Positions 1-64,000 of a DNA stretch of 64,000 nucleotides are shown here, one piece after another. The notes under the pieces were generated by a model. It worked only from the letters and a program-made list of their open reading frames with translations. It ran no database searches and was not told where the DNA came from. The stretch covers positions 1,444,437 to 1,508,436 of the forward strand of contig NZ_JH600070.1 in the NCBI RefSeq assembly GCF_000245015.1, given 5' to 3'. The position numbers and the translations under genes were made by a program. Source of the stretch: Beggiatoa alba B18LD (GTDB lineage Bacteria > Pseudomonadota > Gammaproteobacteria > Beggiatoales > Beggiatoaceae). Every line of letters begins with the position of its first letter. Positions within the stretch are counted from its first letter, which is position 1.

Positions 1-25
1 ATTCGCTTGCTATAAGTGTCACGTA

Positions 26-277
26 ACCTGAGTTCGGCGAGTTTCTTTTAAGAAGATAACAGCTTGTCTGAATCAGGATTAACAGGATTAAAAGATTGTC
101 TGAATCAGGATTTTCAGAATTAAAAAGACAAGAAAATTAAAAGAATAAAAAATTATGTTTTTAATTCTGCTAATTCTGAAAATTCTGTGAATTCTGATTC
201 AGACAAAAAAAGACCTGCTAGGTTTTCAAAACCTAGCAGGTATCTGTTTTATTTTATAAATCTCGCCGAACTCAGGT
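26..277. mobile_element. MITE family 1, copy A (252 bp)
   Basis: The ends are perfect inverted repeats, ACCTGAGTTCGGCGAG at the left and its complement at the right. Inside are a left arm with TGTCTGAATCAGGATT and a right arm with AATTCTGATTCAGACA, which can pair, then a hairpin CCTGCTAGG-TTTTCAAAA-CCTAGCAGG at 214-240. Only TA is shared by the two flanks, so the target duplication is not clear for this copy. No ORF is present. Five further copies or remnants lie in the window. Confidence 0.85.
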
Positions 278-390
278 TATTTTTATTTAAGGTATTTTTT
301 GCAAAACTGAGGTTATTATAGCTTATGCATATAACCTTCAGAGATAATAAACGCTGATTAAAAAGGATTCTTAAAGTAATGGGTGGATGT

Positions 391-1239
391 ATGAAACTTT
401 TAATTGTCAGTGGTTTATCAGGTGCTGGTAAAACGATTGCCCTACACAGCTTAGAAGATATGGGCACTTACTGCGTTGATAACTTGCCTGTTAGTCTCTT
501 GCCTGCTTTTGCCGAACAAGCGCAACAACTCGCAAATTTACATGATTATGTTGCCGTTGGCGTTGATGCTCGCACAGCCGCTCTGCACGACCTCCCCAGC
601 CTTTTACAAATGTTGAGCGATACTCATATTCCGTATTCAATCTTATTTTTAGAGGCAGATGATAATGTTCTCATCAAACGTTATAGCGAAACTCGTCGAA
701 AACATCCGCTCACGACGAAACAATTGCCTTTAGCAGAAGCGATTAAGTATGAACGCCAACTCCTTGCTCCGTTATCCAGTCGTGCCGACATCCGTATTAA
801 TACCAGTCAAATGCATGTCCACCAACTGCGCGATATGATACGTTTACGGACTGATTTGCAGGTTAATCAAAGTATTTCTATTCTTTTCCTGTCTTTTGGT
901 TTTAAATATGGGCTTCCCCAAGAAGCCGATTTTGTTTTTGATGTCCGCTGTTTACCAAATCCCCACTGGGACACAGAATTGCGCCCACTGACAGGACGCG
1001 ACAATGCGGTTATTCAATTTCTTGCTTCACAGCCTAAAGTTCAACAAATGCTTAATCAAATTGGACAATTTTTAACAGATTGGATACCACAATTTGAAGC
1101 GGATAACCGTAGTTATTTAACCGTTGCCGTCGGTTGTACAGGTGGACAACATCGTTCAGTTTATATCAGTGAACAGCTCGCGCAACGTTTTAGCGAAAAG
1201 CGTGATGGTGTGTTATTGCGACATCGTGAATTAACCTGA
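391..1239 (+). CDS. rapZ: RapZ, RNase adapter protein / P-loop nucleotide-binding protein
   Basis: In enterobacteria RapZ binds glucosamine-6-phosphate and steers the sRNA GlmZ to RNase E. In other bacteria the family (YvcJ) is a GTP/ATP-binding protein of less defined role. The protein starts MKLLIVSGLSGAGKT, with a P-loop at residues 8-15, and carries the C-terminal signature GCTGGQHRSVYISEQLA. The length of 282 aa is close to the usual 284. An in-frame ATG twelve bases upstream exists, but the chosen start matches the family. The stop codon TGA (1237-1239) lies inside an inserted MITE (copy B), so the last residue (Thr) is element-encoded. The basic tail used for RNA binding in E. coli RapZ is absent. 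Neighbouring PTS/nitrogen genes are not in the window. Confidence 0.93.
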   Translation: MKLLIVSGLSGAGKTIALHSLEDMGTYCVDNLPVSLLPAFAEQAQQLANLHDYVAVGVDARTAALHDLPSLLQMLSDTHIPYSILFLEADDNVLIKRYSETRRKHPLTTKQLPLAEAIKYERQLLAPLSSRADIRINTSQMHVHQLRDMIRLRTDLQVNQSISILFLSFGFKYGLPQEADFVFDVRCLPNPHWDTELRPLTGRDNAVIQFLASQPKVQQMLNQIGQFLTDWIPQFEADNRSYLTVAVGCTGGQHRSVYISEQLAQRFSEKRDGVLLRHRELT

Positions 1240-1419
1240 GTTCGTTAAATTTCTTTAAAAAGACAACAGTTTGTCTGAATCAGAACTCACAGAATTTAAA
1301 ACCCTTAAACCAAAAAATTAAGGTGAATCATGCTTTTTAATTCTGCTAATTCTGAAAATTCTGTGAATTCTGATTCAGACAAAAAAAGTTTTATTTTATA
1401 AAATTCGCAGAGCTTGGGT
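1234..1419. mobile_element. MITE family 1, copy B (186 bp), inserted at the 3' end of rapZ
   Basis: The left end is ACCTGAGTTCG and the right end GAGCTTGGGT is decayed. The paired AATTCTG-rich arms are present, but the CCTGCTAGG hairpin is missing. Its first bases provide the rapZ stop codon. Removing the element and one TA copy rejoins the flanks as GAA TTA AGT TAA, so the older rapZ probably ended HRELS and ran up to the convergent gene. Confidence 0.8.
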
Positions 1420-1423
1420 TAAG

Positions 1424-1822
1424 TTAATAATCAATGCCTAATCGCCACTGTAAATGATTTGTTTGTAAGATTTGTAGTGCATCGACAAATTGTTGTAATT
1501 CAAATAAGAGTGCGTCGATGTGTTCAATATGTTGTGGTTGTTGTGCAAGTAAGCCCATCATGGTAGAAAACCATTCGATACCTTGTTCTGGCTCAAACCA
1601 TTGATTGTCCACTTGTACAACATCGTCAGGCACATCTAATGCCTCTAGTAAAGCCGCATCCATTCCAACAAAATCATCTAATAATGGTAAATCTTGCAAA
1701 TTTGCGAGTTGATTCATTAAATCAGCATGTTTGCCGATTAATTTACCATCTATTGCTGTTAATGTTGCGTCGATTGTGCTTGTAGATTGATTTGCTATTA
1801 AATAATAAGCAACGCCCATCAT
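1424..1822 (-). CDS. Hypothetical protein, 132 aa, acidic
   Basis: The family is not recognised. The protein is acidic and rich in Asp, Leu and Gln, starts MMGVAYYLIANQ, and has no signal peptide or membrane segment. Its start codon overlaps the stop of the upstream 312-aa gene by four bases (ATGA type), so the two are almost certainly co-transcribed and translationally coupled. Its stop codon lies four bases from MITE copy B. Confidence 0.7.
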   Translation of the reverse strand: MMGVAYYLIANQSTSTIDATLTAIDGKLIGKHADLMNQLANLQDLPLLDDFVGMDAALLEALDVPDDVVQVDNQWFEPEQGIEWFSTMMGLLAQQPQHIEHIDALLFELQQFVDALQILQTNHLQWRLGIDY

Positions 1823-2757
1823 GAACGCCTTTCTAGCTGATGCGCTAACCCCCGTTGAAAACTGGGTGATTGTGTTAAAACGGGTTGACGCGCTAAACGA
1901 TATGGAAATTCTAAACCTTGCCCTCCTTCGGTAGGGTAGGTTTGCCCTTGATAGTGCACACTATATTTTATCGAAGTTGCATCACTTGTCGTTGCAATTT
2001 TTAATAAAGGCGTTTTAATTTCTGCAATGCCGTGTAAAACCGACCACGCAACTGGAAAATTCAGTAAGGTTTGTAACCATTGCCATTCTTCAGTAAATCC
2101 TAATGTTTGCATCAATTGCCCCATTTGTCGCCCTAATTCTACACTTGCAGGGCAATCATAACGGCAGGGGTGGTGCGGAATTAAGCGGAGTCCTAAGGCT
2201 TGCCAGAAAAGATTGGTTTCAATACGCGGTGGTAATTCAATGAGTTGGGTATCAGCATTGGAGGGTTGTTGGCTGGCTAACGCACTGTGCCATGTCATAT
2301 CGAGATAATTTTGTTCTGTGCAATATTGGTGAAATGCGTGATAGCAACAGGCAGGATAACCCAATAATTGGCTGATGCTTGCCTCGTCTTGTTGTGTAAT
2401 GGCTTGTTGTAAGGTTTGAATGGCGACAGGATAGCCAACAGCAACCCGTAGTAAAAACGGTGTTTCACCCGTCACTTGTAACAACGCGCTTGCATTGGCG
2501 TATTGGGCGATGGATTGCACTTCTAGCGGTAAACTGACTAATCCATGTGTTATCCATTCGCTTGCAAGCGTTATCAGTTGTGTTGGGGATAAAACCAAGA
2601 TGCCACAAGCGCGTAACCCTGATTTCACCGATTGCCATTCTAAGATTTGCCAAACCTGTATTAAACGGGTGAAACGGTTTTCCCAAACGGTTCTAGCTGT
2701 CTCACTCACCCAGCTAACCCGTGTAAAATCAGGTAAGACAAAGTTTAAACGCTCCAC
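1819..2757 (-). CDS. Conserved hypothetical protein with clustered cysteines, 312 aa
   Basis: The function is unknown. The central part holds GYPACCYHAFHQYC, and about 60 residues on HHPCRYDCPASVELG. This Cys-Cys...Cys plus Cys-x3-Cys spacing suggests a metal or Fe-S site (inference). There is no signal peptide and no transmembrane segment, so it should be cytoplasmic. It lies in a tight minus-strand operon between the 173-aa gene upstream (33-bp gap) and the 132-aa gene downstream (4-bp overlap). Confidence 0.75.
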   Translation of the reverse strand: MERLNFVLPDFTRVSWVSETARTVWENRFTRLIQVWQILEWQSVKSGLRACGILVLSPTQLITLASEWITHGLVSLPLEVQSIAQYANASALLQVTGETPFLLRVAVGYPVAIQTLQQAITQQDEASISQLLGYPACCYHAFHQYCTEQNYLDMTWHSALASQQPSNADTQLIELPPRIETNLFWQALGLRLIPHHPCRYDCPASVELGRQMGQLMQTLGFTEEWQWLQTLLNFPVAWSVLHGIAEIKTPLLKIATTSDATSIKYSVHYQGQTYPTEGGQGLEFPYRLARQPVLTQSPSFQRGLAHQLERRS

Positions 2758-2790
2758 AATATGCCTCGTTAAAAACTGGAGTTAATGCGG

Positions 2791-3312
2791 TTAATTAAGG
2801 TGTTGTGCATAAGCGGGAGGGGTTGGAAACGTTTGGGTAATTTGCAACCGTAAATCCCATTCAGCGATTTTTACTGTTTCTGACAGCATTTTGCAGAGGG
2901 AATGCAGCATATTTTCGCTTAAGACTAAATCCACGCCTGCGCCTTCTTTTGGGTGTAAGCAGAGCAATTGTGAGCCGTCTTCACGTTTTTTGCGACTAAT
3001 CCGTGATAATAAAACAGCTGGTTTTCCTAATGGATAGTGTTGGTTTCCATTTTCAAACGGTTTAGAAAAATCCATTTGTTGTAATAGATTTTCATGTTGA
3101 AAGGATAAAACAGCGGCTTGTATATGGGGGTCTGTGTAGCGTTTGCTGGCTTCAACTTCTTTTAGCATTTCTAATAAAACCGCCCAGAGTAAGCGAACAT
3201 ATCGCCGTGTAAACCAGAAACGGTATTCTGCTTTATCGTGTGTGTTGACCCGAAATTGTAAGCGGTCTTCCAAAGGGTCAAAACTTAATTGCATTTGATA
3301 CAGTTGCGACAT
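2791..3312 (-). CDS. Conserved hypothetical protein, 173 aa
   Basis: No named domain is recognised. The protein is soluble, with an N-terminal beta-rich part (MQLSFDPLEDRLQFRVNT) and a region of aromatic and arginine residues (YRFWFTRRYVRLLW). It is probably the first gene of the three-gene minus-strand operon ending at 1424. The ATG is the only good start near the 5' end of the frame. Confidence 0.7.
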   Translation of the reverse strand: MSQLYQMQLSFDPLEDRLQFRVNTHDKAEYRFWFTRRYVRLLWAVLLEMLKEVEASKRYTDPHIQAAVLSFQHENLLQQMDFSKPFENGNQHYPLGKPAVLLSRISRKKREDGSQLLCLHPKEGAGVDLVLSENMLHSLCKMLSETVKIAEWDLRLQITQTFPTPPAYAQHLN

Positions 3313-3401
3313 AGTAACTAGAATTCAGGTGACATCAAAAGAGGGGGACTATAACGTATAACAAGTGATAATTTTAGCTGTTTATAGATTGGTTTGAATT
3401 T

Positions 3402-3932
3402 TTAAAAAGCAATAAAAGCAGAGCCAATGAATAAACATAGCAAAATAAAAAATATCTGGTATATGAACCGTGGGGTAGTATATTGAATATAGGGAGTTGC
3501 TTTTAAAATATCTTGATATTCTGGTGAAAAAATAAAACGTCCTTTTTTAGCCAGTAGTAAATAGAGTATGTAAATACCTAATATTGTTCCCATAGGAAAG
3601 CTAATCATTGGAGCAATTGCCAATATGATTGTTGGAATGTACACCCAATTTTTTAAGGTAAGAATACCATACCCAACAAAAAGCAAAGCAATCCCAGCTA
3701 TAAACACTAATATTTCAATATATTCAAGCCTGTGAAAAGAGTAGAAGACCTTTATAAAATAAGCTATGCCACCGATAATCATTAAAGGTAGTCCAATGAG
3801 GATGCAAATAGAACCAAGTATTTTAATTTCTGTTTCACACCCAAAGTGTTCACGACGGATTGCTTCTATTGCTGGACTTGCAGGCTAGACGACTGTAGAT
3901 ACAGGTGATGAGTAGGAATTAATCTCTTTCAT
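3402..3932 (-). pseudogene. Small polytopic membrane protein gene with an amber codon at codon 16
   Basis: The downstream part (3402-3782, 126 aa) is an intact frame with four hydrophobic segments. The frame extends upstream in phase to an ATG at 3932. That stretch reads MKEINSYSSPVSTVV, then TAG (3885-3887), then PASPAIEAIRREHFGCETEIKILG, then the first membrane segment. The N-terminal N-x-Y-x-x-P pattern followed by IRREH and a membrane domain is typical of a family of short bacterial inner-membrane proteins of unknown function, so the ATG at 3932 is the likely original start. A single C-to-T or G-to-T change would explain the stop. Translation from the internal ATG at 3782 would lose the N-terminal soluble part. 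Confidence 0.65.
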
Positions 3933-3983
3933 AGAATAGCTTTTGTAAATATGGCATATTTTGAGGCTAATCTCATTAAATTA

Positions 3984-4054
3984 TATAGTAAACGCACTAT
4001 AAAACGATGCGAAGGACTGCCAGTCCTAAATTTAATCACTTTATGGTACGTTTA
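3984..4054. repeat. Palindromic repeat family 3, copy 1 (right end interrupted)
   Basis: It begins TATAGTAAACGCACTATAAA and ends TTTATGGTACGTTTA, which are imperfect inverted repeats of one another. Between them is the small palindrome GGACTGCCAGTCC. A second copy is at 24452-24528. The right end is cut by the family 2 MITE that starts at 4055. Confidence 0.7.
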
Positions 4055-4259
4055 ACGCTAGTTCGGCGAGTGGCGAAAACCTTTTAGAATTTTTCAACTA
4101 AAAAAATGTAGGGTGGAATAGCGAAGCGTATTCCACCATACGATTTATAATCTGTTTTTGCTCAGTTTTTGCAGAATTTCAAGGTGGAATACGCTTCGCT
4201 ATTCCACCCTACAACATTCAATCTGTTGTCTTTTTAAAAGAATCTCGCCGTACTCGCGT
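4055..4259. mobile_element. MITE family 2, copy 1 (205 bp)
   Basis: The ends are ACGCTAGTTCGGCGAG and the complement of ACGCGAGTACGGCGAG. Inside are two long arms beginning GTAGGGTGGAATAGCGAAGC and ending in the complementary sequence (about 30 bp each), able to form a strong hairpin. It is nearly identical to 14054-14257. The right end matches the terminal repeat of the IS982-type element at 62469-63397. No matching target duplication is visible here, so the flank has probably changed since insertion. Confidence 0.88.
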
Positions 4260-4282
4260 TAATTGATTTCGCGTTTTATCAA

Positions 4283-4849
4283 CTAATTAAACGGCGATAA
4301 TACTTTGCCCACATCTTGTAAAGGGCCTAAAGGGTTCTTACGGTCTTCATATTCGAGAATATGGGGTTCACCGCCCCATAGTTTATAAATAACTAAATCT
4401 TCTTTTAACACAAATAGTGCATCAAATCGCCAGCCTGTTGTCTTTGTTTTACGACGGAAATTTAAGATGTCTAACAATGCGTTCCCATACCGCTTACTGT
4501 TTCTCTGCATAGGAATGATTTCATAGCCTTGGCACTTCTCTTTGATTGCCAAGCAGTCGCGTACTGCGTCTGGTAAATCTGCCAAAGTAATAGATGAATT
4601 GGGAATAAAACGCTCAATTAACTCTAAATAGTTAATTAATCTAACGTTTGGTGTTGAAAAGGGGTCTATTCCTAATTTTTTGAGTTTCTCTGTTGTTGTC
4701 ACCATTGGTTCAACATTATCAAAACTAATTTTAACTTCTTCAAATGACTGCCAAGGGGATTGTGTTGTGGTGTCAACTTCAGGCAGTAAACCGCTACAGC
4801 CTGTTAAGCTTAAGAGCATACTGAGTAGCCAACTGTGTTTGAATAACAT
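4283..4849 (-). CDS. Putative lipoprotein, 188 aa
   Basis: The N-terminus has a lysine, a hydrophobic stretch and the lipobox LTGC (Cys18), so it is predicted to be lipidated and membrane-anchored. The mature part is mixed polar, with two further cysteines in CLAIKEKC that could form a disulfide. No family is recognised. It sits alone, with MITE copy 1 of family 2 starting 23 bases past its stop. Confidence 0.75.
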   Translation of the reverse strand: MLFKHSWLLSMLLSLTGCSGLLPEVDTTTQSPWQSFEEVKISFDNVEPMVTTTEKLKKLGIDPFSTPNVRLINYLELIERFIPNSSITLADLPDAVRDCLAIKEKCQGYEIIPMQRNSKRYGNALLDILNFRRKTKTTGWRFDALFVLKEDLVIYKLWGGEPHILEYEDRKNPLGPLQDVGKVLSPFN

Positions 4850-4990
4850 GATGTAATATCCTTATCCGATATACCTTATTAAAGGTTCTCTAGGCAAATA
4901 ATATACCCTTTTATGATAAGTTTCTTAAAGGGAACAACAGAATGGCGTAATAGGATAGTGATAAAAAGGTCAAATGGAAGGATTTAATGA

Positions 4991-5027
4991 TTAAAAATAA
5001 GGCCTATTGGTCAGATAGGTCTTATTT
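4991..5027 (-). terminator. Intrinsic terminator of the 205-aa gene
   Basis: A 13-bp stem (4995-5007 with 5015-5027) has a 7-base loop. On the minus strand it is followed by a run of T, complementary to A 4993-4997. It lies 30 bases past the stop of the 5057-5674 gene. Confidence 0.75.
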
Positions 5028-5056
5028 CTATGGGTAATAAGTGCGGCGTGGAGATG

Positions 5057-5674
5057 TTATTGACATTCTAAGATGGTTTTTAAGGGGGAAGAGTCTCCGC
5101 GACTTTCGTTAATATTCAATAAGCGTTTGACATTGCCTTGTTCTTTATCCGTGACGAGAAACTTGCGTAAGTAGCTGGGAATACTGCTATAAGCCATTCT
5201 TAAAATCGCTAAATTTTCTTGAGAGGGATGCGTCACATAGGATTGTACTGCCTCCTCGCATTTATCATATGCCGACTTTCCACCGTTTAATTGACTCATA
5301 ATGTCACTTATTTCTAGAAATAAGTCGGCTTCTTCTTGTGCAGATGTCACATCGGGTGTGAGTGGTACAAAAGAAACAATTTCATTGTGTTGAATATATG
5401 TGCGTAACGTTTTGAGATGGCGGATAATAACGCCTGATTGTAATTGCATCCAAATCGTGCCGTCGGCAAACACCCACACAGGACTCGGAACGTAGTGTTC
5501 TTGCGGGGAGGGTTTTTCGTACACGATGCAAAAAGCCCCTGTCCGTGCTTCACCACCATCATTTAACACACCATAGAACCAGTTAAAATTTCTAATTCGT
5601 TGTACTGCTGGAAATTCAATATTCTTTTCTTTCCACACTTGCCATTTTGTTTTTAGCAATTGTAATACTTGCAT
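5057..5674 (-). CDS. Hypothetical protein, 205 aa
   Basis: The family is not recognised. The protein is soluble, with aromatic residues near the N-terminus (NFNWFYGVLNDGG) and a helical C-terminal half. It is monocistronic: a well-formed terminator follows, and the nearest upstream gene candidate is on the other strand. Confidence 0.65.
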   Translation of the reverse strand: MQVLQLLKTKWQVWKEKNIEFPAVQRIRNFNWFYGVLNDGGEARTGAFCIVYEKPSPQEHYVPSPVWVFADGTIWMQLQSGVIIRHLKTLRTYIQHNEIVSFVPLTPDVTSAQEEADLFLEISDIMSQLNGGKSAYDKCEEAVQSYVTHPSQENLAILRMAYSSIPSYLRKFLVTDKEQGNVKRLLNINESRGDSSPLKTILECQ

Positions 5675-5747
5675 GGTCGCGCCCTCTTATTGTCAACGGA
5701 TGGGTATAGATGTTTAGGTATTTGCTGTTAAATACCTGACAAAGTGT

Positions 5748-5957
5748 ATGGAATGGAATGGTTATAAATATAGTAAATTCGTTATAAAAGAAAATAAGGA
5801 CTGCTCTATATCCATAAAAAAAAGATTGTTATTTAGACCTTATTATTATAAGTGTTTGAATATTTTTGATGTATTAGCACGAATTGATGACAAAGGTATG
5901 TTGATTTATTTTGCCGTATTAGCGGTTAAAATCTTTATCATTTGTAGTATTTTTTAG
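5748..5957 (+). CDS. Possible small membrane-associated protein, 69 aa
   Basis: This is a short AT-rich frame, basic at the N-terminus, with one hydrophobic C-terminal segment (MLIYFAVLAVKIFIICSIF). No convincing ribosome-binding site precedes the ATG and no homologue is recognised. It may be a chance frame in intergenic DNA. Confidence 0.25.
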   Translation: MEWNGYKYSKFVIKENKDCSISIKKRLLFRPYYYKCLNIFDVLARIDDKGMLIYFAVLAVKIFIICSIF

Positions 5958-6053
5958 ATAAAAATTGTTATCTATTAGATAAACGGAATATACCCAATTG
6001 ATTTAGGATATTGGGGGAGGAGGAATAGTCATGTTGAAATTATCGATTTATAT

Positions 6054-6200
6054 AAAAAGACAACAGCTTGTCTGAATTAGAATTCACAGAGTTTTTAGAA
6101 TTAGCAGAATTAAAAAGCGTCATTCACCTTAAATTTTTGGGTTAAGGGTTTTAAATTCTGTTACCGACAGACCTGCTAGGTTTTCAAAACCTAGCAAGTC
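6054..6200. repeat. MITE family 1, remnant C
   Basis: It keeps the internal motifs of the family: the GACAACAGCTTGTCTGAAT arm, AGAATTAGCAGAATTAAAA, and the CCTGCTAGG hairpin at 6170-6200. Both terminal inverted repeats and most of the right arm are lost. It lies just downstream of the minus-strand lectin gene, where the hairpin could act as its terminator. Confidence 0.7.
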
Positions 6201-6244
6201 CTAAAGAATGGATTATATTTAAAACAGCTTAAATCAGTATGAAT

Positions 6245-6739
6245 TTACCAGTGCCATTTTTGATTGGGCGCGTCGTTGCAGTCCCAAATTTGTACATTCG
6301 TTCCTGCTTTGTTGAAATCGCCACCCACGTCTAAGCATTTACCGCCTGCATTGACTAAACGCCCACCTTCTAAACGCCATTGTTGATTAGGCGCGTCATT
6401 GCAATTAAAAATTTGCGCATTTGTGCCTGCCCGCTTGATATCGCCACCGACATCTAAACATTTACCCGCTTCATTCATTAAACGTCCGCCGTCTAAACGC
6501 CATTTTTGGTTAGGCGCGTCGTTGCAGTCCCAAATTTGTACATTTGTCCCTGCTTCATTGGGATTGCCCGCGATATCCAAGCATTTACCGCCCTCATTAT
6601 AAAAACGTTTATTGGAGGTTGCTTCGCGGGCGGCTTGAAGTTTTTTATCTAAAGCTTGCTGAACTTTGTCCAAATTATCCGCTTGAGCGGACAGGCTTAA
6701 TAAAACAAGGGGTAATAAACCGATAAAACGTTTTAGCAT
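6245..6739 (-). CDS. Secreted ricin-type beta-trefoil lectin, 164 aa
   Basis: A signal peptide (MLKRFIGLLPLVLLSLSAQA) is followed by a short helical linker and three consecutive repeats of about 43 residues. Each repeat carries GGKCLD or AGKCLD and ends with NDAPNQKW or NDAPNQQW, the QxW signature of ricin B-type carbohydrate-binding domains. Three repeats make exactly one beta-trefoil, and the protein stops two residues after the third QxW. Paired cysteines (KCLD...DCND) recur in each repeat and suggest export and disulfide bonding. It has no attached enzyme domain, so it is a stand-alone lectin; the ligand is unknown. Confidence 0.88.
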   Translation of the reverse strand: MLKRFIGLLPLVLLSLSAQADNLDKVQQALDKKLQAAREATSNKRFYNEGGKCLDIAGNPNEAGTNVQIWDCNDAPNQKWRLDGGRLMNEAGKCLDVGGDIKRAGTNAQIFNCNDAPNQQWRLEGGRLVNAGGKCLDVGGDFNKAGTNVQIWDCNDAPNQKWHW

Positions 6740-6867
6740 ACGTTATCTCCTTAATTATTGGTGTTATCAGAATAAAGTCGTTAAATCAACAACCTTGCAA
6801 GTTGCAAGTTGCAAGGCTTTCATCATAAGGGCAAATTGTGAAGAAAATATAGCCGTTTGCCCTGATA

Positions 6868-7932
6868 TTAACTGCGTGTATCTAACCATTTTCCAATGGT
6901 TGCAGGCATTTCTTTTTGAATACGCCCGCTTACATAAATACCAATATGTCCCGCTTTAAAGGCGAGTTCTTGATAGTCTGTGCTTTTGATTAATTTGTTA
7001 AGCACAACGGATGCCGCTGGTGGAACAATATGATCCTCCGTTGCATAAATATTTAAAATAGGCATCGTAATATTGTGTAAATCAACCCTTTTCTCTCCTA
7101 AAATCAAACGGTTTTGTTTTAACGCATTTTGTTGAAAGAAGAGTTTTATAAATTGGCGAAAAGCCTCGCCTGCTTGGTCGGGGCTGTCAAAAATCCATTT
7201 TTCCATTCGCAAGAAATTTTTAGCTGCGTCGACGGTGTGTAAACTATCTAACATGTCTAAATATTTCTGTCCTGTAAGGCGAAACGGTTTTAAGGATAAG
7301 AATGTCCAATTCAGCAATTCACCGGGAATATTCCCCAAGGTATTTACCATTAAATCCACATCCATTTTCTTTATCCAGTGACTTAATAAGTTGTCGCTGG
7401 TATGAAAATCGATAGGCGTCACCATAGTTATCAAGTTTTTAACTTTTTGTGGATATAATGCACTGTAACATAAGCTAAAAGTTCCACCTTGACAAACACC
7501 TAGAATATTAATCTTTTGAATCCCATGGCGTTTACAAACAGTTTTAACGCAACGATGTAAATAACCTTGAATATAATCTTCTAATGTCAAATAACGGTCA
7601 GCCTCGTCAGGATATCCCCAGTCAATCAGGTAAACATCTTGCCCTGCTTCTAATAAACCGCGAATGGTTGAACGATTAGCTTGTAAATCCAGCATGTAGG
7701 GGCGATTGACTAGTGCATAAACCACTAATAACGGAATAGGATTAGGATGGTCAACAATGGGGGTATAACGATATAAAACTAAGTTATCCTCTTTATAAAC
7801 AGCCTCTTTAGGGGTTACACCGATATCTATTTCGGTAATATCTGCGAGCGTTTTTAACCCATCACCCAGCTTTTTGTTAAATTCTAATAACTCTTGTACG
7901 GCATCTTCTGCACGAATATTGAGAGGCGACAT
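6868..7932 (-). CDS. phaC: Class III poly(3-hydroxyalkanoate) synthase, PhaC subunit
   Basis: It polymerises hydroxyacyl-CoA into storage polyester on PHA granules. The lipase-like box is GVCQGG with nucleophile Cys147. The catalytic partners are Asp300 (YATEDHIVPP) and His329 (GHIGIYVSG). The length of 354 aa is typical of the short class III enzyme, which normally works with a PhaE subunit. No phaE lies beside it in this window; the next gene upstream is a divergent sensor kinase, so phaE must be elsewhere or absent. Confidence 0.93.
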   Translation of the reverse strand: MSPLNIRAEDAVQELLEFNKKLGDGLKTLADITEIDIGVTPKEAVYKEDNLVLYRYTPIVDHPNPIPLLVVYALVNRPYMLDLQANRSTIRGLLEAGQDVYLIDWGYPDEADRYLTLEDYIQGYLHRCVKTVCKRHGIQKINILGVCQGGTFSLCYSALYPQKVKNLITMVTPIDFHTSDNLLSHWIKKMDVDLMVNTLGNIPGELLNWTFLSLKPFRLTGQKYLDMLDSLHTVDAAKNFLRMEKWIFDSPDQAGEAFRQFIKLFFQQNALKQNRLILGEKRVDLHNITMPILNIYATEDHIVPPAASVVLNKLIKSTDYQELAFKAGHIGIYVSGRIQKEMPATIGKWLDTRS

Positions 7933-8282
7933 AGTGATTTCCTAAAAAGACGCAAAAAAATGTAACTGACTTAAAATAAACGTAGCATGAAATGCTTTCT
8001 ACCCTTCATCATCCATTAAAAAATAAGCGTAAAATCTAACTGGCATCATTTATTCAATACTTCACATTACCAACGATATCACATGACAAATTTGAGTGAC
8101 TCAATGACGCTTATGTTAAAGTAATTTTCAGTAAATGCCTGCATAAACATTGCCTTTATAATCAATAACAGTACAACTATTTAGCATTGTGAATGATTAG
8201 CGTGACCGCTATCAAGTCATTATTAATGGCGATAGATTGAAAGTTATAAACACTGCATCTTTAGCGAGAGGGATAATTAACA
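7933..8282. other. Divergent intergenic region between phaC and a hybrid kinase
   Basis: These 350 bases hold no ORF of note and none of the repeat families. A TATAAT hexamer at 8157-8162 could be a -10 box for the kinase gene, but no good -35 box lies 16-18 bases before it. GAGAGGG at 8268-8274 is the likely ribosome-binding site for the GTG start at 8283. Confidence 0.4.
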
Positions 8283-10478
8283 GTGTCCATTGATGATATT
8301 CGTTTAAAAGCAGAATTACTGTTCTTACAACGTGCTAATCATTCCAAAGAAGAAAGCACGGTGACAGCAGAAGAATATCAAAAACTCTATCAAGAATTGA
8401 GTCTTGTCCAAATTGAGTTAGATATTCAACGTGAAGAACTACAACAAACCCGTCACGCTTTAGAAGAAGTTAAAAGCAAATATTTTGAACTTTATAATTT
8501 TTCTCCTGTTGCTTATTTCACCCTAAACGCACAAGGGCTTATCCTAGAAGCCAATCTAAAAGGCATACAGCTATTAGGCGTCGACCCGCATATATCCTAC
8601 CATCGCTCGATTTTTTCTTGTTTAACTCATCCCTCACAATCTATTTTTTATCAGCATTTACAATCGCTCGCAAAATATCGTAATCGCCAAACTTGTGAAC
8701 TCGAGATTAAGCGCAAAGCCTCGCCAAATATCACCTATGTCCGTGTTGAAAGCGTGCCGCTGCTCACTACGGATAATTTATATATTGAGCGAGTTTTCAC
8801 AAGCTTTACCGACATCAGCGATTGCAAACATGCAGAACATCTCTTACGTATTCAACGCGATTTAAGCCTAAACCTCATTACCGCGAATAATATCAATAGC
8901 GCAAGTCAACAATTACTGACTGCTTGCTGTCAAATTCGCGAAATAGATTGCGGTAGCGTGTATTTGACCGACATAGAACGTGGTGGACTTTCTCTTATCG
9001 CTTACATTGGCTTATCAGAGGATTTTGTTAAAAAAACCAGCTATTACGCTGCGGATAGCATAGAGGCACAACTCACACAAACAGGGCATTCACTCTATGC
9101 CAATTTCCGCGACTTGCCACTTGCACGTCTCAACAACCTCATGCGCGAAGGGTTACAAGCAACCGCTATTTTACCAATTCAAGATGAAGGAAAAATTATC
9201 GGTGCGATTCAATTAGCTTCCCACATCTACCAAGATATTTCACCTAACAGTCGCCACGCAATAGAAACTATTACTAATAAAATACAAGGTGTTATTGCAA
9301 GACTCAGTGCAGAAAATGCCTCTCGTCGCCAACACAGTGCAGAAATCGCCAGCCGCGCTAAAACAGAGTTTATCGCCAATATGAGCCATGAACTCCGTAC
9401 CCCATTAAATACACTATTGATTCTGGCAGAAGGATTACAAGAAGGTTCATACGGTACACTCAACCCACAACAACAACGCTTTCTCCACGCGATAGAAGAG
9501 AGCGGACGACACCTACTTTCCCTCATTAACGATATTCTCGACCTTGCGAAAATAGAAGCGGATAAAGTAGAACTGAATTTACAAATGATAGCGGTTGAAC
9601 CTGTTTGTCAAGCAAGTCTGCGATTGGTGCGACAAATGGCCCATAAAAAGTCACAACAACTACATTTCGACATGGCAGAAATTGGGCTACTGATTTACAG
9701 CGACGAACGTCGACTAAAACAAATTCTTGTTAATCTTCTCAGTAACGCGATTAAATTCACCCCTCTAAAAGGCGCGATAGGGCTTAAAGTTCATACTAAT
9801 GCAGAACAAAAACAAATCGTGTTCACCGTCTGGGATACAGGCATCGGCATTGCCCCTGAAGACCAAAAGAAGCTATTTACCGCATTCGTACAACTGCACA
9901 AAGAACAGAATAGAGAATATGAAGGAACAGGCTTAGGTTTAAATCTTGTTTATCACCTCGTCAAACTTCACGGCGGTAGTATTAGTGTTGCTAGCGAATT
10001 AAATTATGGCAGTCACTTCATTGTCACCTTACCTTGGCAAACCGACCATGAAAAACAACTTATGACCAAAATTAACGCCGAAGAAAAACCACCAATTGTT
10101 CGTACTGCTAAAGAAATCAACATATTATTAGTAGAGGATAATTTAATTACTGCTCAAGGAGTGTCTGACTATCTGACAAGCTGTGGCTATCAAATGCAAA
10201 CCGTAGAAACAGGGCGACAAGCCTTAGAAACGCTAACACATTGGCAACCGCATATTATTCTGTTAGATGTACAACTCCCTGAATTAGATGGCTTATCTGT
10301 TACTCGTAAAATCCGAGAAAATCCAAAGTGTTGCCATATCCCCATTATCATCATCACCGCAATGGCAATGCCAAATGACCGTGAAAAGTGTTTAGAGGCA
10401 GGTGCAACAGAGTACCTCAGCAAACCCATTACACTGAGACAATTAGTTGCAACGATAGAGCGGTTGTGTCAAATATAG
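8283..10478 (+). CDS. Hybrid sensor histidine kinase / response regulator (PAS-GAF-HisKA-HATPase-REC), 731 aa
   Basis: It is a cytoplasmic signalling kinase with no membrane segment. In order it has an N-terminal coiled coil (about 20-65), a PAS domain (about 70-180), a GAF-like domain (about 195-345), a dimerisation domain with phospho-acceptor His369 in FIANMSHELRTPLN, an ATPase domain with DTGIGI and GTGLGL boxes, and a receiver with phospho-acceptor Asp662 (LLDVQLPELDG) and the conserved Lys of SKPI. The start is GTG, preceded by GAGAGGG. No partner regulator is adjacent. The C-terminal half resembles the second hybrid kinase at 16298-18427. The stimulus is unknown. Confidence 0.92.
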   Translation: MSIDDIRLKAELLFLQRANHSKEESTVTAEEYQKLYQELSLVQIELDIQREELQQTRHALEEVKSKYFELYNFSPVAYFTLNAQGLILEANLKGIQLLGVDPHISYHRSIFSCLTHPSQSIFYQHLQSLAKYRNRQTCELEIKRKASPNITYVRVESVPLLTTDNLYIERVFTSFTDISDCKHAEHLLRIQRDLSLNLITANNINSASQQLLTACCQIREIDCGSVYLTDIERGGLSLIAYIGLSEDFVKKTSYYAADSIEAQLTQTGHSLYANFRDLPLARLNNLMREGLQATAILPIQDEGKIIGAIQLASHIYQDISPNSRHAIETITNKIQGVIARLSAENASRRQHSAEIASRAKTEFIANMSHELRTPLNTLLILAEGLQEGSYGTLNPQQQRFLHAIEESGRHLLSLINDILDLAKIEADKVELNLQMIAVEPVCQASLRLVRQMAHKKSQQLHFDMAEIGLLIYSDERRLKQILVNLLSNAIKFTPLKGAIGLKVHTNAEQKQIVFTVWDTGIGIAPEDQKKLFTAFVQLHKEQNREYEGTGLGLNLVYHLVKLHGGSISVASELNYGSHFIVTLPWQTDHEKQLMTKINAEEKPPIVRTAKEINILLVEDNLITAQGVSDYLTSCGYQMQTVETGRQALETLTHWQPHIILLDVQLPELDGLSVTRKIRENPKCCHIPIIIITAMAMPNDREKCLEAGATEYLSKPITLRQLVATIERLCQI

Positions 10479-10567
10479 TTGTTAAATATTTTTTAAATCA
10501 AACTATTATCTATAGTTGGTAATCTTTAAAAGATTATCTAGTCTAAAGCAAAATCAGGTTACAGAAC

Positions 10568-11221
10568 ATGCAAGAGAATTTAACCGAAATACAAAAAATT
10601 CTGTTGATTGATATTGATAACTGCCCAAGTGAAATCAACAATATTATTGGTAATTCAAAAATTTATAGTCGTATTGTAATTTGCTATGGTGGACAAGTTC
10701 CCAAAGTCTCATTGAATTTATTATGTGCTTTTGCGGACATGATGAATGAAAAAAAATTAGAAATTATTGGTATGCAAAAGAAAGGAAAAAATGCGGCTGA
10801 TTTTGGGTTATGTTTCTTAGCAGGAAGACTATCGCAACAAATCACACAAGCAGAATTTATTATTTTATCGAACGATACTGATTTAGACCATGCAGTTAAT
10901 CTATTGCAAACCGTAGGACATTCAGCTCAACGTATTGGAACAATGCAAGAAAATCAGACGGTAACAGAAATATCTCCACTTAAACATGAAAGCAAATCTA
11001 TAACAAATGAAATCATAGAATTAGCACAGGATTATTATCAACACCATTTGAATGCGACCATTAAAAAATCTCAAGCCCGTCCTGCAAAAAAAGAAACCTT
11101 ACTGAATAGTATTCGGGCATTCAGCCAGAAAAAAATGCCTAACGTCGAAGTTGCTATTTTTGATTATTTACACTCAAAAGGGTATTTTCGTATTTCAGCA
11201 TCAGGCAAAGTAGAATATTAA
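10568..11221 (+). CDS. NYN/PIN-like domain protein, 217 aa
   Basis: The N-terminal 130 residues look like a NYN-type PIN-fold nuclease. They have ILLIDIDNCPSE near the start, a central Asp in KGKNAADFGLCFLAG, and ILSNDTDLDH, which gives the scattered acidic residues of a metal-dependent RNase-like site. The C-terminal part is a basic linker (KKSQARPAKK) followed by a small helical module ending FDYLHSKGYFRISASGKVEY. It lies 67 bases before, and in the same direction as, the tandem AAA+ gene, so the two may be functionally linked. Nuclease activity is inferred from motifs only. Confidence 0.75.
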   Translation: MQENLTEIQKILLIDIDNCPSEINNIIGNSKIYSRIVICYGGQVPKVSLNLLCAFADMMNEKKLEIIGMQKKGKNAADFGLCFLAGRLSQQITQAEFIILSNDTDLDHAVNLLQTVGHSAQRIGTMQENQTVTEISPLKHESKSITNEIIELAQDYYQHHLNATIKKSQARPAKKETLLNSIRAFSQKKMPNVEVAIFDYLHSKGYFRISASGKVEY

Positions 11222-11287
11222 ACGCAATACAAAAATATATTAGTAACTAATTTTATTGCAATTATTACAGCAGTCCATCCACTTCCC

Positions 11288-13930
11288 ATGCCTACACCGC
11301 CCCAACGCTCAAGCTATTTTCAAAATGCCTATGAACGATTTTTCTTTCTGCATGGGCATACTGATGATGAATTTTGCCCGCCCCAGTTAGGTATTTATAC
11401 CTTAGAAGAAATGCTCTTCACCCATTTGCAACAACTCGGCTATACCCGCATCATCTTCTATAACGGACGGCAAAAAATTTATTTTCACGATTTTCAATCC
11501 CGACAAGCCAGCAGTCCACAAGCACAAACGGATAAACCCCAATCCAAACCAACCCCAAGCCCTGCTCGTCCCGCCAGTAAATTATGTTCTGGGCCCGTCG
11601 GTTTACAACGATTACGCACCCGCGCCACAGAAACCGAACCCAACCCCGCCGACCCCGCCTCACGACTGCCACCGATGAAGCAAACCATCGTCTATAACTC
11701 GTTACAACTGGGGCGCATGTCTGATACCGACGTAGTGGGCTTTATCGCCCGTTGTATGCAGGAGGAACAACCCAAAACGGCGGTTATTTTTACCGATGGC
11801 TTGGATTTTATCCTTCATTTTGAAGCCAGCGCACAGCGCACAATGGCGGCAATGTTGACCCGCTTTGGACAATTGCCTTCAACCAATCATAACCTTTGTT
11901 TATTTCTCTTACCCGACACCAACCCGCAAAATATCCGCACAGTGTTAGAACAAAAAGAATGGTTATTCCTGCTCAATCAGTTTTTAGATAAAGACAATAC
12001 CCCCTCACAACGGGTGATTTCTATCGGTTCTCCGCGCCAAGATGAAGTTTTAAACCTACTCCACTACTGGCGACTGAAACGCCAATTATTGACCGATTGG
12101 CAACTGCTTCCTGATGCCGCGCTGGCTATCACGCGCCAACTTTGCGCGACAGGACAATCATTAAAAGCCCTTAGTTATCAACTCTCAACTTGCCAAGACT
12201 TAAGCGCGAATACGCTCAAACAACTGGCACAACAAACTGCCCAACAGCCCGCCATTGACCGCTTGCGCCAGATGAATGGTTTAGAAATTATTTTGCAAAA
12301 AATGGAGCGGCTCATCGCTCGTGAACAAGAACGCTTAAGCGATGAAAGCAGGACGCTGGAGAATAAACACCAAACAGGAACTTGTCGTTTACTCCCAGTT
12401 ACTGCAACCGCTGAAAAAAATATATCTCTCAATATCGTTTTAAAAGGCAATCCCGGCACGGGCAAAACCACGGTTGCTTATCTCATCGCTGAAATTTTCC
12501 GCGAAGCAGGATTATTAGAACTTGGGCATGTTGTTAAAGCCTCACGCGAGGATTTAGTTGCGGGCTATGTCGGACAAACAGCTATCCAAACCGCGCAAAA
12601 AATTGCTGATGCTATGGGCGGTGTTCTCTTTGTCGACGAGGCTTATCGATTGGTCGAAGGGGGTGAAAATGATTTTGGGCGCGAAGCGATAGAAACCATC
12701 ATGGAAGCCATGTCCAACCACCTCGGCAAATTTGCCGTTATCATTGCAGGTTATCCCCAACGGATTGAACAATTTTTAAATACTAACCCTGGACTGCGTC
12801 GCCGTTTTGGAGAAGGCAATATTTTAAGTATTCCCGACTATACCCCTGATATTTTACAAACGATTTTCCTTCAACAGGTTGCCCGAGAAAGTCGGCGACT
12901 CGCCCCCGAATTACAGGAAAAACTCCCGCACTTTTTTCACAATTGGTATCAGCACCGTAACCCCGAAAACTTTGGCAATGCGGGTGATGTTTTAAATTTG
13001 TATCAACAAATGGATGAACAGCGCATTATGCGCGTGCGTCAAAATCAACTCGCTGATAAACAATTGCGTTTTACCCTAACGCTAGCCGATATTCCCGAAC
13101 CGCTACAAGCCTATTTACAAGCCAGCGATAACGATAATATTCAAACGCTGTTAAACGAATTAGACCAATTCATTGGTTTACAAACGGTTAAACACCGTAT
13201 TCATGGCTTAATTAATGCGATTAAAGTCCAACAATTACGCGGTGAATCGGCGCACGTCGTCGCGGGGCATTACGTTTTTATTGGCAACCCAGGGACGGGT
13301 AAAACCATGATGGCGCGTTATATGGGACAAGTCTTTAAAGCCCTCAGCATCTTAAAAAAAGGGCAATTGATAGAAGTCACCCGTGCGGATTTAGTTGGCT
13401 CTTACCTCGGCGAAACCGCGTTAAAAACTCGACGGGTGATAGAAAACAGTTTAGATGGGGTTTTATTCATCGATGAAGCCTATCAACTGTTGGAAAGTGC
13501 TGAGGATGAATTTGGCAAAGAAGCAATACAAACTTTAGTCGCGGACATGGAAAACTATCGACACCGCCTCTGTGTGATTGTCGCGGGCTATCCTGACAGT
13601 ATGAAAAGTTTTTTAAACAGTAATCCTGGGCTACCTTCCCGCTTTGCGGGACATATTCTATTTGAAAATTACAATGCAACGGAGATGTTAGCGATTTTTC
13701 AAGCAATGGCGATAGAAAAACGATTAACCCTTGCCCCTGAACTTCATGTCCAATTAAAGATTTTATTTAGTAATTGGGAAAAAAACACTCAAGCGACATT
13801 CGGCAACGCCCGCGATGTACGGAATTTATTGGAAGAAATGATAATTCGGCAAAATACCCGTTTAGTGGAAAATCATATTACAGATAAAACAGCCTTGTAT
13901 CGATTAGAGCTTGTTGATTTACCGAATTAA
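11288..13930 (+). CDS. Tandem AAA+ ATPase of the CbbX/SpoVK/EccA type, 880 aa
   Basis: Two complete AAA+ modules are visible. The first has Walker A GNPGTGKTT near residue 387 and Walker B GVLFVDEAYRL near 450. The second has GNPGTGKTM near 665 and GVLFIDEAYQL near 728. Both have pore-type and sensor sequences (DLVAGYVGQTA, DLVGSYLGETA) and arginine-finger-like GLRRRF and GLPSRF. The N-terminal 330 residues resemble a third, degenerate module: AVIFTDGLDFILHF sits where a Walker B would be, but no P-loop is present, and a Pro/Ser/Thr-rich linker occupies about 75-125. Proteins of this class act as hexameric remodelling ATPases. The substrate is unknown; the neighbouring NYN protein is a candidate partner. 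Confidence 0.85.
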   Translation: MPTPPQRSSYFQNAYERFFFLHGHTDDEFCPPQLGIYTLEEMLFTHLQQLGYTRIIFYNGRQKIYFHDFQSRQASSPQAQTDKPQSKPTPSPARPASKLCSGPVGLQRLRTRATETEPNPADPASRLPPMKQTIVYNSLQLGRMSDTDVVGFIARCMQEEQPKTAVIFTDGLDFILHFEASAQRTMAAMLTRFGQLPSTNHNLCLFLLPDTNPQNIRTVLEQKEWLFLLNQFLDKDNTPSQRVISIGSPRQDEVLNLLHYWRLKRQLLTDWQLLPDAALAITRQLCATGQSLKALSYQLSTCQDLSANTLKQLAQQTAQQPAIDRLRQMNGLEIILQKMERLIAREQERLSDESRTLENKHQTGTCRLLPVTATAEKNISLNIVLKGNPGTGKTTVAYLIAEIFREAGLLELGHVVKASREDLVAGYVGQTAIQTAQKIADAMGGVLFVDEAYRLVEGGENDFGREAIETIMEAMSNHLGKFAVIIAGYPQRIEQFLNTNPGLRRRFGEGNILSIPDYTPDILQTIFLQQVARESRRLAPELQEKLPHFFHNWYQHRNPENFGNAGDVLNLYQQMDEQRIMRVRQNQLADKQLRFTLTLADIPEPLQAYLQASDNDNIQTLLNELDQFIGLQTVKHRIHGLINAIKVQQLRGESAHVVAGHYVFIGNPGTGKTMMARYMGQVFKALSILKKGQLIEVTRADLVGSYLGETALKTRRVIENSLDGVLFIDEAYQLLESAEDEFGKEAIQTLVADMENYRHRLCVIVAGYPDSMKSFLNSNPGLPSRFAGHILFENYNATEMLAIFQAMAIEKRLTLAPELHVQLKILFSNWEKNTQATFGNARDVRNLLEEMIIRQNTRLVENHITDKTALYRLELVDLPN

Positions 13931-13945
13931 TTTTTGTTCTATGAG

Positions 13946-14318
13946 ATTAGGTTTTGAAAACCTAGCAGGTCTTTTTTTGTCTGAATCAGAATTCACAGAA
14001 TTTTCAGAATTAGCAGAATTAAAAAGCGTGATTCGCATTAATTTCTTGGTTTAACGCTAGTTCGGCGAGTGGCGAAAACCTTTTAGAATTTTTCAACTAA
14101 AAAACGTAGGGTGGAATAGCAAAGCGTATTCCACCATACGATTTATAATCTGTTTTTGCTCAGTTTTTGCAGAATTTCAAGGTGGAATACGCTTCGCTAT
14201 TCCACCCTACAACATTCAAGCTGTTGTCTTTTTAAAAGAAACTCGCCGTACTCGCGTTGGTTTAAGGGGTTTAAATCCTGTTAATTCTGCTAATTCTGAA
14301 AATTCTGATTCAGACAAA
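13946..14318. mobile_element. MITE family 1, copy D (inverted), split by a family 2 MITE
   Basis: The order is reversed relative to copy A. The GGTTTTGAAAACCTAGCAGG hairpin (13950-13969) comes first, then TGTCTGAATCAGAATTC, and after the nested element the second arm TTCTGATTCAGACA. The terminal repeats are gone. The hairpin followed by TTTTTTT lies 20 bases past the AAA+ stop and could serve as its terminator. Joining the sequence across the nested element restores GGTTTAAGGGGTTTAAA, which matches the complement of copy G. Confidence 0.82.
14054..14257. mobile_element. MITE family 2, copy 2 (204 bp), nested with a 7-bp target duplication
   Basis: The ends are ACGCTAGTTCGGCGAG and the complement of ACGCGAGTACGGCGAG, flanked by perfect TGGTTTA duplications at 14047-14053 and 14258-14264. 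The inner arms GTAGGGTGGAATAGC...GCTATTCCACCCTAC can form a long hairpin. It is nearly identical to copy 1 at 4055-4259. Confidence 0.93.
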
Positions 14319-14331
14319 AGTCTTTAGTGAA

Positions 14332-15423
14332 TTAAAAATTCTTCGTACTTTCAATATTAGAAAAAGGACTGCTGCAATTGCCACGATAGGCTGTGACGGC
14401 AACATAATAGCGTTCATTTGGTTGTAAGGATGCTTGAAAAAACGGTTGTTGTCCTAAATCTACGCTGGCGATATGTTCTAATGTGCGGTTATCCATGGGA
14501 TAGGAATAGGGGGCAAAATATAAATTGTAACCATCCGCACCCGCTACGGTGTCCCAAATAGCCGTGGCAATTCCATCAGCATAACTCACGATGAGTTTAG
14601 GGGATTCGGGAAAAGTGGTGCAAATTTGGCTTTGTATAAAACTCAGATAGCTGGCTATACGGGTGTAAATACCATAGTAATTGGGTTGCGCACATCCGTT
14701 GCCAAAGCTCACAATGCCCAGTTGTTGCCAGCCTGTTGCGGTATTAATAACTAATCCGCCACCACTATCGCCAACACAGGCATCTATCCCGCCTTGCGCA
14801 TATCCCGCACATAGCATGAAGTCTTTAATATAACCGTTATAAGAACGGGGTTCGTTACAGATATCTGTGCTGATAATGGGAACATTGGCTTGTTTCAGTA
14901 CTTCTGAGTAGCTTGGATAGCTATTTTGGGTTGGCTGTCCCCAACCTACTACAGTTGCAACCATCCCTACTTCGTCCAAGAGTGTATAAGCATCAACGAG
15001 ATGAACAGGTGTAACGGTTGTCATCGGGGTTTGTAGTTGTAACAGTGCAAAATCAGCCTGTGGGAATAGGCTATCGAAATTATACTGGGGAGAAAGAATA
15101 ATTTGACGGATAGGTCTTTGTACTTGGGCAATTGCGGTGACGGTTAAATTATTTTCCGCGATAGCAACCGTTAAATCACTGGCTTTATAAGATATTTTTG
15201 TGTTTTCATCGTGGGTACAGTGGGCGGCAGTGAGTACCCAATCGGAGGCAATGAGTGTTCCGCCACAACTGAATAATTTATCGTTTTTATAGGTAATTAA
15301 GACCATCCATGGATATTGTCCCATCGCTGCCGTTGAGCCACCAATTACACGAACTTGTGCATCACTAGCGATTAATGGGCTAATCCCTATCAGCAGACAG
15401 AGAAAGTTAAGAAAATAGCGCAT
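14332..15423 (-). CDS. Secreted trypsin-like serine protease (S1 family), 363 aa
   Basis: A signal peptide occupies about residues 1-20. RVIGGS at 25-30 looks like an activation site giving a new N-terminus at Val26. The catalytic triad is His68 (TAAHC), Asp124 (DFALLQL) and Ser220 (GDSGGG). Asp214, six residues before the serine, predicts cleavage after Lys/Arg. The C-terminal 100 residues (about 260-363) resemble a fibronectin-III-like module (DGYNLYFAPYSY, NERYYVAVTAYRG). The gene precedes ubiA by reading direction only; no functional link is apparent. Confidence 0.9.
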   Translation of the reverse strand: MRYFLNFLCLLIGISPLIASDAQVRVIGGSTAAMGQYPWMVLITYKNDKLFSCGGTLIASDWVLTAAHCTHDENTKISYKASDLTVAIAENNLTVTAIAQVQRPIRQIILSPQYNFDSLFPQADFALLQLQTPMTTVTPVHLVDAYTLLDEVGMVATVVGWGQPTQNSYPSYSEVLKQANVPIISTDICNEPRSYNGYIKDFMLCAGYAQGGIDACVGDSGGGLVINTATGWQQLGIVSFGNGCAQPNYYGIYTRIASYLSFIQSQICTTFPESPKLIVSYADGIATAIWDTVAGADGYNLYFAPYSYPMDNRTLEHIASVDLGQQPFFQASLQPNERYYVAVTAYRGNCSSPFSNIESTKNF

Positions 15424-15430
15424 ATTGATT

Positions 15431-16285
15431 TTAAAGATAGCTTAGAAAAATACCGAAAAAAATGGCAAAGCCTGCCCAATGGTTATTTAAAAAGGCTTGG
15501 AAACAGCGGGCGGGGTCGCGGTCTTTGATTAAAATCTGTTGATAAATAAATAAGCCTAGCGCGATGACTAAGCCAAAAAAGAAGAAAGCATTAAATTTGT
15601 GTAGTACGCCAACCCAAATCAGTAGGAGTAAGGCAACACTTTGTAATAGTGCAATAATTACTTTATCCCAACGTCCGAATAAGATAGCACTGGATTTCAC
15701 CCCAATTTTTAAATCATCTGCTTTATCCGCCATGGCGTATTGGGTGTCGTATGCCACTGTCCAAGCAAGATTTGCGCTAAAGAGTAACCATGCTGTAAAA
15801 GGGAGTTCATTTTGTAACGCTGTAAATGCCATTGGAATTCCCCAACCAAACGCGATACCTAAGAAAACTTGTGGGAGGTAGGTGTAACGTTTAGTAAAGG
15901 GGTAGAGACTTGCAAAAAACAGCGCGCCAAATGATAGCAGTATTGTTTTAAGATTGAGGCATAAGACTAATAAGAAGGCGAGTAGGCATAAAACGGCAAA
16001 GAGGATAAGGGCTTCTTTGTGGCTCACTCGTCCTGCGGTGAGTGGGCGGTCGCGGGTGCGTTGTACGTGGCGGTCTATCTCTCTGTCTGCAAAATCATTA
16101 ATGACGCACCCCGCCGAGCGCATTAAAACAACGCCTAGAATAAAAATTAAGGTAATCCAAAAATTCGGTTGTCCTTCTCCTGCAATCCAAACTGCCCAGA
16201 GTGTTGCCCATAACAGTAGATAAATTCCAATCGGGCGATTCAGGCGTGTTAGTTTTATATAATCGTGTAAACGAAGCATTATCAT
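15431..16285 (-). CDS. ubiA: 4-hydroxybenzoate polyprenyltransferase UbiA
   Basis: This integral membrane enzyme attaches the polyprenyl tail to 4-hydroxybenzoate in ubiquinone synthesis. The two aspartate-rich motifs that bind Mg-diphosphate are present: NDFADREIDRHVQRT near residue 65 and YDTQYAMADKADD near 190. Eight or so hydrophobic segments are seen, and the length of 284 aa is normal. The ATG at 16279 (MLRLHDY) is an alternative start two codons in. It lies 12 bases downstream of the hybrid kinase gene. Confidence 0.94.
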   Translation of the reverse strand: MIMLRLHDYIKLTRLNRPIGIYLLLWATLWAVWIAGEGQPNFWITLIFILGVVLMRSAGCVINDFADREIDRHVQRTRDRPLTAGRVSHKEALILFAVLCLLAFLLVLCLNLKTILLSFGALFFASLYPFTKRYTYLPQVFLGIAFGWGIPMAFTALQNELPFTAWLLFSANLAWTVAYDTQYAMADKADDLKIGVKSSAILFGRWDKVIIALLQSVALLLLIWVGVLHKFNAFFFFGLVIALGLFIYQQILIKDRDPARCFQAFLNNHWAGFAIFFGIFLSYL

Positions 16286-16297
16286 GTTTTGAATACG

Positions 16298-18427
16298 TTA
16301 GGCTTGTAGCAGTGTTTCAATTGCGTAATGTAATTTTTTTAAAGTCATGGGTTTACTGAGATAAAGATTTGCGCCAGAAGCTAAACAACGTTCTTCATCA
16401 CCTTTCATTGCCAGTGCAGTGACGACAATAATCGGTATTGTCTGAAATTCTTTACATTTTCTTAAACGTTCAATAGCGGTAATACCGTCCATATCAGGCA
16501 TTTGAATATCCATAATAATGATATCGGGGTGTGATTTTTCTGCTTTTTCTAAGGCTTCTATGCCTGTTTTTGCAATAATGACTTGATAGCCATGATTACT
16601 TAAATATTCAGCAATCACGAGCACATTATTTAAGTTATCTTCTGCGATGAGGACAGTTTGCGCGTTGCTTGTTTTTATATCGACGATGTCACTGTTTTCA
16701 ATATCATTAGAAGCACGAGTTGTTAAAGGGGGAGGCGGTGGCGTTTCTAGCATACTGTCGCGCCAGTTTAGGGTAAAACTAAAGCGACTGCCTTTGCCTT
16801 CTTCGCTTTCTACCGCAACGCTACCGCCGTGCAGGCTTGCAAGGCGTGAAACCATTGCAAGCCCTAATCCTGTTCCTTCATATTGTCGATTGAGTGATGC
16901 ATCTAGTTGTATAAAAGGCTTAAAGAGTCGGTCTAAGTTTTTATGTTTAATGCCGATACCTGTATCCCATACAGTAAATGTTAAGGTTTGCTGTTGTATA
17001 TTACTGAGAACTTCTAGCCCTATTTTTCCGCCTTTTTCAGTAAATTTAACCGCATTTGTTAGTAAATTGATAAGCATTTGCTTTATACGTCTTTCATCGG
17101 CATAAACAAATCGAGCTTTAGGGTCGCGGTAGTAATTAATTTGTAGTTGTTTTTTATGGGCTTGTTGGCGTATTAGTTGTAAACTAAGCTGGCAAATATT
17201 ATCAATACTAACGTTATCAAATTGTAATTCAAATAAACCTGTCTCAATTTTAGAAAGGTCTAAAATATCATTAATTAAGCTTAATAAATGTTGTCCACTA
17301 TTGTTGATAACTTGTAAATAGCGCAGTTGTTTTTCATTTAATACGCCGAATATGCCTTCTTGTAAGGATTCAGTGAGTCCTAAAATAGAGTTTAAAGGCG
17401 TGCGTAGCTCATGGCTCATGTTTGCCAGAAATTCGTCTTTTAAATGGACTGCCGCTTCTAGGGCAATGTTTAAATTAGCTAATTCTTCAGAGCGTTGTCT
17501 TAAAGATTCTTCCATTTGTTTGCGCATTGTAATGTCGACAATAATGCTTAATCGGCATTGTACTTCGCCTTGTTCATCATACATTAACTTAGTGGTTATA
17601 CTTCCCCAGATAATCTCCCCTGTTTTAGTAATATACCGTTTTTCATAGGTTTGCGTTTCTGTATTTAAGGGCTTTTGACGTAGAAGTAATTGTTTTTCGA
17701 TATCATCAGAATGGGTAAAGAGCACATTATTTTTTCCCAAAACCTCCATTTCAGTGTATCCAATCATGTTACAAAATGCTTGATTTACCTTGATAAAATT
17801 ACCATTAATATCGGTTAACGCGATACCGACAGGGGAGAATTCGACAATTTCACGAAAGCGTGTTTCACTTTTTCTTAAGGCTTTTTCGGCTTGTTGGTAT
17901 TTGACTAAAAGTGGGGTAAGTCTTGCGACATCTTGATTCGTTTTTTGTCCACGAGCTGGCGGGTTTATTTGTGTAAGTGTAAGTAACAACATCGCACCAA
18001 AGGCTTTACCTGATTCAATGGTGATATTTACGTAGCCATCAATATGCGCACCCAGAAAACGCTTAATTTGCCATTCTTTTACTTGTGCTTGTGCAACTTC
18101 GTCTAGCTTTTGCCGTTCACTTTCCAAATGGGGGATAAGCGTAAAAAGCGGTTGATGCAGAAGTTGAGTATCTTTCTTGTTTAATAACAAGGCAAACATA
18201 TCATTGTGATGAGTTAACATTAATGTTTCGTCTAATAGGGCATAACCAATTTGTTGCCGCTCTAAAATATGTAAGGCTAGCTCATTGATAATATTGATAG
18301 TTGGCTGACGACAAGAAAACATCCGTTTTATCCTAAGATAAAGAGTTGATATAACATTTTCATGTTCATGATGAAAAGTATTTACTGGCTTATGTAGTTG
18401 ATGAGGTAAGTGACGAGGCATACACAA
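16298..18427 (-). CDS. Hybrid sensor histidine kinase / response regulator (PAS-HisKA-HATPase-REC), 709 aa
   Basis: The N-terminal 180 residues contain a weak PAS-like region (ILERQQIGYALLDETLMLTH). A clear PAS/PAC domain follows (about 185-310; FSPVGIALTDINGNFI). The dimerisation domain has His339 (FLANMSHELRTPLN), the ATPase has DTGIGI and GTGLGL, and the receiver has Asp640 in IIMDIQMPDMDG and Lys in SKPM. No membrane segment is seen. Starts at ATG 18421 or further in (MFSCRQP) are possible, since the first 40 residues look atypical. It is a distant paralogue of 8283-10478. Confidence 0.9.
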   Translation of the reverse strand: MCMPRHLPHQLHKPVNTFHHEHENVISTLYLRIKRMFSCRQPTINIINELALHILERQQIGYALLDETLMLTHHNDMFALLLNKKDTQLLHQPLFTLIPHLESERQKLDEVAQAQVKEWQIKRFLGAHIDGYVNITIESGKAFGAMLLLTLTQINPPARGQKTNQDVARLTPLLVKYQQAEKALRKSETRFREIVEFSPVGIALTDINGNFIKVNQAFCNMIGYTEMEVLGKNNVLFTHSDDIEKQLLLRQKPLNTETQTYEKRYITKTGEIIWGSITTKLMYDEQGEVQCRLSIIVDITMRKQMEESLRQRSEELANLNIALEAAVHLKDEFLANMSHELRTPLNSILGLTESLQEGIFGVLNEKQLRYLQVINNSGQHLLSLINDILDLSKIETGLFELQFDNVSIDNICQLSLQLIRQQAHKKQLQINYYRDPKARFVYADERRIKQMLINLLTNAVKFTEKGGKIGLEVLSNIQQQTLTFTVWDTGIGIKHKNLDRLFKPFIQLDASLNRQYEGTGLGLAMVSRLASLHGGSVAVESEEGKGSRFSFTLNWRDSMLETPPPPPLTTRASNDIENSDIVDIKTSNAQTVLIAEDNLNNVLVIAEYLSNHGYQVIIAKTGIEALEKAEKSHPDIIIMDIQMPDMDGITAIERLRKCKEFQTIPIIVVTALAMKGDEERCLASGANLYLSKPMTLKKLHYAIETLLQA

Positions 18428-18510
18428 GTATTCTTTAACTTAAGCGTTTATGCAAAATCCAATCATCTTTTAAGTGACAGAGGACTGGATTTTTATGAGT
18501 TGTTTACAAG

Positions 18511-19158
18511 TTAATCAATACCATACATAGCACGATAGGCTTGAATAGCGGTTATTGTTTCAGTTTGATTAGGTTGTTCTTGTAGGTATGTCATCAACTC
18601 TTTTAGCGTCACAATGCTTAAAACCCGTGTCTGATAACTTTGTTCAACTTCTTGAATTGCTGATAATGTACCTTGTCCCCGTTCTTGACGATTTAAAGAA
18701 ATCACTACCCCCGCCAGTTGCGCACCTGCGGTTTGAATGATTTGCATCGATTCACGAATCGCTGTACCTGCGCTAATCACATCATCAATTAATAACACCC
18801 GACCTTGTAACGGTGCACCGACAATTGTCCCGCCTTCGCCGTGGTCTTTCGCCTCTTTCCGATTAAAGGCAAAGGGGAAATCGCGTTGATAATGGTCAGC
18901 AAGCGCGATACTGGTTGCAACAACCAGCGGAATGCCTTTATAGGCAGGTCCAAACAGCATGTCGAATTCAATGCCCGATTGTTGAATCGTTGCGGCGTAA
19001 TAACGTCCTAATTGCGCCATCGCGCTACCTGTGTTGAATAAGCCCGCGTTAAAAAAATACGGACTTTGTCGCCCTGACTTTAAGGTAAAATTGCCAAAGC
19101 GTAACACTTGACGTTGAATCGCAAAGTCTAAAAATTCTTGTTGATAACTCTGTAACAT
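18511..19158 (-). CDS. pyrE: Orotate phosphoribosyltransferase PyrE
   Basis: It converts orotate and PRPP to OMP in pyrimidine synthesis. Family signatures are [18 protein letters not shown] near the N-terminus, the mobile-loop [11 protein letters not shown], and the PRPP-binding [13 protein letters not shown]. The length of 215 aa is normal. It is monocistronic and divergent from tkt across a 244-bp gap. Confidence 0.95.
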
Positions 19159-19402
19159 TTGGGAAATAGAAAATAGGTGGGTAAAATGGAGCGCGAATTT
19201 TATTCGCCCGATTTTTGTTAATAAACAATACAGATTATTTCATAAAATCCCCATGTAAATCTGCTCTAATAATCAGAACTTTTACTTTTATATAAAAATT
19301 ATTTATATATTGATGATTAATCATAAATAAGAGAGAATAGACTGCAAATGATTTTAAAAAACTGTCGTTTTAACCTAAGTCCCATTCAAGGGGGGGAATT
19401 CA

Positions 19403-21394
19403 ATGCCTACACGTAGAGAACTTGCCAACGCCATCCGTGTGTTGAGTATGGACGCTATCCAAAAAGCCAACTCAGGACATCCCGGTGCGCCGATGGGCAT
19501 GGCTGACATTGCCGAAGTGTTGTGGAATGACTACTTACAACACAATCCAGTCAATCCACAATGGTCTAACCGTGACCGCTTTATCTTATCTAACGGTCAT
19601 GGCTCTATGTTGCTGTATTCTCTACTGCATTTATCGGGCTATGATTTACCCCTTGATGAAATTAAACGCTTTCGTCAATTACACTCAAAAACCCCAGGGC
19701 ATCCTGAATATGGCTATACCGCAGGCGTAGAAACCACCACAGGCCCATTAGGACAAGGGATTACCAACGCAGTTGGGATGGCAATTGCAGAAAAAACCTT
19801 AGCGGGACAATTTAACCGCGAAGGCTTCCCCCTTGTTGACCACTACACCTATGTATTTTTAGGCGATGGTTGCATGATGGAAGGGATTTCGCATGAAGCC
19901 TGCTCGCTGGCTGGAACGTTAAAACTCGGTAAACTTATTGCTTTCTATGATGATAATGGTATTTCTATTGATGGTGAAGTCGAGGGCTGGTTTACCGATG
20001 ACACCCCAAAACGCTTTGAAGCCTATCATTGGCATGTGATTCCTAATGTTGATGGACACGATGCAACCGCGATTAAACAAGCGATTGAACAAGCCCGTGC
20101 TGTCAAAGATAAACCCAGCTTAATTTGCTGTAAAACTATCATCGGTTACGGTGCACCAAATAAGCAAGGCAAAGAAGAATGTCACGGCTCGCCCTTAGGT
20201 GACAAAGAAATTGCCTTAGCCCGCGAACAATTAGGCTGGACAGCCCCCGCCTTTGAAATTCCTGCCGATATTTATGCTGGATGGGATGCAAAAACCAAAG
20301 GCGAACAAGCCGAACAATCATGGCAAGCCTTATTCCAAGCCTATCAAAAAGCTTACCCCGAATTAGCCCAAGCATTTACACGCCGAATGGCAAAACAATT
20401 GCCGAAAGACTGGGCGAGTAAATCCGCTGAATTTATTGCCAATGTCAATCAAAAAGCGGAAACCATTGCATCGCGGAAAGCCTCACAAAATGCAATCGGC
20501 GGTTACGCGCCCGTTTTACCCGAATTAATTGGCGGTTCTGCTGACCTTGCGGCCTCTAACTTGACTTTATGGTCAGGCAGTAAAGGCATACAAGAACATA
20601 CCGACGGCAACTATATTTATTATGGCGTGCGTGAATTCGCCATGGCAGCGATTGCCAACGGTATCAGTTTACACGGTGGCTTTATTCCTTACTGCTCGAC
20701 CTTCTTAATGTTTTCTGAATATGCCCGCAATGCTTTGCGCATGGCAGCCTTGATGAAAGCGCGTAATATTTTCGTCTTTACCCATGATTCTATTGGCTTA
20801 GGCGAAGATGGCCCAACGCATCAATGTGTCGAGCAAACTGCAACCCTGCGCATGATTCCGCGCATGTCCGTGTGGCGACCCTGCGACGCAGTTGAATCTG
20901 CGATTGCGTGGAAATTAGCGATTGAGCGCGAACACGCACCCAGTTGTTTAATTTTTTCACGGCAAAATTTACCGCATCAAGCCCGCACCGCTGAACAATT
21001 ACAAGCTGTTGAACGGGGTGGTTATACGCTATTAGACTGCACGGGTATGCCTGAAGCCATTATTATCGCTACAGGTTCAGAAATCGGCATTGCGATGGAT
21101 GCAGGTAAACAATTGCAAGCGAAAGGGAAAGCGGTGCGCGTGGTTTCTATGCCTTCAACGGATACCTTTGACCAACAAAGCCCTGAATATCGTGAATCTG
21201 TTTTACCTGCAAGCGTAAGCAAACGGGTAGCGGTTGAAGCGGGTGTAACCGCAGGCTGGTTTAAATACGTTGGTTTGGCAGGCAAAGTAATTGGTTTAGA
21301 TACTTTCGGTGAATCCGCACCCGGTGGTGAACTGATGAAATATTTCGGCTTTACCACTGAGAATGTGATGCAAACGGTGGAATCGCTTCTATAA
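19403..21394 (+). CDS. tkt: Transketolase
   Basis: This thiamine-diphosphate enzyme transfers two-carbon units in the pentose phosphate and Calvin pathways. It has the N-terminal [11 protein letters not shown], the ThDP/Mg motif [14 protein letters not shown], the pyrimidine-domain [15 protein letters not shown], and [15 protein letters not shown]. The length of 663 aa is standard. A strong GGGGGG precedes the ATG by six bases. Lying 0.6 kb before gap, it belongs to a carbon-metabolism cluster, with terminators between the genes suggesting separate transcripts. Confidence 0.96.
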
Positions 21395-21410
21395 TTTGAA
21401 ATGATTTTAG

Positions 21411-21439
21411 ACCCTGCTTGTTTTTACAAGTGGGGTTTT
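21411..21439 (+). terminator. Likely intrinsic terminator of tkt
   Basis: A 10-bp stem ACCCTGCTTG / CAAGTGGGGT (with two G-T pairs) has a 6-base loop, followed by a short T run (TTT). It begins 17 bases after the tkt stop. Confidence 0.6.
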
Positions 21440-21475
21440 AAAGTCTGATGTCATATAAAGAATGTAATTACTTTA

Positions 21476-21712
21476 ATGCCTATTCACGCTGAATTGACAA
21501 CCCAAGAAGCCGCTGAACTATTAAATGTCAGTCGCCCCTATTTAGTCAGCCTATTAGAAAAAGGAGAAATCCCTTTTCATAAAATTGGCTCACATCGTCG
21601 TGTTTTAGCAAAGGACATCATTGAATATAAAAAAAACCTACAAGCTAAACGTTTAGAAACGCTTAACGAACTTACAGCCCTTTCACAAACGCTAGGGATG
21701 GGATATGAATAA
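21476..21712 (+). CDS. Excisionase-type helix-turn-helix protein (orphan antitoxin-like), 78 aa
   Basis: LTTQEAAELLNVSRPYLVSLLEKGEIPFHKIGSHRR is the MerR/excisionase-type DNA-binding fold, with a C-terminal extension ending TLGMGYE. Such proteins usually precede a PIN-domain toxin gene as antitoxin. Here the following 326 bases hold no toxin-like frame, so it is either an orphan antitoxin or a stand-alone regulator. No strong ribosome-binding site is visible before the ATG. Confidence 0.75.
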   Translation: MPIHAELTTQEAAELLNVSRPYLVSLLEKGEIPFHKIGSHRRVLAKDIIEYKKNLQAKRLETLNELTALSQTLGMGYE

Positions 21713-22038
21713 TATTCATATTTTCATTAAATTATAATGGAATCCCTCTATATCCCGCGTCATTTTGAAAATAGTTGTAATTTAATGGATAAATATATAG
21801 CTGTGGAATATTCATGAATAGCTTATCTTTAATTTAAAGAATTTTTTACTTACTTTATAAACGATAAAAACAATCTTTCTGTTTCAAAACTAGCGGAATA
21901 TATAGATTTTATTTAAAAAATTAATTTAATGCTTTTCTTGGGAAAAAGCGACTTGATTAAAACGCTTTTTATCCTATTTAGACCCCCCACAAAAAAAGCT
22001 ACAATAAACATTTTTTCTCTACACAGGGAGCGAATTCA
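21713..22038. other. Intergenic region upstream of gap
   Basis: These 326 AT-rich bases have no recognisable ORF, repeat-family copy or toxin remnant. The last 60 bases (TACAAT at about 21999-22004, then AGGGAGCG before the ATG) probably hold the gap promoter and ribosome-binding site, but no clear -35 box could be assigned. Confidence 0.4.
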
Positions 22039-23052
22039 ATGACAATTAAAGTTGCAATCAATGGCTATGGTCGTATTGGACGTAACGTGTTACGGGCATT
22101 GTATGAAGCAGGACGGACGAACGAGATTCAAATCGTTGCCGTTAACGACTTAGGCGATGCTGAAACCAATGCGCACTTAACCCGCTACGATACCGCACAC
22201 GGTCGTTTTAACGGCACAGTCGCAGTCGAAGGCGAGTACATGGTCATTAACGGCGACAAAATCCGCGTATTTGCCGAGCGCGACCCCAGCAAATTGCCTT
22301 GGGCAGAGTTAGGCGTTGATGTGGTTTATGAATGCACGGGCTTATTTACCAGTAAAGCCAAAGCGGGCGCACATTTAGCTGGTGGTGCGAAAAAAGTCAT
22401 TATTTCCGCACCTGGTGAAAAAGATGTAGATGCAACTGTGGTTTATGGGGTTAATCATGCTGTCCTCAAAGCTAGCGATACCGTTATTTCTAATGCGTCT
22501 TGTACCACTAACTGTCTCGCCCCCTTAGTCAAGCCTTTACACGATAAAATCGGGGTGTTACATGGTTTAATGACCACGGTTCACGCTTACACCAATGACC
22601 AAGTGTTAACCGATGTCTTTCATAAAGATTTACGTCGCGCCCGTTCTGCAACGATGTCCATGATTCCCACTAAAACAGGGGCAGCCGCTGCCGTTGGGTT
22701 AGTGTTGCCTGAATTAAATGGCAAATTAGATGGTTTCTCAATCCGTGTGCCAACGATTAATGTGTCTGTGGTCGATTTAACCTTCGTGGCTAAACGTGCC
22801 ACAACTAAAGATGAAATCACGCAAATTTTAACCGAAGCATCACAAGGTGAACTGAAAGGGATTTTAGCGATTAATCACGCGCCTTTAGTGTCTGTGGATT
22901 TCAATCATAATCCTGTCTCTTCTACCTATGACGCAACACAAACTAAAGTCATCGATGGCACGTTAGTGAAAGTTTTATCTTGGTATGACAATGAATGGGG
23001 TTTCTCTAATCGTATGTTAGACACGACTCTTGCCTTAATGAATGCGAAGTAA
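22039..23052 (+). CDS. gap: Glyceraldehyde-3-phosphate dehydrogenase, type I
   Basis: It oxidatively phosphorylates glyceraldehyde-3-phosphate with NAD, or runs in reverse in the Calvin cycle. It has the N-terminal Rossmann [12 protein letters not shown], catalytic Cys155 in [13 protein letters not shown], and [12 protein letters not shown] near the C-terminus. The length of 337 aa is standard. AGGGAGCG precedes the ATG. It is flanked by its own terminator. Confidence 0.96.
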
Positions 23053-23063
23053 GCTACTGAATA

Positions 23064-23094
23064 GATAAGGGTGAATGGATACACCCTTGTCTTT
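23064..23094 (+). terminator. Intrinsic terminator of gap
   Basis: Stem GATAAGGGTG (23064-23073) pairs with CACCCTTGTC (23082-23091) with one G-T pair, then TTT. It lies 11 bases after the stop codon. Confidence 0.65.
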
Positions 23095-23191
23095 AATTCC
23101 TTGTTCAATTATCTGTCTGCTGACAAGATAGCAATTGAAAAAACCTTGTTGAAAAAAGATAATTATCTCCCCGTTTTTTCTTCATTCAGGT

Positions 23192-24379
23192 GTGTCACGC
23201 AAAATGCAATTATCTGACCGAGTACAAGCAATCAAACCCTCACCCACGTTAGCCGTTACCAAACGTGCTAATGAAATGAAAGCCGCAGGACATGATATTG
23301 TCGGCTTAGGCGCAGGTGAACCCGATTTCGATACCCCCCAACATATTAAAGATGCCGCTATCGTTGCATTAAATAAGGGGTTGACTAAATACACGGCGGT
23401 TGATGGTACACCCTCTTTAAAGAAAGCCATTGTTGATAAATTTGCGCGTGAGAATGGCTTAACTTATACCGCAAAACAGGTTTTAGTCTCTTGTGGCGGT
23501 AAGCAAAGTTTTTACAATCTCGCTCAAGCGATGTTAAATGATGGCGATGAAGTCATTATTCCCGCACCTTATTGGGTTTCTTATCCTGATATGGTGATTT
23601 TAGCGGGTGGAACACCTGTAATTGTGAGCGCGGGCATCGAGCAACATTTTAAAATTACCCCTGCGCAGTTAGAAGCCGCAATTACGCCGAAAACGCAGTT
23701 ATTTGTGATTAATAGCCCGTCTAATCCAACAGGTTCACATTACACGCCTGATGAATTAAGCGCGTTAGCCGAAGTGTTACGGAAACATCCGCACGTATTC
23801 ATCGCTACTGATGATATGTATGAGCATATTCTGTGGGAACATTTACCCTTTAAGAATATTTTAAATGTCGCGCCTGATTTGTATGAGCGCACCATTGTTT
23901 TAAATGGGGTTTCTAAAGCCTATTCTATGACGGGTTGGCGGATTGGTTATGCAGCGGGTCCTGTGAAGTTGATTGAAGCGATGACTAATATTCAATCGCA
24001 ATCAACCTCTAATCCGACCTCTATTTCTCAATATGCGGCGGAAGCAGGGATTAATGGCGATACGACTTTTATTCAAGAAATGGTTAAAGTCTTTAAAGAA
24101 CGCCATGATTTCGTCTTAGCTGAATTATTGAAAATTGAAGGCGTTCAATGTGAAGCCTCTCAAGGCACTTTCTACATTTTCCCCAGTTTTCAAGGCGTGA
24201 TTGCGCGTAAAGGCATGAAAAACGATTTAGAACTCAGTGAGTTTTTAATCGAGAAAGCTGGCGTTGCGTTAGTGCCTGGTTCTGCTTTTGGGGCTGAGGG
24301 TTATGTGCGTTTATCTTTCGCAACCAGCATGGATAATCTGAAAAAAGCGTTGGAAAGAATGCAAGCCGCGTTAAAATAA
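23192..24379 (+). CDS. aspC: Aspartate aminotransferase (class I PLP aminotransferase)
   Basis: It transfers the amino group between aspartate and 2-oxoglutarate. Typical features are SDRVQAIKPSPTLAVT at the start, GLGAGEPDFDTP, NSPSNPTG, and the PLP lysine in NGVSKAYSMTGWRIGY. This is the prokaryotic 395-aa subgroup. The given start is GTG; an in-frame ATG at 23204 (MQLSDRV) is an equally good alternative. A perfect 12-bp-stem terminator follows the gene. Confidence 0.92.
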   Translation: MSRKMQLSDRVQAIKPSPTLAVTKRANEMKAAGHDIVGLGAGEPDFDTPQHIKDAAIVALNKGLTKYTAVDGTPSLKKAIVDKFARENGLTYTAKQVLVSCGGKQSFYNLAQAMLNDGDEVIIPAPYWVSYPDMVILAGGTPVIVSAGIEQHFKITPAQLEAAITPKTQLFVINSPSNPTGSHYTPDELSALAEVLRKHPHVFIATDDMYEHILWEHLPFKNILNVAPDLYERTIVLNGVSKAYSMTGWRIGYAAGPVKLIEAMTNIQSQSTSNPTSISQYAAEAGINGDTTFIQEMVKVFKERHDFVLAELLKIEGVQCEASQGTFYIFPSFQGVIARKGMKNDLELSEFLIEKAGVALVPGSAFGAEGYVRLSFATSMDNLKKALERMQAALK

Positions 24380-24400
24380 GCGTGATGAGTTGATATTAAA

Positions 24401-24437
24401 AAACCTAGCAGACATGGGTATCTGCTAGGTTTTTTTA
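24401..24437 (+). terminator. Intrinsic terminator of aspC, built on the CCTAGCAG palindrome
   Basis: A perfect 12-bp stem, AAACCTAGCAGA (24401-24412) with TCTGCTAGGTTT (24421-24432), has an 8-base loop and then a T run. The stem core is the same CCTAGCAG sequence as the hairpin carried by the family 1 MITEs. Confidence 0.88.
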
Positions 24438-24451
24438 TGTCTGCGATGTCT

Positions 24452-24528
24452 TATAGTAACCGTACTATAAAACGACACGAAGGACTGGCAGTCCTAAATT
24501 TGAACTACTTTATGGTAAGTTTACTATA
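24452..24528. repeat. Palindromic repeat family 3, copy 2 (77 bp)
   Basis: It begins TATAGTAACCGTACTATAAA and ends TTTATGGTAAGTTTACTATA, which are inverted repeats with about three mismatches. In the middle is GGACTGGCAGTCC. It ends one base before the stop codon of the minus-strand 738-aa gene. Copy 1 is at 3984-4054. Confidence 0.75.
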
Positions 24529-24529
24529 A

Positions 24530-26746
24530 TTATTGTGCATCGGTTGCAGGTTGGCAGGCTTCTGGGAGTAGGCTTGTATCTATCTCATCTGCTTCACATT
24601 TCCAAAAATAACCTTCAGTATCATACGTTAAAAATAACGCGCCTGTAATGCCTGAATCTTCTTTGAAGTAAATCCCATAACCGCTACCGTTTTCCAGTAG
24701 TTCAATATTCGCAACATATTGTCCTTCTGTGTTTATGCCGATTTCTGCGATGGTGGGTAGTTTGCCTTGACTAAAATAGCCTTCTTCAGCAGCGACTTTT
24801 AAAGGCGTTATTAATTGAATCGCTTCTGCAATTGCTGGGGATGATGTTGTTGCCGTTGATTCCTCATCATCGTCACCGCTATAACTTTCTGAATCTTGTT
24901 CGAAAGTCCCCGTATTTGCTGCTTCTTCCAGACGGTTCAGATAATCGGTGTAAGCAGGAATCGCTACAGCAGCAAGAATGCCAATGGCGGCAACGCCAAT
25001 AAATCCAGCACTATCATTGAGTCCAAAGAATAAATCTAAGGGACTATTTTCAAAGGTCATTGTTAAGCCAATTTGAGATTCTGCCATGTCGATTTGTAAG
25101 GCATAAGTCCCTTCTGTGGGGAAGTTTAAAGCGTAAGCATTGGGTAATGCGAATAAATCCACTGGAGTGCTTGAAAAATCTCCCATCATATTAATGAGTT
25201 GCAAGTAAGCATAATAGATATAACGCGGTGTTCCATTTAAGCTGCCAGAGAATGATAGTAATGTCCCTGAGACATTTAAACGATGGCGTTCAGTCAGCCA
25301 AGCTTGTAAGGTGATTTTTTTGGGATTTTGTTCACGGTCAATAAGACTTTGTGGCACTTCACCAAGGATTAAAAAGCCATTTTCTTCAACCCAGTAATAA
25401 TGGGCGTTGACTTTTTCAAACAGGGATAACAGCAACTTTTCCATGTCGTCGGTACTGTCAGGGTATTCATCGGCTAATTGTTTTGTCCACGCCCAGCCCA
25501 CGATGTTAGGAACAGCTAAATGATGATAAGTTTTGCCACCAATATCACGGGTTTCATAGGTGAGTTTATATTTATCAATCAAGTGTTTTAGCACGGTTTG
25601 CCAGTTTTCAGCGTTACGAATTCGCAGGGCTAAAAATTGTCCTGCATCATCCATAAAAATGCCAATTTCTCCGCCAAAAGTCTCTAAAACGGTTCTTAAA
25701 TCAAGTCCAATGTTTTCTTTAAAGACTTTTTCAGCTTCAGCTAATTCAGCGAGTTGTTCTTCATTTTTGGTGACTTGCCAATATTTTTCTAGGTTTTGCC
25801 ACATTTCCAATAGGGGTAAATTAATCGTTGCCGCTAAGGTTGCACGTCCTGTTAAATTAACAGGGAATTCATTGTGTAAAGCGGGCAAATAGCTTAAATA
25901 ACCTGTTTTGGGAATATCTGCTAATAAACCTAACCGTCCTTTGCCATTACTCACGCCCCAGCCAAATGCAAAAGCTCGCATGGATAATAAGCCCCACTCT
26001 TTATACATCGCTAATTCTTCAGGCGGGAGCATGTTTTGTAATAAAGGCAGGAGGGCTTCTGTATTTGTCCAGTAAAACAAGCCTTGCCCACTGCTATCAA
26101 TCTGATTTTCTAGGGCATACATCGGATGATTAGGCGTTGCTTGTAATTGGCTTAACTGTTTTTTCAGTGCGTCTGTGTTAACACTAACACCTGTGCCGAT
26201 ATATAGCGTCAGGCGTTTTTGGGTTTTGTCAAAATAAGAGGCAACAGAGAAAGGATTAATCACCATTAATCCATAGCCATCGGCAGAGAGTGGCGTTACA
26301 ACTTTTAAATCTGGGGCTTTACTCGTCAAACTGTTAAAAACGGCATTGACTTCTTCAGGTGTCGTTGTAGTCAGTTGTGTAGTAATGATGAGTTTAAAAT
26401 CATCGGGTTTTGAACTACCAGCAGGATAAATAAATGCGGCTTCTATGGGAGAATGAACGCGAGTTAAGAGGGTTTCTACCGCTTTATCATTAATAAAGGG
26501 TTGAATCAGGTTAGCGTAAACCCCTTGTTGTAATGACAATATTTGTTGTGTATGGGCTTCATGGCTCTGCGCATCATTTAAAACGCTTCCTTTTGGTGCA
26601 GAGAAAAATCCCCATAGGTTCGGAACGCGAATATACGCGATAGTATCAGTAGGTAGGGTTGTGCGCAGTGTGGGCGGGTCAGAAATGGTGGTTGCATAAC
26701 TAAACGGCAACCATATACATAACAAAATGAAAGAAACTTTTTTCAT
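24530..26746 (-). CDS. Large secreted protein with an internal pilin-like hydrophobic helix, 738 aa
   Basis: A signal peptide (MKKVSFILLCIWLPFSYA) precedes TLRTTLPTDTIAYIRVPN, an opening resembling exported DUF3352-type proteins of unknown function. The long central region has no recognised catalytic motif. At about residues 580-605, GVAAIGILAAVAIPAYTDYLNR looks strikingly like the N-terminal helix of type IV pilins. It is followed by an acidic Ser/Glu-rich linker and a small C-terminal domain with two cysteines (FWKCEADEI...EACQP) like a pilin disulfide loop. The last 150 residues therefore resemble a pilin-like module fused to an exported domain. The function is unknown. Confidence 0.75.
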   Translation of the reverse strand: MKKVSFILLCIWLPFSYATTISDPPTLRTTLPTDTIAYIRVPNLWGFFSAPKGSVLNDAQSHEAHTQQILSLQQGVYANLIQPFINDKAVETLLTRVHSPIEAAFIYPAGSSKPDDFKLIITTQLTTTTPEEVNAVFNSLTSKAPDLKVVTPLSADGYGLMVINPFSVASYFDKTQKRLTLYIGTGVSVNTDALKKQLSQLQATPNHPMYALENQIDSSGQGLFYWTNTEALLPLLQNMLPPEELAMYKEWGLLSMRAFAFGWGVSNGKGRLGLLADIPKTGYLSYLPALHNEFPVNLTGRATLAATINLPLLEMWQNLEKYWQVTKNEEQLAELAEAEKVFKENIGLDLRTVLETFGGEIGIFMDDAGQFLALRIRNAENWQTVLKHLIDKYKLTYETRDIGGKTYHHLAVPNIVGWAWTKQLADEYPDSTDDMEKLLLSLFEKVNAHYYWVEENGFLILGEVPQSLIDREQNPKKITLQAWLTERHRLNVSGTLLSFSGSLNGTPRYIYYAYLQLINMMGDFSSTPVDLFALPNAYALNFPTEGTYALQIDMAESQIGLTMTFENSPLDLFFGLNDSAGFIGVAAIGILAAVAIPAYTDYLNRLEEAANTGTFEQDSESYSGDDDEESTATTSSPAIAEAIQLITPLKVAAEEGYFSQGKLPTIAEIGINTEGQYVANIELLENGSGYGIYFKEDSGITGALFLTYDTEGYFWKCEADEIDTSLLPEACQPATDAQ

Positions 26747-27377
26747 TATATAATCCTTATGGTGTTGGAAAAAACAGAGTTATTATGGGTAAATAGAAGG
26801 TTTTTTCATAATCAGGTTATACACATACCTATTTATTATTTCACGAACACAAGCATTTTCCTTTAATAGTGCTTGTGTATTTTTTAGGGATGCAAAAAAC
26901 ATAGTCATGCAGGGGGAAAATTGGCATAAGCTACGCATATGAACTGTAAGGTCTGTGTATTGCTAAACACTTATTTACTCTCAGTGACATGAAAACAGGG
27001 GCTGTTTGTGGATAGTTGGAAAATCTATAGCTTGAATGTGGATGTCTTAAAATTAACCCGATTAAATTTCTGTTTGTCATGTCTTTGGGGGTAAAATATA
27101 AAGACAATAAGGTATCTAGCTGATTGATAAAATATAAAGAGAATTTAGTATTTTATTCAATGAGATTTATTGGTATCACATCCTCGTACTCACTTTAACA
27201 TCTTTCGCCAACCTAACTGCGAAAACGTTTTTCAATGCAACTTTGATATTCATACGTTATAAATATAAGCAGATAAAATCAAAATGTTATTAATATATCT
27301 GATAAGCCATACTCAATATTTTACACATAATAAAACGACATTTAAGCTGTGTGTTTGTCAGGTAGGGAGTTAGAGTA
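26747..27377. other. Long intergenic region (631 bp)
   Basis: No ORF or member of the three repeat families was found. It contains an isolated intrinsic-terminator-like hairpin at 26847-26885 with no CDS upstream on that strand. The last 80 bases, with GGTAGGGAG at 27360-27368, form the leader and ribosome-binding site of the following gene. Confidence 0.45.
26847..26885 (+). terminator. Orphan terminator-like hairpin
   Basis: Perfect 9-bp stem ACACAAGCA (26847-26855) pairs with TGCTTGTGT (26870-26878), followed by ATTTTTT. No plus-strand gene precedes it, since the adjacent gene reads away on the minus strand. It may end a short untranslated RNA beginning after 26747. Confidence 0.5.
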
Positions 27378-27986
27378 ATGGGTTTTTTTGGTAGAATTTT
27401 TATGATTCCCCTGCTTGCGAGTACTTTTATCACGCTGTTTGCTTCTGTGTCGTTTGCGGACAATTCTGTGTCACTCAATTCAGTTTCGGACTCGGCAAGC
27501 CCTAGTACTGTTGCAAGTCGGGTCGTGACGATGATTGAACATTTAGAAAAACCAACAGGGCGCGTGATTTTAAGCATTAAAGGCAAAATTAAACAAACAA
27601 ATAGCGATGATGGTGTTGCTCGTTTTGACCGTGAAATGTTAGCAAAATTACCGCAACAGACGGTTAAGACGACCGAACTATGGTCAGACGGAATGCAGGA
27701 GTTTGAGGGGGTTTTATTAACCGATTTATTAAAATATGTTGGTGCAACAGGAAATTATATCGTTGCGTATGCGTTGGATGGTTATGATACAGACCCCATT
27801 CCTTTAACTGACTTAGATAAATATTCGGTTTTAGTGGCGATTAAGAACAATGGGCACTATATGCGTATTCGCGATAAAGGACCTGTGCGTTTAGTGTATC
27901 CTGTAGATGACTTTCCTGAGTTACAAAAAGACCCTAAAACACAATATAAGCTCATTTGGCATTTACGCACACTGACTGTTAATTAA
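27378..27986 (+). CDS. Periplasmic protein with a molybdopterin-oxidoreductase-like fold, 202 aa
   Basis: The N-terminal signal peptide (ending about SVSFADN) is followed by VILSIKGKIKQTN, FDREMLAKLPQQTVKT and FEGVLLTDLLKYVG. This pattern is typical of small exported proteins related to the sulfite-oxidase/molybdopterin-binding fold. The residues that hold the cofactor are not evident, so it may bind a small ligand instead. It lies 48 bases upstream of a membrane GGDEF-EAL gene in the same direction, which suggests a periplasmic sensor for c-di-GMP control (inference). Confidence 0.72.
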   Translation: MGFFGRIFMIPLLASTFITLFASVSFADNSVSLNSVSDSASPSTVASRVVTMIEHLEKPTGRVILSIKGKIKQTNSDDGVARFDREMLAKLPQQTVKTTELWSDGMQEFEGVLLTDLLKYVGATGNYIVAYALDGYDTDPIPLTDLDKYSVLVAIKNNGHYMRIRDKGPVRLVYPVDDFPELQKDPKTQYKLIWHLRTLTVN

Positions 27987-28034
27987 TGATATTTAATGAG
28001 TCATGCTAGGTTTACCGCAATTAAGGACTAAGGA

Positions 28035-29963
28035 ATGGAACATAAGAAAATTCGCTGGTCACATTTTTCCGTGATGCTGATTTTTGGGCTAAGTATCTTT
28101 ATTGCGAGTATTTATGCAGGCTTTAGTTATTTATTAGAAACCAGTAGAGCCACTGCAACCGACCAAGCCTATGATTATTTTGCATTATTACAGGCAAATC
28201 AAGAGTTTGAAAGATTTCAACATCGTTTAGAAATTGCCAGCATCGACTCTATTACCGCAGAATCTGATGGCGATGGGTTGTCATTATTAGAGCAATTAGG
28301 CGTTGTTTGGGTCAAATTGGATCGTTTGATGGAAGGAAAAAACGCAGTGCGTTTGCGTCAGGATGAATCCCTTGTTGCTTTTAAAGAAAAAGCCAGCCGA
28401 TTTTTAGAACAGTTAGAACTTATCCTAGATAAAGATTTAAACTCCCCGCTCTATCAAGCCATTCCTGATTATAAAGCCTCTCAAGCCAGTGCAAGATTAT
28501 TATTAGAAGAATTTAAACCCTTTGTTGACCAAAAATCCCGATTATTGAAATTACAAGAGCAGTTAGCCGCTGGGCAGGCATCGTTAAAGTATTATTTTGG
28601 CGGGATATTACTCAGTGGAATTTTAGTCTTACTCATGTATGGTTATGCCTTAAGACGAACCATTTCTATGGCAAAAGAAATGGCGTATCAAGCGAGTCAT
28701 GACTTATTAACAGGATTATATAATCGTTTCGAGGTTGAACAGCGAGTCGAAGATTTATTAGGTGCAGCGCGACAAACAGGCGAGCAACATTCTTTATGTT
28801 ACATGGATTTAGATAACTTTAAAATTATTAATGATACTTGCGGACATGAAGCAGGTGACGAATTATTAAAGCAATTAAGCCCCGTTTTACAATCGCAAAT
28901 CCGCCCACAAGATATGCTTGCCCGTTTAGGGGGCGATGAATTTGCTGTTATTTTAAATAGTTGTGAAATGACAATTGCTGAACAAATTGCCGAGCGTTTA
29001 CGCGAAACTGTACAGGATTTTAAATTCAGTTGGGCAGGTCAAACATTTGATGTGACAATGAGTATTGGGGCTGTTTCTATCAATAAAGACAGTGATATTA
29101 CCTCCGCAATTTTGAGCGATGCGGATGCTGCTTGTTTCTTAGCGAAAGAGCGCGGACGTAATCGGGTTTATTTAGGGCAAAGCCATACGCTAGAAAGCCA
29201 TAAAACCCAAATGGCGTGGGTTTCGCGGATTTCTCAAGCCTTTAAAGAAAGTCGTTTTCGTCTCTATTGTCAGCCTATCGTACCGATTAAAGCCGATCAT
29301 GTTGAAAAATTGCATTATGAGGTCTTGGTGCGGATGTTAGATGAGGAAGGCAAGATTATTCCACCGGGAATTTTCTTACCTGCGGCAGAGCGTTATAACC
29401 AGATGGTACGCTTAGACCGTTGGATTATTCGCACGTTGTTTGAACATTTAACCAGTCATCCTGAAGAATTAGAGGCGTTAGAAGTCTGTTCGGTGAATTT
29501 ATCAGGATTATCTATCGGGGATAGAAACTTTACAGGCTTTATCGTTGAACAGTTTGAAAATTTTGGAATGCCTACGCATAAAGTTTGCTTTGAAGTCACT
29601 GAAACAGCCGCCATTACGAATATTAAAGAGGCTTCAAAATTCATCCGTTATTTTAAAGAAATGGGTTGCCGTTTCTCGTTGGATGATTTTGGTAGTGGCA
29701 TGTCATCCTTTGCTTATTTAAAAGGGATGCCCGTTGATTATTTAAAAATTGATGGGGGATTTGTCAAGGATATGTTAAATGACCATATTGACCGCGCTAT
29801 GGTGGATTCTATCCATCGGGTTGGGCATGTTTTAGGCTTAAAAACCATTGCGGAATATGTGGAAAATGACCAAATTTTAGCTTTATTGCGAGAAATTGGG
29901 GTTGATTACGCGCAAGGTTACGGTATTGGGAAACCGCAACCCTTAACGCATCGAAATGTTTAA
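28035..29963 (+). CDS. Membrane-bound GGDEF-EAL protein (c-di-GMP turnover), 642 aa
   Basis: Two membrane segments (about 10-32 and 186-206) bracket a helical periplasmic sensor region. The GGDEF domain has the intact catalytic GGDEF at 299-303 and the inhibitory RxxD site (RPQD, 290-293) five residues before it. The EAL domain has YEVLVRM (EVL variant), NLSG, EVTETA, DDFGSG and KIDG, all metal- and substrate-binding positions being present. Both synthesis and hydrolysis of c-di-GMP are therefore possible. It is probably co-transcribed with the periplasmic protein just upstream. Confidence 0.9.
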   Translation: MEHKKIRWSHFSVMLIFGLSIFIASIYAGFSYLLETSRATATDQAYDYFALLQANQEFERFQHRLEIASIDSITAESDGDGLSLLEQLGVVWVKLDRLMEGKNAVRLRQDESLVAFKEKASRFLEQLELILDKDLNSPLYQAIPDYKASQASARLLLEEFKPFVDQKSRLLKLQEQLAAGQASLKYYFGGILLSGILVLLMYGYALRRTISMAKEMAYQASHDLLTGLYNRFEVEQRVEDLLGAARQTGEQHSLCYMDLDNFKIINDTCGHEAGDELLKQLSPVLQSQIRPQDMLARLGGDEFAVILNSCEMTIAEQIAERLRETVQDFKFSWAGQTFDVTMSIGAVSINKDSDITSAILSDADAACFLAKERGRNRVYLGQSHTLESHKTQMAWVSRISQAFKESRFRLYCQPIVPIKADHVEKLHYEVLVRMLDEEGKIIPPGIFLPAAERYNQMVRLDRWIIRTLFEHLTSHPEELEALEVCSVNLSGLSIGDRNFTGFIVEQFENFGMPTHKVCFEVTETAAITNIKEASKFIRYFKEMGCRFSLDDFGSGMSSFAYLKGMPVDYLKIDGGFVKDMLNDHIDRAMVDSIHRVGHVLGLKTIAEYVENDQILALLREIGVDYAQGYGIGKPQPLTHRNV

Positions 29964-29971
29964 CACGATTT

Positions 29972-30877
29972 CTAGTTCATTAACTCCAGAAAATAAAGTA
30001 AGCCGTTATTATCGCCCAATACAATTCGCTTACCATCTGGCGTAATCACGCAACAATTTAGTTTCTGCTCTATCATTAAATTCCCCAGTAGTTCCCCTTT
30101 TCGCCAGTCCCAGACTTTTAAGGTGCTGTCCCAACTGATAGAAATGAGGACAGAGCCTTCAGGACTGAGTGATAAAGCATCGATATAGTTTTCATGCGCT
30201 TCAATATGGGTGACTTCTTGCCCAGTGACTAATGACCAAACTTTGATACTTTTATCCCAACTGGCGGAAATCACATGTTGATTATCCATTGTCACTGCAA
30301 CAGAAACAACCCAATAACGGTGTCCTGTGAAGGTATGCAGTAATTGTCCTGTCTGAATATCCCATACTTTAACGACATTATCACGCCCTGCTGAAATCAC
30401 TTTTGAACCGTCGGGAGTAACGGCAAGGGTCATAATCCAATCAGTATGTCCTTTTAATTCTCTTATTGGTTTTAATGTCGCTAAATCCCAAATAATAACG
30501 TATTTATCACGTGCGGCAGAGATAAAATATTTACCGTCTGGTGTTAGTGCAAGTGCTTGTACTTTATCTTGATGTTCTTGTAAAACATTGCTTTCAATAC
30601 CAACCGTTAAGTCCCAAACTCGTAGCGTATTATCATCTGAGGCTGAAATCGCTTGAGAACCATCAGGCGTAACAATTACGCTAGTTACCCGTTTTTTATG
30701 CCCAGATAAAGTGAGAATGTCTAAACCGCTGTCAATATCCCACACTTTGACCGTGCGGTCATTAGAAGCAGACAGTGCATATTTTCCCGTTGGGGTTAAG
30801 GTCACACAATTAACGGCTTCAATATGTTCGCCTTGTGCAGGACGCAGTGATAGAAGGGGAGGGGCTTTGGCTTTCAT
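29972..30877 (-). CDS. WD40 beta-propeller protein, 301 aa
   Basis: The whole protein is seven WD40 units of about 41 residues, each with a TPDG turn and six with a VWD- or IWD-type end (for example TVKVWDIDSG). It should form one closed seven-bladed propeller with no catalytic domain, so it is probably a protein-interaction scaffold. No signal peptide is seen, so it should be cytoplasmic. It is convergent with the GGDEF-EAL gene, with eight bases between the stops. Confidence 0.88.
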   Translation of the reverse strand: MKAKAPPLLSLRPAQGEHIEAVNCVTLTPTGKYALSASNDRTVKVWDIDSGLDILTLSGHKKRVTSVIVTPDGSQAISASDDNTLRVWDLTVGIESNVLQEHQDKVQALALTPDGKYFISAARDKYVIIWDLATLKPIRELKGHTDWIMTLAVTPDGSKVISAGRDNVVKVWDIQTGQLLHTFTGHRYWVVSVAVTMDNQHVISASWDKSIKVWSLVTGQEVTHIEAHENYIDALSLSPEGSVLISISWDSTLKVWDWRKGELLGNLMIEQKLNCCVITPDGKRIVLGDNNGLLYFLELMN

Positions 30878-31077
30878 GGCATCAATATTCTACAAAGTTT
30901 ATTAAATGAGTTAATCACCACAATGGGGATATGTCTTTATCAATTCAAAGTAAACTAGCACAATTCACGCAATATCCTTTCCAGTTTGTTCAAGATAGCT
31001 TAACAAACAATCAGCAGTGGAAAAAACGCCAAATAAATAAAATTAACTAATTGTTTTTATGGTTAATTATCTAATAC

Positions 31078-31106
31078 TTGAGTTATGCCATAAATTCAGT
31101 CATAAT
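31078..31106 (+). promoter_or_regulatory. Sigma-70-type promoter of tRNA-Ser
   Basis: TTGAGT (31078-31083) and CATAAT (31101-31106) are separated by exactly 17 bases. The -10 box ends 21 bases before the tRNA. Confidence 0.6.
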
Positions 31107-31127
31107 TATCGCCTTAACCATTCTCTC

Positions 31128-31219
31128 GGAAAGGTGGCAGAGCGGTTTAATGCGACGGTCTTGAAAACCGTTGAAGGACTTAAAGCCTTCCGTGGGTTCG
31201 AATCCCACCCTTTCCGCCA
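31128..31219 (+). tRNA. tRNA-Ser (anticodon UGA)
   Basis: The acceptor stem GGAAAGG / CCTTTCC is complete, with an encoded CCA end at 31217-31219. The anticodon loop CTTGAAA gives anticodon TGA (31162-31164) in a five-bp stem ACGGT/ACCGT. The long variable arm and GGTTCGAATCC T-loop are typical of class II serine tRNAs. Length is 92 nt. Confidence 0.97.
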
Positions 31220-31529
31220 TCATTAAACTTTCTTCTCCTTGCCAATCAACTCATAAACAAAATTTTATTATTTAGCTATTGGCTATTAATAACCTATCTT
31301 TTATACTTTTGGCACAGTTTGTTTACTCAGTTGTTTCTTTATAGCCACATTCTGTCAGTTTTATACGGTTTATGAGTAATAACACACATCAAAAACAAAT
31401 CTGTAGCAACTTAATCAATTAGTTAAAAAGTCAGCGTCAGACTGGCATATATTCTGCTAAATAAACATGACGGAAGTAATATTTATTTCCGAAAGTTCTA
31501 TCGTTACACACTTATTGGAGGAATTAATT
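31220..31529. other. Leader and promoter region of pqqA
   Basis: These 310 bases have no other gene. They contain a -24/-12-like element at 31443-31458. A GGAGG ribosome-binding site at 31516-31520 precedes pqqA. A T-rich run just past the tRNA probably ends its transcription, but without a clear hairpin. Confidence 0.45.
31443..31458 (+). promoter_or_regulatory. Possible sigma-54 promoter for pqqA
   Basis: TGGCATATATTCTGCT has GG and GC twelve bases apart and fits most of the TGGCAC-N5-TTGCA pattern. It lies about 72 bases before the pqqA start. TATATT within it could instead be a sigma-70 -10 box. Confidence 0.3.
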
Positions 31530-31601
31530 ATGTGGACAAAACCAGCTTACACCGAAATGCGTTTTGGCTTTGAAGTCACCATGTACATTGCCAATCGTTA
31601 A
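31530..31601 (+). CDS. pqqA: PqqA, precursor peptide of pyrroloquinoline quinone (23 aa)
   Basis: This ribosomal peptide supplies the Glu and Tyr that are cross-linked and cut out to make PQQ. The peptide is [20 protein letters not shown] plus three residues. Glu15 and Tyr19 show the diagnostic E-x3-Y spacing, and [16 protein letters not shown] matches the family. GGAGG lies nine bases before the ATG. pqqB follows 110 bases on, but pqqC, D and E are not adjacent. Confidence 0.95.
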
Positions 31602-31711
31602 TTGATTGTACCCGTGTATATCACCATCCCGATATACACGGACTCCCCGCAAAAATATCCCCCTTCTTAACGCTACGCAAGTAGCTCTCAATTCTCAAGC
31701 AGAATCAGCTT

Positions 31712-32626
31712 ATGCGCATACATATTTTAGGCTCGGCGGCGGGCGGTGGTTTTCCACAATGGAATTGTAACTACAGCAATTCTAAAGGCGTGAGAGAAGG
31801 CACTTTGCGTGCTAAAGCTCGGACACAATCTTCAATTGCAGTCAGTTCAGATAATCAAAACTGGGTATTATTTAATACATCGCCTGATATTCGTCAGCAA
31901 TTACTGAACTTTCCTGAAATTCAACCCGCGAGAAAATTACGCGATACAGGGATTAGTGCCATTATCTTTGTAGATAGTCAAATCGACCACACCACAGGTT
32001 TATTGATGTTACGCGAAGGAATGCCATTAACAGTCTATTGTACCGAGATGGTTTATCAGGATTTAACCACTGGATTTCCCATTTTTAAGATGCTGACGCA
32101 TTGGAACGGGGGCGTTAATCGTCACAGTATCCCCATTGATGGACAATCATTTACAATTCCAACTATTACAGATTTACGCTTTACCGCGATTGCTTTATCG
32201 AGTAAAGCCCCGCCTTATTCTCCCCATCGTGACCAACCGCATTTAGGCGACAATATTGGCGTTTTTATTGAAGATTTAAAAACACAGAAAAGCGCGTTCT
32301 ACGCCCCTGGTTTGGGCGAGATTGAAGCCCATTTATTGCCTTACATGCAAAAAGCTGATTGCGTACTGGTCGATGGCACTTTTTGGCGTGAAGATGAATT
32401 AATACAAACAGGTGTCGGGACTAAATGCGCTCGTGAAATTGGGCATTTACCCCAATCTGGCGAAGATGGCATGATTGCCTTTTTAGATACGTTACAAAAA
32501 CCACGTAAAGTATTAATTCATATTAATAATACAAATCCAATTTTAATTGAAGATTCTGCCGAACGTGCAGAACTAACCGCGCATCATATTGAAGTTGCGG
32601 AAGATGGTATGGACATTATTTTATAA
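31712..32626 (+). CDS. pqqB: PqqB, metallo-beta-lactamase-fold PQQ biosynthesis protein
   Basis: This protein hydroxylates or otherwise matures the cross-linked Glu-Tyr intermediate in PQQ synthesis. The N-terminus [20 protein letters not shown] is diagnostic, and [13 protein letters not shown] and HINNTNPI supply metal-fold residues. The length of 304 aa is normal. It is probably co-transcribed with pqqA and is closed by a strong terminator, so the pqqCDE genes must lie elsewhere. Confidence 0.95.
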
Positions 32627-32662
32627 CGCTGTTGTATTAAATTAAGCAATAAAACCATAAAA

Positions 32663-32695
32663 AACCTAGTAAGTAAGTGCTTACTGGGTTTTTTT
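32663..32695 (+). terminator. Intrinsic terminator of pqqAB
   Basis: An 11-bp stem, AACCTAGTAAG (32663-32673) with CTTACTGGGTT (32680-32690), has a six-base loop and then T(5). Confidence 0.85.
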
Positions 32696-32792
32696 ATCCC
32701 CATCAAACATGAAAAAACGGCATTTACTCACGCGCTATTGCGCTTGACCGTTATAATAAACAAATTCATTTCTTGCAAAAAAAAGGATTGTT

Positions 32793-34862
32793 ATGGCGTT
32801 TTGGAGTCAATTCTGGACACAAACAGCGTGGGGTGTTTGCCTCAGTCTATTTTGGTTTACCCTGCCGGGGTGGGGAGTTGCACGCTTATTGGGATTGGCA
32901 GAGCGTTCAACGTTTCTTTCGACACTATTGCTTGCCCCAACGCTTGGTTTATGCGCCTATGGTAGTTTTTCACTACTGATTAATGCAATTTTACCGTATC
33001 ACTGGATAACGCTGGTTTTTAGCTGGTTGTTATTTCAAGCAATTGTTTGGACGTGGATTTTTAAACATCCTGTTAGTGAACAAGAAGCATTTTGTCCTAT
33101 TGCAAATCGTTATAGTTTTTGGTTACTGATAGGGGCAGGGCTTTGGTCATTGTTACCAACCGTCATGATTATCCCGTTTTTTCGTGATAATGGGTTATAT
33201 GTTATCGAGATGATTTTCGATCATGCCAAAATCGCGCTGGTGGATAGTATTGCCCGCGAAGGCTTATTGCCTGTCAATCCTTACTACGCGCCTGATGGTG
33301 AAACCATTCCGCTCATTTATTACTACACATGGCATTTTTTAGCATCACAACTCAAGATATTAATTCCTAATATTCAAGGTTGGTCGGTAGAAGTCGCTTT
33401 TAATTGGTTTACAGGCTTTGCCGTCATGGGGTTTTTAATGGGGCTTGCGACGCGGATTAGTCAACAAGCGAAAGCGGGCGCGTTTGTTTTACTATTTGCA
33501 ATTTGCAGTCAACCCATCGTCTTAATTGATTTTTTTGGTGACTGGGTTTCACAACGTTTTCTATTACCCGACCATCCTGCTGAAGTATTATGGTTACAAA
33601 TGGCGTGGGTGCCACAGCATGTATTATCCGCTTTAGCCGTTGTGTTAGCGATTTTCTTAATTGCGCGTTTATTAGCACAACAACATTTGCAACCTGCGAC
33701 AGCCAGTATTTTAGGGCTAACCGTTGCCACAGGGTTTGGAGCTTCTACATGGGTGGGTGGAATTGGGTTTGCCTTTGCGAGTCCTGCTTTACTACTCATG
33801 CTGTTAGGGCTACGTTTACCATGGGCATCTTATTTTGCATTACTGAAAAATAGTTTATTAGCGATTGGTGTGACAATCTTATTTGCCTTTCCATTGCTGA
33901 TTTCTCAAGTTTCAGGGCCTTCATTAGCAGAATCACAATTACCTTTTGGCTTAGAAATTTATAATACGACGGCATTAGCCTCACGTGATACGTTAAAGGG
34001 GCAATTATTTCATATTGTTGCATTCTGGTTGCAATATTTACCGCTGAGTTTGGGGATTTGTTACTTATTGGGTATTTTTGCATTGTTTGCCCGCCGTGAA
34101 TCCAATCAAACAGCGAAAAATTTTTTATGGCTGTCGATAGCAACCATTTTCGGCTTTTTATTCGTCACCCTCTTTGTAAAAAGTACGTTTTGGAATAATA
34201 GTTTTGGTTGGCGTTCAGTCTTACCGCCTGTCATGTTATTGCTGGTGTGGGCGGGTGTGGCGGCAACCCTGCCTTATACGCTAGATTTAAGTCAATGGCG
34301 TGAGAATGCTTTATTCGTGCGTTTGCGCAAATGGATACCATTACTTATCAGCATAGGGGTAACAATCGGTATTTTAACGACGATTCGAATTGTACATTTA
34401 CCCCGAAATTTTTTAGATAAAAGTCCTGAAGTCACCCAATTACATCAAGGTTTTCTCCGCCAATATGATGCATGGGCAACAGTACGTCGTTTGACTGAGC
34501 CGACAGATATTGTGCAATCTAATCCTGATGGTTATATCAGTTTAACGCCTTGGCCTGCTACGTTAGGTTATGCCGTGTTTGCAGATCGGAAAATTGCTTA
34601 TGCGAATGTGGAATATGCAACGGTATTCGCCTATCGCTACGACCCAGAGAAAAATAAAAAGCAATATCAATTAATTAAAGATGTATTTGCTCGTCCCGTT
34701 AGTGTCGAAGAGTTATCAATCCTGCGTAATCAGTACAAGATAAAAGCTTTATTAGTCGACCAGCATGATCCGATTTGGTCATCTACCTATATTGAACAAT
34801 CAGGTGTTTATCGTTTAGCGCATCAGGATACTGATTATAAAGTTTATCTTGCAACACCTTGA
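32793..34862 (+). CDS. Large polytopic membrane protein, glycosyltransferase-C-like, 689 aa
   Basis: About a dozen hydrophobic segments cover the first 530 residues, and a soluble C-terminal domain of about 150 residues follows. The overall plan, with an acidic residue in an early extracytoplasmic loop (DNGLYVIEMIFDHAK) and a C-terminal periplasmic domain, resembles GT-C transferases that use lipid-linked sugars. No specific family signature is certain. AAAAAAGGATTGTT precedes the ATG. The gene is monocistronic, with no sugar-metabolism neighbours, so the substrate cannot be guessed. Confidence 0.75.
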   Translation: MAFWSQFWTQTAWGVCLSLFWFTLPGWGVARLLGLAERSTFLSTLLLAPTLGLCAYGSFSLLINAILPYHWITLVFSWLLFQAIVWTWIFKHPVSEQEAFCPIANRYSFWLLIGAGLWSLLPTVMIIPFFRDNGLYVIEMIFDHAKIALVDSIAREGLLPVNPYYAPDGETIPLIYYYTWHFLASQLKILIPNIQGWSVEVAFNWFTGFAVMGFLMGLATRISQQAKAGAFVLLFAICSQPIVLIDFFGDWVSQRFLLPDHPAEVLWLQMAWVPQHVLSALAVVLAIFLIARLLAQQHLQPATASILGLTVATGFGASTWVGGIGFAFASPALLLMLLGLRLPWASYFALLKNSLLAIGVTILFAFPLLISQVSGPSLAESQLPFGLEIYNTTALASRDTLKGQLFHIVAFWLQYLPLSLGICYLLGIFALFARRESNQTAKNFLWLSIATIFGFLFVTLFVKSTFWNNSFGWRSVLPPVMLLLVWAGVAATLPYTLDLSQWRENALFVRLRKWIPLLISIGVTIGILTTIRIVHLPRNFLDKSPEVTQLHQGFLRQYDAWATVRRLTEPTDIVQSNPDGYISLTPWPATLGYAVFADRKIAYANVEYATVFAYRYDPEKNKKQYQLIKDVFARPVSVEELSILRNQYKIKALLVDQHDPIWSSTYIEQSGVYRLAHQDTDYKVYLATP

Positions 34863-34883
34863 GCATTGACATGGTGAGGGATG

Positions 34884-34911
34884 ATAGCTCCGTCCTGATG
34901 GGTGGAGCTAT
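34884..34911 (+). terminator. Weak hairpin after the 689-aa membrane protein gene
   Basis: An 8-bp stem, ATAGCTCC with GGAGCTAT, lies 21 bases past the stop but has no real T run. It may be a terminator or an RNA-stabilising end. Confidence 0.4.
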
Positions 34912-34963
34912 TTCCCATAAAGATAATTCTGCTCTTAATGCTTATTAGCTTAATAAAAACAAT

Positions 34964-36358
34964 ATGAAAAATCGTATTTTTATTTTAGATACCAATGTAT
35001 TAATGCATGACCCTACAGCGATTTTTCGCTTTGAAGAACATGCCGTGTATTTGCCGATGGTGGTGTTAGAAGAGCTAGACGCGGGTAAAAAAGGGATGTC
35101 TGAAGTTGCGCGAAATGTGCGACAAGTCAGCCGTTTTATCGACGAGTTAATGCAAGGCATTGACAGCCGTTGTATTGATCAAGGCGTTCCTTTGCCTGTA
35201 ACGAGTAAGTCTGGAAAAGCTGGGCGTTTATTTTTTCAAACACAACTGTTACCTGAAGAGCCACTCCCTTCTACTTTAGCGGGTAATAAACCTGATAATA
35301 GTATTTTAAGCCTTGCCATTGCCTTACAAAAAGCAGAGCCACGTTGTGAAGTCACGCTGGTTTCTAAAGATATTAATCTGCGAATTAAAGCGCATGTGTT
35401 ATCGATTAAAACGGAAGACTACACTAACGATAAGGTGTTAGACGATGTCGATTTACTTTATACAGGAGAGTCTGTTTTAAATGCAGATTTTTGGGAAACG
35501 CATAGTAAAGCTTTGAGCGCGTGGCAAGAACAGGGGCGGACTTATTACACAGTGACAGGGGATGATGTCGCACATTGGTATCCGAATCAGTTTGTTTATA
35601 ACGCAGAAGCTCAAGATAAAAATGATAAATTTGAAGCGATTGTCCGCAAGATAGAGGGTAATCAAGCCACGATTGAATTAGCCCGCAATTTTACGGAGTC
35701 ACGGCACAGTGTTTGGGGGATTACGGCAAGAAATCGTGAACAAAATTTCGCGTTAAATTTACTGATGGATCCTGAAGTCGATTTTGTTTCTTTGCTTGGA
35801 ACAGCAGGCACAGGAAAAACCTTATTAGCTTTGGCGGCTGGCTTGGCGCAAACCTTAGATCAACAACGTTATCGTGAAATTATTGTAACCCGCGTTACGA
35901 TTCCTGTCGGTGAAGACATTGGCTTTTTACCGGGAACAGAAGAGGAAAAAATGACTCCGTGGATGGGGGCATTAATGGATAACTTGGAGGTTTTAAACCC
36001 AACGCAGGGCGGTGAATGGGGACGTGCAGCAACCGCAGATTTATTGAATACGCGAATTAAAATTCGGTCATTAAATTTTATGCGGGGGCGTACTTTTTTA
36101 AAAAGTTATATCATCTTAGATGAGGCGCAGAATTTAACCTCTAAACAGATGAAAACCTTTATTACCCGTGCAGGACCTGGTACAAAAATCATTTGTTTAG
36201 GCAATATTGCACAAATTGATACGCCGTATTTATCTGAAACCACTTCGGGATTAACCTATGTGGTTGACCGTTTTAAAAATTGGCAGCATAGCGGACATAT
36301 AACACTACAACGCGGCGAACGTTCGCGTTTAGCCGATTTTGCTTCACAAGTGTTATAA
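34964..36358 (+). CDS. PIN-PhoH family ATPase / ribonuclease (PhoH2/YlaK type), 464 aa
   Basis: An N-terminal PIN domain (about 1-145; FILDTNVLMHDP, with acidic residues at EELDAG and NKPDNSIL) is fused to a PhoH ATPase domain. The latter has Walker A GTAGTGKT near 280-287 and Walker B SYIILDEAQN near 385. Characterised PhoH2 proteins couple ATP-driven RNA unwinding to PIN ribonuclease cleavage. The length is typical. A DUF2269 gene follows in the same direction. Confidence 0.9.
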   Translation: MKNRIFILDTNVLMHDPTAIFRFEEHAVYLPMVVLEELDAGKKGMSEVARNVRQVSRFIDELMQGIDSRCIDQGVPLPVTSKSGKAGRLFFQTQLLPEEPLPSTLAGNKPDNSILSLAIALQKAEPRCEVTLVSKDINLRIKAHVLSIKTEDYTNDKVLDDVDLLYTGESVLNADFWETHSKALSAWQEQGRTYYTVTGDDVAHWYPNQFVYNAEAQDKNDKFEAIVRKIEGNQATIELARNFTESRHSVWGITARNREQNFALNLLMDPEVDFVSLLGTAGTGKTLLALAAGLAQTLDQQRYREIIVTRVTIPVGEDIGFLPGTEEEKMTPWMGALMDNLEVLNPTQGGEWGRAATADLLNTRIKIRSLNFMRGRTFLKSYIILDEAQNLTSKQMKTFITRAGPGTKIICLGNIAQIDTPYLSETTSGLTYVVDRFKNWQHSGHITLQRGERSRLADFASQVL

Positions 36359-36422
36359 TATATTGTTATTCAAGTATTTTTTTGATATTCACGGCGACAG
36401 GGTTGTCGATAGGTGTTCAATA

Positions 36423-36893
36423 ATGAACCTTTATTTCGTATTAAAAAGCCTGCATCTAGTAGGTATCATTCTGTTTTTAGGGAATATTATTGTAACAGCT
36501 TGGTGGAAAATTATGGCAGATAGAACCCGTCATCCTGCCATTATTGCCTTTGCACAACGTCAGGTCACATTAACGGATTATATTTTTACGGCAGGTGGTG
36601 CAACGCTACTCTTTCTCGCAGGTGCTGGGACTGCCATTGTGAATCATTGGGATATTATGACGGTTAAATGGCTGTTATGGGGCAATATTTTATTTGCATT
36701 ATCAGGGTTGATTTGGCTATTTATTCTTATCCCTATTCAAATCAAACAAGCACGTATTGCCAGACAATTTGCTGTTGATGGCAATATTCCTGAGCATTAT
36801 TGGCAATTAAGTCGTCAATGGGTGATATTTGGCGCAATTGCAACGATTTTACCCCTGCTTAATGTCTATTGGATGGTTTTCAAACCCATTTAG
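36423..36893 (+). CDS. DUF2269 family integral membrane protein, 156 aa
   Basis: Four membrane segments are seen, opening with LKSLHLVGIILFLGNIIVTA and with GALISLIW-like repeats of the family (ALSGLIWLFILIPIQIKQ). The function is unknown. The ATG at 36423 fits the family; a longer frame from 36339 would add 28 unlikely residues and overlap the PhoH gene. Probably same transcript as the PhoH gene. Confidence 0.82.
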   Translation: MNLYFVLKSLHLVGIILFLGNIIVTAWWKIMADRTRHPAIIAFAQRQVTLTDYIFTAGGATLLFLAGAGTAIVNHWDIMTVKWLLWGNILFALSGLIWLFILIPIQIKQARIARQFAVDGNIPEHYWQLSRQWVIFGAIATILPLLNVYWMVFKPI

Positions 36894-37040
36894 CATCGAC
36901 CAAGTACAGATGAAGATTGCTTTAGCTTGATAAAGAAAAGATAGGATAAACGCGGATAAGGCAATCACGCTATATAAAATCTTCAAAACGTTGTGCTTTA
37001 ATAACAGCAATCATTTTGATTTTTGTGCGGATGGTGAATT

Positions 37041-40000
37041 ATGGCAAAGCAAATAGGAACGGTCACGACGATTGTCGATACAGCAATTAAAGCCGTGGGC
37101 GCAGATGGCAACGTGCGAACCTTGGCACAAGGTGATGCTGTTTTTCAAGGTGATACGATTGAAACAGGTAAGCGGGCTTATGTCAAAATTACCTTGTCAG
37201 ATGGTACGTTATTCCAATTAGGGCCTTTGTCTAAAGCCAGTTTAGATAAGTTTAATTATCAGCCTGATGCACAACATGGCGAGCTTGAAAGTAGTGTTTT
37301 TATCGGGGTTTTTCGCTTTATCAGCGGAAAGATTGGCGGTGATGAACGCGGACAGCATACGACGATTAAAACGCCCGCAGCGACTATCGGCATACGGGGG
37401 AGCGAATTAGATATTGCCGTGGATGAGCAAGGCAATATGACCTTGTTACATATTTCAGGGTTAGTCGATGTTACGCCTGTGGTAGGTTTGCCTTTTAGTG
37501 TTTATCTAGCAGGCACACGGGTAGAGCTGTCTTTACACGATGCGCCCGTTGTAAGTCTCGCCGATTCAGCGTTTATCTCACAATTCCGTGCATATCTATT
37601 GCCCTTAAATGCGCATAAAACCGAAGATGAATCTTTATTGCGTGCTAATAGTGTTCATCAAAAAGAACCGTCACCAACAGAGAATGGGGAAGAAACGAAT
37701 ACAGAACAACAGGAAAGTTTAGGACGGCAACATTTTTCAAATTTAGCCGATCATGCACTATTAACAGTGGGAAGCAGCGCGGACAGTGCAACAACAACCG
37801 CAGCGCGTTTAGCCCATCTTTCTTCATCAATGGGAAGGAATGACGGGCAGGAAGAAAATGTCTTATTACCGCCTTTACCCTTTGGTTTATCACAGGGCAA
37901 TACTAGCAATGATGTCTTGTTTAAATCGCCACTGACGACGGATGATGGCGATACCAATCGTTTTACAGAAGACCATGCCATTCTTACGCCTGTCTTATTT
38001 ACAGAACCTCAGCTTATCCGCGCAGATACAGAGATATTACAAGGGCAAAATGGTACTGTTTTTAATAATCAGGATGGCTCATTCACTTATGTTCCCAATG
38101 TAGGTTTTTGGGGCGAAGATAGTTTCGGTTATCGTTTCTCACCGTTTGAAGCCTTTACCATCGTTTCTGTTACCATTGCCCGCCCACAAGTCGATATGCC
38201 ACTTGTTCAAGCTGATGATGTTGTGCCGATACGGACGAATGCAGGGGGGACGCTACTCGTACAGACAGATGGCACAGTTGATTATATTCCGCCTGTCAAT
38301 TTTCATGGTACGGATAGTTTTTCTTATCTCCCCGCAGGACAAAATACCCCTATTACGATTGAGTTAAACGTTGAAGCGATGAATGACGCACCGATTGCTG
38401 TGCGTGATGACTATACAGAAATTCTCAATCCTAATTTATTAACCGTTGCAGAAGACAGTGTCTTAACGATTCCTGCCGATGTGTTGTTAGCAAATGATAT
38501 AGAGGTCGATAAGATTGATGGAGATGGATTATCGATTTATGCCGTATCGCCCACGGATGGCATTATCCCAACACAAGGCACTGTTGTTTTAAATCCTGAT
38601 AATAGCGTGAGTTTTCAACCCACTGCCAATTTTAATGGCGAGACCATTTTTACTTATGTTGTCCAAGACAGTGACGGGGTACGGAGCAGTAGTACCGTTA
38701 AAGTTGCCGTTACGCCTGTCAATGACGCGCCATTAGTAGGTAATGATGTCTTAAACGGAGCAGGACAAAATCCTGTTACTATTCCGATTGCTCAGTTATT
38801 AAGCAATGATAGTGATATTGAAAAGCAAGTCTTAATCCTGATTGCCGTAGAAAATCCTGAAAATGGAAGCGTCGTTTTAAATCCCAACGGTACGATTACC
38901 TTCACCCCTGCGCCCAATTTTACAGGGGGGCAATTTGACTATTTAGTCAGTGATGGACAAGCTGAAAATGCCGTGAGTCGTGGCACTGTTATCATTGTGT
39001 TAGATGGTTCTGGCGTGCCAATTTTACCCATTGATGACAATAATCAACCGCCCATTACGAATAATCTAGCCCCAATTGCCAACGCTGATGGCGTGTTTCA
39101 AATGGGGACTGAAGACACTATCGTTCTGTTGGGTGCAAGCCTATTACTCAATGATATAGACCCCAATGGCGATTTATTAAGCATTAGCTCAGTCAGCTCA
39201 GGTGCTGGCGGGACTGCACGTTTAGACGCGCAAGGCAATATTACTTTTACACGCAGTGCTGATTTTACAGGGATAGGCAGTTTTAGCTACACCATCAGCG
39301 ATGGACGAGGCGGAACGGCAAGCGCGACCGTGACCGTGCAAGGGGAAGTAGAGCCATTAAATTTACCGCCGATTGCGGTCAATGATGCCTTTATCACCCC
39401 TGAAAATACGGCATTAAGCATTAATCCTGCAACTTTATTGCAAAATGACAGAGACCCTGAACAAGCTGTATTAAACATTACCGCACTTGGCGGGGCAACC
39501 CATGGGACTGTGACACAAACCGCTGATGGTACAATTATATTTACACCTGTGACGGATTTTGTCGGTATTGCACAATTTAGCTATAACGTTTCAGATGGGG
39601 TTAATAACACAACGGCAACTGTACAAATTCAAGTACAACCCTTGCCAGATACACAACCGCAAGCAGTCAGCGATAGTTTTATCACAAATCATAACCAGCC
39701 CTTAAATATCAGCAGTGCGCAATTATTAGCGAATGATATACCCGCTCAAGCAACTGATATTTTGCAGATACAAAATGTTATCAACCCACAACAAGGCACT
39801 GTTACCTTAAACAGCGATGGCACAGTAACGTTTACCCCAACACAAGATTTTGTCGGCACGGCGAGCTTTGACTACGTATTAAGCAATCAACAAGGGCAAC
39901 TGAGTAGCACGACCGTTACAATTAACGTTCTCCCCAATCAACCGCCAATTGCACAAGATGATGCAGACCCAACCACAAACAGCGTTGGCTTTAATCAATC

Positions 40001-41369
40001 GCTACTCCTAACCGCTGCAACATTATTGGCGAATGATAGCGACCCCGATAACGACCCCTTAACCATCACTCAAGTAGATAGCCGTTCTCAAGCACAAGGG
40101 ACAGTAACACTCACCACTGATGGAAATGTCCTTTATACGCCTGCGCCAGATTTTAGCGGAACAGACCAATTTACTTACACCATCAGCGATGGACACGGCG
40201 GAACGGCAAGCGCGACCGTCAGCGTCTTTGTAGAAAATGCCCCCCCTGTTGCTGTGGATGACTTAGACCCCAGCGTCTTATCAACCCCAAAGAATCAAGC
40301 GATTACAATTCCCGTTGCTACCCTCCTAAGCAATGACAGCGACCCCAATAACGACCCCTTAAGCCTTGTTGCTGTAGGAGAAGCCGTTAATGGACAAGTT
40401 GCGTTTACGCTCGATGGCGCTGTGATATTCACCCCCGATGTCAACTTTGTAGGAACTGCGGGTTTTCAATACAGCATCAGTGATGGCAAAGGCGCGTTTG
40501 ACACGGCTCAAGTAGCAATTACCGTTGTTGATGCCAATAGCCCACCCGTTGCCAATCCTGACACACTCAGCGCAGGATTTAATCAAACCGTATTTATTCC
40601 CGTTGCTGATTTACTTGCCAATGACACAGACCCCGATGCAACCGATATATTAAGCATCACTGAACTGATAGACGACCCTAGTAACGGCGTAACGGCAAAA
40701 TTGCTGAATAACGAAATTCAACTATTCGTTGATACCTTAAGCAACAACCAATTCGACAGCATCAGTTTTAAATATATCCTCAGTGATGGACAAGGTAATC
40801 AAAGTGAAACCACAGTGACTGTAGAAGCGGATAACGTCATCAAAGGCACAGCAAACGCGGATAATTTAGCGGGAACAAATGCCGATGATATTATTCTCGG
40901 CTTAGGCGGTAATGACACATTTCAAGCCACAACAGGCAATGATATCTTGCTCGGTGGCGAAGGCGACGACTTATTTTTATTCGACCCCAGCCAAGTAGAA
41001 AATGCGATATTAAAGGGAGAATCAGGGCAAGACACCCTGCAATTAACAGGCTCGACCAGTTTAGACCTGTTACAAAATAGTAGTTTACCAAGTGGCGAGG
41101 GTTTCCAACTCAGTGGTATCGATACGATAGACATTCGTGATAGCAGCGGCGGCAATACACAACTACGCCTTAGTGCGCAAGATGTCCTAGACATATCTGA
41201 TAATGGTCGCTTACTCATCGAAGGCAATACCCAAAGCTTTGTCGTCTCCAATGATGGCTGGATTAATGCGGGCGTAGAAACCTTAGGCACGGCGACATAT
41301 AACCGCTACACCGCTAACGGGGCTGAATTATGGGTAAATACCGATATTGGGGGACAGTTTATTTTCTAA
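37041..41369 (+). CDS. Giant FecR / cadherin-like tandem-repeat / RTX surface protein, 1442 aa
   Basis: The N-terminal 165 residues form a FecR-type domain (VFQGDTIETGKRAYVKITLSDG, TIKTPAATIGIRGSELDI). After a polar linker come about nine to ten Ig/cadherin-like repeats of some 90-95 residues. Each has an NDAP-like or LLANDSDPDNDPL calcium site and ends in an FTP...F.Y.SDG strand. The C-terminus has hemolysin-type calcium repeats (GLGGNDTFQATTGNDILLGG, about 1295-1320) and an uncleaved C-terminal region. No Sec signal is present, so type I secretion is likely. It probably acts in adhesion or filament and biofilm cohesion. Transport genes are not nearby. Confidence 0.85.
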   Translation: MAKQIGTVTTIVDTAIKAVGADGNVRTLAQGDAVFQGDTIETGKRAYVKITLSDGTLFQLGPLSKASLDKFNYQPDAQHGELESSVFIGVFRFISGKIGGDERGQHTTIKTPAATIGIRGSELDIAVDEQGNMTLLHISGLVDVTPVVGLPFSVYLAGTRVELSLHDAPVVSLADSAFISQFRAYLLPLNAHKTEDESLLRANSVHQKEPSPTENGEETNTEQQESLGRQHFSNLADHALLTVGSSADSATTTAARLAHLSSSMGRNDGQEENVLLPPLPFGLSQGNTSNDVLFKSPLTTDDGDTNRFTEDHAILTPVLFTEPQLIRADTEILQGQNGTVFNNQDGSFTYVPNVGFWGEDSFGYRFSPFEAFTIVSVTIARPQVDMPLVQADDVVPIRTNAGGTLLVQTDGTVDYIPPVNFHGTDSFSYLPAGQNTPITIELNVEAMNDAPIAVRDDYTEILNPNLLTVAEDSVLTIPADVLLANDIEVDKIDGDGLSIYAVSPTDGIIPTQGTVVLNPDNSVSFQPTANFNGETIFTYVVQDSDGVRSSSTVKVAVTPVNDAPLVGNDVLNGAGQNPVTIPIAQLLSNDSDIEKQVLILIAVENPENGSVVLNPNGTITFTPAPNFTGGQFDYLVSDGQAENAVSRGTVIIVLDGSGVPILPIDDNNQPPITNNLAPIANADGVFQMGTEDTIVLLGASLLLNDIDPNGDLLSISSVSSGAGGTARLDAQGNITFTRSADFTGIGSFSYTISDGRGGTASATVTVQGEVEPLNLPPIAVNDAFITPENTALSINPATLLQNDRDPEQAVLNITALGGATHGTVTQTADGTIIFTPVTDFVGIAQFSYNVSDGVNNTTATVQIQVQPLPDTQPQAVSDSFITNHNQPLNISSAQLLANDIPAQATDILQIQNVINPQQGTVTLNSDGTVTFTPTQDFVGTASFDYVLSNQQGQLSSTTVTINVLPNQPPIAQDDADPTTNSVGFNQSLLLTAATLLANDSDPDNDPLTITQVDSRSQAQGTVTLTTDGNVLYTPAPDFSGTDQFTYTISDGHGGTASATVSVFVENAPPVAVDDLDPSVLSTPKNQAITIPVATLLSNDSDPNNDPLSLVAVGEAVNGQVAFTLDGAVIFTPDVNFVGTAGFQYSISDGKGAFDTAQVAITVVDANSPPVANPDTLSAGFNQTVFIPVADLLANDTDPDATDILSITELIDDPSNGVTAKLLNNEIQLFVDTLSNNQFDSISFKYILSDGQGNQSETTVTVEADNVIKGTANADNLAGTNADDIILGLGGNDTFQATTGNDILLGGEGDDLFLFDPSQVENAILKGESGQDTLQLTGSTSLDLLQNSSLPSGEGFQLSGIDTIDIRDSSGGNTQLRLSAQDVLDISDNGRLLIEGNTQSFVVSNDGWINAGVETLGTATYNRYTANGAELWVNTDIGGQFIF

Positions 41370-41433
41370 CGTCCCGTATAACACAAAAGAATAACCCTAA
41401 AAACTCTCTTATTTAACTCAACAATAACTACTT

Positions 41434-42072
41434 ATGTCCATTGAACTCAAACCGATTGAACAAAAACTCTCTATTACCCTAAATGAAGTTGCTCAACATC
41501 TCCCAGCAGGAAGTTTAACGCTACGTCAATTACTCACTGAAATTGGCGAACAAGGGCTACTCCTATTCTGCATTTTTCTGACTCTTCCATTCCTGATTCC
41601 CGTCTCAATTCCAGGTGTGAGCACTGTCTTTGGCACGCTCATTATCCTTATCAGCATAGGCTTACTCACTAACCGCCTGCCTTGGTTGCCTGAAAAACTC
41701 ATGCAGAAATCCATTCAAACAGCTTCCTTGATTAATGCCTTAGAAAAAAGTGCGCATATTTTTGAAAAAATCGATAAATTCTCTCATCCGCGTTTAACTC
41801 AACTGACTCAAGGGACAACAGTTCTACAATTCAATGGATTCATGCTATTACTGGGTGGCATTCTCCTGATTTTCCCATTTGGCTTTGTCCCCTTTTCTAA
41901 TACCTTACCAGGACTTGCAATCCTATTTCTTGCTGTTGGTATGTTGCAAAAAGATGGCTATTTTGTCCTTGCGGGCTACCTAATGAACATTTTCACCCTC
42001 ATCTACTTCACCGTCCTGATTGGGGGTGCGGTGATGGCAGGGAAAGAACTCTGGTCATTATTCGGCGGATAA
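41434..42072 (+). CDS. ExoD family membrane protein, 212 aa
   Basis: Four to five membrane segments, LTLRQLLTEIGEQGLLLFCIF and the central PFLIPVSIPGVSTVFG, are typical of the ExoD family. The family was named for an exopolysaccharide-synthesis phenotype in rhizobia, and its biochemical role is unclear. It starts 64 bases after the giant surface protein gene in the same direction, so co-expression in surface or matrix production is possible. Confidence 0.85.
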   Translation: MSIELKPIEQKLSITLNEVAQHLPAGSLTLRQLLTEIGEQGLLLFCIFLTLPFLIPVSIPGVSTVFGTLIILISIGLLTNRLPWLPEKLMQKSIQTASLINALEKSAHIFEKIDKFSHPRLTQLTQGTTVLQFNGFMLLLGGILLIFPFGFVPFSNTLPGLAILFLAVGMLQKDGYFVLAGYLMNIFTLIYFTVLIGGAVMAGKELWSLFGG

Positions 42073-42100
42073 ACAGCAATAAATTTAGCCCTGCTAAATA

Positions 42101-42340
42101 ACCTGAGTTCGGCGAGATTCTTTTAAAAAAGACAACAGCTTGTCTGAATCAGAATTTTCAGAATTAACAGAATTTAAACCCCTTAAACCAAGAAATTAAT
42201 ACGAATCACGTTTTTTAATTCTGCTAATTCTGCTAATTCTGAAAATTCTGTGAATTCTGATTCAGACAAAAAAAGACCTGCTAGGTTTTGAAAACCTAGC
42301 AGACCCCTGTTTTATTTTATAAATCTTGCCGAACTTAGGT
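42101..42340. mobile_element. MITE family 1, copy G (240 bp) with a 6-bp target duplication
   Basis: Ends ACCTGAGTTCGGCGAG and the complement of ACCTAAGTTCGGCAAG are flanked by TAAATA on both sides (42095-42100 and 42341-42346). It carries the paired TCTGAATCAGAATT arms and the CCTGCTAGG hairpin near 42276-42302. It is the most complete copy besides A and F. Confidence 0.9.
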
Positions 42341-42417
42341 TAAATACATACTGACAGTTCTCATAACTATGCTACAGTTGCATCATAGATAAACAACGAT
42401 AAAACCACTCTATAACC

Positions 42418-43086
42418 ATGACCACTCACTATCAACACCTCTATTTAGATGGGTCTTCTGTCAATTTACCCTTTGGTAAAGTTGTTTGTATTGGTAGAAA
42501 TTACGCAGAACACGCCAAAGAACTAAATAACCCCATACCCAGCAAACCCCTTTTATTTATCAAACCAAATACCGCACTCGCAGATTTACGCAAACCGCTA
42601 GAAATTCCAACTTACGGAAAAATTTGCCATCACGAATTAGAATTTGCCTTACTCATTGGAAAACCGTTAAAAAAAACAAGTGTAGAAGAAGTGCCTAATG
42701 CAATTTTAGGCTACGCCTTAGCCTTAGATTTAACCCTCCGCGATATTCAAGACGAATTAAAAGTAAAAGGTCATCCATGGGAAATGGCAAAAGCCTTTGA
42801 TAATGCTTGCCCAATTTCTCCCTTCATTCCCGCCGAACAAATTCCAGACCCGCAACATATTGATATTCGCCTCACCGTAAACGGACAACTCCGTCAAGAA
42901 GGCAATACCCAACAAATGATTAATAAAATAAATGAGCTAGTTGCTTATATTTCTAATTACTTCACCCTATTACCGGGTGATGTCGTTCTAACAGGCACAC
43001 CATCAGGTGTCGGCGAGTTGAAATCAGGCGATCAACTCCTATTAGAATTAGGTAACGACTACTCATTTGTAACCACTGTCGCATAA
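42418..43086 (+). CDS. Fumarylacetoacetate hydrolase (FAH) family enzyme, 222 aa
   Basis: It resembles the short FAH-family enzymes (acylpyruvase / YcgM type) that cleave C-C bonds in 2-oxo acids, such as fumarylpyruvate or oxaloacetate. Visible are VVCIGRNYAEHAKEL, the metal ligands in HHELEFALLIGK, GYALALDLTLRDIQ, and the end motif LLPGDVVLTGTPSGVG. The exact substrate is not fixed by the sequence. A family 1 MITE lies 77 bases upstream, between it and exoD. Confidence 0.88.
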   Translation: MTTHYQHLYLDGSSVNLPFGKVVCIGRNYAEHAKELNNPIPSKPLLFIKPNTALADLRKPLEIPTYGKICHHELEFALLIGKPLKKTSVEEVPNAILGYALALDLTLRDIQDELKVKGHPWEMAKAFDNACPISPFIPAEQIPDPQHIDIRLTVNGQLRQEGNTQQMINKINELVAYISNYFTLLPGDVVLTGTPSGVGELKSGDQLLLELGNDYSFVTTVA

Positions 43087-43124
43087 ACTCATACTTTTTA
43101 TCTGCTTGAAACAAAGGAAAAACC

Positions 43125-44153
43125 GTGCTGTATCAGCAAATTAATTATTCCCGCTTCAGTATTTTTGCAAGCCTACTCTGTGCTTCTCTCAATCTCCCAG
43201 CCACAGAAACCAACACGCCCCCCCCTGTTCCTGTACCCCCTGCACAACGTCAACTTTTTAATTACGAAGGCGTGCAATATACACAAGCAAATTTCCCTGA
43301 ACGTGTCCGTCAAAGTCTTTATGAAGCTGACCTTGAATATTTTGAAAAGCAAAAGCAACTGATTGATACGGCTGTTTTTGAACTGTACGTCGATGCAGAA
43401 GCCAAAAAGCTCGGCAAAACCCGTGAAACCCTCATGGAAGAATGGTTTAAAGTAGATGAACCCAGCGAAGAAGCCGTAAAAGCGTTTTATAACGAAAATA
43501 AGGCACGCATTCCCGTCGAATTAGAGAAAGCGAAAGACCAGATTGCACAGTTCTTAAAGCAAAAACAGATACAAGAAAAGCAACTCGCTTTTATCAAAAA
43601 AATCAAAGAAGAAGGCTTCTTTGAACTACGTGTTGCCGAACCCATTGCGCCTATTGTCACCATCAACACCGCAGGTTATCCCGCAAAAGGGAATTTAAAA
43701 GCAGACATCACCATCGTTGAATTTGCCGATTATCAATGCCCGCACTGCAAACATGCTGCTGAAGCAGTCAACAAACTGATGTCGACCTTTGGCGATAAAA
43801 TTAAACTGGTTTATATGGATTATCCCATTAATCAATCAGGCATTTCCCGCCTTGTCGCAGAAGGGGCTGTCTGCGCAGACCAACAAGGTAAATTCTGGGA
43901 TTACCACGCCCTAGCCTTTGAACAACAAGATGCTTTAACCAAAGATTCCCCGCAAGAGTTAGCAGGGTTACTGAAATTAGATGAAGCAGCTTTCAAAAAA
44001 TGCCTTGCAGAACCTGCAACAAAAGAAAAGGTACAACAAGCCGACAATGAAGCGTTACGTTTAGGCTTAACAGGAACACCTTCATTTTTTGTCAATGGTA
44101 AACTGGTGAATGCAGTTGCATTAGAAGACGAAGTGAAAGCCTTGATTAAATAA
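43125..44153 (+). CDS. DsbA-like thioredoxin-fold protein with N-terminal helical domain, 342 aa
   Basis: The C-terminal domain (about 185-342) is DsbA/thioredoxin-like, with active site CPHC (Cys205, Cys208) in FADYQCPHCKHA and a cis-Pro loop TGTPSFFVNG. The preceding helical part (about 45-175) resembles SurA-type chaperone helices (EVKAFYNENKARIP-like). A weak signal sequence occupies the first 27 residues, so periplasmic location is likely. The start is GTG, preceded by AAAGGAAAAACC. It probably handles disulfide exchange or redox chaperoning in the periplasm; the client is unknown. Confidence 0.87.
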   Translation: MLYQQINYSRFSIFASLLCASLNLPATETNTPPPVPVPPAQRQLFNYEGVQYTQANFPERVRQSLYEADLEYFEKQKQLIDTAVFELYVDAEAKKLGKTRETLMEEWFKVDEPSEEAVKAFYNENKARIPVELEKAKDQIAQFLKQKQIQEKQLAFIKKIKEEGFFELRVAEPIAPIVTINTAGYPAKGNLKADITIVEFADYQCPHCKHAAEAVNKLMSTFGDKIKLVYMDYPINQSGISRLVAEGAVCADQQGKFWDYHALAFEQQDALTKDSPQELAGLLKLDEAAFKKCLAEPATKEKVQQADNEALRLGLTGTPSFFVNGKLVNAVALEDEVKALIK

Positions 44154-44181
44154 GATTAATTACGGGGTTTAACTAAAAATA

Positions 44182-44350
44182 ACCTGAGTTCAGCGAGATT
44201 TTTTAAAAAGACAAGCATTTGTCTGAATCAGGATTTTCAGAATTCACAGAATTTAAAACCCTTAAACCAAGAAATTAATACGAATCACGCTTTTTAATTC
44301 TGCTAATTCTGAAAATTCTGATTCAGACAATAATCTCGCCGTACTCAGAT
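44182..44350. mobile_element. MITE family 1, copy H (169 bp, short)
   Basis: The left end is ACCTGAGTTCAGCGAG and the right end is the complement of ATCTGAGTACGGCGAG, intermediate between the two MITE families. The arms are present and the CCTGCTAGG hairpin is absent. Only TA is shared by the flanks. It ends 28 bases before the next gene, so it lies in the promoter/leader of the nSTAND gene. Confidence 0.8.
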
Positions 44351-44378
44351 TAACTTTATCACTGAGTGAGTTACCGTA

Positions 44379-47243
44379 ATGATTGACCCAAATCAACAAC
44401 GGATTGCGCATTTACAAGAAACTTTAACGGATGTTTATGAATCATTACATGCGATAGAACAAACGCTTATCTCAGAAAATGACCCGTTAAATAAATTACG
44501 TTATCAAGGATATGTCGCTGAGAAAAAACAACAAAAATTAGCCTTTGAAAATGAATTGCGCGATTTAGGCATTGACCCTTCTGCGTTTTTAAAACCGTTT
44601 ACACCTAAAAATCCTTATCGGGGTTTGGCATTTTTTCGTTTACAAGACCACGCCAATTTTTTCGGACGGGAACAAATCACCGAAGATTTAAAAGCACGGG
44701 TGGAAAAATACCGTTTTATTGTTCTGATTGGCGCAAGTGGGAGCGGAAAATCATCGGTATTGCAGGCAGGGTTACAGAGCGTATTAGAGGATTCATGGTT
44801 AGTTTTAAATACCCGCCCAAGCATTGACCCATTTAAAGAATTAAGCCATAGCATTATCCCCTTGCGTTATTCAGGCGCAGAACAAGATGAAGCCTTATCG
44901 GTATTGCCTGAAAAATTAAGCAAGGGCGTTATTTCATTAGCGGATGTGTTAGAGATGACACGACGCAAACAAGATAAAGCACAGTTATTGTTAATTATTG
45001 ACCAATTTGAAGAGTTATATACCCAGAATACAGAGAGCGTTCAAACCGCATTTATTCAGTGTTTACAAACCTTATTACAAGCAACAGCGCAATCATTACC
45101 GATTAAATTATTACTTGCTTACCGTGCTGATTTTACAGGGTTTGTGATTGGTAGTTTTGGTGATTTATTAAATAAAGAAGGCGCGTTATTTTTAGACCGC
45201 ATGAGTGAAACCGAGTTATACGATGCGATTGAACGACCTGCGTTAAATTCAGGGGTGCAGTTAGAAGCAGGATTATTAAAGCGGATTGTTGCTGATGTGG
45301 GAGAAGAATCAGGGCGTTTGCCGTTATTGCAATTTGCATTGTCTGAATTGTGGGAAAAACAAGCAAATCGTTATTTAACTCATCAGGCTTATACCGACAT
45401 CGGCGGTATTGAACAAGCTTTAGCAAAACATGCGGATGTTGTATTAAATCAGTATAAAAATCAAGAAAATGAAATCCGCCGAATTTTTATGCAGTTGATA
45501 CGGTTTGGGGAAGGCACTGCGGACACGCGCCAAGTGGTGACTCAAACACGGGTAACTGATTGGCAGTTAGTCAGTGAATTAGCAAATCATCGTTTAGTGA
45601 TTACGCAACAAGACGAAAAAGATGCCACGTGTACGGTGGAATTAATTCATGAGGCATTAATTAAGCACTGGCAACCTTTGCGCGCATGGATTGATGCCGA
45701 CCGTAAATTTAGAGTGTGGCAAGAAGGGTTACGCCGTGATATGCAAGATAATGCGTTATTACGCGATACTCGTCTCGCCGTTGCACAAGAATGGTTAAAC
45801 GAGCGGAACACGGAACTATTAGCGGAAGAAAAAGCCTTTATTCAAGCGAGTATTGCCGAGAAACAGCGCGAGGAAGCCCGCCAATTACGACAAAAACAGG
45901 CTTGGACAGTTGCTATTTTAATATTTTTAGCGGTTGCTCTAGGATTAAGTGCGTTAGCTATGTGGAAATGGCAAGAGTCTGAACAAAGCTTAGTGCAAAT
46001 CCAGCAAAAAGAATTGGAAATTAATCAAAAGAAGATTGAAGTTCAAGAAAAATTCACCCAGTCCAAAATGAATCAATCCCGCATGTTAGCAGGCTTCGCC
46101 GAAATAGAATTAAATAAAGAGCATCCAATAACTGCGATGCGTTTGGCGTTAGAAGCTTTGCCCAATGCATCAGAAACTTATCCAGAACGTCCAGCTGTTG
46201 CAGAAGCGCATGATTTTTTGGTACGAGCCATGAATCGACAACATCAAGGGGTGTTTGAACATAATGATGTTGTTACAACAGCTATTTTTAATCCAGATGG
46301 CAAGACTTTTTTAACCATTGTGGACAAAAAAGGCTACATTTGGAATGTAGAAACTCGCCAATTGATAATGGTACTCTCGGGGCATACAGATGGTGTACGG
46401 TCAGCGACGTACAGCCCCGATGGCAAGCGCGTCGTCACGGCTTCCGATGATAAAACAGCGGTGGTGTGGGATGCCGAATCGGGCACACGCATTGCCACAT
46501 TCAAGCATACCGATTCAGTACGGTCAGCGACGTACAGCCCCGATGGCAAGCGCGTCGTCACGGCTTCCGATGATAAAACAGCGGTGGTGTGGGATGCCGA
46601 ATCGGGCATGCATATTGCCACACTTGAGCATACAGATCCTGTATGGTCAGCGATGTACAGCCCTAATAGCAAGCATGTCGTTACGGCTTCCCATGATAGT
46701 ACAGCGGTGGTGTGGGATGCCGAATCGGGCACGCGCATTGCCACACTTGAGCATGGAAATTTTGTAATGTCAGCGATGTACAGCCCCAATGGCAAGTATG
46801 TCGTTACAGCTTCTGTGGATAACACAGCGGTGGTGTGGGATGCCAAATCGGGCACACGCATTGCCACACTCAAGCATACAAAAGAAGTATTATGGTCAGC
46901 GACATTTAGCTCCGATGGCAAGCGCGTCGTCACGACATCACTGGATAAAACAGCGGTGGTGTGGGATGCCGAATCGGGCACGCGCATTGCCACACTTCAG
47001 CATACCTATGGAGTAACCTCAGCGACGTACAGCCCCGATAATAGTCATATTGTAACAGCATCAGGTAATGGCTCTGCCCGCCTCTGGCTAGTCCCCCCCG
47101 ATGCCATCGCCTACGCAAAAACCATGCTTCCCCCACGTTATTCAGAAGACCCCCGCGATGCAGGTATAGAAAATTTCCGCCTTACCTGCGCAGAGCGTGA
47201 ACGCTTTTTCTTAGACGAAATCCCCCGTTGTCGTCGGCAATAA
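44379..47243 (+). CDS. nSTAND NTPase with C-terminal WD40 propeller, 954 aa
   Basis: A coiled-coil N-terminus (1-70) leads to the nSTAND1-type entry NPYRGLAFFRLQDHANFFGRE. Walker A GASGSGKSS is at about 118-126 and Walker B LLLIIDQFEELY at about 203-214, with a winged-helix-like region to about 430. A single membrane segment (about 507-528) and a coiled coil precede seven WD40 blades (about 625-905). STAND proteins are signal-triggered oligomerising ATPases, and the propeller is the probable sensor. No effector enzyme domain is recognised at the N-terminus. The WD40 units are nearly identical at DNA level. Confidence 0.87.
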   Translation: MIDPNQQRIAHLQETLTDVYESLHAIEQTLISENDPLNKLRYQGYVAEKKQQKLAFENELRDLGIDPSAFLKPFTPKNPYRGLAFFRLQDHANFFGREQITEDLKARVEKYRFIVLIGASGSGKSSVLQAGLQSVLEDSWLVLNTRPSIDPFKELSHSIIPLRYSGAEQDEALSVLPEKLSKGVISLADVLEMTRRKQDKAQLLLIIDQFEELYTQNTESVQTAFIQCLQTLLQATAQSLPIKLLLAYRADFTGFVIGSFGDLLNKEGALFLDRMSETELYDAIERPALNSGVQLEAGLLKRIVADVGEESGRLPLLQFALSELWEKQANRYLTHQAYTDIGGIEQALAKHADVVLNQYKNQENEIRRIFMQLIRFGEGTADTRQVVTQTRVTDWQLVSELANHRLVITQQDEKDATCTVELIHEALIKHWQPLRAWIDADRKFRVWQEGLRRDMQDNALLRDTRLAVAQEWLNERNTELLAEEKAFIQASIAEKQREEARQLRQKQAWTVAILIFLAVALGLSALAMWKWQESEQSLVQIQQKELEINQKKIEVQEKFTQSKMNQSRMLAGFAEIELNKEHPITAMRLALEALPNASETYPERPAVAEAHDFLVRAMNRQHQGVFEHNDVVTTAIFNPDGKTFLTIVDKKGYIWNVETRQLIMVLSGHTDGVRSATYSPDGKRVVTASDDKTAVVWDAESGTRIATFKHTDSVRSATYSPDGKRVVTASDDKTAVVWDAESGMHIATLEHTDPVWSAMYSPNSKHVVTASHDSTAVVWDAESGTRIATLEHGNFVMSAMYSPNGKYVVTASVDNTAVVWDAKSGTRIATLKHTKEVLWSATFSSDGKRVVTTSLDKTAVVWDAESGTRIATLQHTYGVTSATYSPDNSHIVTASGNGSARLWLVPPDAIAYAKTMLPPRYSEDPRDAGIENFRLTCAERERFFLDEIPRCRRQ
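46395..47080 (+). repeat. Near-identical 123-bp tandem repeats encoding WD40 blades
   Basis: The landmark TACAGCCCC (or its equivalent) recurs at 46410, 46533, 46656, 46779, 46905 and 47028. The spacing is 123 bases except one of 126. The first two units are almost base-for-base identical. Differences cluster in the blade loops between units (for example HTDSVRS, HTDPVWS, HGNFVMS). Confidence 0.9.
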
Positions 47244-47490
47244 ACCTTAAATATCCTCGATTAACATGCTAACCATCTATCCAAGTTAGCATTTAATCGA
47301 CTTTGCCCCTTGTACATCTTACAAACTCAAAATAAAATCCCTACTCCGCTGTGTCTTTTGATAAAATAAAAGGCTTAATGGATTCTATAAAAAAAGTTAA
47401 TCCATAAAAAACCCACCCTGTCCGTCATTGGCAGGGTACTCATGCTCATCTGTACTCTTACAAGAACGATAGAGATTTAAGGATAACTCA

Positions 47491-48657
47491 ATGAATATAC
47501 ACGAGTATCAATCAAAAAAACTGTTCGCCGATTATGGCGTACCAGTGCCTAATGGGTATCCCGCTTTTAGTCCCGAAGAAGCCACACAACGCGCTCAAGC
47601 CTTAGGCGGTTCTAGTTGGATGGTTAAAGCCCAAGTTCATGCTGGCGGACGGGGTAAAGCGGGCGGTGTTAAAAAAGCCAATAGCTTAGAAGAAGTTGCA
47701 GAAATTACAAAAAGCTTAATCGGCAAGCGTTTAGTCACCCATCAAACAGGGGCAGATGGTCAACCCGTCACTTGCGTATTAGTCGAAAGCCCAAGCGCGA
47801 TTAATAGCGAGTTATATTTAAGTTTATTAGTTGACCGCGCCAGCAAACGCATTGCAGTGATTGCTTCCGCTGCGGGTGGGATGGATATTGAAGAAGTTGC
47901 CGCCCATACCCCTGAAAAAATTGCCAGATTATTGATTGACCCTACTGTCGGGATTCAAGCTTATCAATGTAACGAAATTGCTTTTGCGTTAGGTTTAGAT
48001 GCAACCCAACGTAAACAATTACTTTACATCCTCCCAAGCTTATATCGTTTGTTCAAAGATAAAGACTTAAGCCTTTTAGAAATCAATCCTTTAATCACGA
48101 CCGATAAAGGCGATTTATTAGCCTTAGACGGTAAGATTAATCTGGATGATAACGCGTTATACCGTCATACCGATTTAGCTGCGTTATATGATGCGTCTCA
48201 AGAAGATGAGAAAGAACACCGTGCTCGCCAATTCGATTTAAACTATGTGGCATTAGATGGCGACATCGCTTGTATGGTGAATGGTGCAGGCTTAGCCATG
48301 GCAACCATGGACGTGATTAAATTACATGGTGGCAATCCCGCGAACTTCTTAGACGTGGGTGGCGGTACAAATACAGCAAAAGTAACTGAAGCTTTTAAAA
48401 TCATTCTGTCTGATAGCAAAGTTAAAGCCATTCTGGTCAATATCTTCGGCGGTATCGTCCGTTGCGATATGATTGCAGAAGGCGTTATCCACGCGATGAA
48501 AGAAACAGGGACAAAATTACCTGTTATCGTCCGTTTAGAAGGGACAAACGTCGAAGCGGGTAAATCTTTATTAAGAGAAAGCGGTTTATCCGTCACTGCC
48601 GCTGACGATTTAACCGATGCCGCGAAAAAAGCAGTTAGCTTGGTTAAAGGAGCGTAA
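47491..48657 (+). CDS. sucC: Succinyl-CoA synthetase (ADP-forming), beta subunit
   Basis: This TCA-cycle subunit binds nucleotide and makes ATP from succinyl-CoA. It has the N-terminal [20 protein letters not shown], the ATP-grasp stretch [16 protein letters not shown], and [13 protein letters not shown] near the C-terminus. The length of 388 aa is standard. AAGGATAACTCA precedes the ATG. It is followed by sucD after five bases, making one operon. An inverted repeat ACCCTG/CAGGGT lies in the leader at 47413-47437. Confidence 0.97.
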
Positions 48658-48662
48658 GCAGA

Positions 48663-49538
48663 ATGAGTATTTTAGTTGATGCCAATACAAGAGTGATTTG
48701 CCAAGGCTTTACAGGCAAACAAGGGACATTCCACTCTGAACAAGCCCTTGCTTACGGTACTAAATTAGTCGGTGGTGTAACCCCTGGTCGTGGTGGTGAT
48801 AAACATCTGGGCTTGCCCGTGTTTGATACCGTCAGCTCCGCAGTAAAAGGCACAGGCGCAGACGCAAGCATGATTTATGTCCCTGCTGCTTTCGCCGCTG
48901 ATGCGATTTTAGAAGCTGCTGACGCAGGGATTAAAGTCATTGCTTGTATCACTGAAGGCATTCCCGTCCTCGACATGTTAAAAGTGAAAGCCACTTTAGT
49001 CGCAAACTATCCTGACGTGCGCTTAATTGGCCCTAACTGCCCTGGTTTAATTACCCCTGGTGCGTGCAAAATCGGTATTATGCCTGGTTATATCCACAAA
49101 CCTGGTCGGATTGGGATTGTCTCCCGTTCTGGTACATTAACCTATGAATCAGTCAACCAAACCACATTAAACGGGTTAGGACAAAGCACTTGCGTCGGTA
49201 TCGGTGGAGACCCCATCAACGGTATGAGCTTTATCGATTGTTTAGCGTTATTCGAAAAAGACCCACAAACCGAAGGCATTATTATGGTCGGTGAAATCGG
49301 TGGGACTGCTGAAGAAGAAGCCGCAGAATTCATTAAAAATAACGTTACTAAACCTGTTGTTTCCTATATCGCAGGTGTCACTGCTCCCCCCGGAAAACGG
49401 ATGGGTCATGCAGGCGCAATTATTGCGGGTGGTAAAGGTACAGCACAAGCTAAGTTTGCTGCATTAGAAGCTGCAGGCGCGAGCGTGGTACGTTCTCCGA
49501 CAGAATTAGGCGCGAAAATGTTAGAGCGTCTGAAATAA
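48663..49538 (+). CDS. sucD: Succinyl-CoA synthetase, alpha subunit
   Basis: It binds CoA and carries the phospho-histidine. Features are the CoA-binding [16 protein letters not shown] and [18 protein letters not shown], and the active-site histidine in [10 protein letters not shown]. The length of 291 aa is standard. It sits directly after sucC, and a long compound hairpin closes the operon. Confidence 0.97.
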
Positions 49539-49580
49539 CAGCCTTTTTTATTGACTGTTAGCTGTCTTTAAAAAGATAGT

Positions 49581-49639
49581 ATTGAGCCTTTCTGTTGTTT
49601 ATCATGAGTTGTGATAAACTGCATAAAGGCTCAATTTTT
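49581..49639 (+). terminator. Compound hairpin terminator after sucCD
   Basis: The outer stem ATTGAGCCTTT (49581-49591) pairs perfectly with AAAGGCTCAAT (49625-49635). Nested inside, GTTTATCA (49597-49604) pairs with TGATAAAC (49612-49619). A T run follows. It lies 48 bases before glnB and may also set its leader structure. Confidence 0.8.
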
Positions 49640-49674
49640 AATTGCTAGCCGTTCATCTTTTCCGAACTTTATAA

Positions 49675-50025
<351 letters not shown>

Positions 50026-50054
50026 GCCTTTTTATTCATTATAAAAAAGTATAA

Positions 50055-50096
50055 AACGTAGGATAAGCTTGCTAAAGTTTATCCTGCGTTTTTCTT
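50055..50096 (+). terminator. Intrinsic terminator of glnB
   Basis: A 12-bp stem, AACGTAGGATAA (50055-50066) with TTATCCTGCGTT (50079-50090) including one G-T pair, is followed by TTTCTTTTT. Confidence 0.85.
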
Positions 50097-50123
50097 TTTA
50101 AACGCACAACTCCCACGATAACC

Positions 50124-50203
50124 ATGCAAAAAATTCATGACCGAGGCTATAAACGGTTATTTTCTAATAAAACCTTTTTTCGCCAATTGCTTCAATCATT
50201 TGT
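50124..50203 (+). pseudogene. N-terminal fragment of an Rpn-family nuclease gene
   Basis: The frame reads MQKIHDRGYKRLFSNKTFF then RQLLQSF, matching the first 27 residues of the intact gene at 51886 closely in DNA and protein. Homology stops abruptly at 50203, where the HNH gene sequence (reading the other way) begins. The rest of this copy is missing or lies beyond the insertion, at 51112. Confidence 0.85.
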
Positions 50204-50946
50204 TTTAATGTCTCTTTATCTGTAGCATAATGTAATTTTCTATGACATGTTGGACAAACAGCAACGGTATTTTCTAAACTGTCTGTTCCTCCTTCGGCTA
50301 GCGGGACTAAATGATGAACCTCAATATATTTTTTACCACTAGGCATATCAAAACCCTCATAATCACAATTAGGCATTTGACATTTATACCCTGCCTTTCT
50401 TTTTACATAAACATTTATTTTATTATTCCTTCTAAAAGTGGTTATAGTAGTAGTGATTTGTTGAGTTGGTTCATCTGTAGTAGTGATTTGTCGAGTAGTT
50501 GGTATCCCCTCCTCTAAAAAACCAATATTTATTTGCTCATAAATAGCTTCTCGAATTGCATTATCATCCATATTTAGTCCAGCCAATTTAGACAAGTTAA
50601 ATATAAAGATATCATAACCATCGGTTGCAAATATGATTTTACCATTTTGAGTTAAATATGGTATGATTTCCCTTCCCATTCGTATTTCGGGCGGTCTGCC
50701 AGAGCCTGTTCGCTGACTTCCATAAAAAGAAGCCTTCAATTCTTGATCTGAAACTAACACTCTAACACTAATTATCTCCTTGGCATTTCCATTTGCTGAT
50801 GGTTGTATTCTTAGATGCTCAAAAACCTTTAGTTGTTCCTTGTTAACAATATAAGCTTGTTTGTTAATATCTGTACATGAGATATCTTTTGTACCTACTA
50901 CTTTAAAAGTGTCTTCAATAAACTCAATTAGCTCTGCTTCCGTCAT
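50164..50946 (-). CDS. HNH endonuclease (McrA-like), 260 aa, inserted in an Rpn gene
   Basis: The C-terminal domain has the zinc-binding HNH pattern: CQMPNC, IEVHHLVPLAEGG, ENTVAVCPTCH and RKLHYA, as in McrA-type and other restriction HNH nucleases. The N-terminal 150 residues hold GSGRPPEIRMGRE and may recognise DNA; no named family is certain. The last dozen residues (MIEAIGEKRFY and stop) are read from the antisense strand of the Rpn N-terminal fragment, so the C-terminus was formed by the insertion. A role in restriction or defence is inferred. Confidence 0.82.
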   Translation of the reverse strand: MTEAELIEFIEDTFKVVGTKDISCTDINKQAYIVNKEQLKVFEHLRIQPSANGNAKEIISVRVLVSDQELKASFYGSQRTGSGRPPEIRMGREIIPYLTQNGKIIFATDGYDIFIFNLSKLAGLNMDDNAIREAIYEQINIGFLEEGIPTTRQITTTDEPTQQITTTITTFRRNNKINVYVKRKAGYKCQMPNCDYEGFDMPSGKKYIEVHHLVPLAEGGTDSLENTVAVCPTCHRKLHYATDKETLKQMIEAIGEKRFY

Positions 50947-51007
50947 TTCTATTTCCAGTATATTCTATTACTTCAATAATCTTTAACAGTAATTATTAAA
51001 AAATCAT

Positions 51008-51076
51008 AGTTTTATTAATAAAACCCCACACTATTGACAATATTAATGTATTTTGGAGAAAAATTGAAATGCATTC
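51008..51076 (+). pseudogene. Degenerate 3'-end remnant of an Rpn-family gene
   Basis: TTTATTAATAAAACCCC...TATTGACAATATTAATG...TTTTGGAGAAAAATTGAAA corresponds closely to the last 20 codons of the copies ending at 51485 and 51853 (LLIKLYTIDNIDVFWREIET). It lies upstream of the HNH gene start and outside any frame. Confidence 0.75.
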
Positions 51077-51116
51077 ATACTTTTTATTATATAACTAATT
51101 GTAAATATGTAAAAAC

Positions 51117-51485
51117 TTGCAACTGATAGTAGAGTATGGTCGTCGGACAGTCACAGATTACGAAAGTTTAGAGCGCGTTTATCAAGATAAGTATGAGGTC
51201 AAAGAAATGTTAGACAGAGCAATGGAACGGATGCGAGAACAGTTTAAGGCTGAAGGAAGATTAGAAGGTAAGCGCGAGGGGAGATTAGAGGGCTTAGAAG
51301 AAGGTGTATTTAAAGGAAAAGCAGAAGCCTTAATTATGCTGTTAGAAAATCGGTTCGCACCTTTGACGATAGAAGAGAAAGAACGTTTATTTCAGCTTAC
51401 TCATGAAAAACTCGTGGATTTATTGATAAAACTCTACACAATTGACAATATTGATGTATTTTGGCGAGAAATTGAAACACATTGA
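51117..51485 (+). pseudogene. C-terminal Rpn fragment b; may be translated from ATG 51207
   Basis: It corresponds to residues about 209-340 of the intact Rpn protein (YGRRTVTDYESLERVYQDKY...). The nuclease core is missing, replaced by the HNH region. GAGG at 51195-51198 lies eight bases before an in-frame ATG at 51207, which would give a 92-aa acidic/basic coiled-coil-like protein (MLDRAMERMREQF...WREIETH). It contains one GKREGRLE unit. It could be a simple remnant or a free-standing antitoxin-like product. Confidence 0.65.
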
Positions 51486-51496
51486 GATTTTTCTCT

Positions 51497-51853
51497 ATGA
51501 CTTACTGTCAATATGAGGTCAAAGAAATGTTAGACAGAGCAATGGAACGGATGCGAGAACAGTTTAAGGCTGAAGGAAGATTAGAAGGTAAGCGTGAGGG
51601 GAGATTAGAAGGTAAGCGCGAGGGGAGATTGGAAGGTAAGCGCGAGGGGAGATTAGAGGGCTTAGAAGAAGGTGTATTTAAAGGAAAAGCAGAAGCCTTA
51701 ATTATGCTGTTAGAAAATCGGTTCGCACCTTTAACAGTGGAAGAGAAAGAACGTTTATTTCAGCTTACTCATGAAAAACTCGTGGATTTATTGATAAAAC
51801 TCTACACAATTGACAACATTGATGTATTTTGGCGAGAAATTGAAACACATTGA
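51497..51853 (+). CDS. C-terminal Rpn fragment c, free-standing RpnS-like protein, 118 aa
   Basis: This tandem duplicate of fragment b is nearly identical in DNA from TATGAGGTC (51512) to the stop. It has its own ATG at 51497 (MTYCQYEVKEMLDRAMERM) and the conserved second start at 51527 preceded by GAGG. It contains three copies of a 24-base unit encoding GKREGRLE, where fragment b has one. No catalytic residues are present. By analogy with intragenic antitoxins of Rpn nucleases, it might neutralise the intact nuclease encoded 33 bases downstream; otherwise it is a decaying duplicate. Confidence 0.6.
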   Translation: MTYCQYEVKEMLDRAMERMREQFKAEGRLEGKREGRLEGKREGRLEGKREGRLEGLEEGVFKGKAEALIMLLENRFAPLTVEEKERLFQLTHEKLVDLLIKLYTIDNIDVFWREIETH

Positions 51854-51885
51854 GATTTTAGTGTTAAGTTACCATAAATATAACT

Positions 51886-52908
51886 ATGAAAACCATCCAT
51901 GATAGAGGATATAAACGACTCTTTTCCAATAAAACCTTTTTTCGCCAATTACTACAATCATTTGTCCCAGAACCTTGGGTGCAAGAAATTGATTTTGAAA
52001 GTAGTGAGCGTTTAGATAAATCGTTTGTTTCACAACATTACAAAGAAACGGAAAGCGATTTAATTTATAGGGTGAAATTTAAAGGTGAAGAGGCATATGT
52101 TTATATTCTGCTAGAATTTCAATCGCGTGTCGTTTGGTTTATGGCATTGCGTGTTTTACACTATATCTGTAGTTTCTGGCTAGACTATGCAGAAAGTCAC
52201 CCAAAAATCAAAAAGCTCCCGCCTATTTTTCCAATTGTGTTGTACAACGGCGAAAAGAGATGGACAGCCCATACCAATCTACGTGATATTTTAGAAAAAC
52301 CTGAGTTATTAGATAAATATACCCCTGACTTTCGTTTTTTCAAAATAGCCGAAAATGAATACCCTCAAGAACGACTCTTGCAAATTAAAAATGTGGTTTC
52401 TACTTTATTCCTTGCAGAAACTTATCCTAACGATATAGAACTGCTAAAAACAAAAATACTAGACTTATTCGATGATGAGGCAGAGAAAGAAGCAACGTCT
52501 TTATTACTGAACTGGTTTTTACAACTTGTAGAACATGGTCGCCGTCCAGTAGAAGACTACACAAATCTAGAGCAAGTGTATCAAGATAAATATGAGGTGA
52601 AAGAGATGTTAGACAGAGCCATGGAACAAATGCGCGAAAAATTCAAAGCAGAAGGCAGACTTGAGGGAATTTTAGAGGGCAGACGTGAGGGCAAACGAGA
52701 AGGCAGACGTGAAGGACTAGAGGAAGGTGTTTTTAAAGGAAAAGCTGAAGCCTTAATTACCTTATTAGAAACCCGTTTCGCACCTTTGACAATAGAAGAG
52801 AAAGAACGTTTATTTCAACTTTCTCATGAGAAACTTATAGAATTGTTGATAAAGTTCTATCAAATTGACAATGTCGCGGCTTTTTGGCGTGAGATTGAAA
52901 CGCATTAA
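51886..52908 (+). CDS. Rpn family recombination-promoting nuclease / putative transposase (PD-(D/E)XK), 340 aa
   Basis: The N-terminal two-thirds is the PD-(D/E)XK-type domain of this family: HDRGYKRLFSN at the start, the acidic residue in ETESDLIYRVKF, and LLEFQS (the E-x-Q element). HYICSFWLDYAESHP and PPIFPIVLYNGEKRWTA follow. The C-terminal 100 residues are charged, with variable GRxEG repeats (GRLEGILEGRREGKREGRRE), and end WREIETH. An internal GAGG-ATG at 52594-52608 could start a 100-aa C-terminal product. Members are linked to DNA cleavage, RecA-independent recombination and phage defence. Confidence 0.85.
   Translation: MKTIHDRGYKRLFSNKTFFRQLLQSFVPEPWVQEIDFESSERLDKSFVSQHYKETESDLIYRVKFKGEEAYVYILLEFQSRVVWFMALRVLHYICSFWLDYAESHPKIKKLPPIFPIVLYNGEKRWTAHTNLRDILEKPELLDKYTPDFRFFKIAENEYPQERLLQIKNVVSTLFLAETYPNDIELLKTKILDLFDDEAEKEATSLLLNWFLQLVEHGRRPVEDYTNLEQVYQDKYEVKEMLDRAMEQMREKFKAEGRLEGILEGRREGKREGRREGLEEGVFKGKAEALITLLETRFAPLTIEEKERLFQLSHEKLIELLIKFYQIDNVAAFWREIETH
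52594..52608 (+). promoter_or_regulatory. Possible intragenic ribosome-binding site and start (RpnS-like)
   Basis: GAGG (52594-52597) is followed after eight bases by an in-frame ATG at 52606 (codon 241 of 340). The same spacing and sequence occur in fragments b (ATG 51207) and c (ATG 51527). Confidence 0.5.
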
Positions 52909-52946
52909 TTCAAGATATTAAGTAAATATTAAAAAATGTTATGAAG

Positions 52947-52980
52947 TCACACGTGATAATAGCGGTGTGATTTTTATTTT
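52947..52980 (+). terminator. Likely terminator of the Rpn locus
   Basis: Six-bp stem TCACAC / GTGTGA is followed by TTTTTATTTTT, 38 bases after the Rpn stop. Confidence 0.55.
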
Positions 52981-53006
52981 TATCCTTGTGAATGACTGAA
53001 TGAATA

Positions 53007-54086
53007 ATGACTAATCTGATTACTGAATGGGTACGCCCAGAAATTCGCCAATTGAATGCTTATCATGTTCCGCCTGCGCATAAGATGATAAAACTTGATG
53101 CGATGGAAAACCCTTATCGTTGGGATGCAGATTTAATTGAACAGTGGTTAAATGTGTTACGTGAGGCGCAGTTAAATCGTTATCCTGACCCTACTGCGAA
53201 TAGTGTTAAAGGGGGATTACGTCGTGTTATGCAAATCCCTGATGAATTGGATATTTTATTAGGCAATGGTTCTGATGAAATTATCCAATTACTTGCTTTA
53301 ACCGTTGCTGAACAAAATCGCGTTGTGCTTGCGCCTGAACCCAGTTTTGTGATGTATCGGATGATTGCAACGTTTACGAATATGCTATATGTGGGTGTAC
53401 CACTACATTCAACGGATTTTTCTATCGATTTAGAAACATGGTTAGCCGCTATTGCGAAACATCAACCTGCTTTAACGTTTATCGCTTATCCTAATAATCC
53501 AACGGGTAACACTTTTTCTCAGCATGAGATTGAAAAAATTATTCAGGCAACAAAAGGCTTAGTGATTATCGACGAGGCTTACGAACCATTCTCCGAACAC
53601 AGTTTATTATCATTGGTTAGTCGTTATCCAAATGTTTTATTAATGCGAACGCTCTCGAAATTAGGGCTTGCTGGTTTACGTTTAGGCATGTTAGTAGGGT
53701 CGCCAACGTGGTTAAATGAAATTGATAAGGTTCGTTTACCCTATAATATCAATGCATTAACTCAGCTTAGTACCGAGTTTGCCTTACAACATTATCAGGT
53801 GTTGAAAAAACAAACGGAGCAAATTAAGCTCGACCGCACTCAGTTATTAGCGGATTTACGTGCTATTAAAGCCGTTCACGCATGGGATAGTCAGGCAAAC
53901 TTTATTTTGTTTCGTGTTCCAAATGCAAAAATGGTTTTTGAACATTTAAAACAGCAAGGAATTTTAATTAAATGTTTGGATGGTGGACATCCGTTATTAG
54001 CAAACTGCTTACGTGTCACGGTCGGCACTGCGGATGAAAATCAGGCATTTTTGACAGGGTTAAAACTTGCTTTAGCGAATGTATAA
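53007..54086 (+). CDS. hisC: Histidinol-phosphate aminotransferase
   Basis: This PLP enzyme of histidine synthesis converts imidazole acetol phosphate to histidinol phosphate. Features are MIKLDAMENPY at the N-terminus, LGNGSDEIIQLL, AYPNNPTGN, VIIDEAYEPF and the PLP lysine in RTLSKLGLAGLRLG. The length of 359 aa is standard. It stands alone, with no other his genes in the window. Confidence 0.95.
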   Translation: MTNLITEWVRPEIRQLNAYHVPPAHKMIKLDAMENPYRWDADLIEQWLNVLREAQLNRYPDPTANSVKGGLRRVMQIPDELDILLGNGSDEIIQLLALTVAEQNRVVLAPEPSFVMYRMIATFTNMLYVGVPLHSTDFSIDLETWLAAIAKHQPALTFIAYPNNPTGNTFSQHEIEKIIQATKGLVIIDEAYEPFSEHSLLSLVSRYPNVLLMRTLSKLGLAGLRLGMLVGSPTWLNEIDKVRLPYNINALTQLSTEFALQHYQVLKKQTEQIKLDRTQLLADLRAIKAVHAWDSQANFILFRVPNAKMVFEHLKQQGILIKCLDGGHPLLANCLRVTVGTADENQAFLTGLKLALANV

Positions 54087-54100
54087 CTATTTTTAATCTT

Positions 54101-54140
54101 AGACCTGTTAAGCTTCAAAAGCCTAGCGGGTCTATTTTTT
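54101..54140 (+). terminator. Intrinsic terminator of hisC
   Basis: AGACCTGTTA pairs with TAGCGGGTCT (with G-T pairs) around a loop containing TTCAAAA, followed by ATTTTTT. The sequence is a diverged form of the CCTGCTAGG hairpin found in family 1 MITEs. It also faces the end of the convergent moeA. Confidence 0.75.
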
Positions 54141-54148
54141 AGATAAAA

Positions 54149-55432
54149 CTAAATGGGGCTGATTAAATGACTCATGTTGATGTGGGGCAAAGGTTCTACT
54201 GTGACCTCATCACCTGCACGGACTTCAGTACATTCCATCGGTAGGATAATAAAACAGTTCGCTTGACTCATAGAGCTAAGAATACTAGAGCTTTGTTTCC
54301 CTGTAGAACGGACTTGTAAACGTCCTTCTGCGTTGTATTCTAAAATACCGCGTTGAAACTCTGTACGCCCTGCTAATTTTTTGAGCGGTGTTATACAGGG
54401 CACTCGCAACTGTAAGCGAAAAGGAGGCGACATCCCCATTAATTGCCACAATGCAGGTTGTAAAAACGCATAAAAACTAACCATCACAGAAACAGGATTA
54501 CCAGGTAAGCCAAAAAATAGGGCTTGTTGAATGCGCCCAAAAGTGAGCGGTCGCCCTGGTTTCATGGCAACTTTCCAAAAATTCACCTCGCCAATACGGC
54601 GCAAGGTTTCTACGACGAAATCGGCTTCGCCAACAGATACCCCACCAGAGGTAATAATCACATCACTTTGTTGCGCTGCTTGTAAAAAAGCGCGTTCAAC
54701 AACGTCAGGTTTATCACGAATAACACCTAAATCAATCACATCAACGCCAAGCTGAACTAGCATACTGTAAAGCGTATAACGGTTACTATCATAAATTTGC
54801 CCAATGCTTAAGGGTTCACCCAACGTATTCAATTCGTCCCCTGTTGAAAAAAACGCGACTCGCAAACGGCGCACGACTTGTACTTCAGGAATACCTAAAG
54901 ATGCGAGCAAGCCAATGTCTGCCGCAGTTAATTGTCGCCCCCGATTTAAAATTCGTTGACCAATTTTTACATCTTCACCGACATGACTGATAAATTGCCC
55001 TGCCCGATTCTCCCCTGCATGAATACGGATAGTTTTACCTTCTACTTCAACATGTTCCTGCATAATGACCGTATCTGTTCCTTCAGGCAATACGCCCCCT
55101 GTAAAAATACGTACACATTGCCCTGTAAGAACCTCGTGTTCAAAAGGATGTCCCGCAAAAGAACTCCCTATAATTTGCAAACTGGCAATCCCTACAATGG
55201 GCAAATCTTCGCCACGCACAGCGTAGCCATCCATGGCAGAATTTGGGTAAGCAGGTACGTTTAAAGCAGAATAAATATCCGTTGCTAAGACGCGACCTAA
55301 CGCGCTACGAATAGCAACTTGTTCATAACCTTGTATCGGTTTTAATGTATTTTGAATTCGTTCTAATGCAATATCTACGGTGATAGATTCTGTATCATAG
55401 TCATCTAAGCAAGTGGGTGGTTTTAAACTCAT
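54149..55432 (-). CDS. moeA: Molybdopterin molybdenumtransferase MoeA
   Basis: It inserts molybdenum into adenylylated molybdopterin to give Mo-cofactor. Visible are NSAMDGYAVRGEDLP, the central ITSGGVSVGEADFV (MPT-binding fold), FGLPGNPVSVMVSFY, and a C-terminal beta domain. The length of 427 aa is a little above the E. coli enzyme (411). It is monocistronic, convergent with hisC and divergent from the chemotaxis receptor. Confidence 0.95.
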   Translation of the reverse strand: MSLKPPTCLDDYDTESITVDIALERIQNTLKPIQGYEQVAIRSALGRVLATDIYSALNVPAYPNSAMDGYAVRGEDLPIVGIASLQIIGSSFAGHPFEHEVLTGQCVRIFTGGVLPEGTDTVIMQEHVEVEGKTIRIHAGENRAGQFISHVGEDVKIGQRILNRGRQLTAADIGLLASLGIPEVQVVRRLRVAFFSTGDELNTLGEPLSIGQIYDSNRYTLYSMLVQLGVDVIDLGVIRDKPDVVERAFLQAAQQSDVIITSGGVSVGEADFVVETLRRIGEVNFWKVAMKPGRPLTFGRIQQALFFGLPGNPVSVMVSFYAFLQPALWQLMGMSPPFRLQLRVPCITPLKKLAGRTEFQRGILEYNAEGRLQVRSTGKQSSSILSSMSQANCFIILPMECTEVRAGDEVTVEPLPHINMSHLISPI

Positions 55433-55647
55433 TATAAAAACTCTTTCGTTATATGTTGTTAGAAATGGGTGAAATCCTACACAATATGAAGTATAAAGCG
55501 CGTATTTACACCAGACAATGGAATAAATAATGCTTTAAATTTATCTTAAACTATGAAGTTTCAATATAATCATTGCATTAGGATTATTTTTGTAATATAT
55601 TGAAGTTAATTAAGTTTTTTATAATAAACTGTTGCGAGATACAAAAA

Positions 55648-57855
55648 ATGTTTAGAACAATGACAGTGAATACCCGACTATGGATAGGGTTTGGTATCAT
55701 GATTATTTTTATGCTCCTTATAGGCGTATCAGCGATTATTCAAATACATGCTGTGTCAAATTTGACGAATATGCTCTATAAACACCCGCATACGGTAATA
55801 CGGAGTATTTTAGAAGTTCATGGCGAAATATGGCGGATTCGCAATAACATGAAAGAACTGGCTTATCTAACTGATAATGAAGGTGAAAAAACACAGAAGA
55901 TAGTGGCAGAAAACCGTGATATTGATAAAAAAGTTTTTTTATTATTCGATGTTTTAAAAGAGCGTTATTTAGGTAATCAACAAGACATTACTGACTTAAG
56001 AGCAGAATTTACAGAGTGGGTAGAAACTCGAGAAAACATCTACACCTTGCCATCCACTAAAAAAATGCAAGCAGTTCAAGCAGGTGAAGGAGCGAATAGT
56101 TTTGCTGTGATGTTATCTAACGTGCAAAAAGTCATTAATTTTGCAAGTAATCGTGCAAACAGCTTTTTAGACAATGCCAATAATGAAGCTTATAAATCTA
56201 CCATTTGGGTATTTGCCATTGTCTGTAGCGTGATTTTTATCGGTCTTTGGGCTGCATTTAGTATTTCTCGTTCAATCACCGTACCATTGCGCCACGCCGT
56301 GCAAGCCATAGAGGCGATTACACAAGGGAAATTTGATAGCGTCATTCGTGTTTTTCAATTGGATGAAATCGGGAAATTATTACAATCTTTTTCTATCATG
56401 CAGACACAACTCCGCGAACGAATTCAGCGAGATAGGGAAATTATGGAAGAGGCTTTGCGGATTAAACAAGCCGTTGATAGCAGCATAACCAGTGTGATGA
56501 TTATCGATAGCCAGTTTAAAATTATTTATCTGAATAAATCCGCACATGCTTTATTTAAACGCATAGAAAATAACTGTTATAAAGAGTTACCACATTTACA
56601 AACTGACCAGTTGTTAAACCAAAATATTGATGTGCTGTATAAAAACCCCACGCAACAGCGCGATATTTTACGGAACTTAAACAATAGTTTACGGACTAAA
56701 TTTAATTTAGAGCATTTACATATTGATTACATGATTACGCCTGTTTTTAACGAACAAGGTGAAAAAATTGGTTATGTCCAAGAGTTTTTTGATCGCACGT
56801 TAGAAGTAGCAACAGAGCAAGAAATTAATGTTGTGATTCAAGCCGCTTCACAAGGGGACTTTAGTCAGCATATTAATTTAGATAATAAAACTGGATTTTT
56901 TAACACGTTTAGTGCGGGTGTTAATGTCATTATGGATTATAACCAGCAGGCAATTCAGGATTTAATGCGAATTTTTTCTGCATTGGCAAAAGGAGATTTA
57001 AGCCAAACGGTTGAAAATGAATATGTTGGTGCATTAGAGCAGTTAAAAAATGATGTCAATGCCACCATTAGCAAAATCACCGCAGTGATGCGTGTTATTC
57101 AAGAATCTGCCGAAACGGTCAATACGGCTTCCGAAGAAATCATGATTGGCAATACCAGCTTAAGCCAACGAACTGAAGAGCAAGCCGCTGCTTTAGAGGA
57201 AACCGCTGCTAGCATGGAAGAGATGACAAGCACGGTACAACAAAATGCAGATAATGCACATCAAGCAATGCAGTTAGCCGTTATCGCACAAGACCGCGCA
57301 GATACAGGTGGTAATATTGTGAATCAAGCGATTACAGCAATGGAACAAATCAGTAAAAGTAGCCATCAAGTCGCGGATATTATTGGAGTGATTGATGAAA
57401 TTGCCTTTCAAACCAATTTATTAGCTTTAAATGCTGCAGTTGAAGCTGCTCGAGCAGGCGAGCAAGGACGCGGTTTTGCGGTTGTTGCGAGTGAAGTCCG
57501 TCAACTTGCACAACGTAGCGCGAATGCAGCAAAAGAAATTAAAGGCTTGATTCGGGACAGCTTGCAAAAAGTCAGCGATGGAACACGCCTGACAAATCAA
57601 TCAGGACAAACTTTAGAACAGATTGTACTCTCTGTTAGAAAAGTGAATGATATTATTGCAGAAATTTCAGCCGCAACACAGGAACAATCAGCGGGCATTC
57701 ATCAAGTGAATAAAGCCATCACACAAATGGATGAAATGACTCAACAGAATGCGGCATTAGTAGAAGAATCTGCCAGTGCGAGTGAATCAATGCGTTTACA
57801 AGCACAAAAATTAAAAGAGTATGTCAACTTTTTCTCGTTTGCAGAAGAGGCATAG
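55648..57855 (+). CDS. Methyl-accepting chemotaxis protein with PAS-like insert, 735 aa
   Basis: The first membrane segment (about 10-35) and second (about 187-207) flank a four-helix periplasmic sensor domain. A HAMP domain, a PAS-like segment ([20 protein letters not shown], about 290-390), a second HAMP-like stretch and the long signalling coiled coil follow. The coil includes the invariant hairpin [21 protein letters not shown]. The ATG at 55648 is preferred; a TTG at 55600 would add 16 residues not typical of the family. No C-terminal CheR-binding pentapeptide is seen. The ligand is unknown. Confidence 0.92.
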
Positions 57856-57876
57856 TTTTATAACGCCTTTGCATCT

Positions 57877-57920
57877 ATCCCCTTTTATCTCAGTAAAAAA
57901 TGATAAAAGGGGATTTTTTC
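57877..57920 (+). terminator. Intrinsic terminator of the chemotaxis receptor gene
   Basis: Perfect 13-bp stem ATCCCCTTTTATC (57877-57889) with GATAAAAGGGGAT (57902-57914), then TTTTT. Confidence 0.9.
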
Positions 57921-58058
57921 AGCGTTACTACCATTATTTTGCTAAAAAATACCGCATATCATCAAAACAGTGTTTTATTATAAAATCATCTTATATGTAT
58001 AGTCGCATTGCCCATCCGCTTTCTCTACTGACCCGCCGTTAAGGATTTGTAGCCTTTC

Positions 58059-59573
58059 ATGTTGACCCCGTATATTAAAAAAATTCTGCAATCGCGTGTG
58101 TATGACGTGGCAGAAAAAACCCGCCTTGATTACGCGAAAAATTTATCGAACCGTTTGCATAATCACATTTGGATTAAGCGTGAAGATATGCAACCCGTGT
58201 TTTCTTTTAAAATTCGGGGTGCTTATAACAAAATTGCAAATTTACCCGCCGATTTATTAGCAAAAGGCGTTATTGCCGTTTCAGCAGGCAATCATGCACA
58301 AGGGGTTGCTTTATCCGCAACGCGCTTAAAAATTCCAGCGGTTATCGTCATGCCAACCACTACGCCAGAGATTAAAGTGCGCTCAGTTCGCAATTATGGG
58401 GTTGAAGTCGTTTTACATGGCACTACTTTTGACGAAGCCTACCAACACACTCAGCAGTTAATGCAAGAACGTGCTTTAACCTTCATCCCGCCTTATGACG
58501 ATTTAGACGTGATTGCAGGGCAAGGCACAATTGGCATGGAGATTTTACAGCAACATAGCGAACCTATCAGCGCGATTTTTGTCCCCATTGGGGGCGGTGG
58601 TCTGATTGCAGGAATTGCGGCTTATGTTAAGTATTGTCGCCCAGAAATTAAAATGATTGGTGTCGAGCCTGAAGAATCTGCATGTATGTATCAAGCCTTA
58701 CGTGCAGGCGAGCGGGTGACGCTTGCCCAAGTGGGCTTATTTGCCGATGGCGTGGCAGTGAAACAAGCGGGACGATTACCGTTTGAATTAGCACGGCATT
58801 ATGTGGACGATATTTTATTAGTCTCAACGGATGAAATTTGTGCGGCAATTAAAGATATTTTTGAAGATACACGCACGGTGACTGAACCCGCTGGCGCGTT
58901 GGCATTAGCAGGATTAAAACGCTATGTACAAGAAAATAATTGTAAAAGTCAGCATTTAGTCACCATTGCCAGCGGTGCAAATATGAATTTTGACCGTTTA
59001 GGCTATGTGACAGAACGCACAGAAATCGGGGAAAAACGGGAGGTTTTATTAGCCGTTACCATTCCTGAACGGCGCGGCAGTTTCCGCGAGTTTTGCCATA
59101 CCATTGGTTTACGCGCCATTACTGAATTCAATTATCGCTATGCAGATGCCCATGATGCGCATGTTTTCGTAGGGCTACGCTTGACACAAGGGCAATCAGA
59201 AAAACAGCAATTGCTCGCACAATTAGCCCAACAAGGCTATGCCGTAGTCGATATGACGGATAATGAAATGGCAAAATTACATATTCGTCACTTAGTCGGT
59301 GGACATGGGCAAGGTGTTACAGATGAACGTTTATATCGCTTTGAATTTCCAGAAAGACCAGGCGCATTATTACACTTTTTAACCACCATGGGACACCGCT
59401 GGAATATCAGCTTATTTCACTATCGCAATCATGGGGCGGCAGAAGGTCGGGTATTAGTTGGCATTCAGGTTGCTGAGGCGGAATTAACCGAGTTTAACGC
59501 ATTTTTACAAAAACTCGCTTATCCTTCTTGGGCTGAAGTTAATAACCCCGCATACCATTTATTCTTACAATAG
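58059..59573 (+). CDS. ilvA: Threonine dehydratase (biosynthetic), IlvA
   Basis: It deaminates threonine to 2-oxobutyrate, the first step to isoleucine. The PLP lysine lies in FSFKIRGAYNKI; SAGNHAQGVALSA and PIGGGGLIAGIAAY are the phosphate- and substrate-binding loops. The C-terminal half has two ACT-like regulatory domains (RRGSFREFCHTIG and RPGALLHFLTTMG) that bind isoleucine/valine in the family. The length of 504 aa is standard. A small membrane-protein gene follows after seven bases. Confidence 0.96.
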   Translation: MLTPYIKKILQSRVYDVAEKTRLDYAKNLSNRLHNHIWIKREDMQPVFSFKIRGAYNKIANLPADLLAKGVIAVSAGNHAQGVALSATRLKIPAVIVMPTTTPEIKVRSVRNYGVEVVLHGTTFDEAYQHTQQLMQERALTFIPPYDDLDVIAGQGTIGMEILQQHSEPISAIFVPIGGGGLIAGIAAYVKYCRPEIKMIGVEPEESACMYQALRAGERVTLAQVGLFADGVAVKQAGRLPFELARHYVDDILLVSTDEICAAIKDIFEDTRTVTEPAGALALAGLKRYVQENNCKSQHLVTIASGANMNFDRLGYVTERTEIGEKREVLLAVTIPERRGSFREFCHTIGLRAITEFNYRYADAHDAHVFVGLRLTQGQSEKQQLLAQLAQQGYAVVDMTDNEMAKLHIRHLVGGHGQGVTDERLYRFEFPERPGALLHFLTTMGHRWNISLFHYRNHGAAEGRVLVGIQVAEAELTEFNAFLQKLAYPSWAEVNNPAYHLFLQ

Positions 59574-59580
59574 GTTAGCT

Positions 59581-60093
59581 ATGACAATTCAGTATTCTTT
59601 GCATGATTATAATGAACACCAAGTTTTAAAAGTTCCGTTCAATTTAGTCGTTACGACGGTTTACGCGCTTAAATATGTACTGATTTTATTCATTTTACCG
59701 ATTTTATTTAACTTTCTGCCCGCAATGAGTGATGCAGGCAAGTTGGTTATTCCTTACATTACTAAATTTGCACATAAACCTGAAAATTTAACGTTTCTGA
59801 CTCCTTCCATTCTCGCGTTACTGGTCTTTATTCCCATGTTCAAACGCGCACCGAGTACGCCTGAAAACTCATGGATGCGAAAAATTTGGACAAAAGGACG
59901 GACTTTATTAATCAGCAGCTTTAGTATTGATATATTCCTGATTCTTGCTTTTTTACTGTTGGGGCTTAGACAATTTGACGGCGTTATTTTAGGCGTTTTA
60001 TATATTGATATCATGCTCCTCATTTATGTCATTCGCTCTAAACGGTTACGTGATGTTTTTCAAGAGTTTCCAGCGTATGAACGTCCTAAATAA
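59581..60093 (+). CDS. Hypothetical integral membrane protein, 170 aa
   Basis: There are four hydrophobic segments (ALKYVLILFILPILFNFLP; PSILALLVFIPMF; SIDIFLILAFLLLG; GVLYIDIMLLIYVI), with a basic loop between the second and third. No family is recognised. It begins seven bases after ilvA, so it is probably co-transcribed, but no link to isoleucine synthesis is apparent. Confidence 0.72.
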   Translation: MTIQYSLHDYNEHQVLKVPFNLVVTTVYALKYVLILFILPILFNFLPAMSDAGKLVIPYITKFAHKPENLTFLTPSILALLVFIPMFKRAPSTPENSWMRKIWTKGRTLLISSFSIDIFLILAFLLLGLRQFDGVILGVLYIDIMLLIYVIRSKRLRDVFQEFPAYERPK

Positions 60094-60211
60094 CGTCACT
60101 GTTCCGTCATGATTTCGTTATACCCTGTCGTATCTATATCTAACAAGTAATAATGAGGCTTTACAGCCTTATTCATGATTCATGGCTTTACTTTTTTACT
60201 AAAGGATAATT

Positions 60212-61084
60212 ATGAGAAATGTCACTGTTGCCGCGACCCAAATGGCATGTACTTGGGATTTAGACAGCAATGTTGCCCGCGCAGAAACATTAATTCGTCA
60301 AGCGGCTGCACAAGGGGCTAATATTGTCCTCATTCAAGAACTGTTTGAAGCCCCCTATTTTTGCAAAGACCAAGACCCCAAACATTTTAAATTAGCGCAA
60401 CCATTTCAAGATAATCCGTTATTAGCACGGATAAGCCAGCTAGCGAAAGAATTAAATGTCGTCCTGCCTATCAGCTTTTTTGAGCGAGCCAATCGAGCTT
60501 ATTTTAACTCCCTCGCCGTGATTGATGCGGATGGAACGATTATGGGTTTATACCGTAAATCGCACATTCCTGATGGACATGGTTATCAAGAAAAATACTA
60601 TTTCTCACCGGGTGATACAGGTTTTAAAGTCTGGCAAACCCGTTTTGGCACGATTGGGATTGGTATTTGCTGGGATCAATGGTTTCCTGAAACCGCGCGA
60701 GTCATGGCATTAATGGGCGCGGAATTACTCTTTTATCCAACCGCGATTGGTTCAGAACCACAAGACGCAAGCATTGATTCTGCGGGACATTGGCAACGCA
60801 CCATGCAAGGTCATGCCGCTGCGAATTGCATCCCCGTGATTGCCTCTAACCGTATCGGCAAAGAAGAGGGCGACACCTGTGCGATAACATTCTATGGTTC
60901 TTCCTTCATTGCGGGGGCTGATGGCGGTATGATTACCACGGCAAATCGAACCGATGAAACGATTTTAACGACAACGTTTGATTTAGATAAATTAAATGAG
61001 ATTCGCACCGCATGGGGTTTATTCCGTGACCGTCGTCCTAATCTCTATGGCGCAATTGCAACGTTAGACGGGTTAAGTCAATAA
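60212..61084 (+). CDS. aguB: N-carbamoylputrescine amidase
   Basis: This nitrilase-family enzyme hydrolyses N-carbamoylputrescine to putrescine, CO2 and ammonia. The catalytic Glu lies in VLIQELFEAPYF, Lys in LYRKSHIPDGHGYQEKYYF and Cys in GIGICWDQWFPE. The length of 290 aa fits the AguB group. The usual partner agmatine deiminase (aguA) is not adjacent here. AAAGGATAATT precedes the ATG. Confidence 0.93.
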   Translation: MRNVTVAATQMACTWDLDSNVARAETLIRQAAAQGANIVLIQELFEAPYFCKDQDPKHFKLAQPFQDNPLLARISQLAKELNVVLPISFFERANRAYFNSLAVIDADGTIMGLYRKSHIPDGHGYQEKYYFSPGDTGFKVWQTRFGTIGIGICWDQWFPETARVMALMGAELLFYPTAIGSEPQDASIDSAGHWQRTMQGHAAANCIPVIASNRIGKEEGDTCAITFYGSSFIAGADGGMITTANRTDETILTTTFDLDKLNEIRTAWGLFRDRRPNLYGAIATLDGLSQ

Positions 61085-61120
61085 GATACTTACTTTTAAA
61101 TTGCTAACGCTCTAAACTAC

Positions 61121-61161
61121 AAAAGCCTGACAAATCATATTAAGAAATGTCAGGTTTTTTT
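61121..61161 (+). terminator. Intrinsic terminator of aguB
   Basis: Stem CCTGACA (61126-61132) / TGTCAGG (61148-61154) is extended by A-T pairs, with T(7) after it. Confidence 0.75.
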
Positions 61162-61190
61162 GTTCCTTTTTTTCACCTTTCACACTGTGT

Positions 61191-62234
61191 ATGGCTATGG
61201 ATAATTTACGTTTTTTTAAAAGTTCTTTTTGGGTTACAGGTATCGGATTATTTCTAGGGCTTCTTTTGGGATATTTTTATACCAATACCATCACAGGCGC
61301 ACTGTCTAGTTTATTCATCGTCGCCATTCTCGCAGTTTTAGAAGTCTCACTCTCATTTGATAATGCGGTTGTTAATGCAAAAGTATTAAACAATATGACC
61401 GACGTTTGGAAACATCGCTTTATCACATGGGGGATGTTGATTGCCGTTTTTGGAATGCGTTTAATCTTTCCCCTACTGATTGTTGGGGTTGCCGCTCATT
61501 TAAATCCTATTGCAACGTTAAATTTAGCGATATTTAATCCTGAAAAATATGCCGAAATTTTAACCGCTGCACATATTCAAATTTCAGGCTTTGGCGGTGC
61601 ATTTTTGGCAATGGTTGCCTTACGCTACTTTTTTGATAAAGAAAAAGATATTCATTGGGTAAAATTGATTGAAGAGCCATTAACCAAAGTCGGACGGATT
61701 GCAGCGGTTGAATTAGGTTTAGTTTTATTCTTAATGTACCTTGTTTCCTCAGAATTACCCGAACATGAAGCCCATCAATTTTTAGTCGCGGGAATTTTTG
61801 GTTTAATCACCTACATCATTGTCGACGGTATTGGCGCGCTGATGGAAATAGATGAAAAAGATATTGAAAGTATGCACAAAGCCAGTGCTGCGATGTTTGT
61901 TTATTTAGAAGTATTAGACGCAAGTTTCAGCTTTGATGGTGTCATTGGTGCATTTGCGCTAACCAATAATATCTTTATTATTATGATAGGCTTAGGTATC
62001 GGGGCAATGTTTGTGCGTTCTTTAACGATTATGTTAGTAGAAAAAGGCACATTGGCAGAATATCGTTATTTAGAACACGGCGCATTTTACGCAATCGCCA
62101 TTCTTGCCTTTATTATGTTGACGGATAGCTTGTTACATATTCCTGAAGTCATCACAGGTTTAGCGGGTGCTTGCCTAATCGGGCTTGCTATTTGGTCATC
62201 TGTGGTTTGGAAGCGTAAACACGTGGCAGAGTAA
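61191..62234 (+). CDS. DUF475 (TerC-like) integral membrane protein, 347 aa
   Basis: About nine membrane segments carry the acidic motifs of the DUF475/TerC group: LEVSLSFDNAVVNAKVL near residue 60 and LEVLDASFSFDGVIGAFALT near 245. TerC-like proteins are proposed to move or bind metal ions such as manganese; the role of this subgroup is unsettled. An alternative start lies two codons on. A MITE begins 12 bases after the stop. Confidence 0.88.
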   Translation: MAMDNLRFFKSSFWVTGIGLFLGLLLGYFYTNTITGALSSLFIVAILAVLEVSLSFDNAVVNAKVLNNMTDVWKHRFITWGMLIAVFGMRLIFPLLIVGVAAHLNPIATLNLAIFNPEKYAEILTAAHIQISGFGGAFLAMVALRYFFDKEKDIHWVKLIEEPLTKVGRIAAVELGLVLFLMYLVSSELPEHEAHQFLVAGIFGLITYIIVDGIGALMEIDEKDIESMHKASAAMFVYLEVLDASFSFDGVIGAFALTNNIFIIMIGLGIGAMFVRSLTIMLVEKGTLAEYRYLEHGAFYAIAILAFIMLTDSLLHIPEVITGLAGACLIGLAIWSSVVWKRKHVAE

Positions 62235-62245
62235 GATTTAATTTA

Positions 62246-62461
62246 ACCTGAGTTCAGCGAGATTTTAAAAAAAGACAAGCAATTGTCTGAATCAGAATTC
62301 ACAGAATTTTCAGAATTAGCAGAATTTAAAACCCTTAAACTAAAAAATTAAGGTGAATCATGCTTTTTAATTCTGTGAATTCTGATTCAGACAAACAGAG
62401 ACCTGCTAAGTTTTCAAAACCTAGCAGGTCTCTGTTTTATTTTATCTCGTAAAACTCAGGT
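62246..62461. mobile_element. MITE family 1, copy F (216 bp) with a 7-bp target duplication
   Basis: Ends ACCTGAGTTCAGCGAG and CTCGTAAAACTCAGGT are flanked by TAATTTA at 62239-62245 and 62462-62468. The paired arms and the CCTGCTAAG/CCTAGCAGG hairpin near 62401-62428 are present. The right duplication is shared with the left flank of the IS982-type element. Confidence 0.92.
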
Positions 62462-62468
62462 TAATTTA

Positions 62469-63397
62469 ACGCGAGTACGGCGAGATAATAGATATAAAAC
62501 AGAGGATTAATGATAAAAGCAGAATAAAAGCGGAATGGAAGAAATAAAAAGTTGTACCTAAAGGAAAAGTAAGAATAATGGAACATCACTAAACGCCCAC
62601 CCCCACTTTCCAAAGGTACAACCATGGATATGATAACAATCCTGTTCTGCTCAATCGACGACTTTTGTAATCGGAAGTGATGACCTTACTGGTCGGGTCA
62701 GTTATCAACGGTTTGTTGAGTTATCCCAGTCAGTGATGATACCGCTCAGTGCTTACTTGCACAGTCGGCGGGTAAACTCTCGCGGGATTGCCTTCATTGA
62801 CTCAACCCCGTTAAAGGTTTGCCACAATCGGCGAATTTCACACCATAAAACCTTTGCAAACCTCGCACAACGGGGGAAGAACTCTATTGGGTGGTATTTT
62901 GGCTTTAAATTGCATTTAGTCATTGATGATACAGGGGAATTAATCTCCTTTTTTCTCACCGCTGCGAATTTTGATGACCGCAAGGGCTTAAGGGCGATGA
63001 CGCAATTTATTCAAGGCAAGTTATACGGTGACAAGGGCTGTATTTCTAAGGCATTAAAGGCTACTTTGAAAACGCAAGGCATTGAATTAATCACGGGTGT
63101 CCGTAAAAACATGAAAAAAGAGCCGCTCAGTGAATTTGATACGATAATGCTAAAAAAACGCTCCTTGATAGAAACCGTCATCGGTCAACTTAAATCATTC
63201 ACTCAGATTGAACATACGCGCCATCACAGTGTCTTGGGATTTATGGTCAATGTCATTGCGGGGCTTATTGCCTATACTTGGAAGCTCCTTAAGCCTTCTT
63301 TGATGTCTCGTATCAATCCCAAACTTGATGATGGCTTTAATTTGTTAAATCCTTCTCAACCTATTTTTATTTAAGTCATTTTTCGCCGTACTCGCGT
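62469..63397 (+). mobile_element. IS982-family insertion sequence, decayed (929 bp)
   Basis: Terminal repeats ACGCGAGTACGGCGA are perfect at both ends, flanked by TAATTTA duplications at 62462-62468 and 63398-63404. The internal transposase gene is IS982-like but lacks part of its 5' region, so the element is shorter than usual (about 1 kb or more). Its ends match those of the family 2 MITEs, and differ from family 1 ends at three of 16 positions. Confidence 0.92.
62624..63374 (+). pseudogene. IS982-family DDE transposase, internally deleted
   Basis: The 5' piece (62624-62680) reads MDMITILFCSIDDFCNRK then a stop, the normal N-terminus of the family. The main piece resumes in another frame near SYQRFVELSQSVMIPLSAYL and runs to 63374. 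It includes catalytic acids in FIDSTPLKVC, LYGDKGCI and KRSLIETVIGQLK. Roughly 60-70 residues between the two pieces are missing. A 213-aa product could start at GTG 62733 with the catalytic core nearly whole but without the N-terminal DNA-binding part, so it is probably inactive. Confidence 0.88.
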
Positions 63398-63407
63398 TAA
63401 TTTACTT

Positions 63408-64000
63408 TCATTCACTGCTTGGATTTAAAGGTTGATTGTAAAAGCGATAACATCCACGTCCTGCTTTTTTTGCGTCATACATCGCTAGGTCGGCAAATTT
63501 CACCAATTGTTCTAAATCCTGCCCATCATCAGGATAGGTGCTGATGCCAATACTTGCAGATATATGTACGGTTTCTGCATTCAGTGTAAACGGTTCTTGT
63601 AGTGTATTAATAATCCGTGTTGCCATTAATCCTGCATCTTTAGGGTGTTGTAATTCGGTTAATATCACCGTGAATTCATCCCCGCCTAAACGAGCGACTG
63701 TATCTGTTTCGCGGACGCTGGCTTTTAACCGCTCGGCAATTTGTTGTAGTAATAAATCACCAACGGCGTGACCTAAGTTGTCATTAACGGGTTTAAATCC
63801 ATCAATATCAATAAATAATAGGGTAAATAAACGTTGATGACGATTAGCCCATGCTCGCGCTTGTATTAAATTATCGTGAAATAATAAACGATTGGGTAAT
63901 CCTGTTAAGGAATCGTAATTCGCTAAATAGCGGGTGTGTTCAATATCTTCTTGTAGGCGAGATATATCGCTAAGAATCGCCATGTATTGCAAGGGTTTTT
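63408..64000 (-). CDS. Diguanylate cyclase (GGDEF), 5' end beyond the window
   Basis: The frame is open to the window edge. The visible C-terminal 197 residues begin with the end of a PAS-like linker (QYMAILSDISRLQEDIEHTR) and hold a full GGDEF domain: DSLTGLPNRLLFHDNL, FIDIDGFKPVND and ARLGGDEFTVIL. The expected RxxD inhibitory site position reads RETD. No EAL domain follows; the protein ends NPSSE three bases from the IS target duplication. Confidence 0.9.
   Translation of the reverse strand, partial: KPLQYMAILSDISRLQEDIEHTRYLANYDSLTGLPNRLLFHDNLIQARAWANRHQRLFTLLFIDIDGFKPVNDNLGHAVGDLLLQQIAERLKASVRETDTVARLGGDEFTVILTELQHPKDAGLMATRIINTLQEPFTLNAETVHISASIGISTYPDDGQDLEQLVKFADLAMYDAKKAGRGCYRFYNQPLNPSSE

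Follow-up and report, generated by a model that had tools for sequence, protein, structure and literature searches.

Putative free-standing rpnS genes out of register with the adjacent Rpn nuclease gene in Beggiatoa alba

An Rpn nuclease gene and its broken and free-standing relatives

The window, by which we mean the whole 64,000-nucleotide stretch of Beggiatoa alba B18LD DNA that was analysed, carries an intact Rpn nuclease gene of the RpnL type (51886-52908, + strand, 340 aa). In order, the locus consists of an N-terminal remnant of a second rpnL copy (here called 'a'), an HNH endonuclease gene, the tail of 'a', two free-standing C-terminal copies (b and c) and the intact rpnL. An earlier note on this DNA, made from the letters alone, had described an intact Rpn gene preceded by two tandem C-terminal copies, and this arrangement is confirmed: the frames of both b and c run uninterrupted from their ATG as far as the native stop. 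The note listed b, c and the intact gene correctly; it missed the fourth, decayed copy 'a', which is split around the HNH gene.

From its internal-type ATG, copy b (51207-51485, + strand) encodes 92 aa with five four-residue repeat units (quartets), and has GAGG at 51195-51198. Its 5' extension (51117-51206, + strand), with a possible TTG start at 51117, is homologous to the part of rpnL upstream of the internal start. Copy c (51527-51853, + strand) encodes 108 aa from its internal-type ATG, with nine quartets and GAGG at 51515-51518; alternative starts lie at 51497 (ATG) and 51482 (TTG), and homology to the intact gene starts about 17 nt before the ATG. Over 247 ungapped nucleotides, the DNA of b is 96% identical to that of c and 74% identical to that of the intact gene; the b product shares 85% identity with the RpnS part of the intact protein. 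All three lie close together on one strand, with 41 nt from the b stop to the c ATG and 32 nt from the c stop to the rpnL ATG, and no terminator-like site was found in a scan of 50900-53050. The strongest promoter-like site of the scanned stretch (51113-51086, - strand; 11 of 12) lies upstream of the HNH gene.

Copy 'a' survives at its two ends. Its N-terminal remnant (ORF at 50124-50225, + strand; homology at 50143-50203) corresponds to the first 28 codons and is 89% identical to the intact protein. The decayed C-terminal tail (51011-51069, + strand) differs from b by five nonsynonymous and three synonymous codon differences in 21 codons, and its stop codon has been lost just downstream. In place of the body of 'a' stands the HNH endonuclease gene (50164-50946, - strand; PF01844, 1.5e-11; PADLOC mREase_IV, 4.2e-15 over the HNH part). 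At its 3' end this gene runs antisense into the N-terminal remnant, the last codons (IGEKRFY) being read from antisense rpn DNA. We considered the HNH protein as a partner of Rpn and do not count it as part of the system: its matches, in 7 of 24 relatives, are without exception distant (31% over 88 residues at best). More simply, it is a gene now standing where copy 'a' was. No rpn match is found in the 9 kb surrounding the hisC orthologue in the congener (G001) or in the corresponding 8 kb in G003, so that synteny gives no date for the array.

The intact protein passes the cut-off of the Transposase_31 domain PF04754 fivefold (108.8 bits against 21; E 3.5e-31), and narrowly misses the threshold of TIGR01784, the NCBIfam model of an Rpn subfamily (50.1 bits against 52.1, over residues 5-281). 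Residues D6, D58, E77 and Q79, of which the last three are catalytic, are invariant in alignments of 10 (A1) and 16 (A2) relatives. Their spacing equals that of RpnA residues D11, D63, E82 and Q84, whose mutation abolishes or alters activity according to the RpnA report (PMC5350276). The earlier assignment of the gene to the Rpn family is supported by the domain match and by the invariant catalytic D, E and Q of a PD-(D/E)XK core. An AlphaFold2 model built from 16 sequences (mean pLDDT 69.5) had no match at E<=0.001 in a Foldseek search of the PDB, and PADLOC gave no match for the intact protein. The A2 profile weakly matches gamma-delta resolvase in the PDB (E 0.07-0.25). Rpn C-termini of the L107 and L117 type, from outside Beggiatoaceae, may resemble a resolvase-type helix-turn-helix, unlike the tail in the window.

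Inside the intact gene, a GAGG ribosome binding site and an in-frame ATG at 52606 (together 52594-52608, + strand) begin a predicted RpnS-like reading of 100 aa (52606-52908, + strand), with seven quartets at about 52654-52737. The earlier note had stated that GAGG stands 8 nt before in-frame ATGs at 51207, 51527 and 52606, which holds for all three, and had suggested looking for the same spacing in homologues. Among 75 distinct full-length relatives, 73 have an SD-like motif at an internal ATG of the corresponding region, compared with 26 of the 387 remaining in-frame ATGs, although the relatives are phylogenetically non-independent and the internal ATG was chosen as the candidate with the best motif behind the nuclease domain, a choice that favours the result. 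Of the 75 genes, 47 belong to the gene's own family (Beggiatoaceae by inference); the remaining 28 come from other groups. In 71 of the 73 genes, the Glu codon within the motif is GAG, against 657 of 2276 (28.9%) elsewhere in the same genes; the same non-independence applies, and this bias would still be very unlikely by chance given even fifteen independent lineages. In both GAA cases (one L071 gene and L072), GGAG is kept by way of the preceding codon. The two genes that lack the motif at an internal ATG are L123 and L053. In L053, from the congener, the internal Met is replaced by Val (GTG) with GAGG kept 8 nt upstream, a natural swap of start codons. The internal Met is invariant in the 16 A2 proteins, which span several phyla. 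As a feature of sequence conservation, the internal start is real and stands far above chance.

Free C-terminal copies at other rpn loci

In E. coli, a separate rpnS is found beside rpnL in two cases (rpnE with ypaA/rpnES, and rpnC with rpnCS), each time as a single downstream copy (Zhong et al. 2023, PMC10327210). The genome of B. alba B18LD itself contains 11 PF04754 domains, of which ten lie in full-length frames and the other in a frame of 202 residues, so that the several diverged Rpn copies for which the earlier note had proposed a search are present. Searches with two query subfamilies, beyond which more divergent copies may exist, turned up no fewer than eight free C-terminal copies here and a further eight in the congener G001. 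Matches to part of the tail or repeats only, such as G001:C1:1452405-1452566 in a 129-residue frame, were set aside from this count. All 16 free copies begin upstream of the internal start and reach, or nearly reach, the native end. Three N-terminal-only pieces are present across the two genomes, each beside a C-terminal piece.

By eye, the break points of c, L006, L011, L014 and L056 fall about 9-17 nt before the ATG; the two L056 copies share one junction and have a weakened SD. Similar break points, also placed by eye, occur outside the family in L091, L092, L107 and E. coli rpnE/rpnES. Homology begins further upstream in b, L016, L052, L054, L057, L058, L061 and both L007 copies, and the break point of L096 is hard to place by eye. 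At L007 (C2:2801301-2802788 of the B. alba genome), an rpnL has a premature stop, its C-terminal part is open in another frame and a second free copy follows. Here the nuclease appears to have been lost and the RpnS part kept twice.

A survey of the class found a match in 19 of 140 genomes and yielded few new free copies. In Poribacteria, L101 together with G165:C1:550.6-555.7 kb contains four full-length rpn frames in tandem that differ in repeat number, as well as a C-terminal-only copy of 146 residues that has, by eye, 11 quartets against 7 in the next gene.

Repeat number, constraint and possible roles of the free copies

RpnS blocks RpnL, and the number of four-residue repeats in its first helix varies (PMC10327210). 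When RpnC was studied, only RpnC_S of equal repeat number blocked RpnC_L, a rule that rests on one protein with one added repeat and may not hold in the present subfamily; RpnA and RpnB showed no cross-inhibition (PMC10327210). In the window, the first repeat of the short product starts at residue 17, within the 8-20 residues after the internal start that are taken to mark an RpnS. Relative to the intact gene, b and c differ by -2 and +2 quartets.

Such differences are also seen in distantly related bacteria. Of 16 pairs outside E. coli, 15 have a free copy whose repeat region differs from that of the adjacent RpnL, and L006 alone is matched. Pairs from the genus were taken from the 12 of 16 free copies that have an adjacent full-length gene, there being none beside L016, L054 and the two L007 copies; L086 and L088, which lie beside N-terminal-only pieces, and the 146-residue copy of L101 are likewise outside the count. 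Among the E. coli loci, which were picked for diversity from 40 and 60 listed rows and not at random, the repeat number of rpnE differs from that of rpnES at all 11 loci with rpnES (12 loci fetched; 8 of 8 distinct pairs; figures include one extra tail residue), and the repeat stretch of rpnC differs by eye from that of rpnCS at each of the six loci where rpnCS is intact (5 of 5 distinct pairs). Altogether, 28 of 29 distinct pairs are out of register, the 13 distinct E. coli pairs among them. At L092 the two copies differ by -25 residues, which is no multiple of four. Within the genus, five copies from four loci (L011, L052 twice, the first of L056, and L057) share at least 99% identity with the neighbour over the aligned part, and all five are mismatched. 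Among the other RpnL paralogues of the B. alba genome are ones that have 8 and 9 quartets. The length from the internal start is equal in c and the paralogue L005 (both 108 residues), and the two sequences visibly differ.

Because only 0.6 matches in 8 would be expected at random for rpnE, the observed zero is compatible with independence and gives no sign of active avoidance. Close full-length RpnL paralogues mostly differ in repeat number too, and the mismatch may therefore be mere drift. The data do speak against a requirement that a free copy match its neighbour. In the literature searched, which included the main text of PMC10327210, we came upon no report of a difference in repeat number between free RpnS and its neighbours.

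These counts bear on the claim of the earlier note that b and c guard the adjacent nuclease. According to this proposal, the two copies would provide extra RpnS that inhibits the intact RpnL, being cotranscribed with it in the usual antitoxin-first order. The tight spacing on one strand, the scan clear of terminator-like sites and the resemblance of b to the RpnS part of the intact protein all speak for it. However, five and nine repeats face seven, inhibition in the RpnC experiment required equal numbers (PMC10327210), and nearly all free-adjacent pairs are out of register. We therefore regard such guarding as unlikely and do not retain the claim.

Between b and c, there are 6.5 synonymous and 1.5 nonsynonymous changes, an excess of synonymous changes with P(N<=2 of 8) of 0.0014, or 0.011 under a laxer null. 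Pooled pN/pS is 0.16 for 14 free copies compared with the nearest full-length gene and 0.20 for six RpnL pairs, values that gene conversion among the copies may have affected. The pool omits comparisons in which synonymous sites are saturated or nearly so (b and c with R1, and the RpnL pairs R1-R2 and R2-R4), as well as pairs of free copies and second comparisons (the first L007 copy with R4, and the L014 copy with R12). Constraint on the free copies seems roughly equal to that on the C-terminal ends of full-length genes, and for b and c it may date in part from the time when they formed the 3' end of a full-length gene. The small segments had earlier been described as separate ORFs; intact as they are, b and c look like constrained, translatable antitoxin genes.

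It is also conceivable that rpn 3' ends duplicate and decay often, and that b and c are young, non-functional leftovers. The rpn arrays appear to be born by tandem duplication (PMC10327210), and copy 'a' has decayed. In E. coli CH4811 (L155), rpnCS is frameshifted and rpnC is open; free copies can therefore decay. Nevertheless, every one of the 16 C-terminal-only copies of the genus keeps the stretch from the internal start to the native end or near it, and both the low pooled ratio and the mostly synonymous changes between b and c stand against decay, so that we think this explanation quite improbable. A store of silent alternative C-termini, which would recombine into rpnL and switch repeat number and internal antitoxin together, is very improbable: repeat numbers are hypervariable among the families seen, and E. 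coli EC20 (L134) has a single rpnE with an rpnES-type tail, as expected from deletion between two copies, but a silent store needs neither a start site nor amino-acid constraint, and exchange at this locus has not been recent, the DNA identity of b and c with the intact gene being only about 74%.

We consider it probable that rpnL copy 'a' left b and c behind as free-standing rpnS antitoxin genes, and that neither inhibits the adjacent nuclease. An rpnS unit would consist of the 3' end of rpnL plus the internal ribosome binding site. Together with the N-terminal and tail remnants, b and c would be the leftovers of a second rpnL, whose nuclease part has presumably been lost and whose place the HNH gene now takes. 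We expect that b and c are translated, that their products fold and dimerise like E. coli RpnS, and that they bind RpnL of matching repeat number. If the number must match for binding, b and c would for this reason leave the adjacent nuclease uninhibited, and that nuclease would rely on its own matching RpnS, encoded inside its gene. The targets of b and c, if any, might be the lost parent, alleles coming in from outside or another paralogue.

More tentatively, we suggest a possibility that we think less likely than not: it may be the lack of register itself that favours the retention of free rpnS genes. Such genes would encode orthogonal antitoxins that spare the resident RpnL-RpnS switch and neutralise Rpn nucleases of another repeat number (the lost parent, a paralogue or a transferred allele), and would thus be immunity genes in a contest between Rpn alleles that extends across phyla.

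Separate rpnS genes appear intact in several phyla and constrained in the present genus, yet their repeat number is unlike that of the adjacent nuclease. This raises the puzzle of conserved antitoxin genes whose repeats do not match those of the neighbouring gene. Should the published repeat rule hold generally, the adjacent nuclease would not be the target of free RpnS, and what free RpnS does and why the repeats are hypervariable would be directly testable in laboratory E. coli.

Comparison with known Rpn systems

Separate rpnS genes beside rpnL, as well as tandem rpn arrays, were already known (PMC10327210), and b and c represent a further case. The present locus extends the E. coli examples by one that has two copies and no parent.

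The intact gene can be compared with E. coli RpnA (PMC5350276), with which it shares PF04754, equally spaced catalytic D, E and Q, and a C-terminal helical tail with four-residue repeats. When the family profile was compared with PDB sequences, the match to the RpnA_S structure 7TH0 was not significant (E 0.76).

Like b and c, rpnES of the E. coli rpnE-ypaA/rpnES pair is a separate rpnS copy that adjoins an rpnL and has a repeat number unlike that of its neighbour. In that pair, the unit starts at the SD that precedes the internal start and ends at the stop, and the TAA of K-12 rpnE runs directly into AAGGAGAGATTAATG. However, rpnES is one copy located downstream of its own parent, whereas the present locus has two copies upstream of a different rpnL, and their presumed parent is broken.

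The E. coli rpnC-rpnCS pair also resembles the present locus, in that a small separate copy lies beside rpnL and has a repeat stretch of different length. In contrast to b and c, which keep the internal-type start, rpnCS uses a new start of its own, and the copy is located about 68 nt downstream of rpnC. Its length differences, of 6-14 residues, are not multiples of four, whereas those of the present locus are whole quartets.

As separate, complete genes beside an rpnL, b and c correspond to a free RpnS of the ypaA type. That type would also call for a repeat number equal to the neighbour's; the numbers at the present locus are unequal, as they are in the E. coli examples examined.
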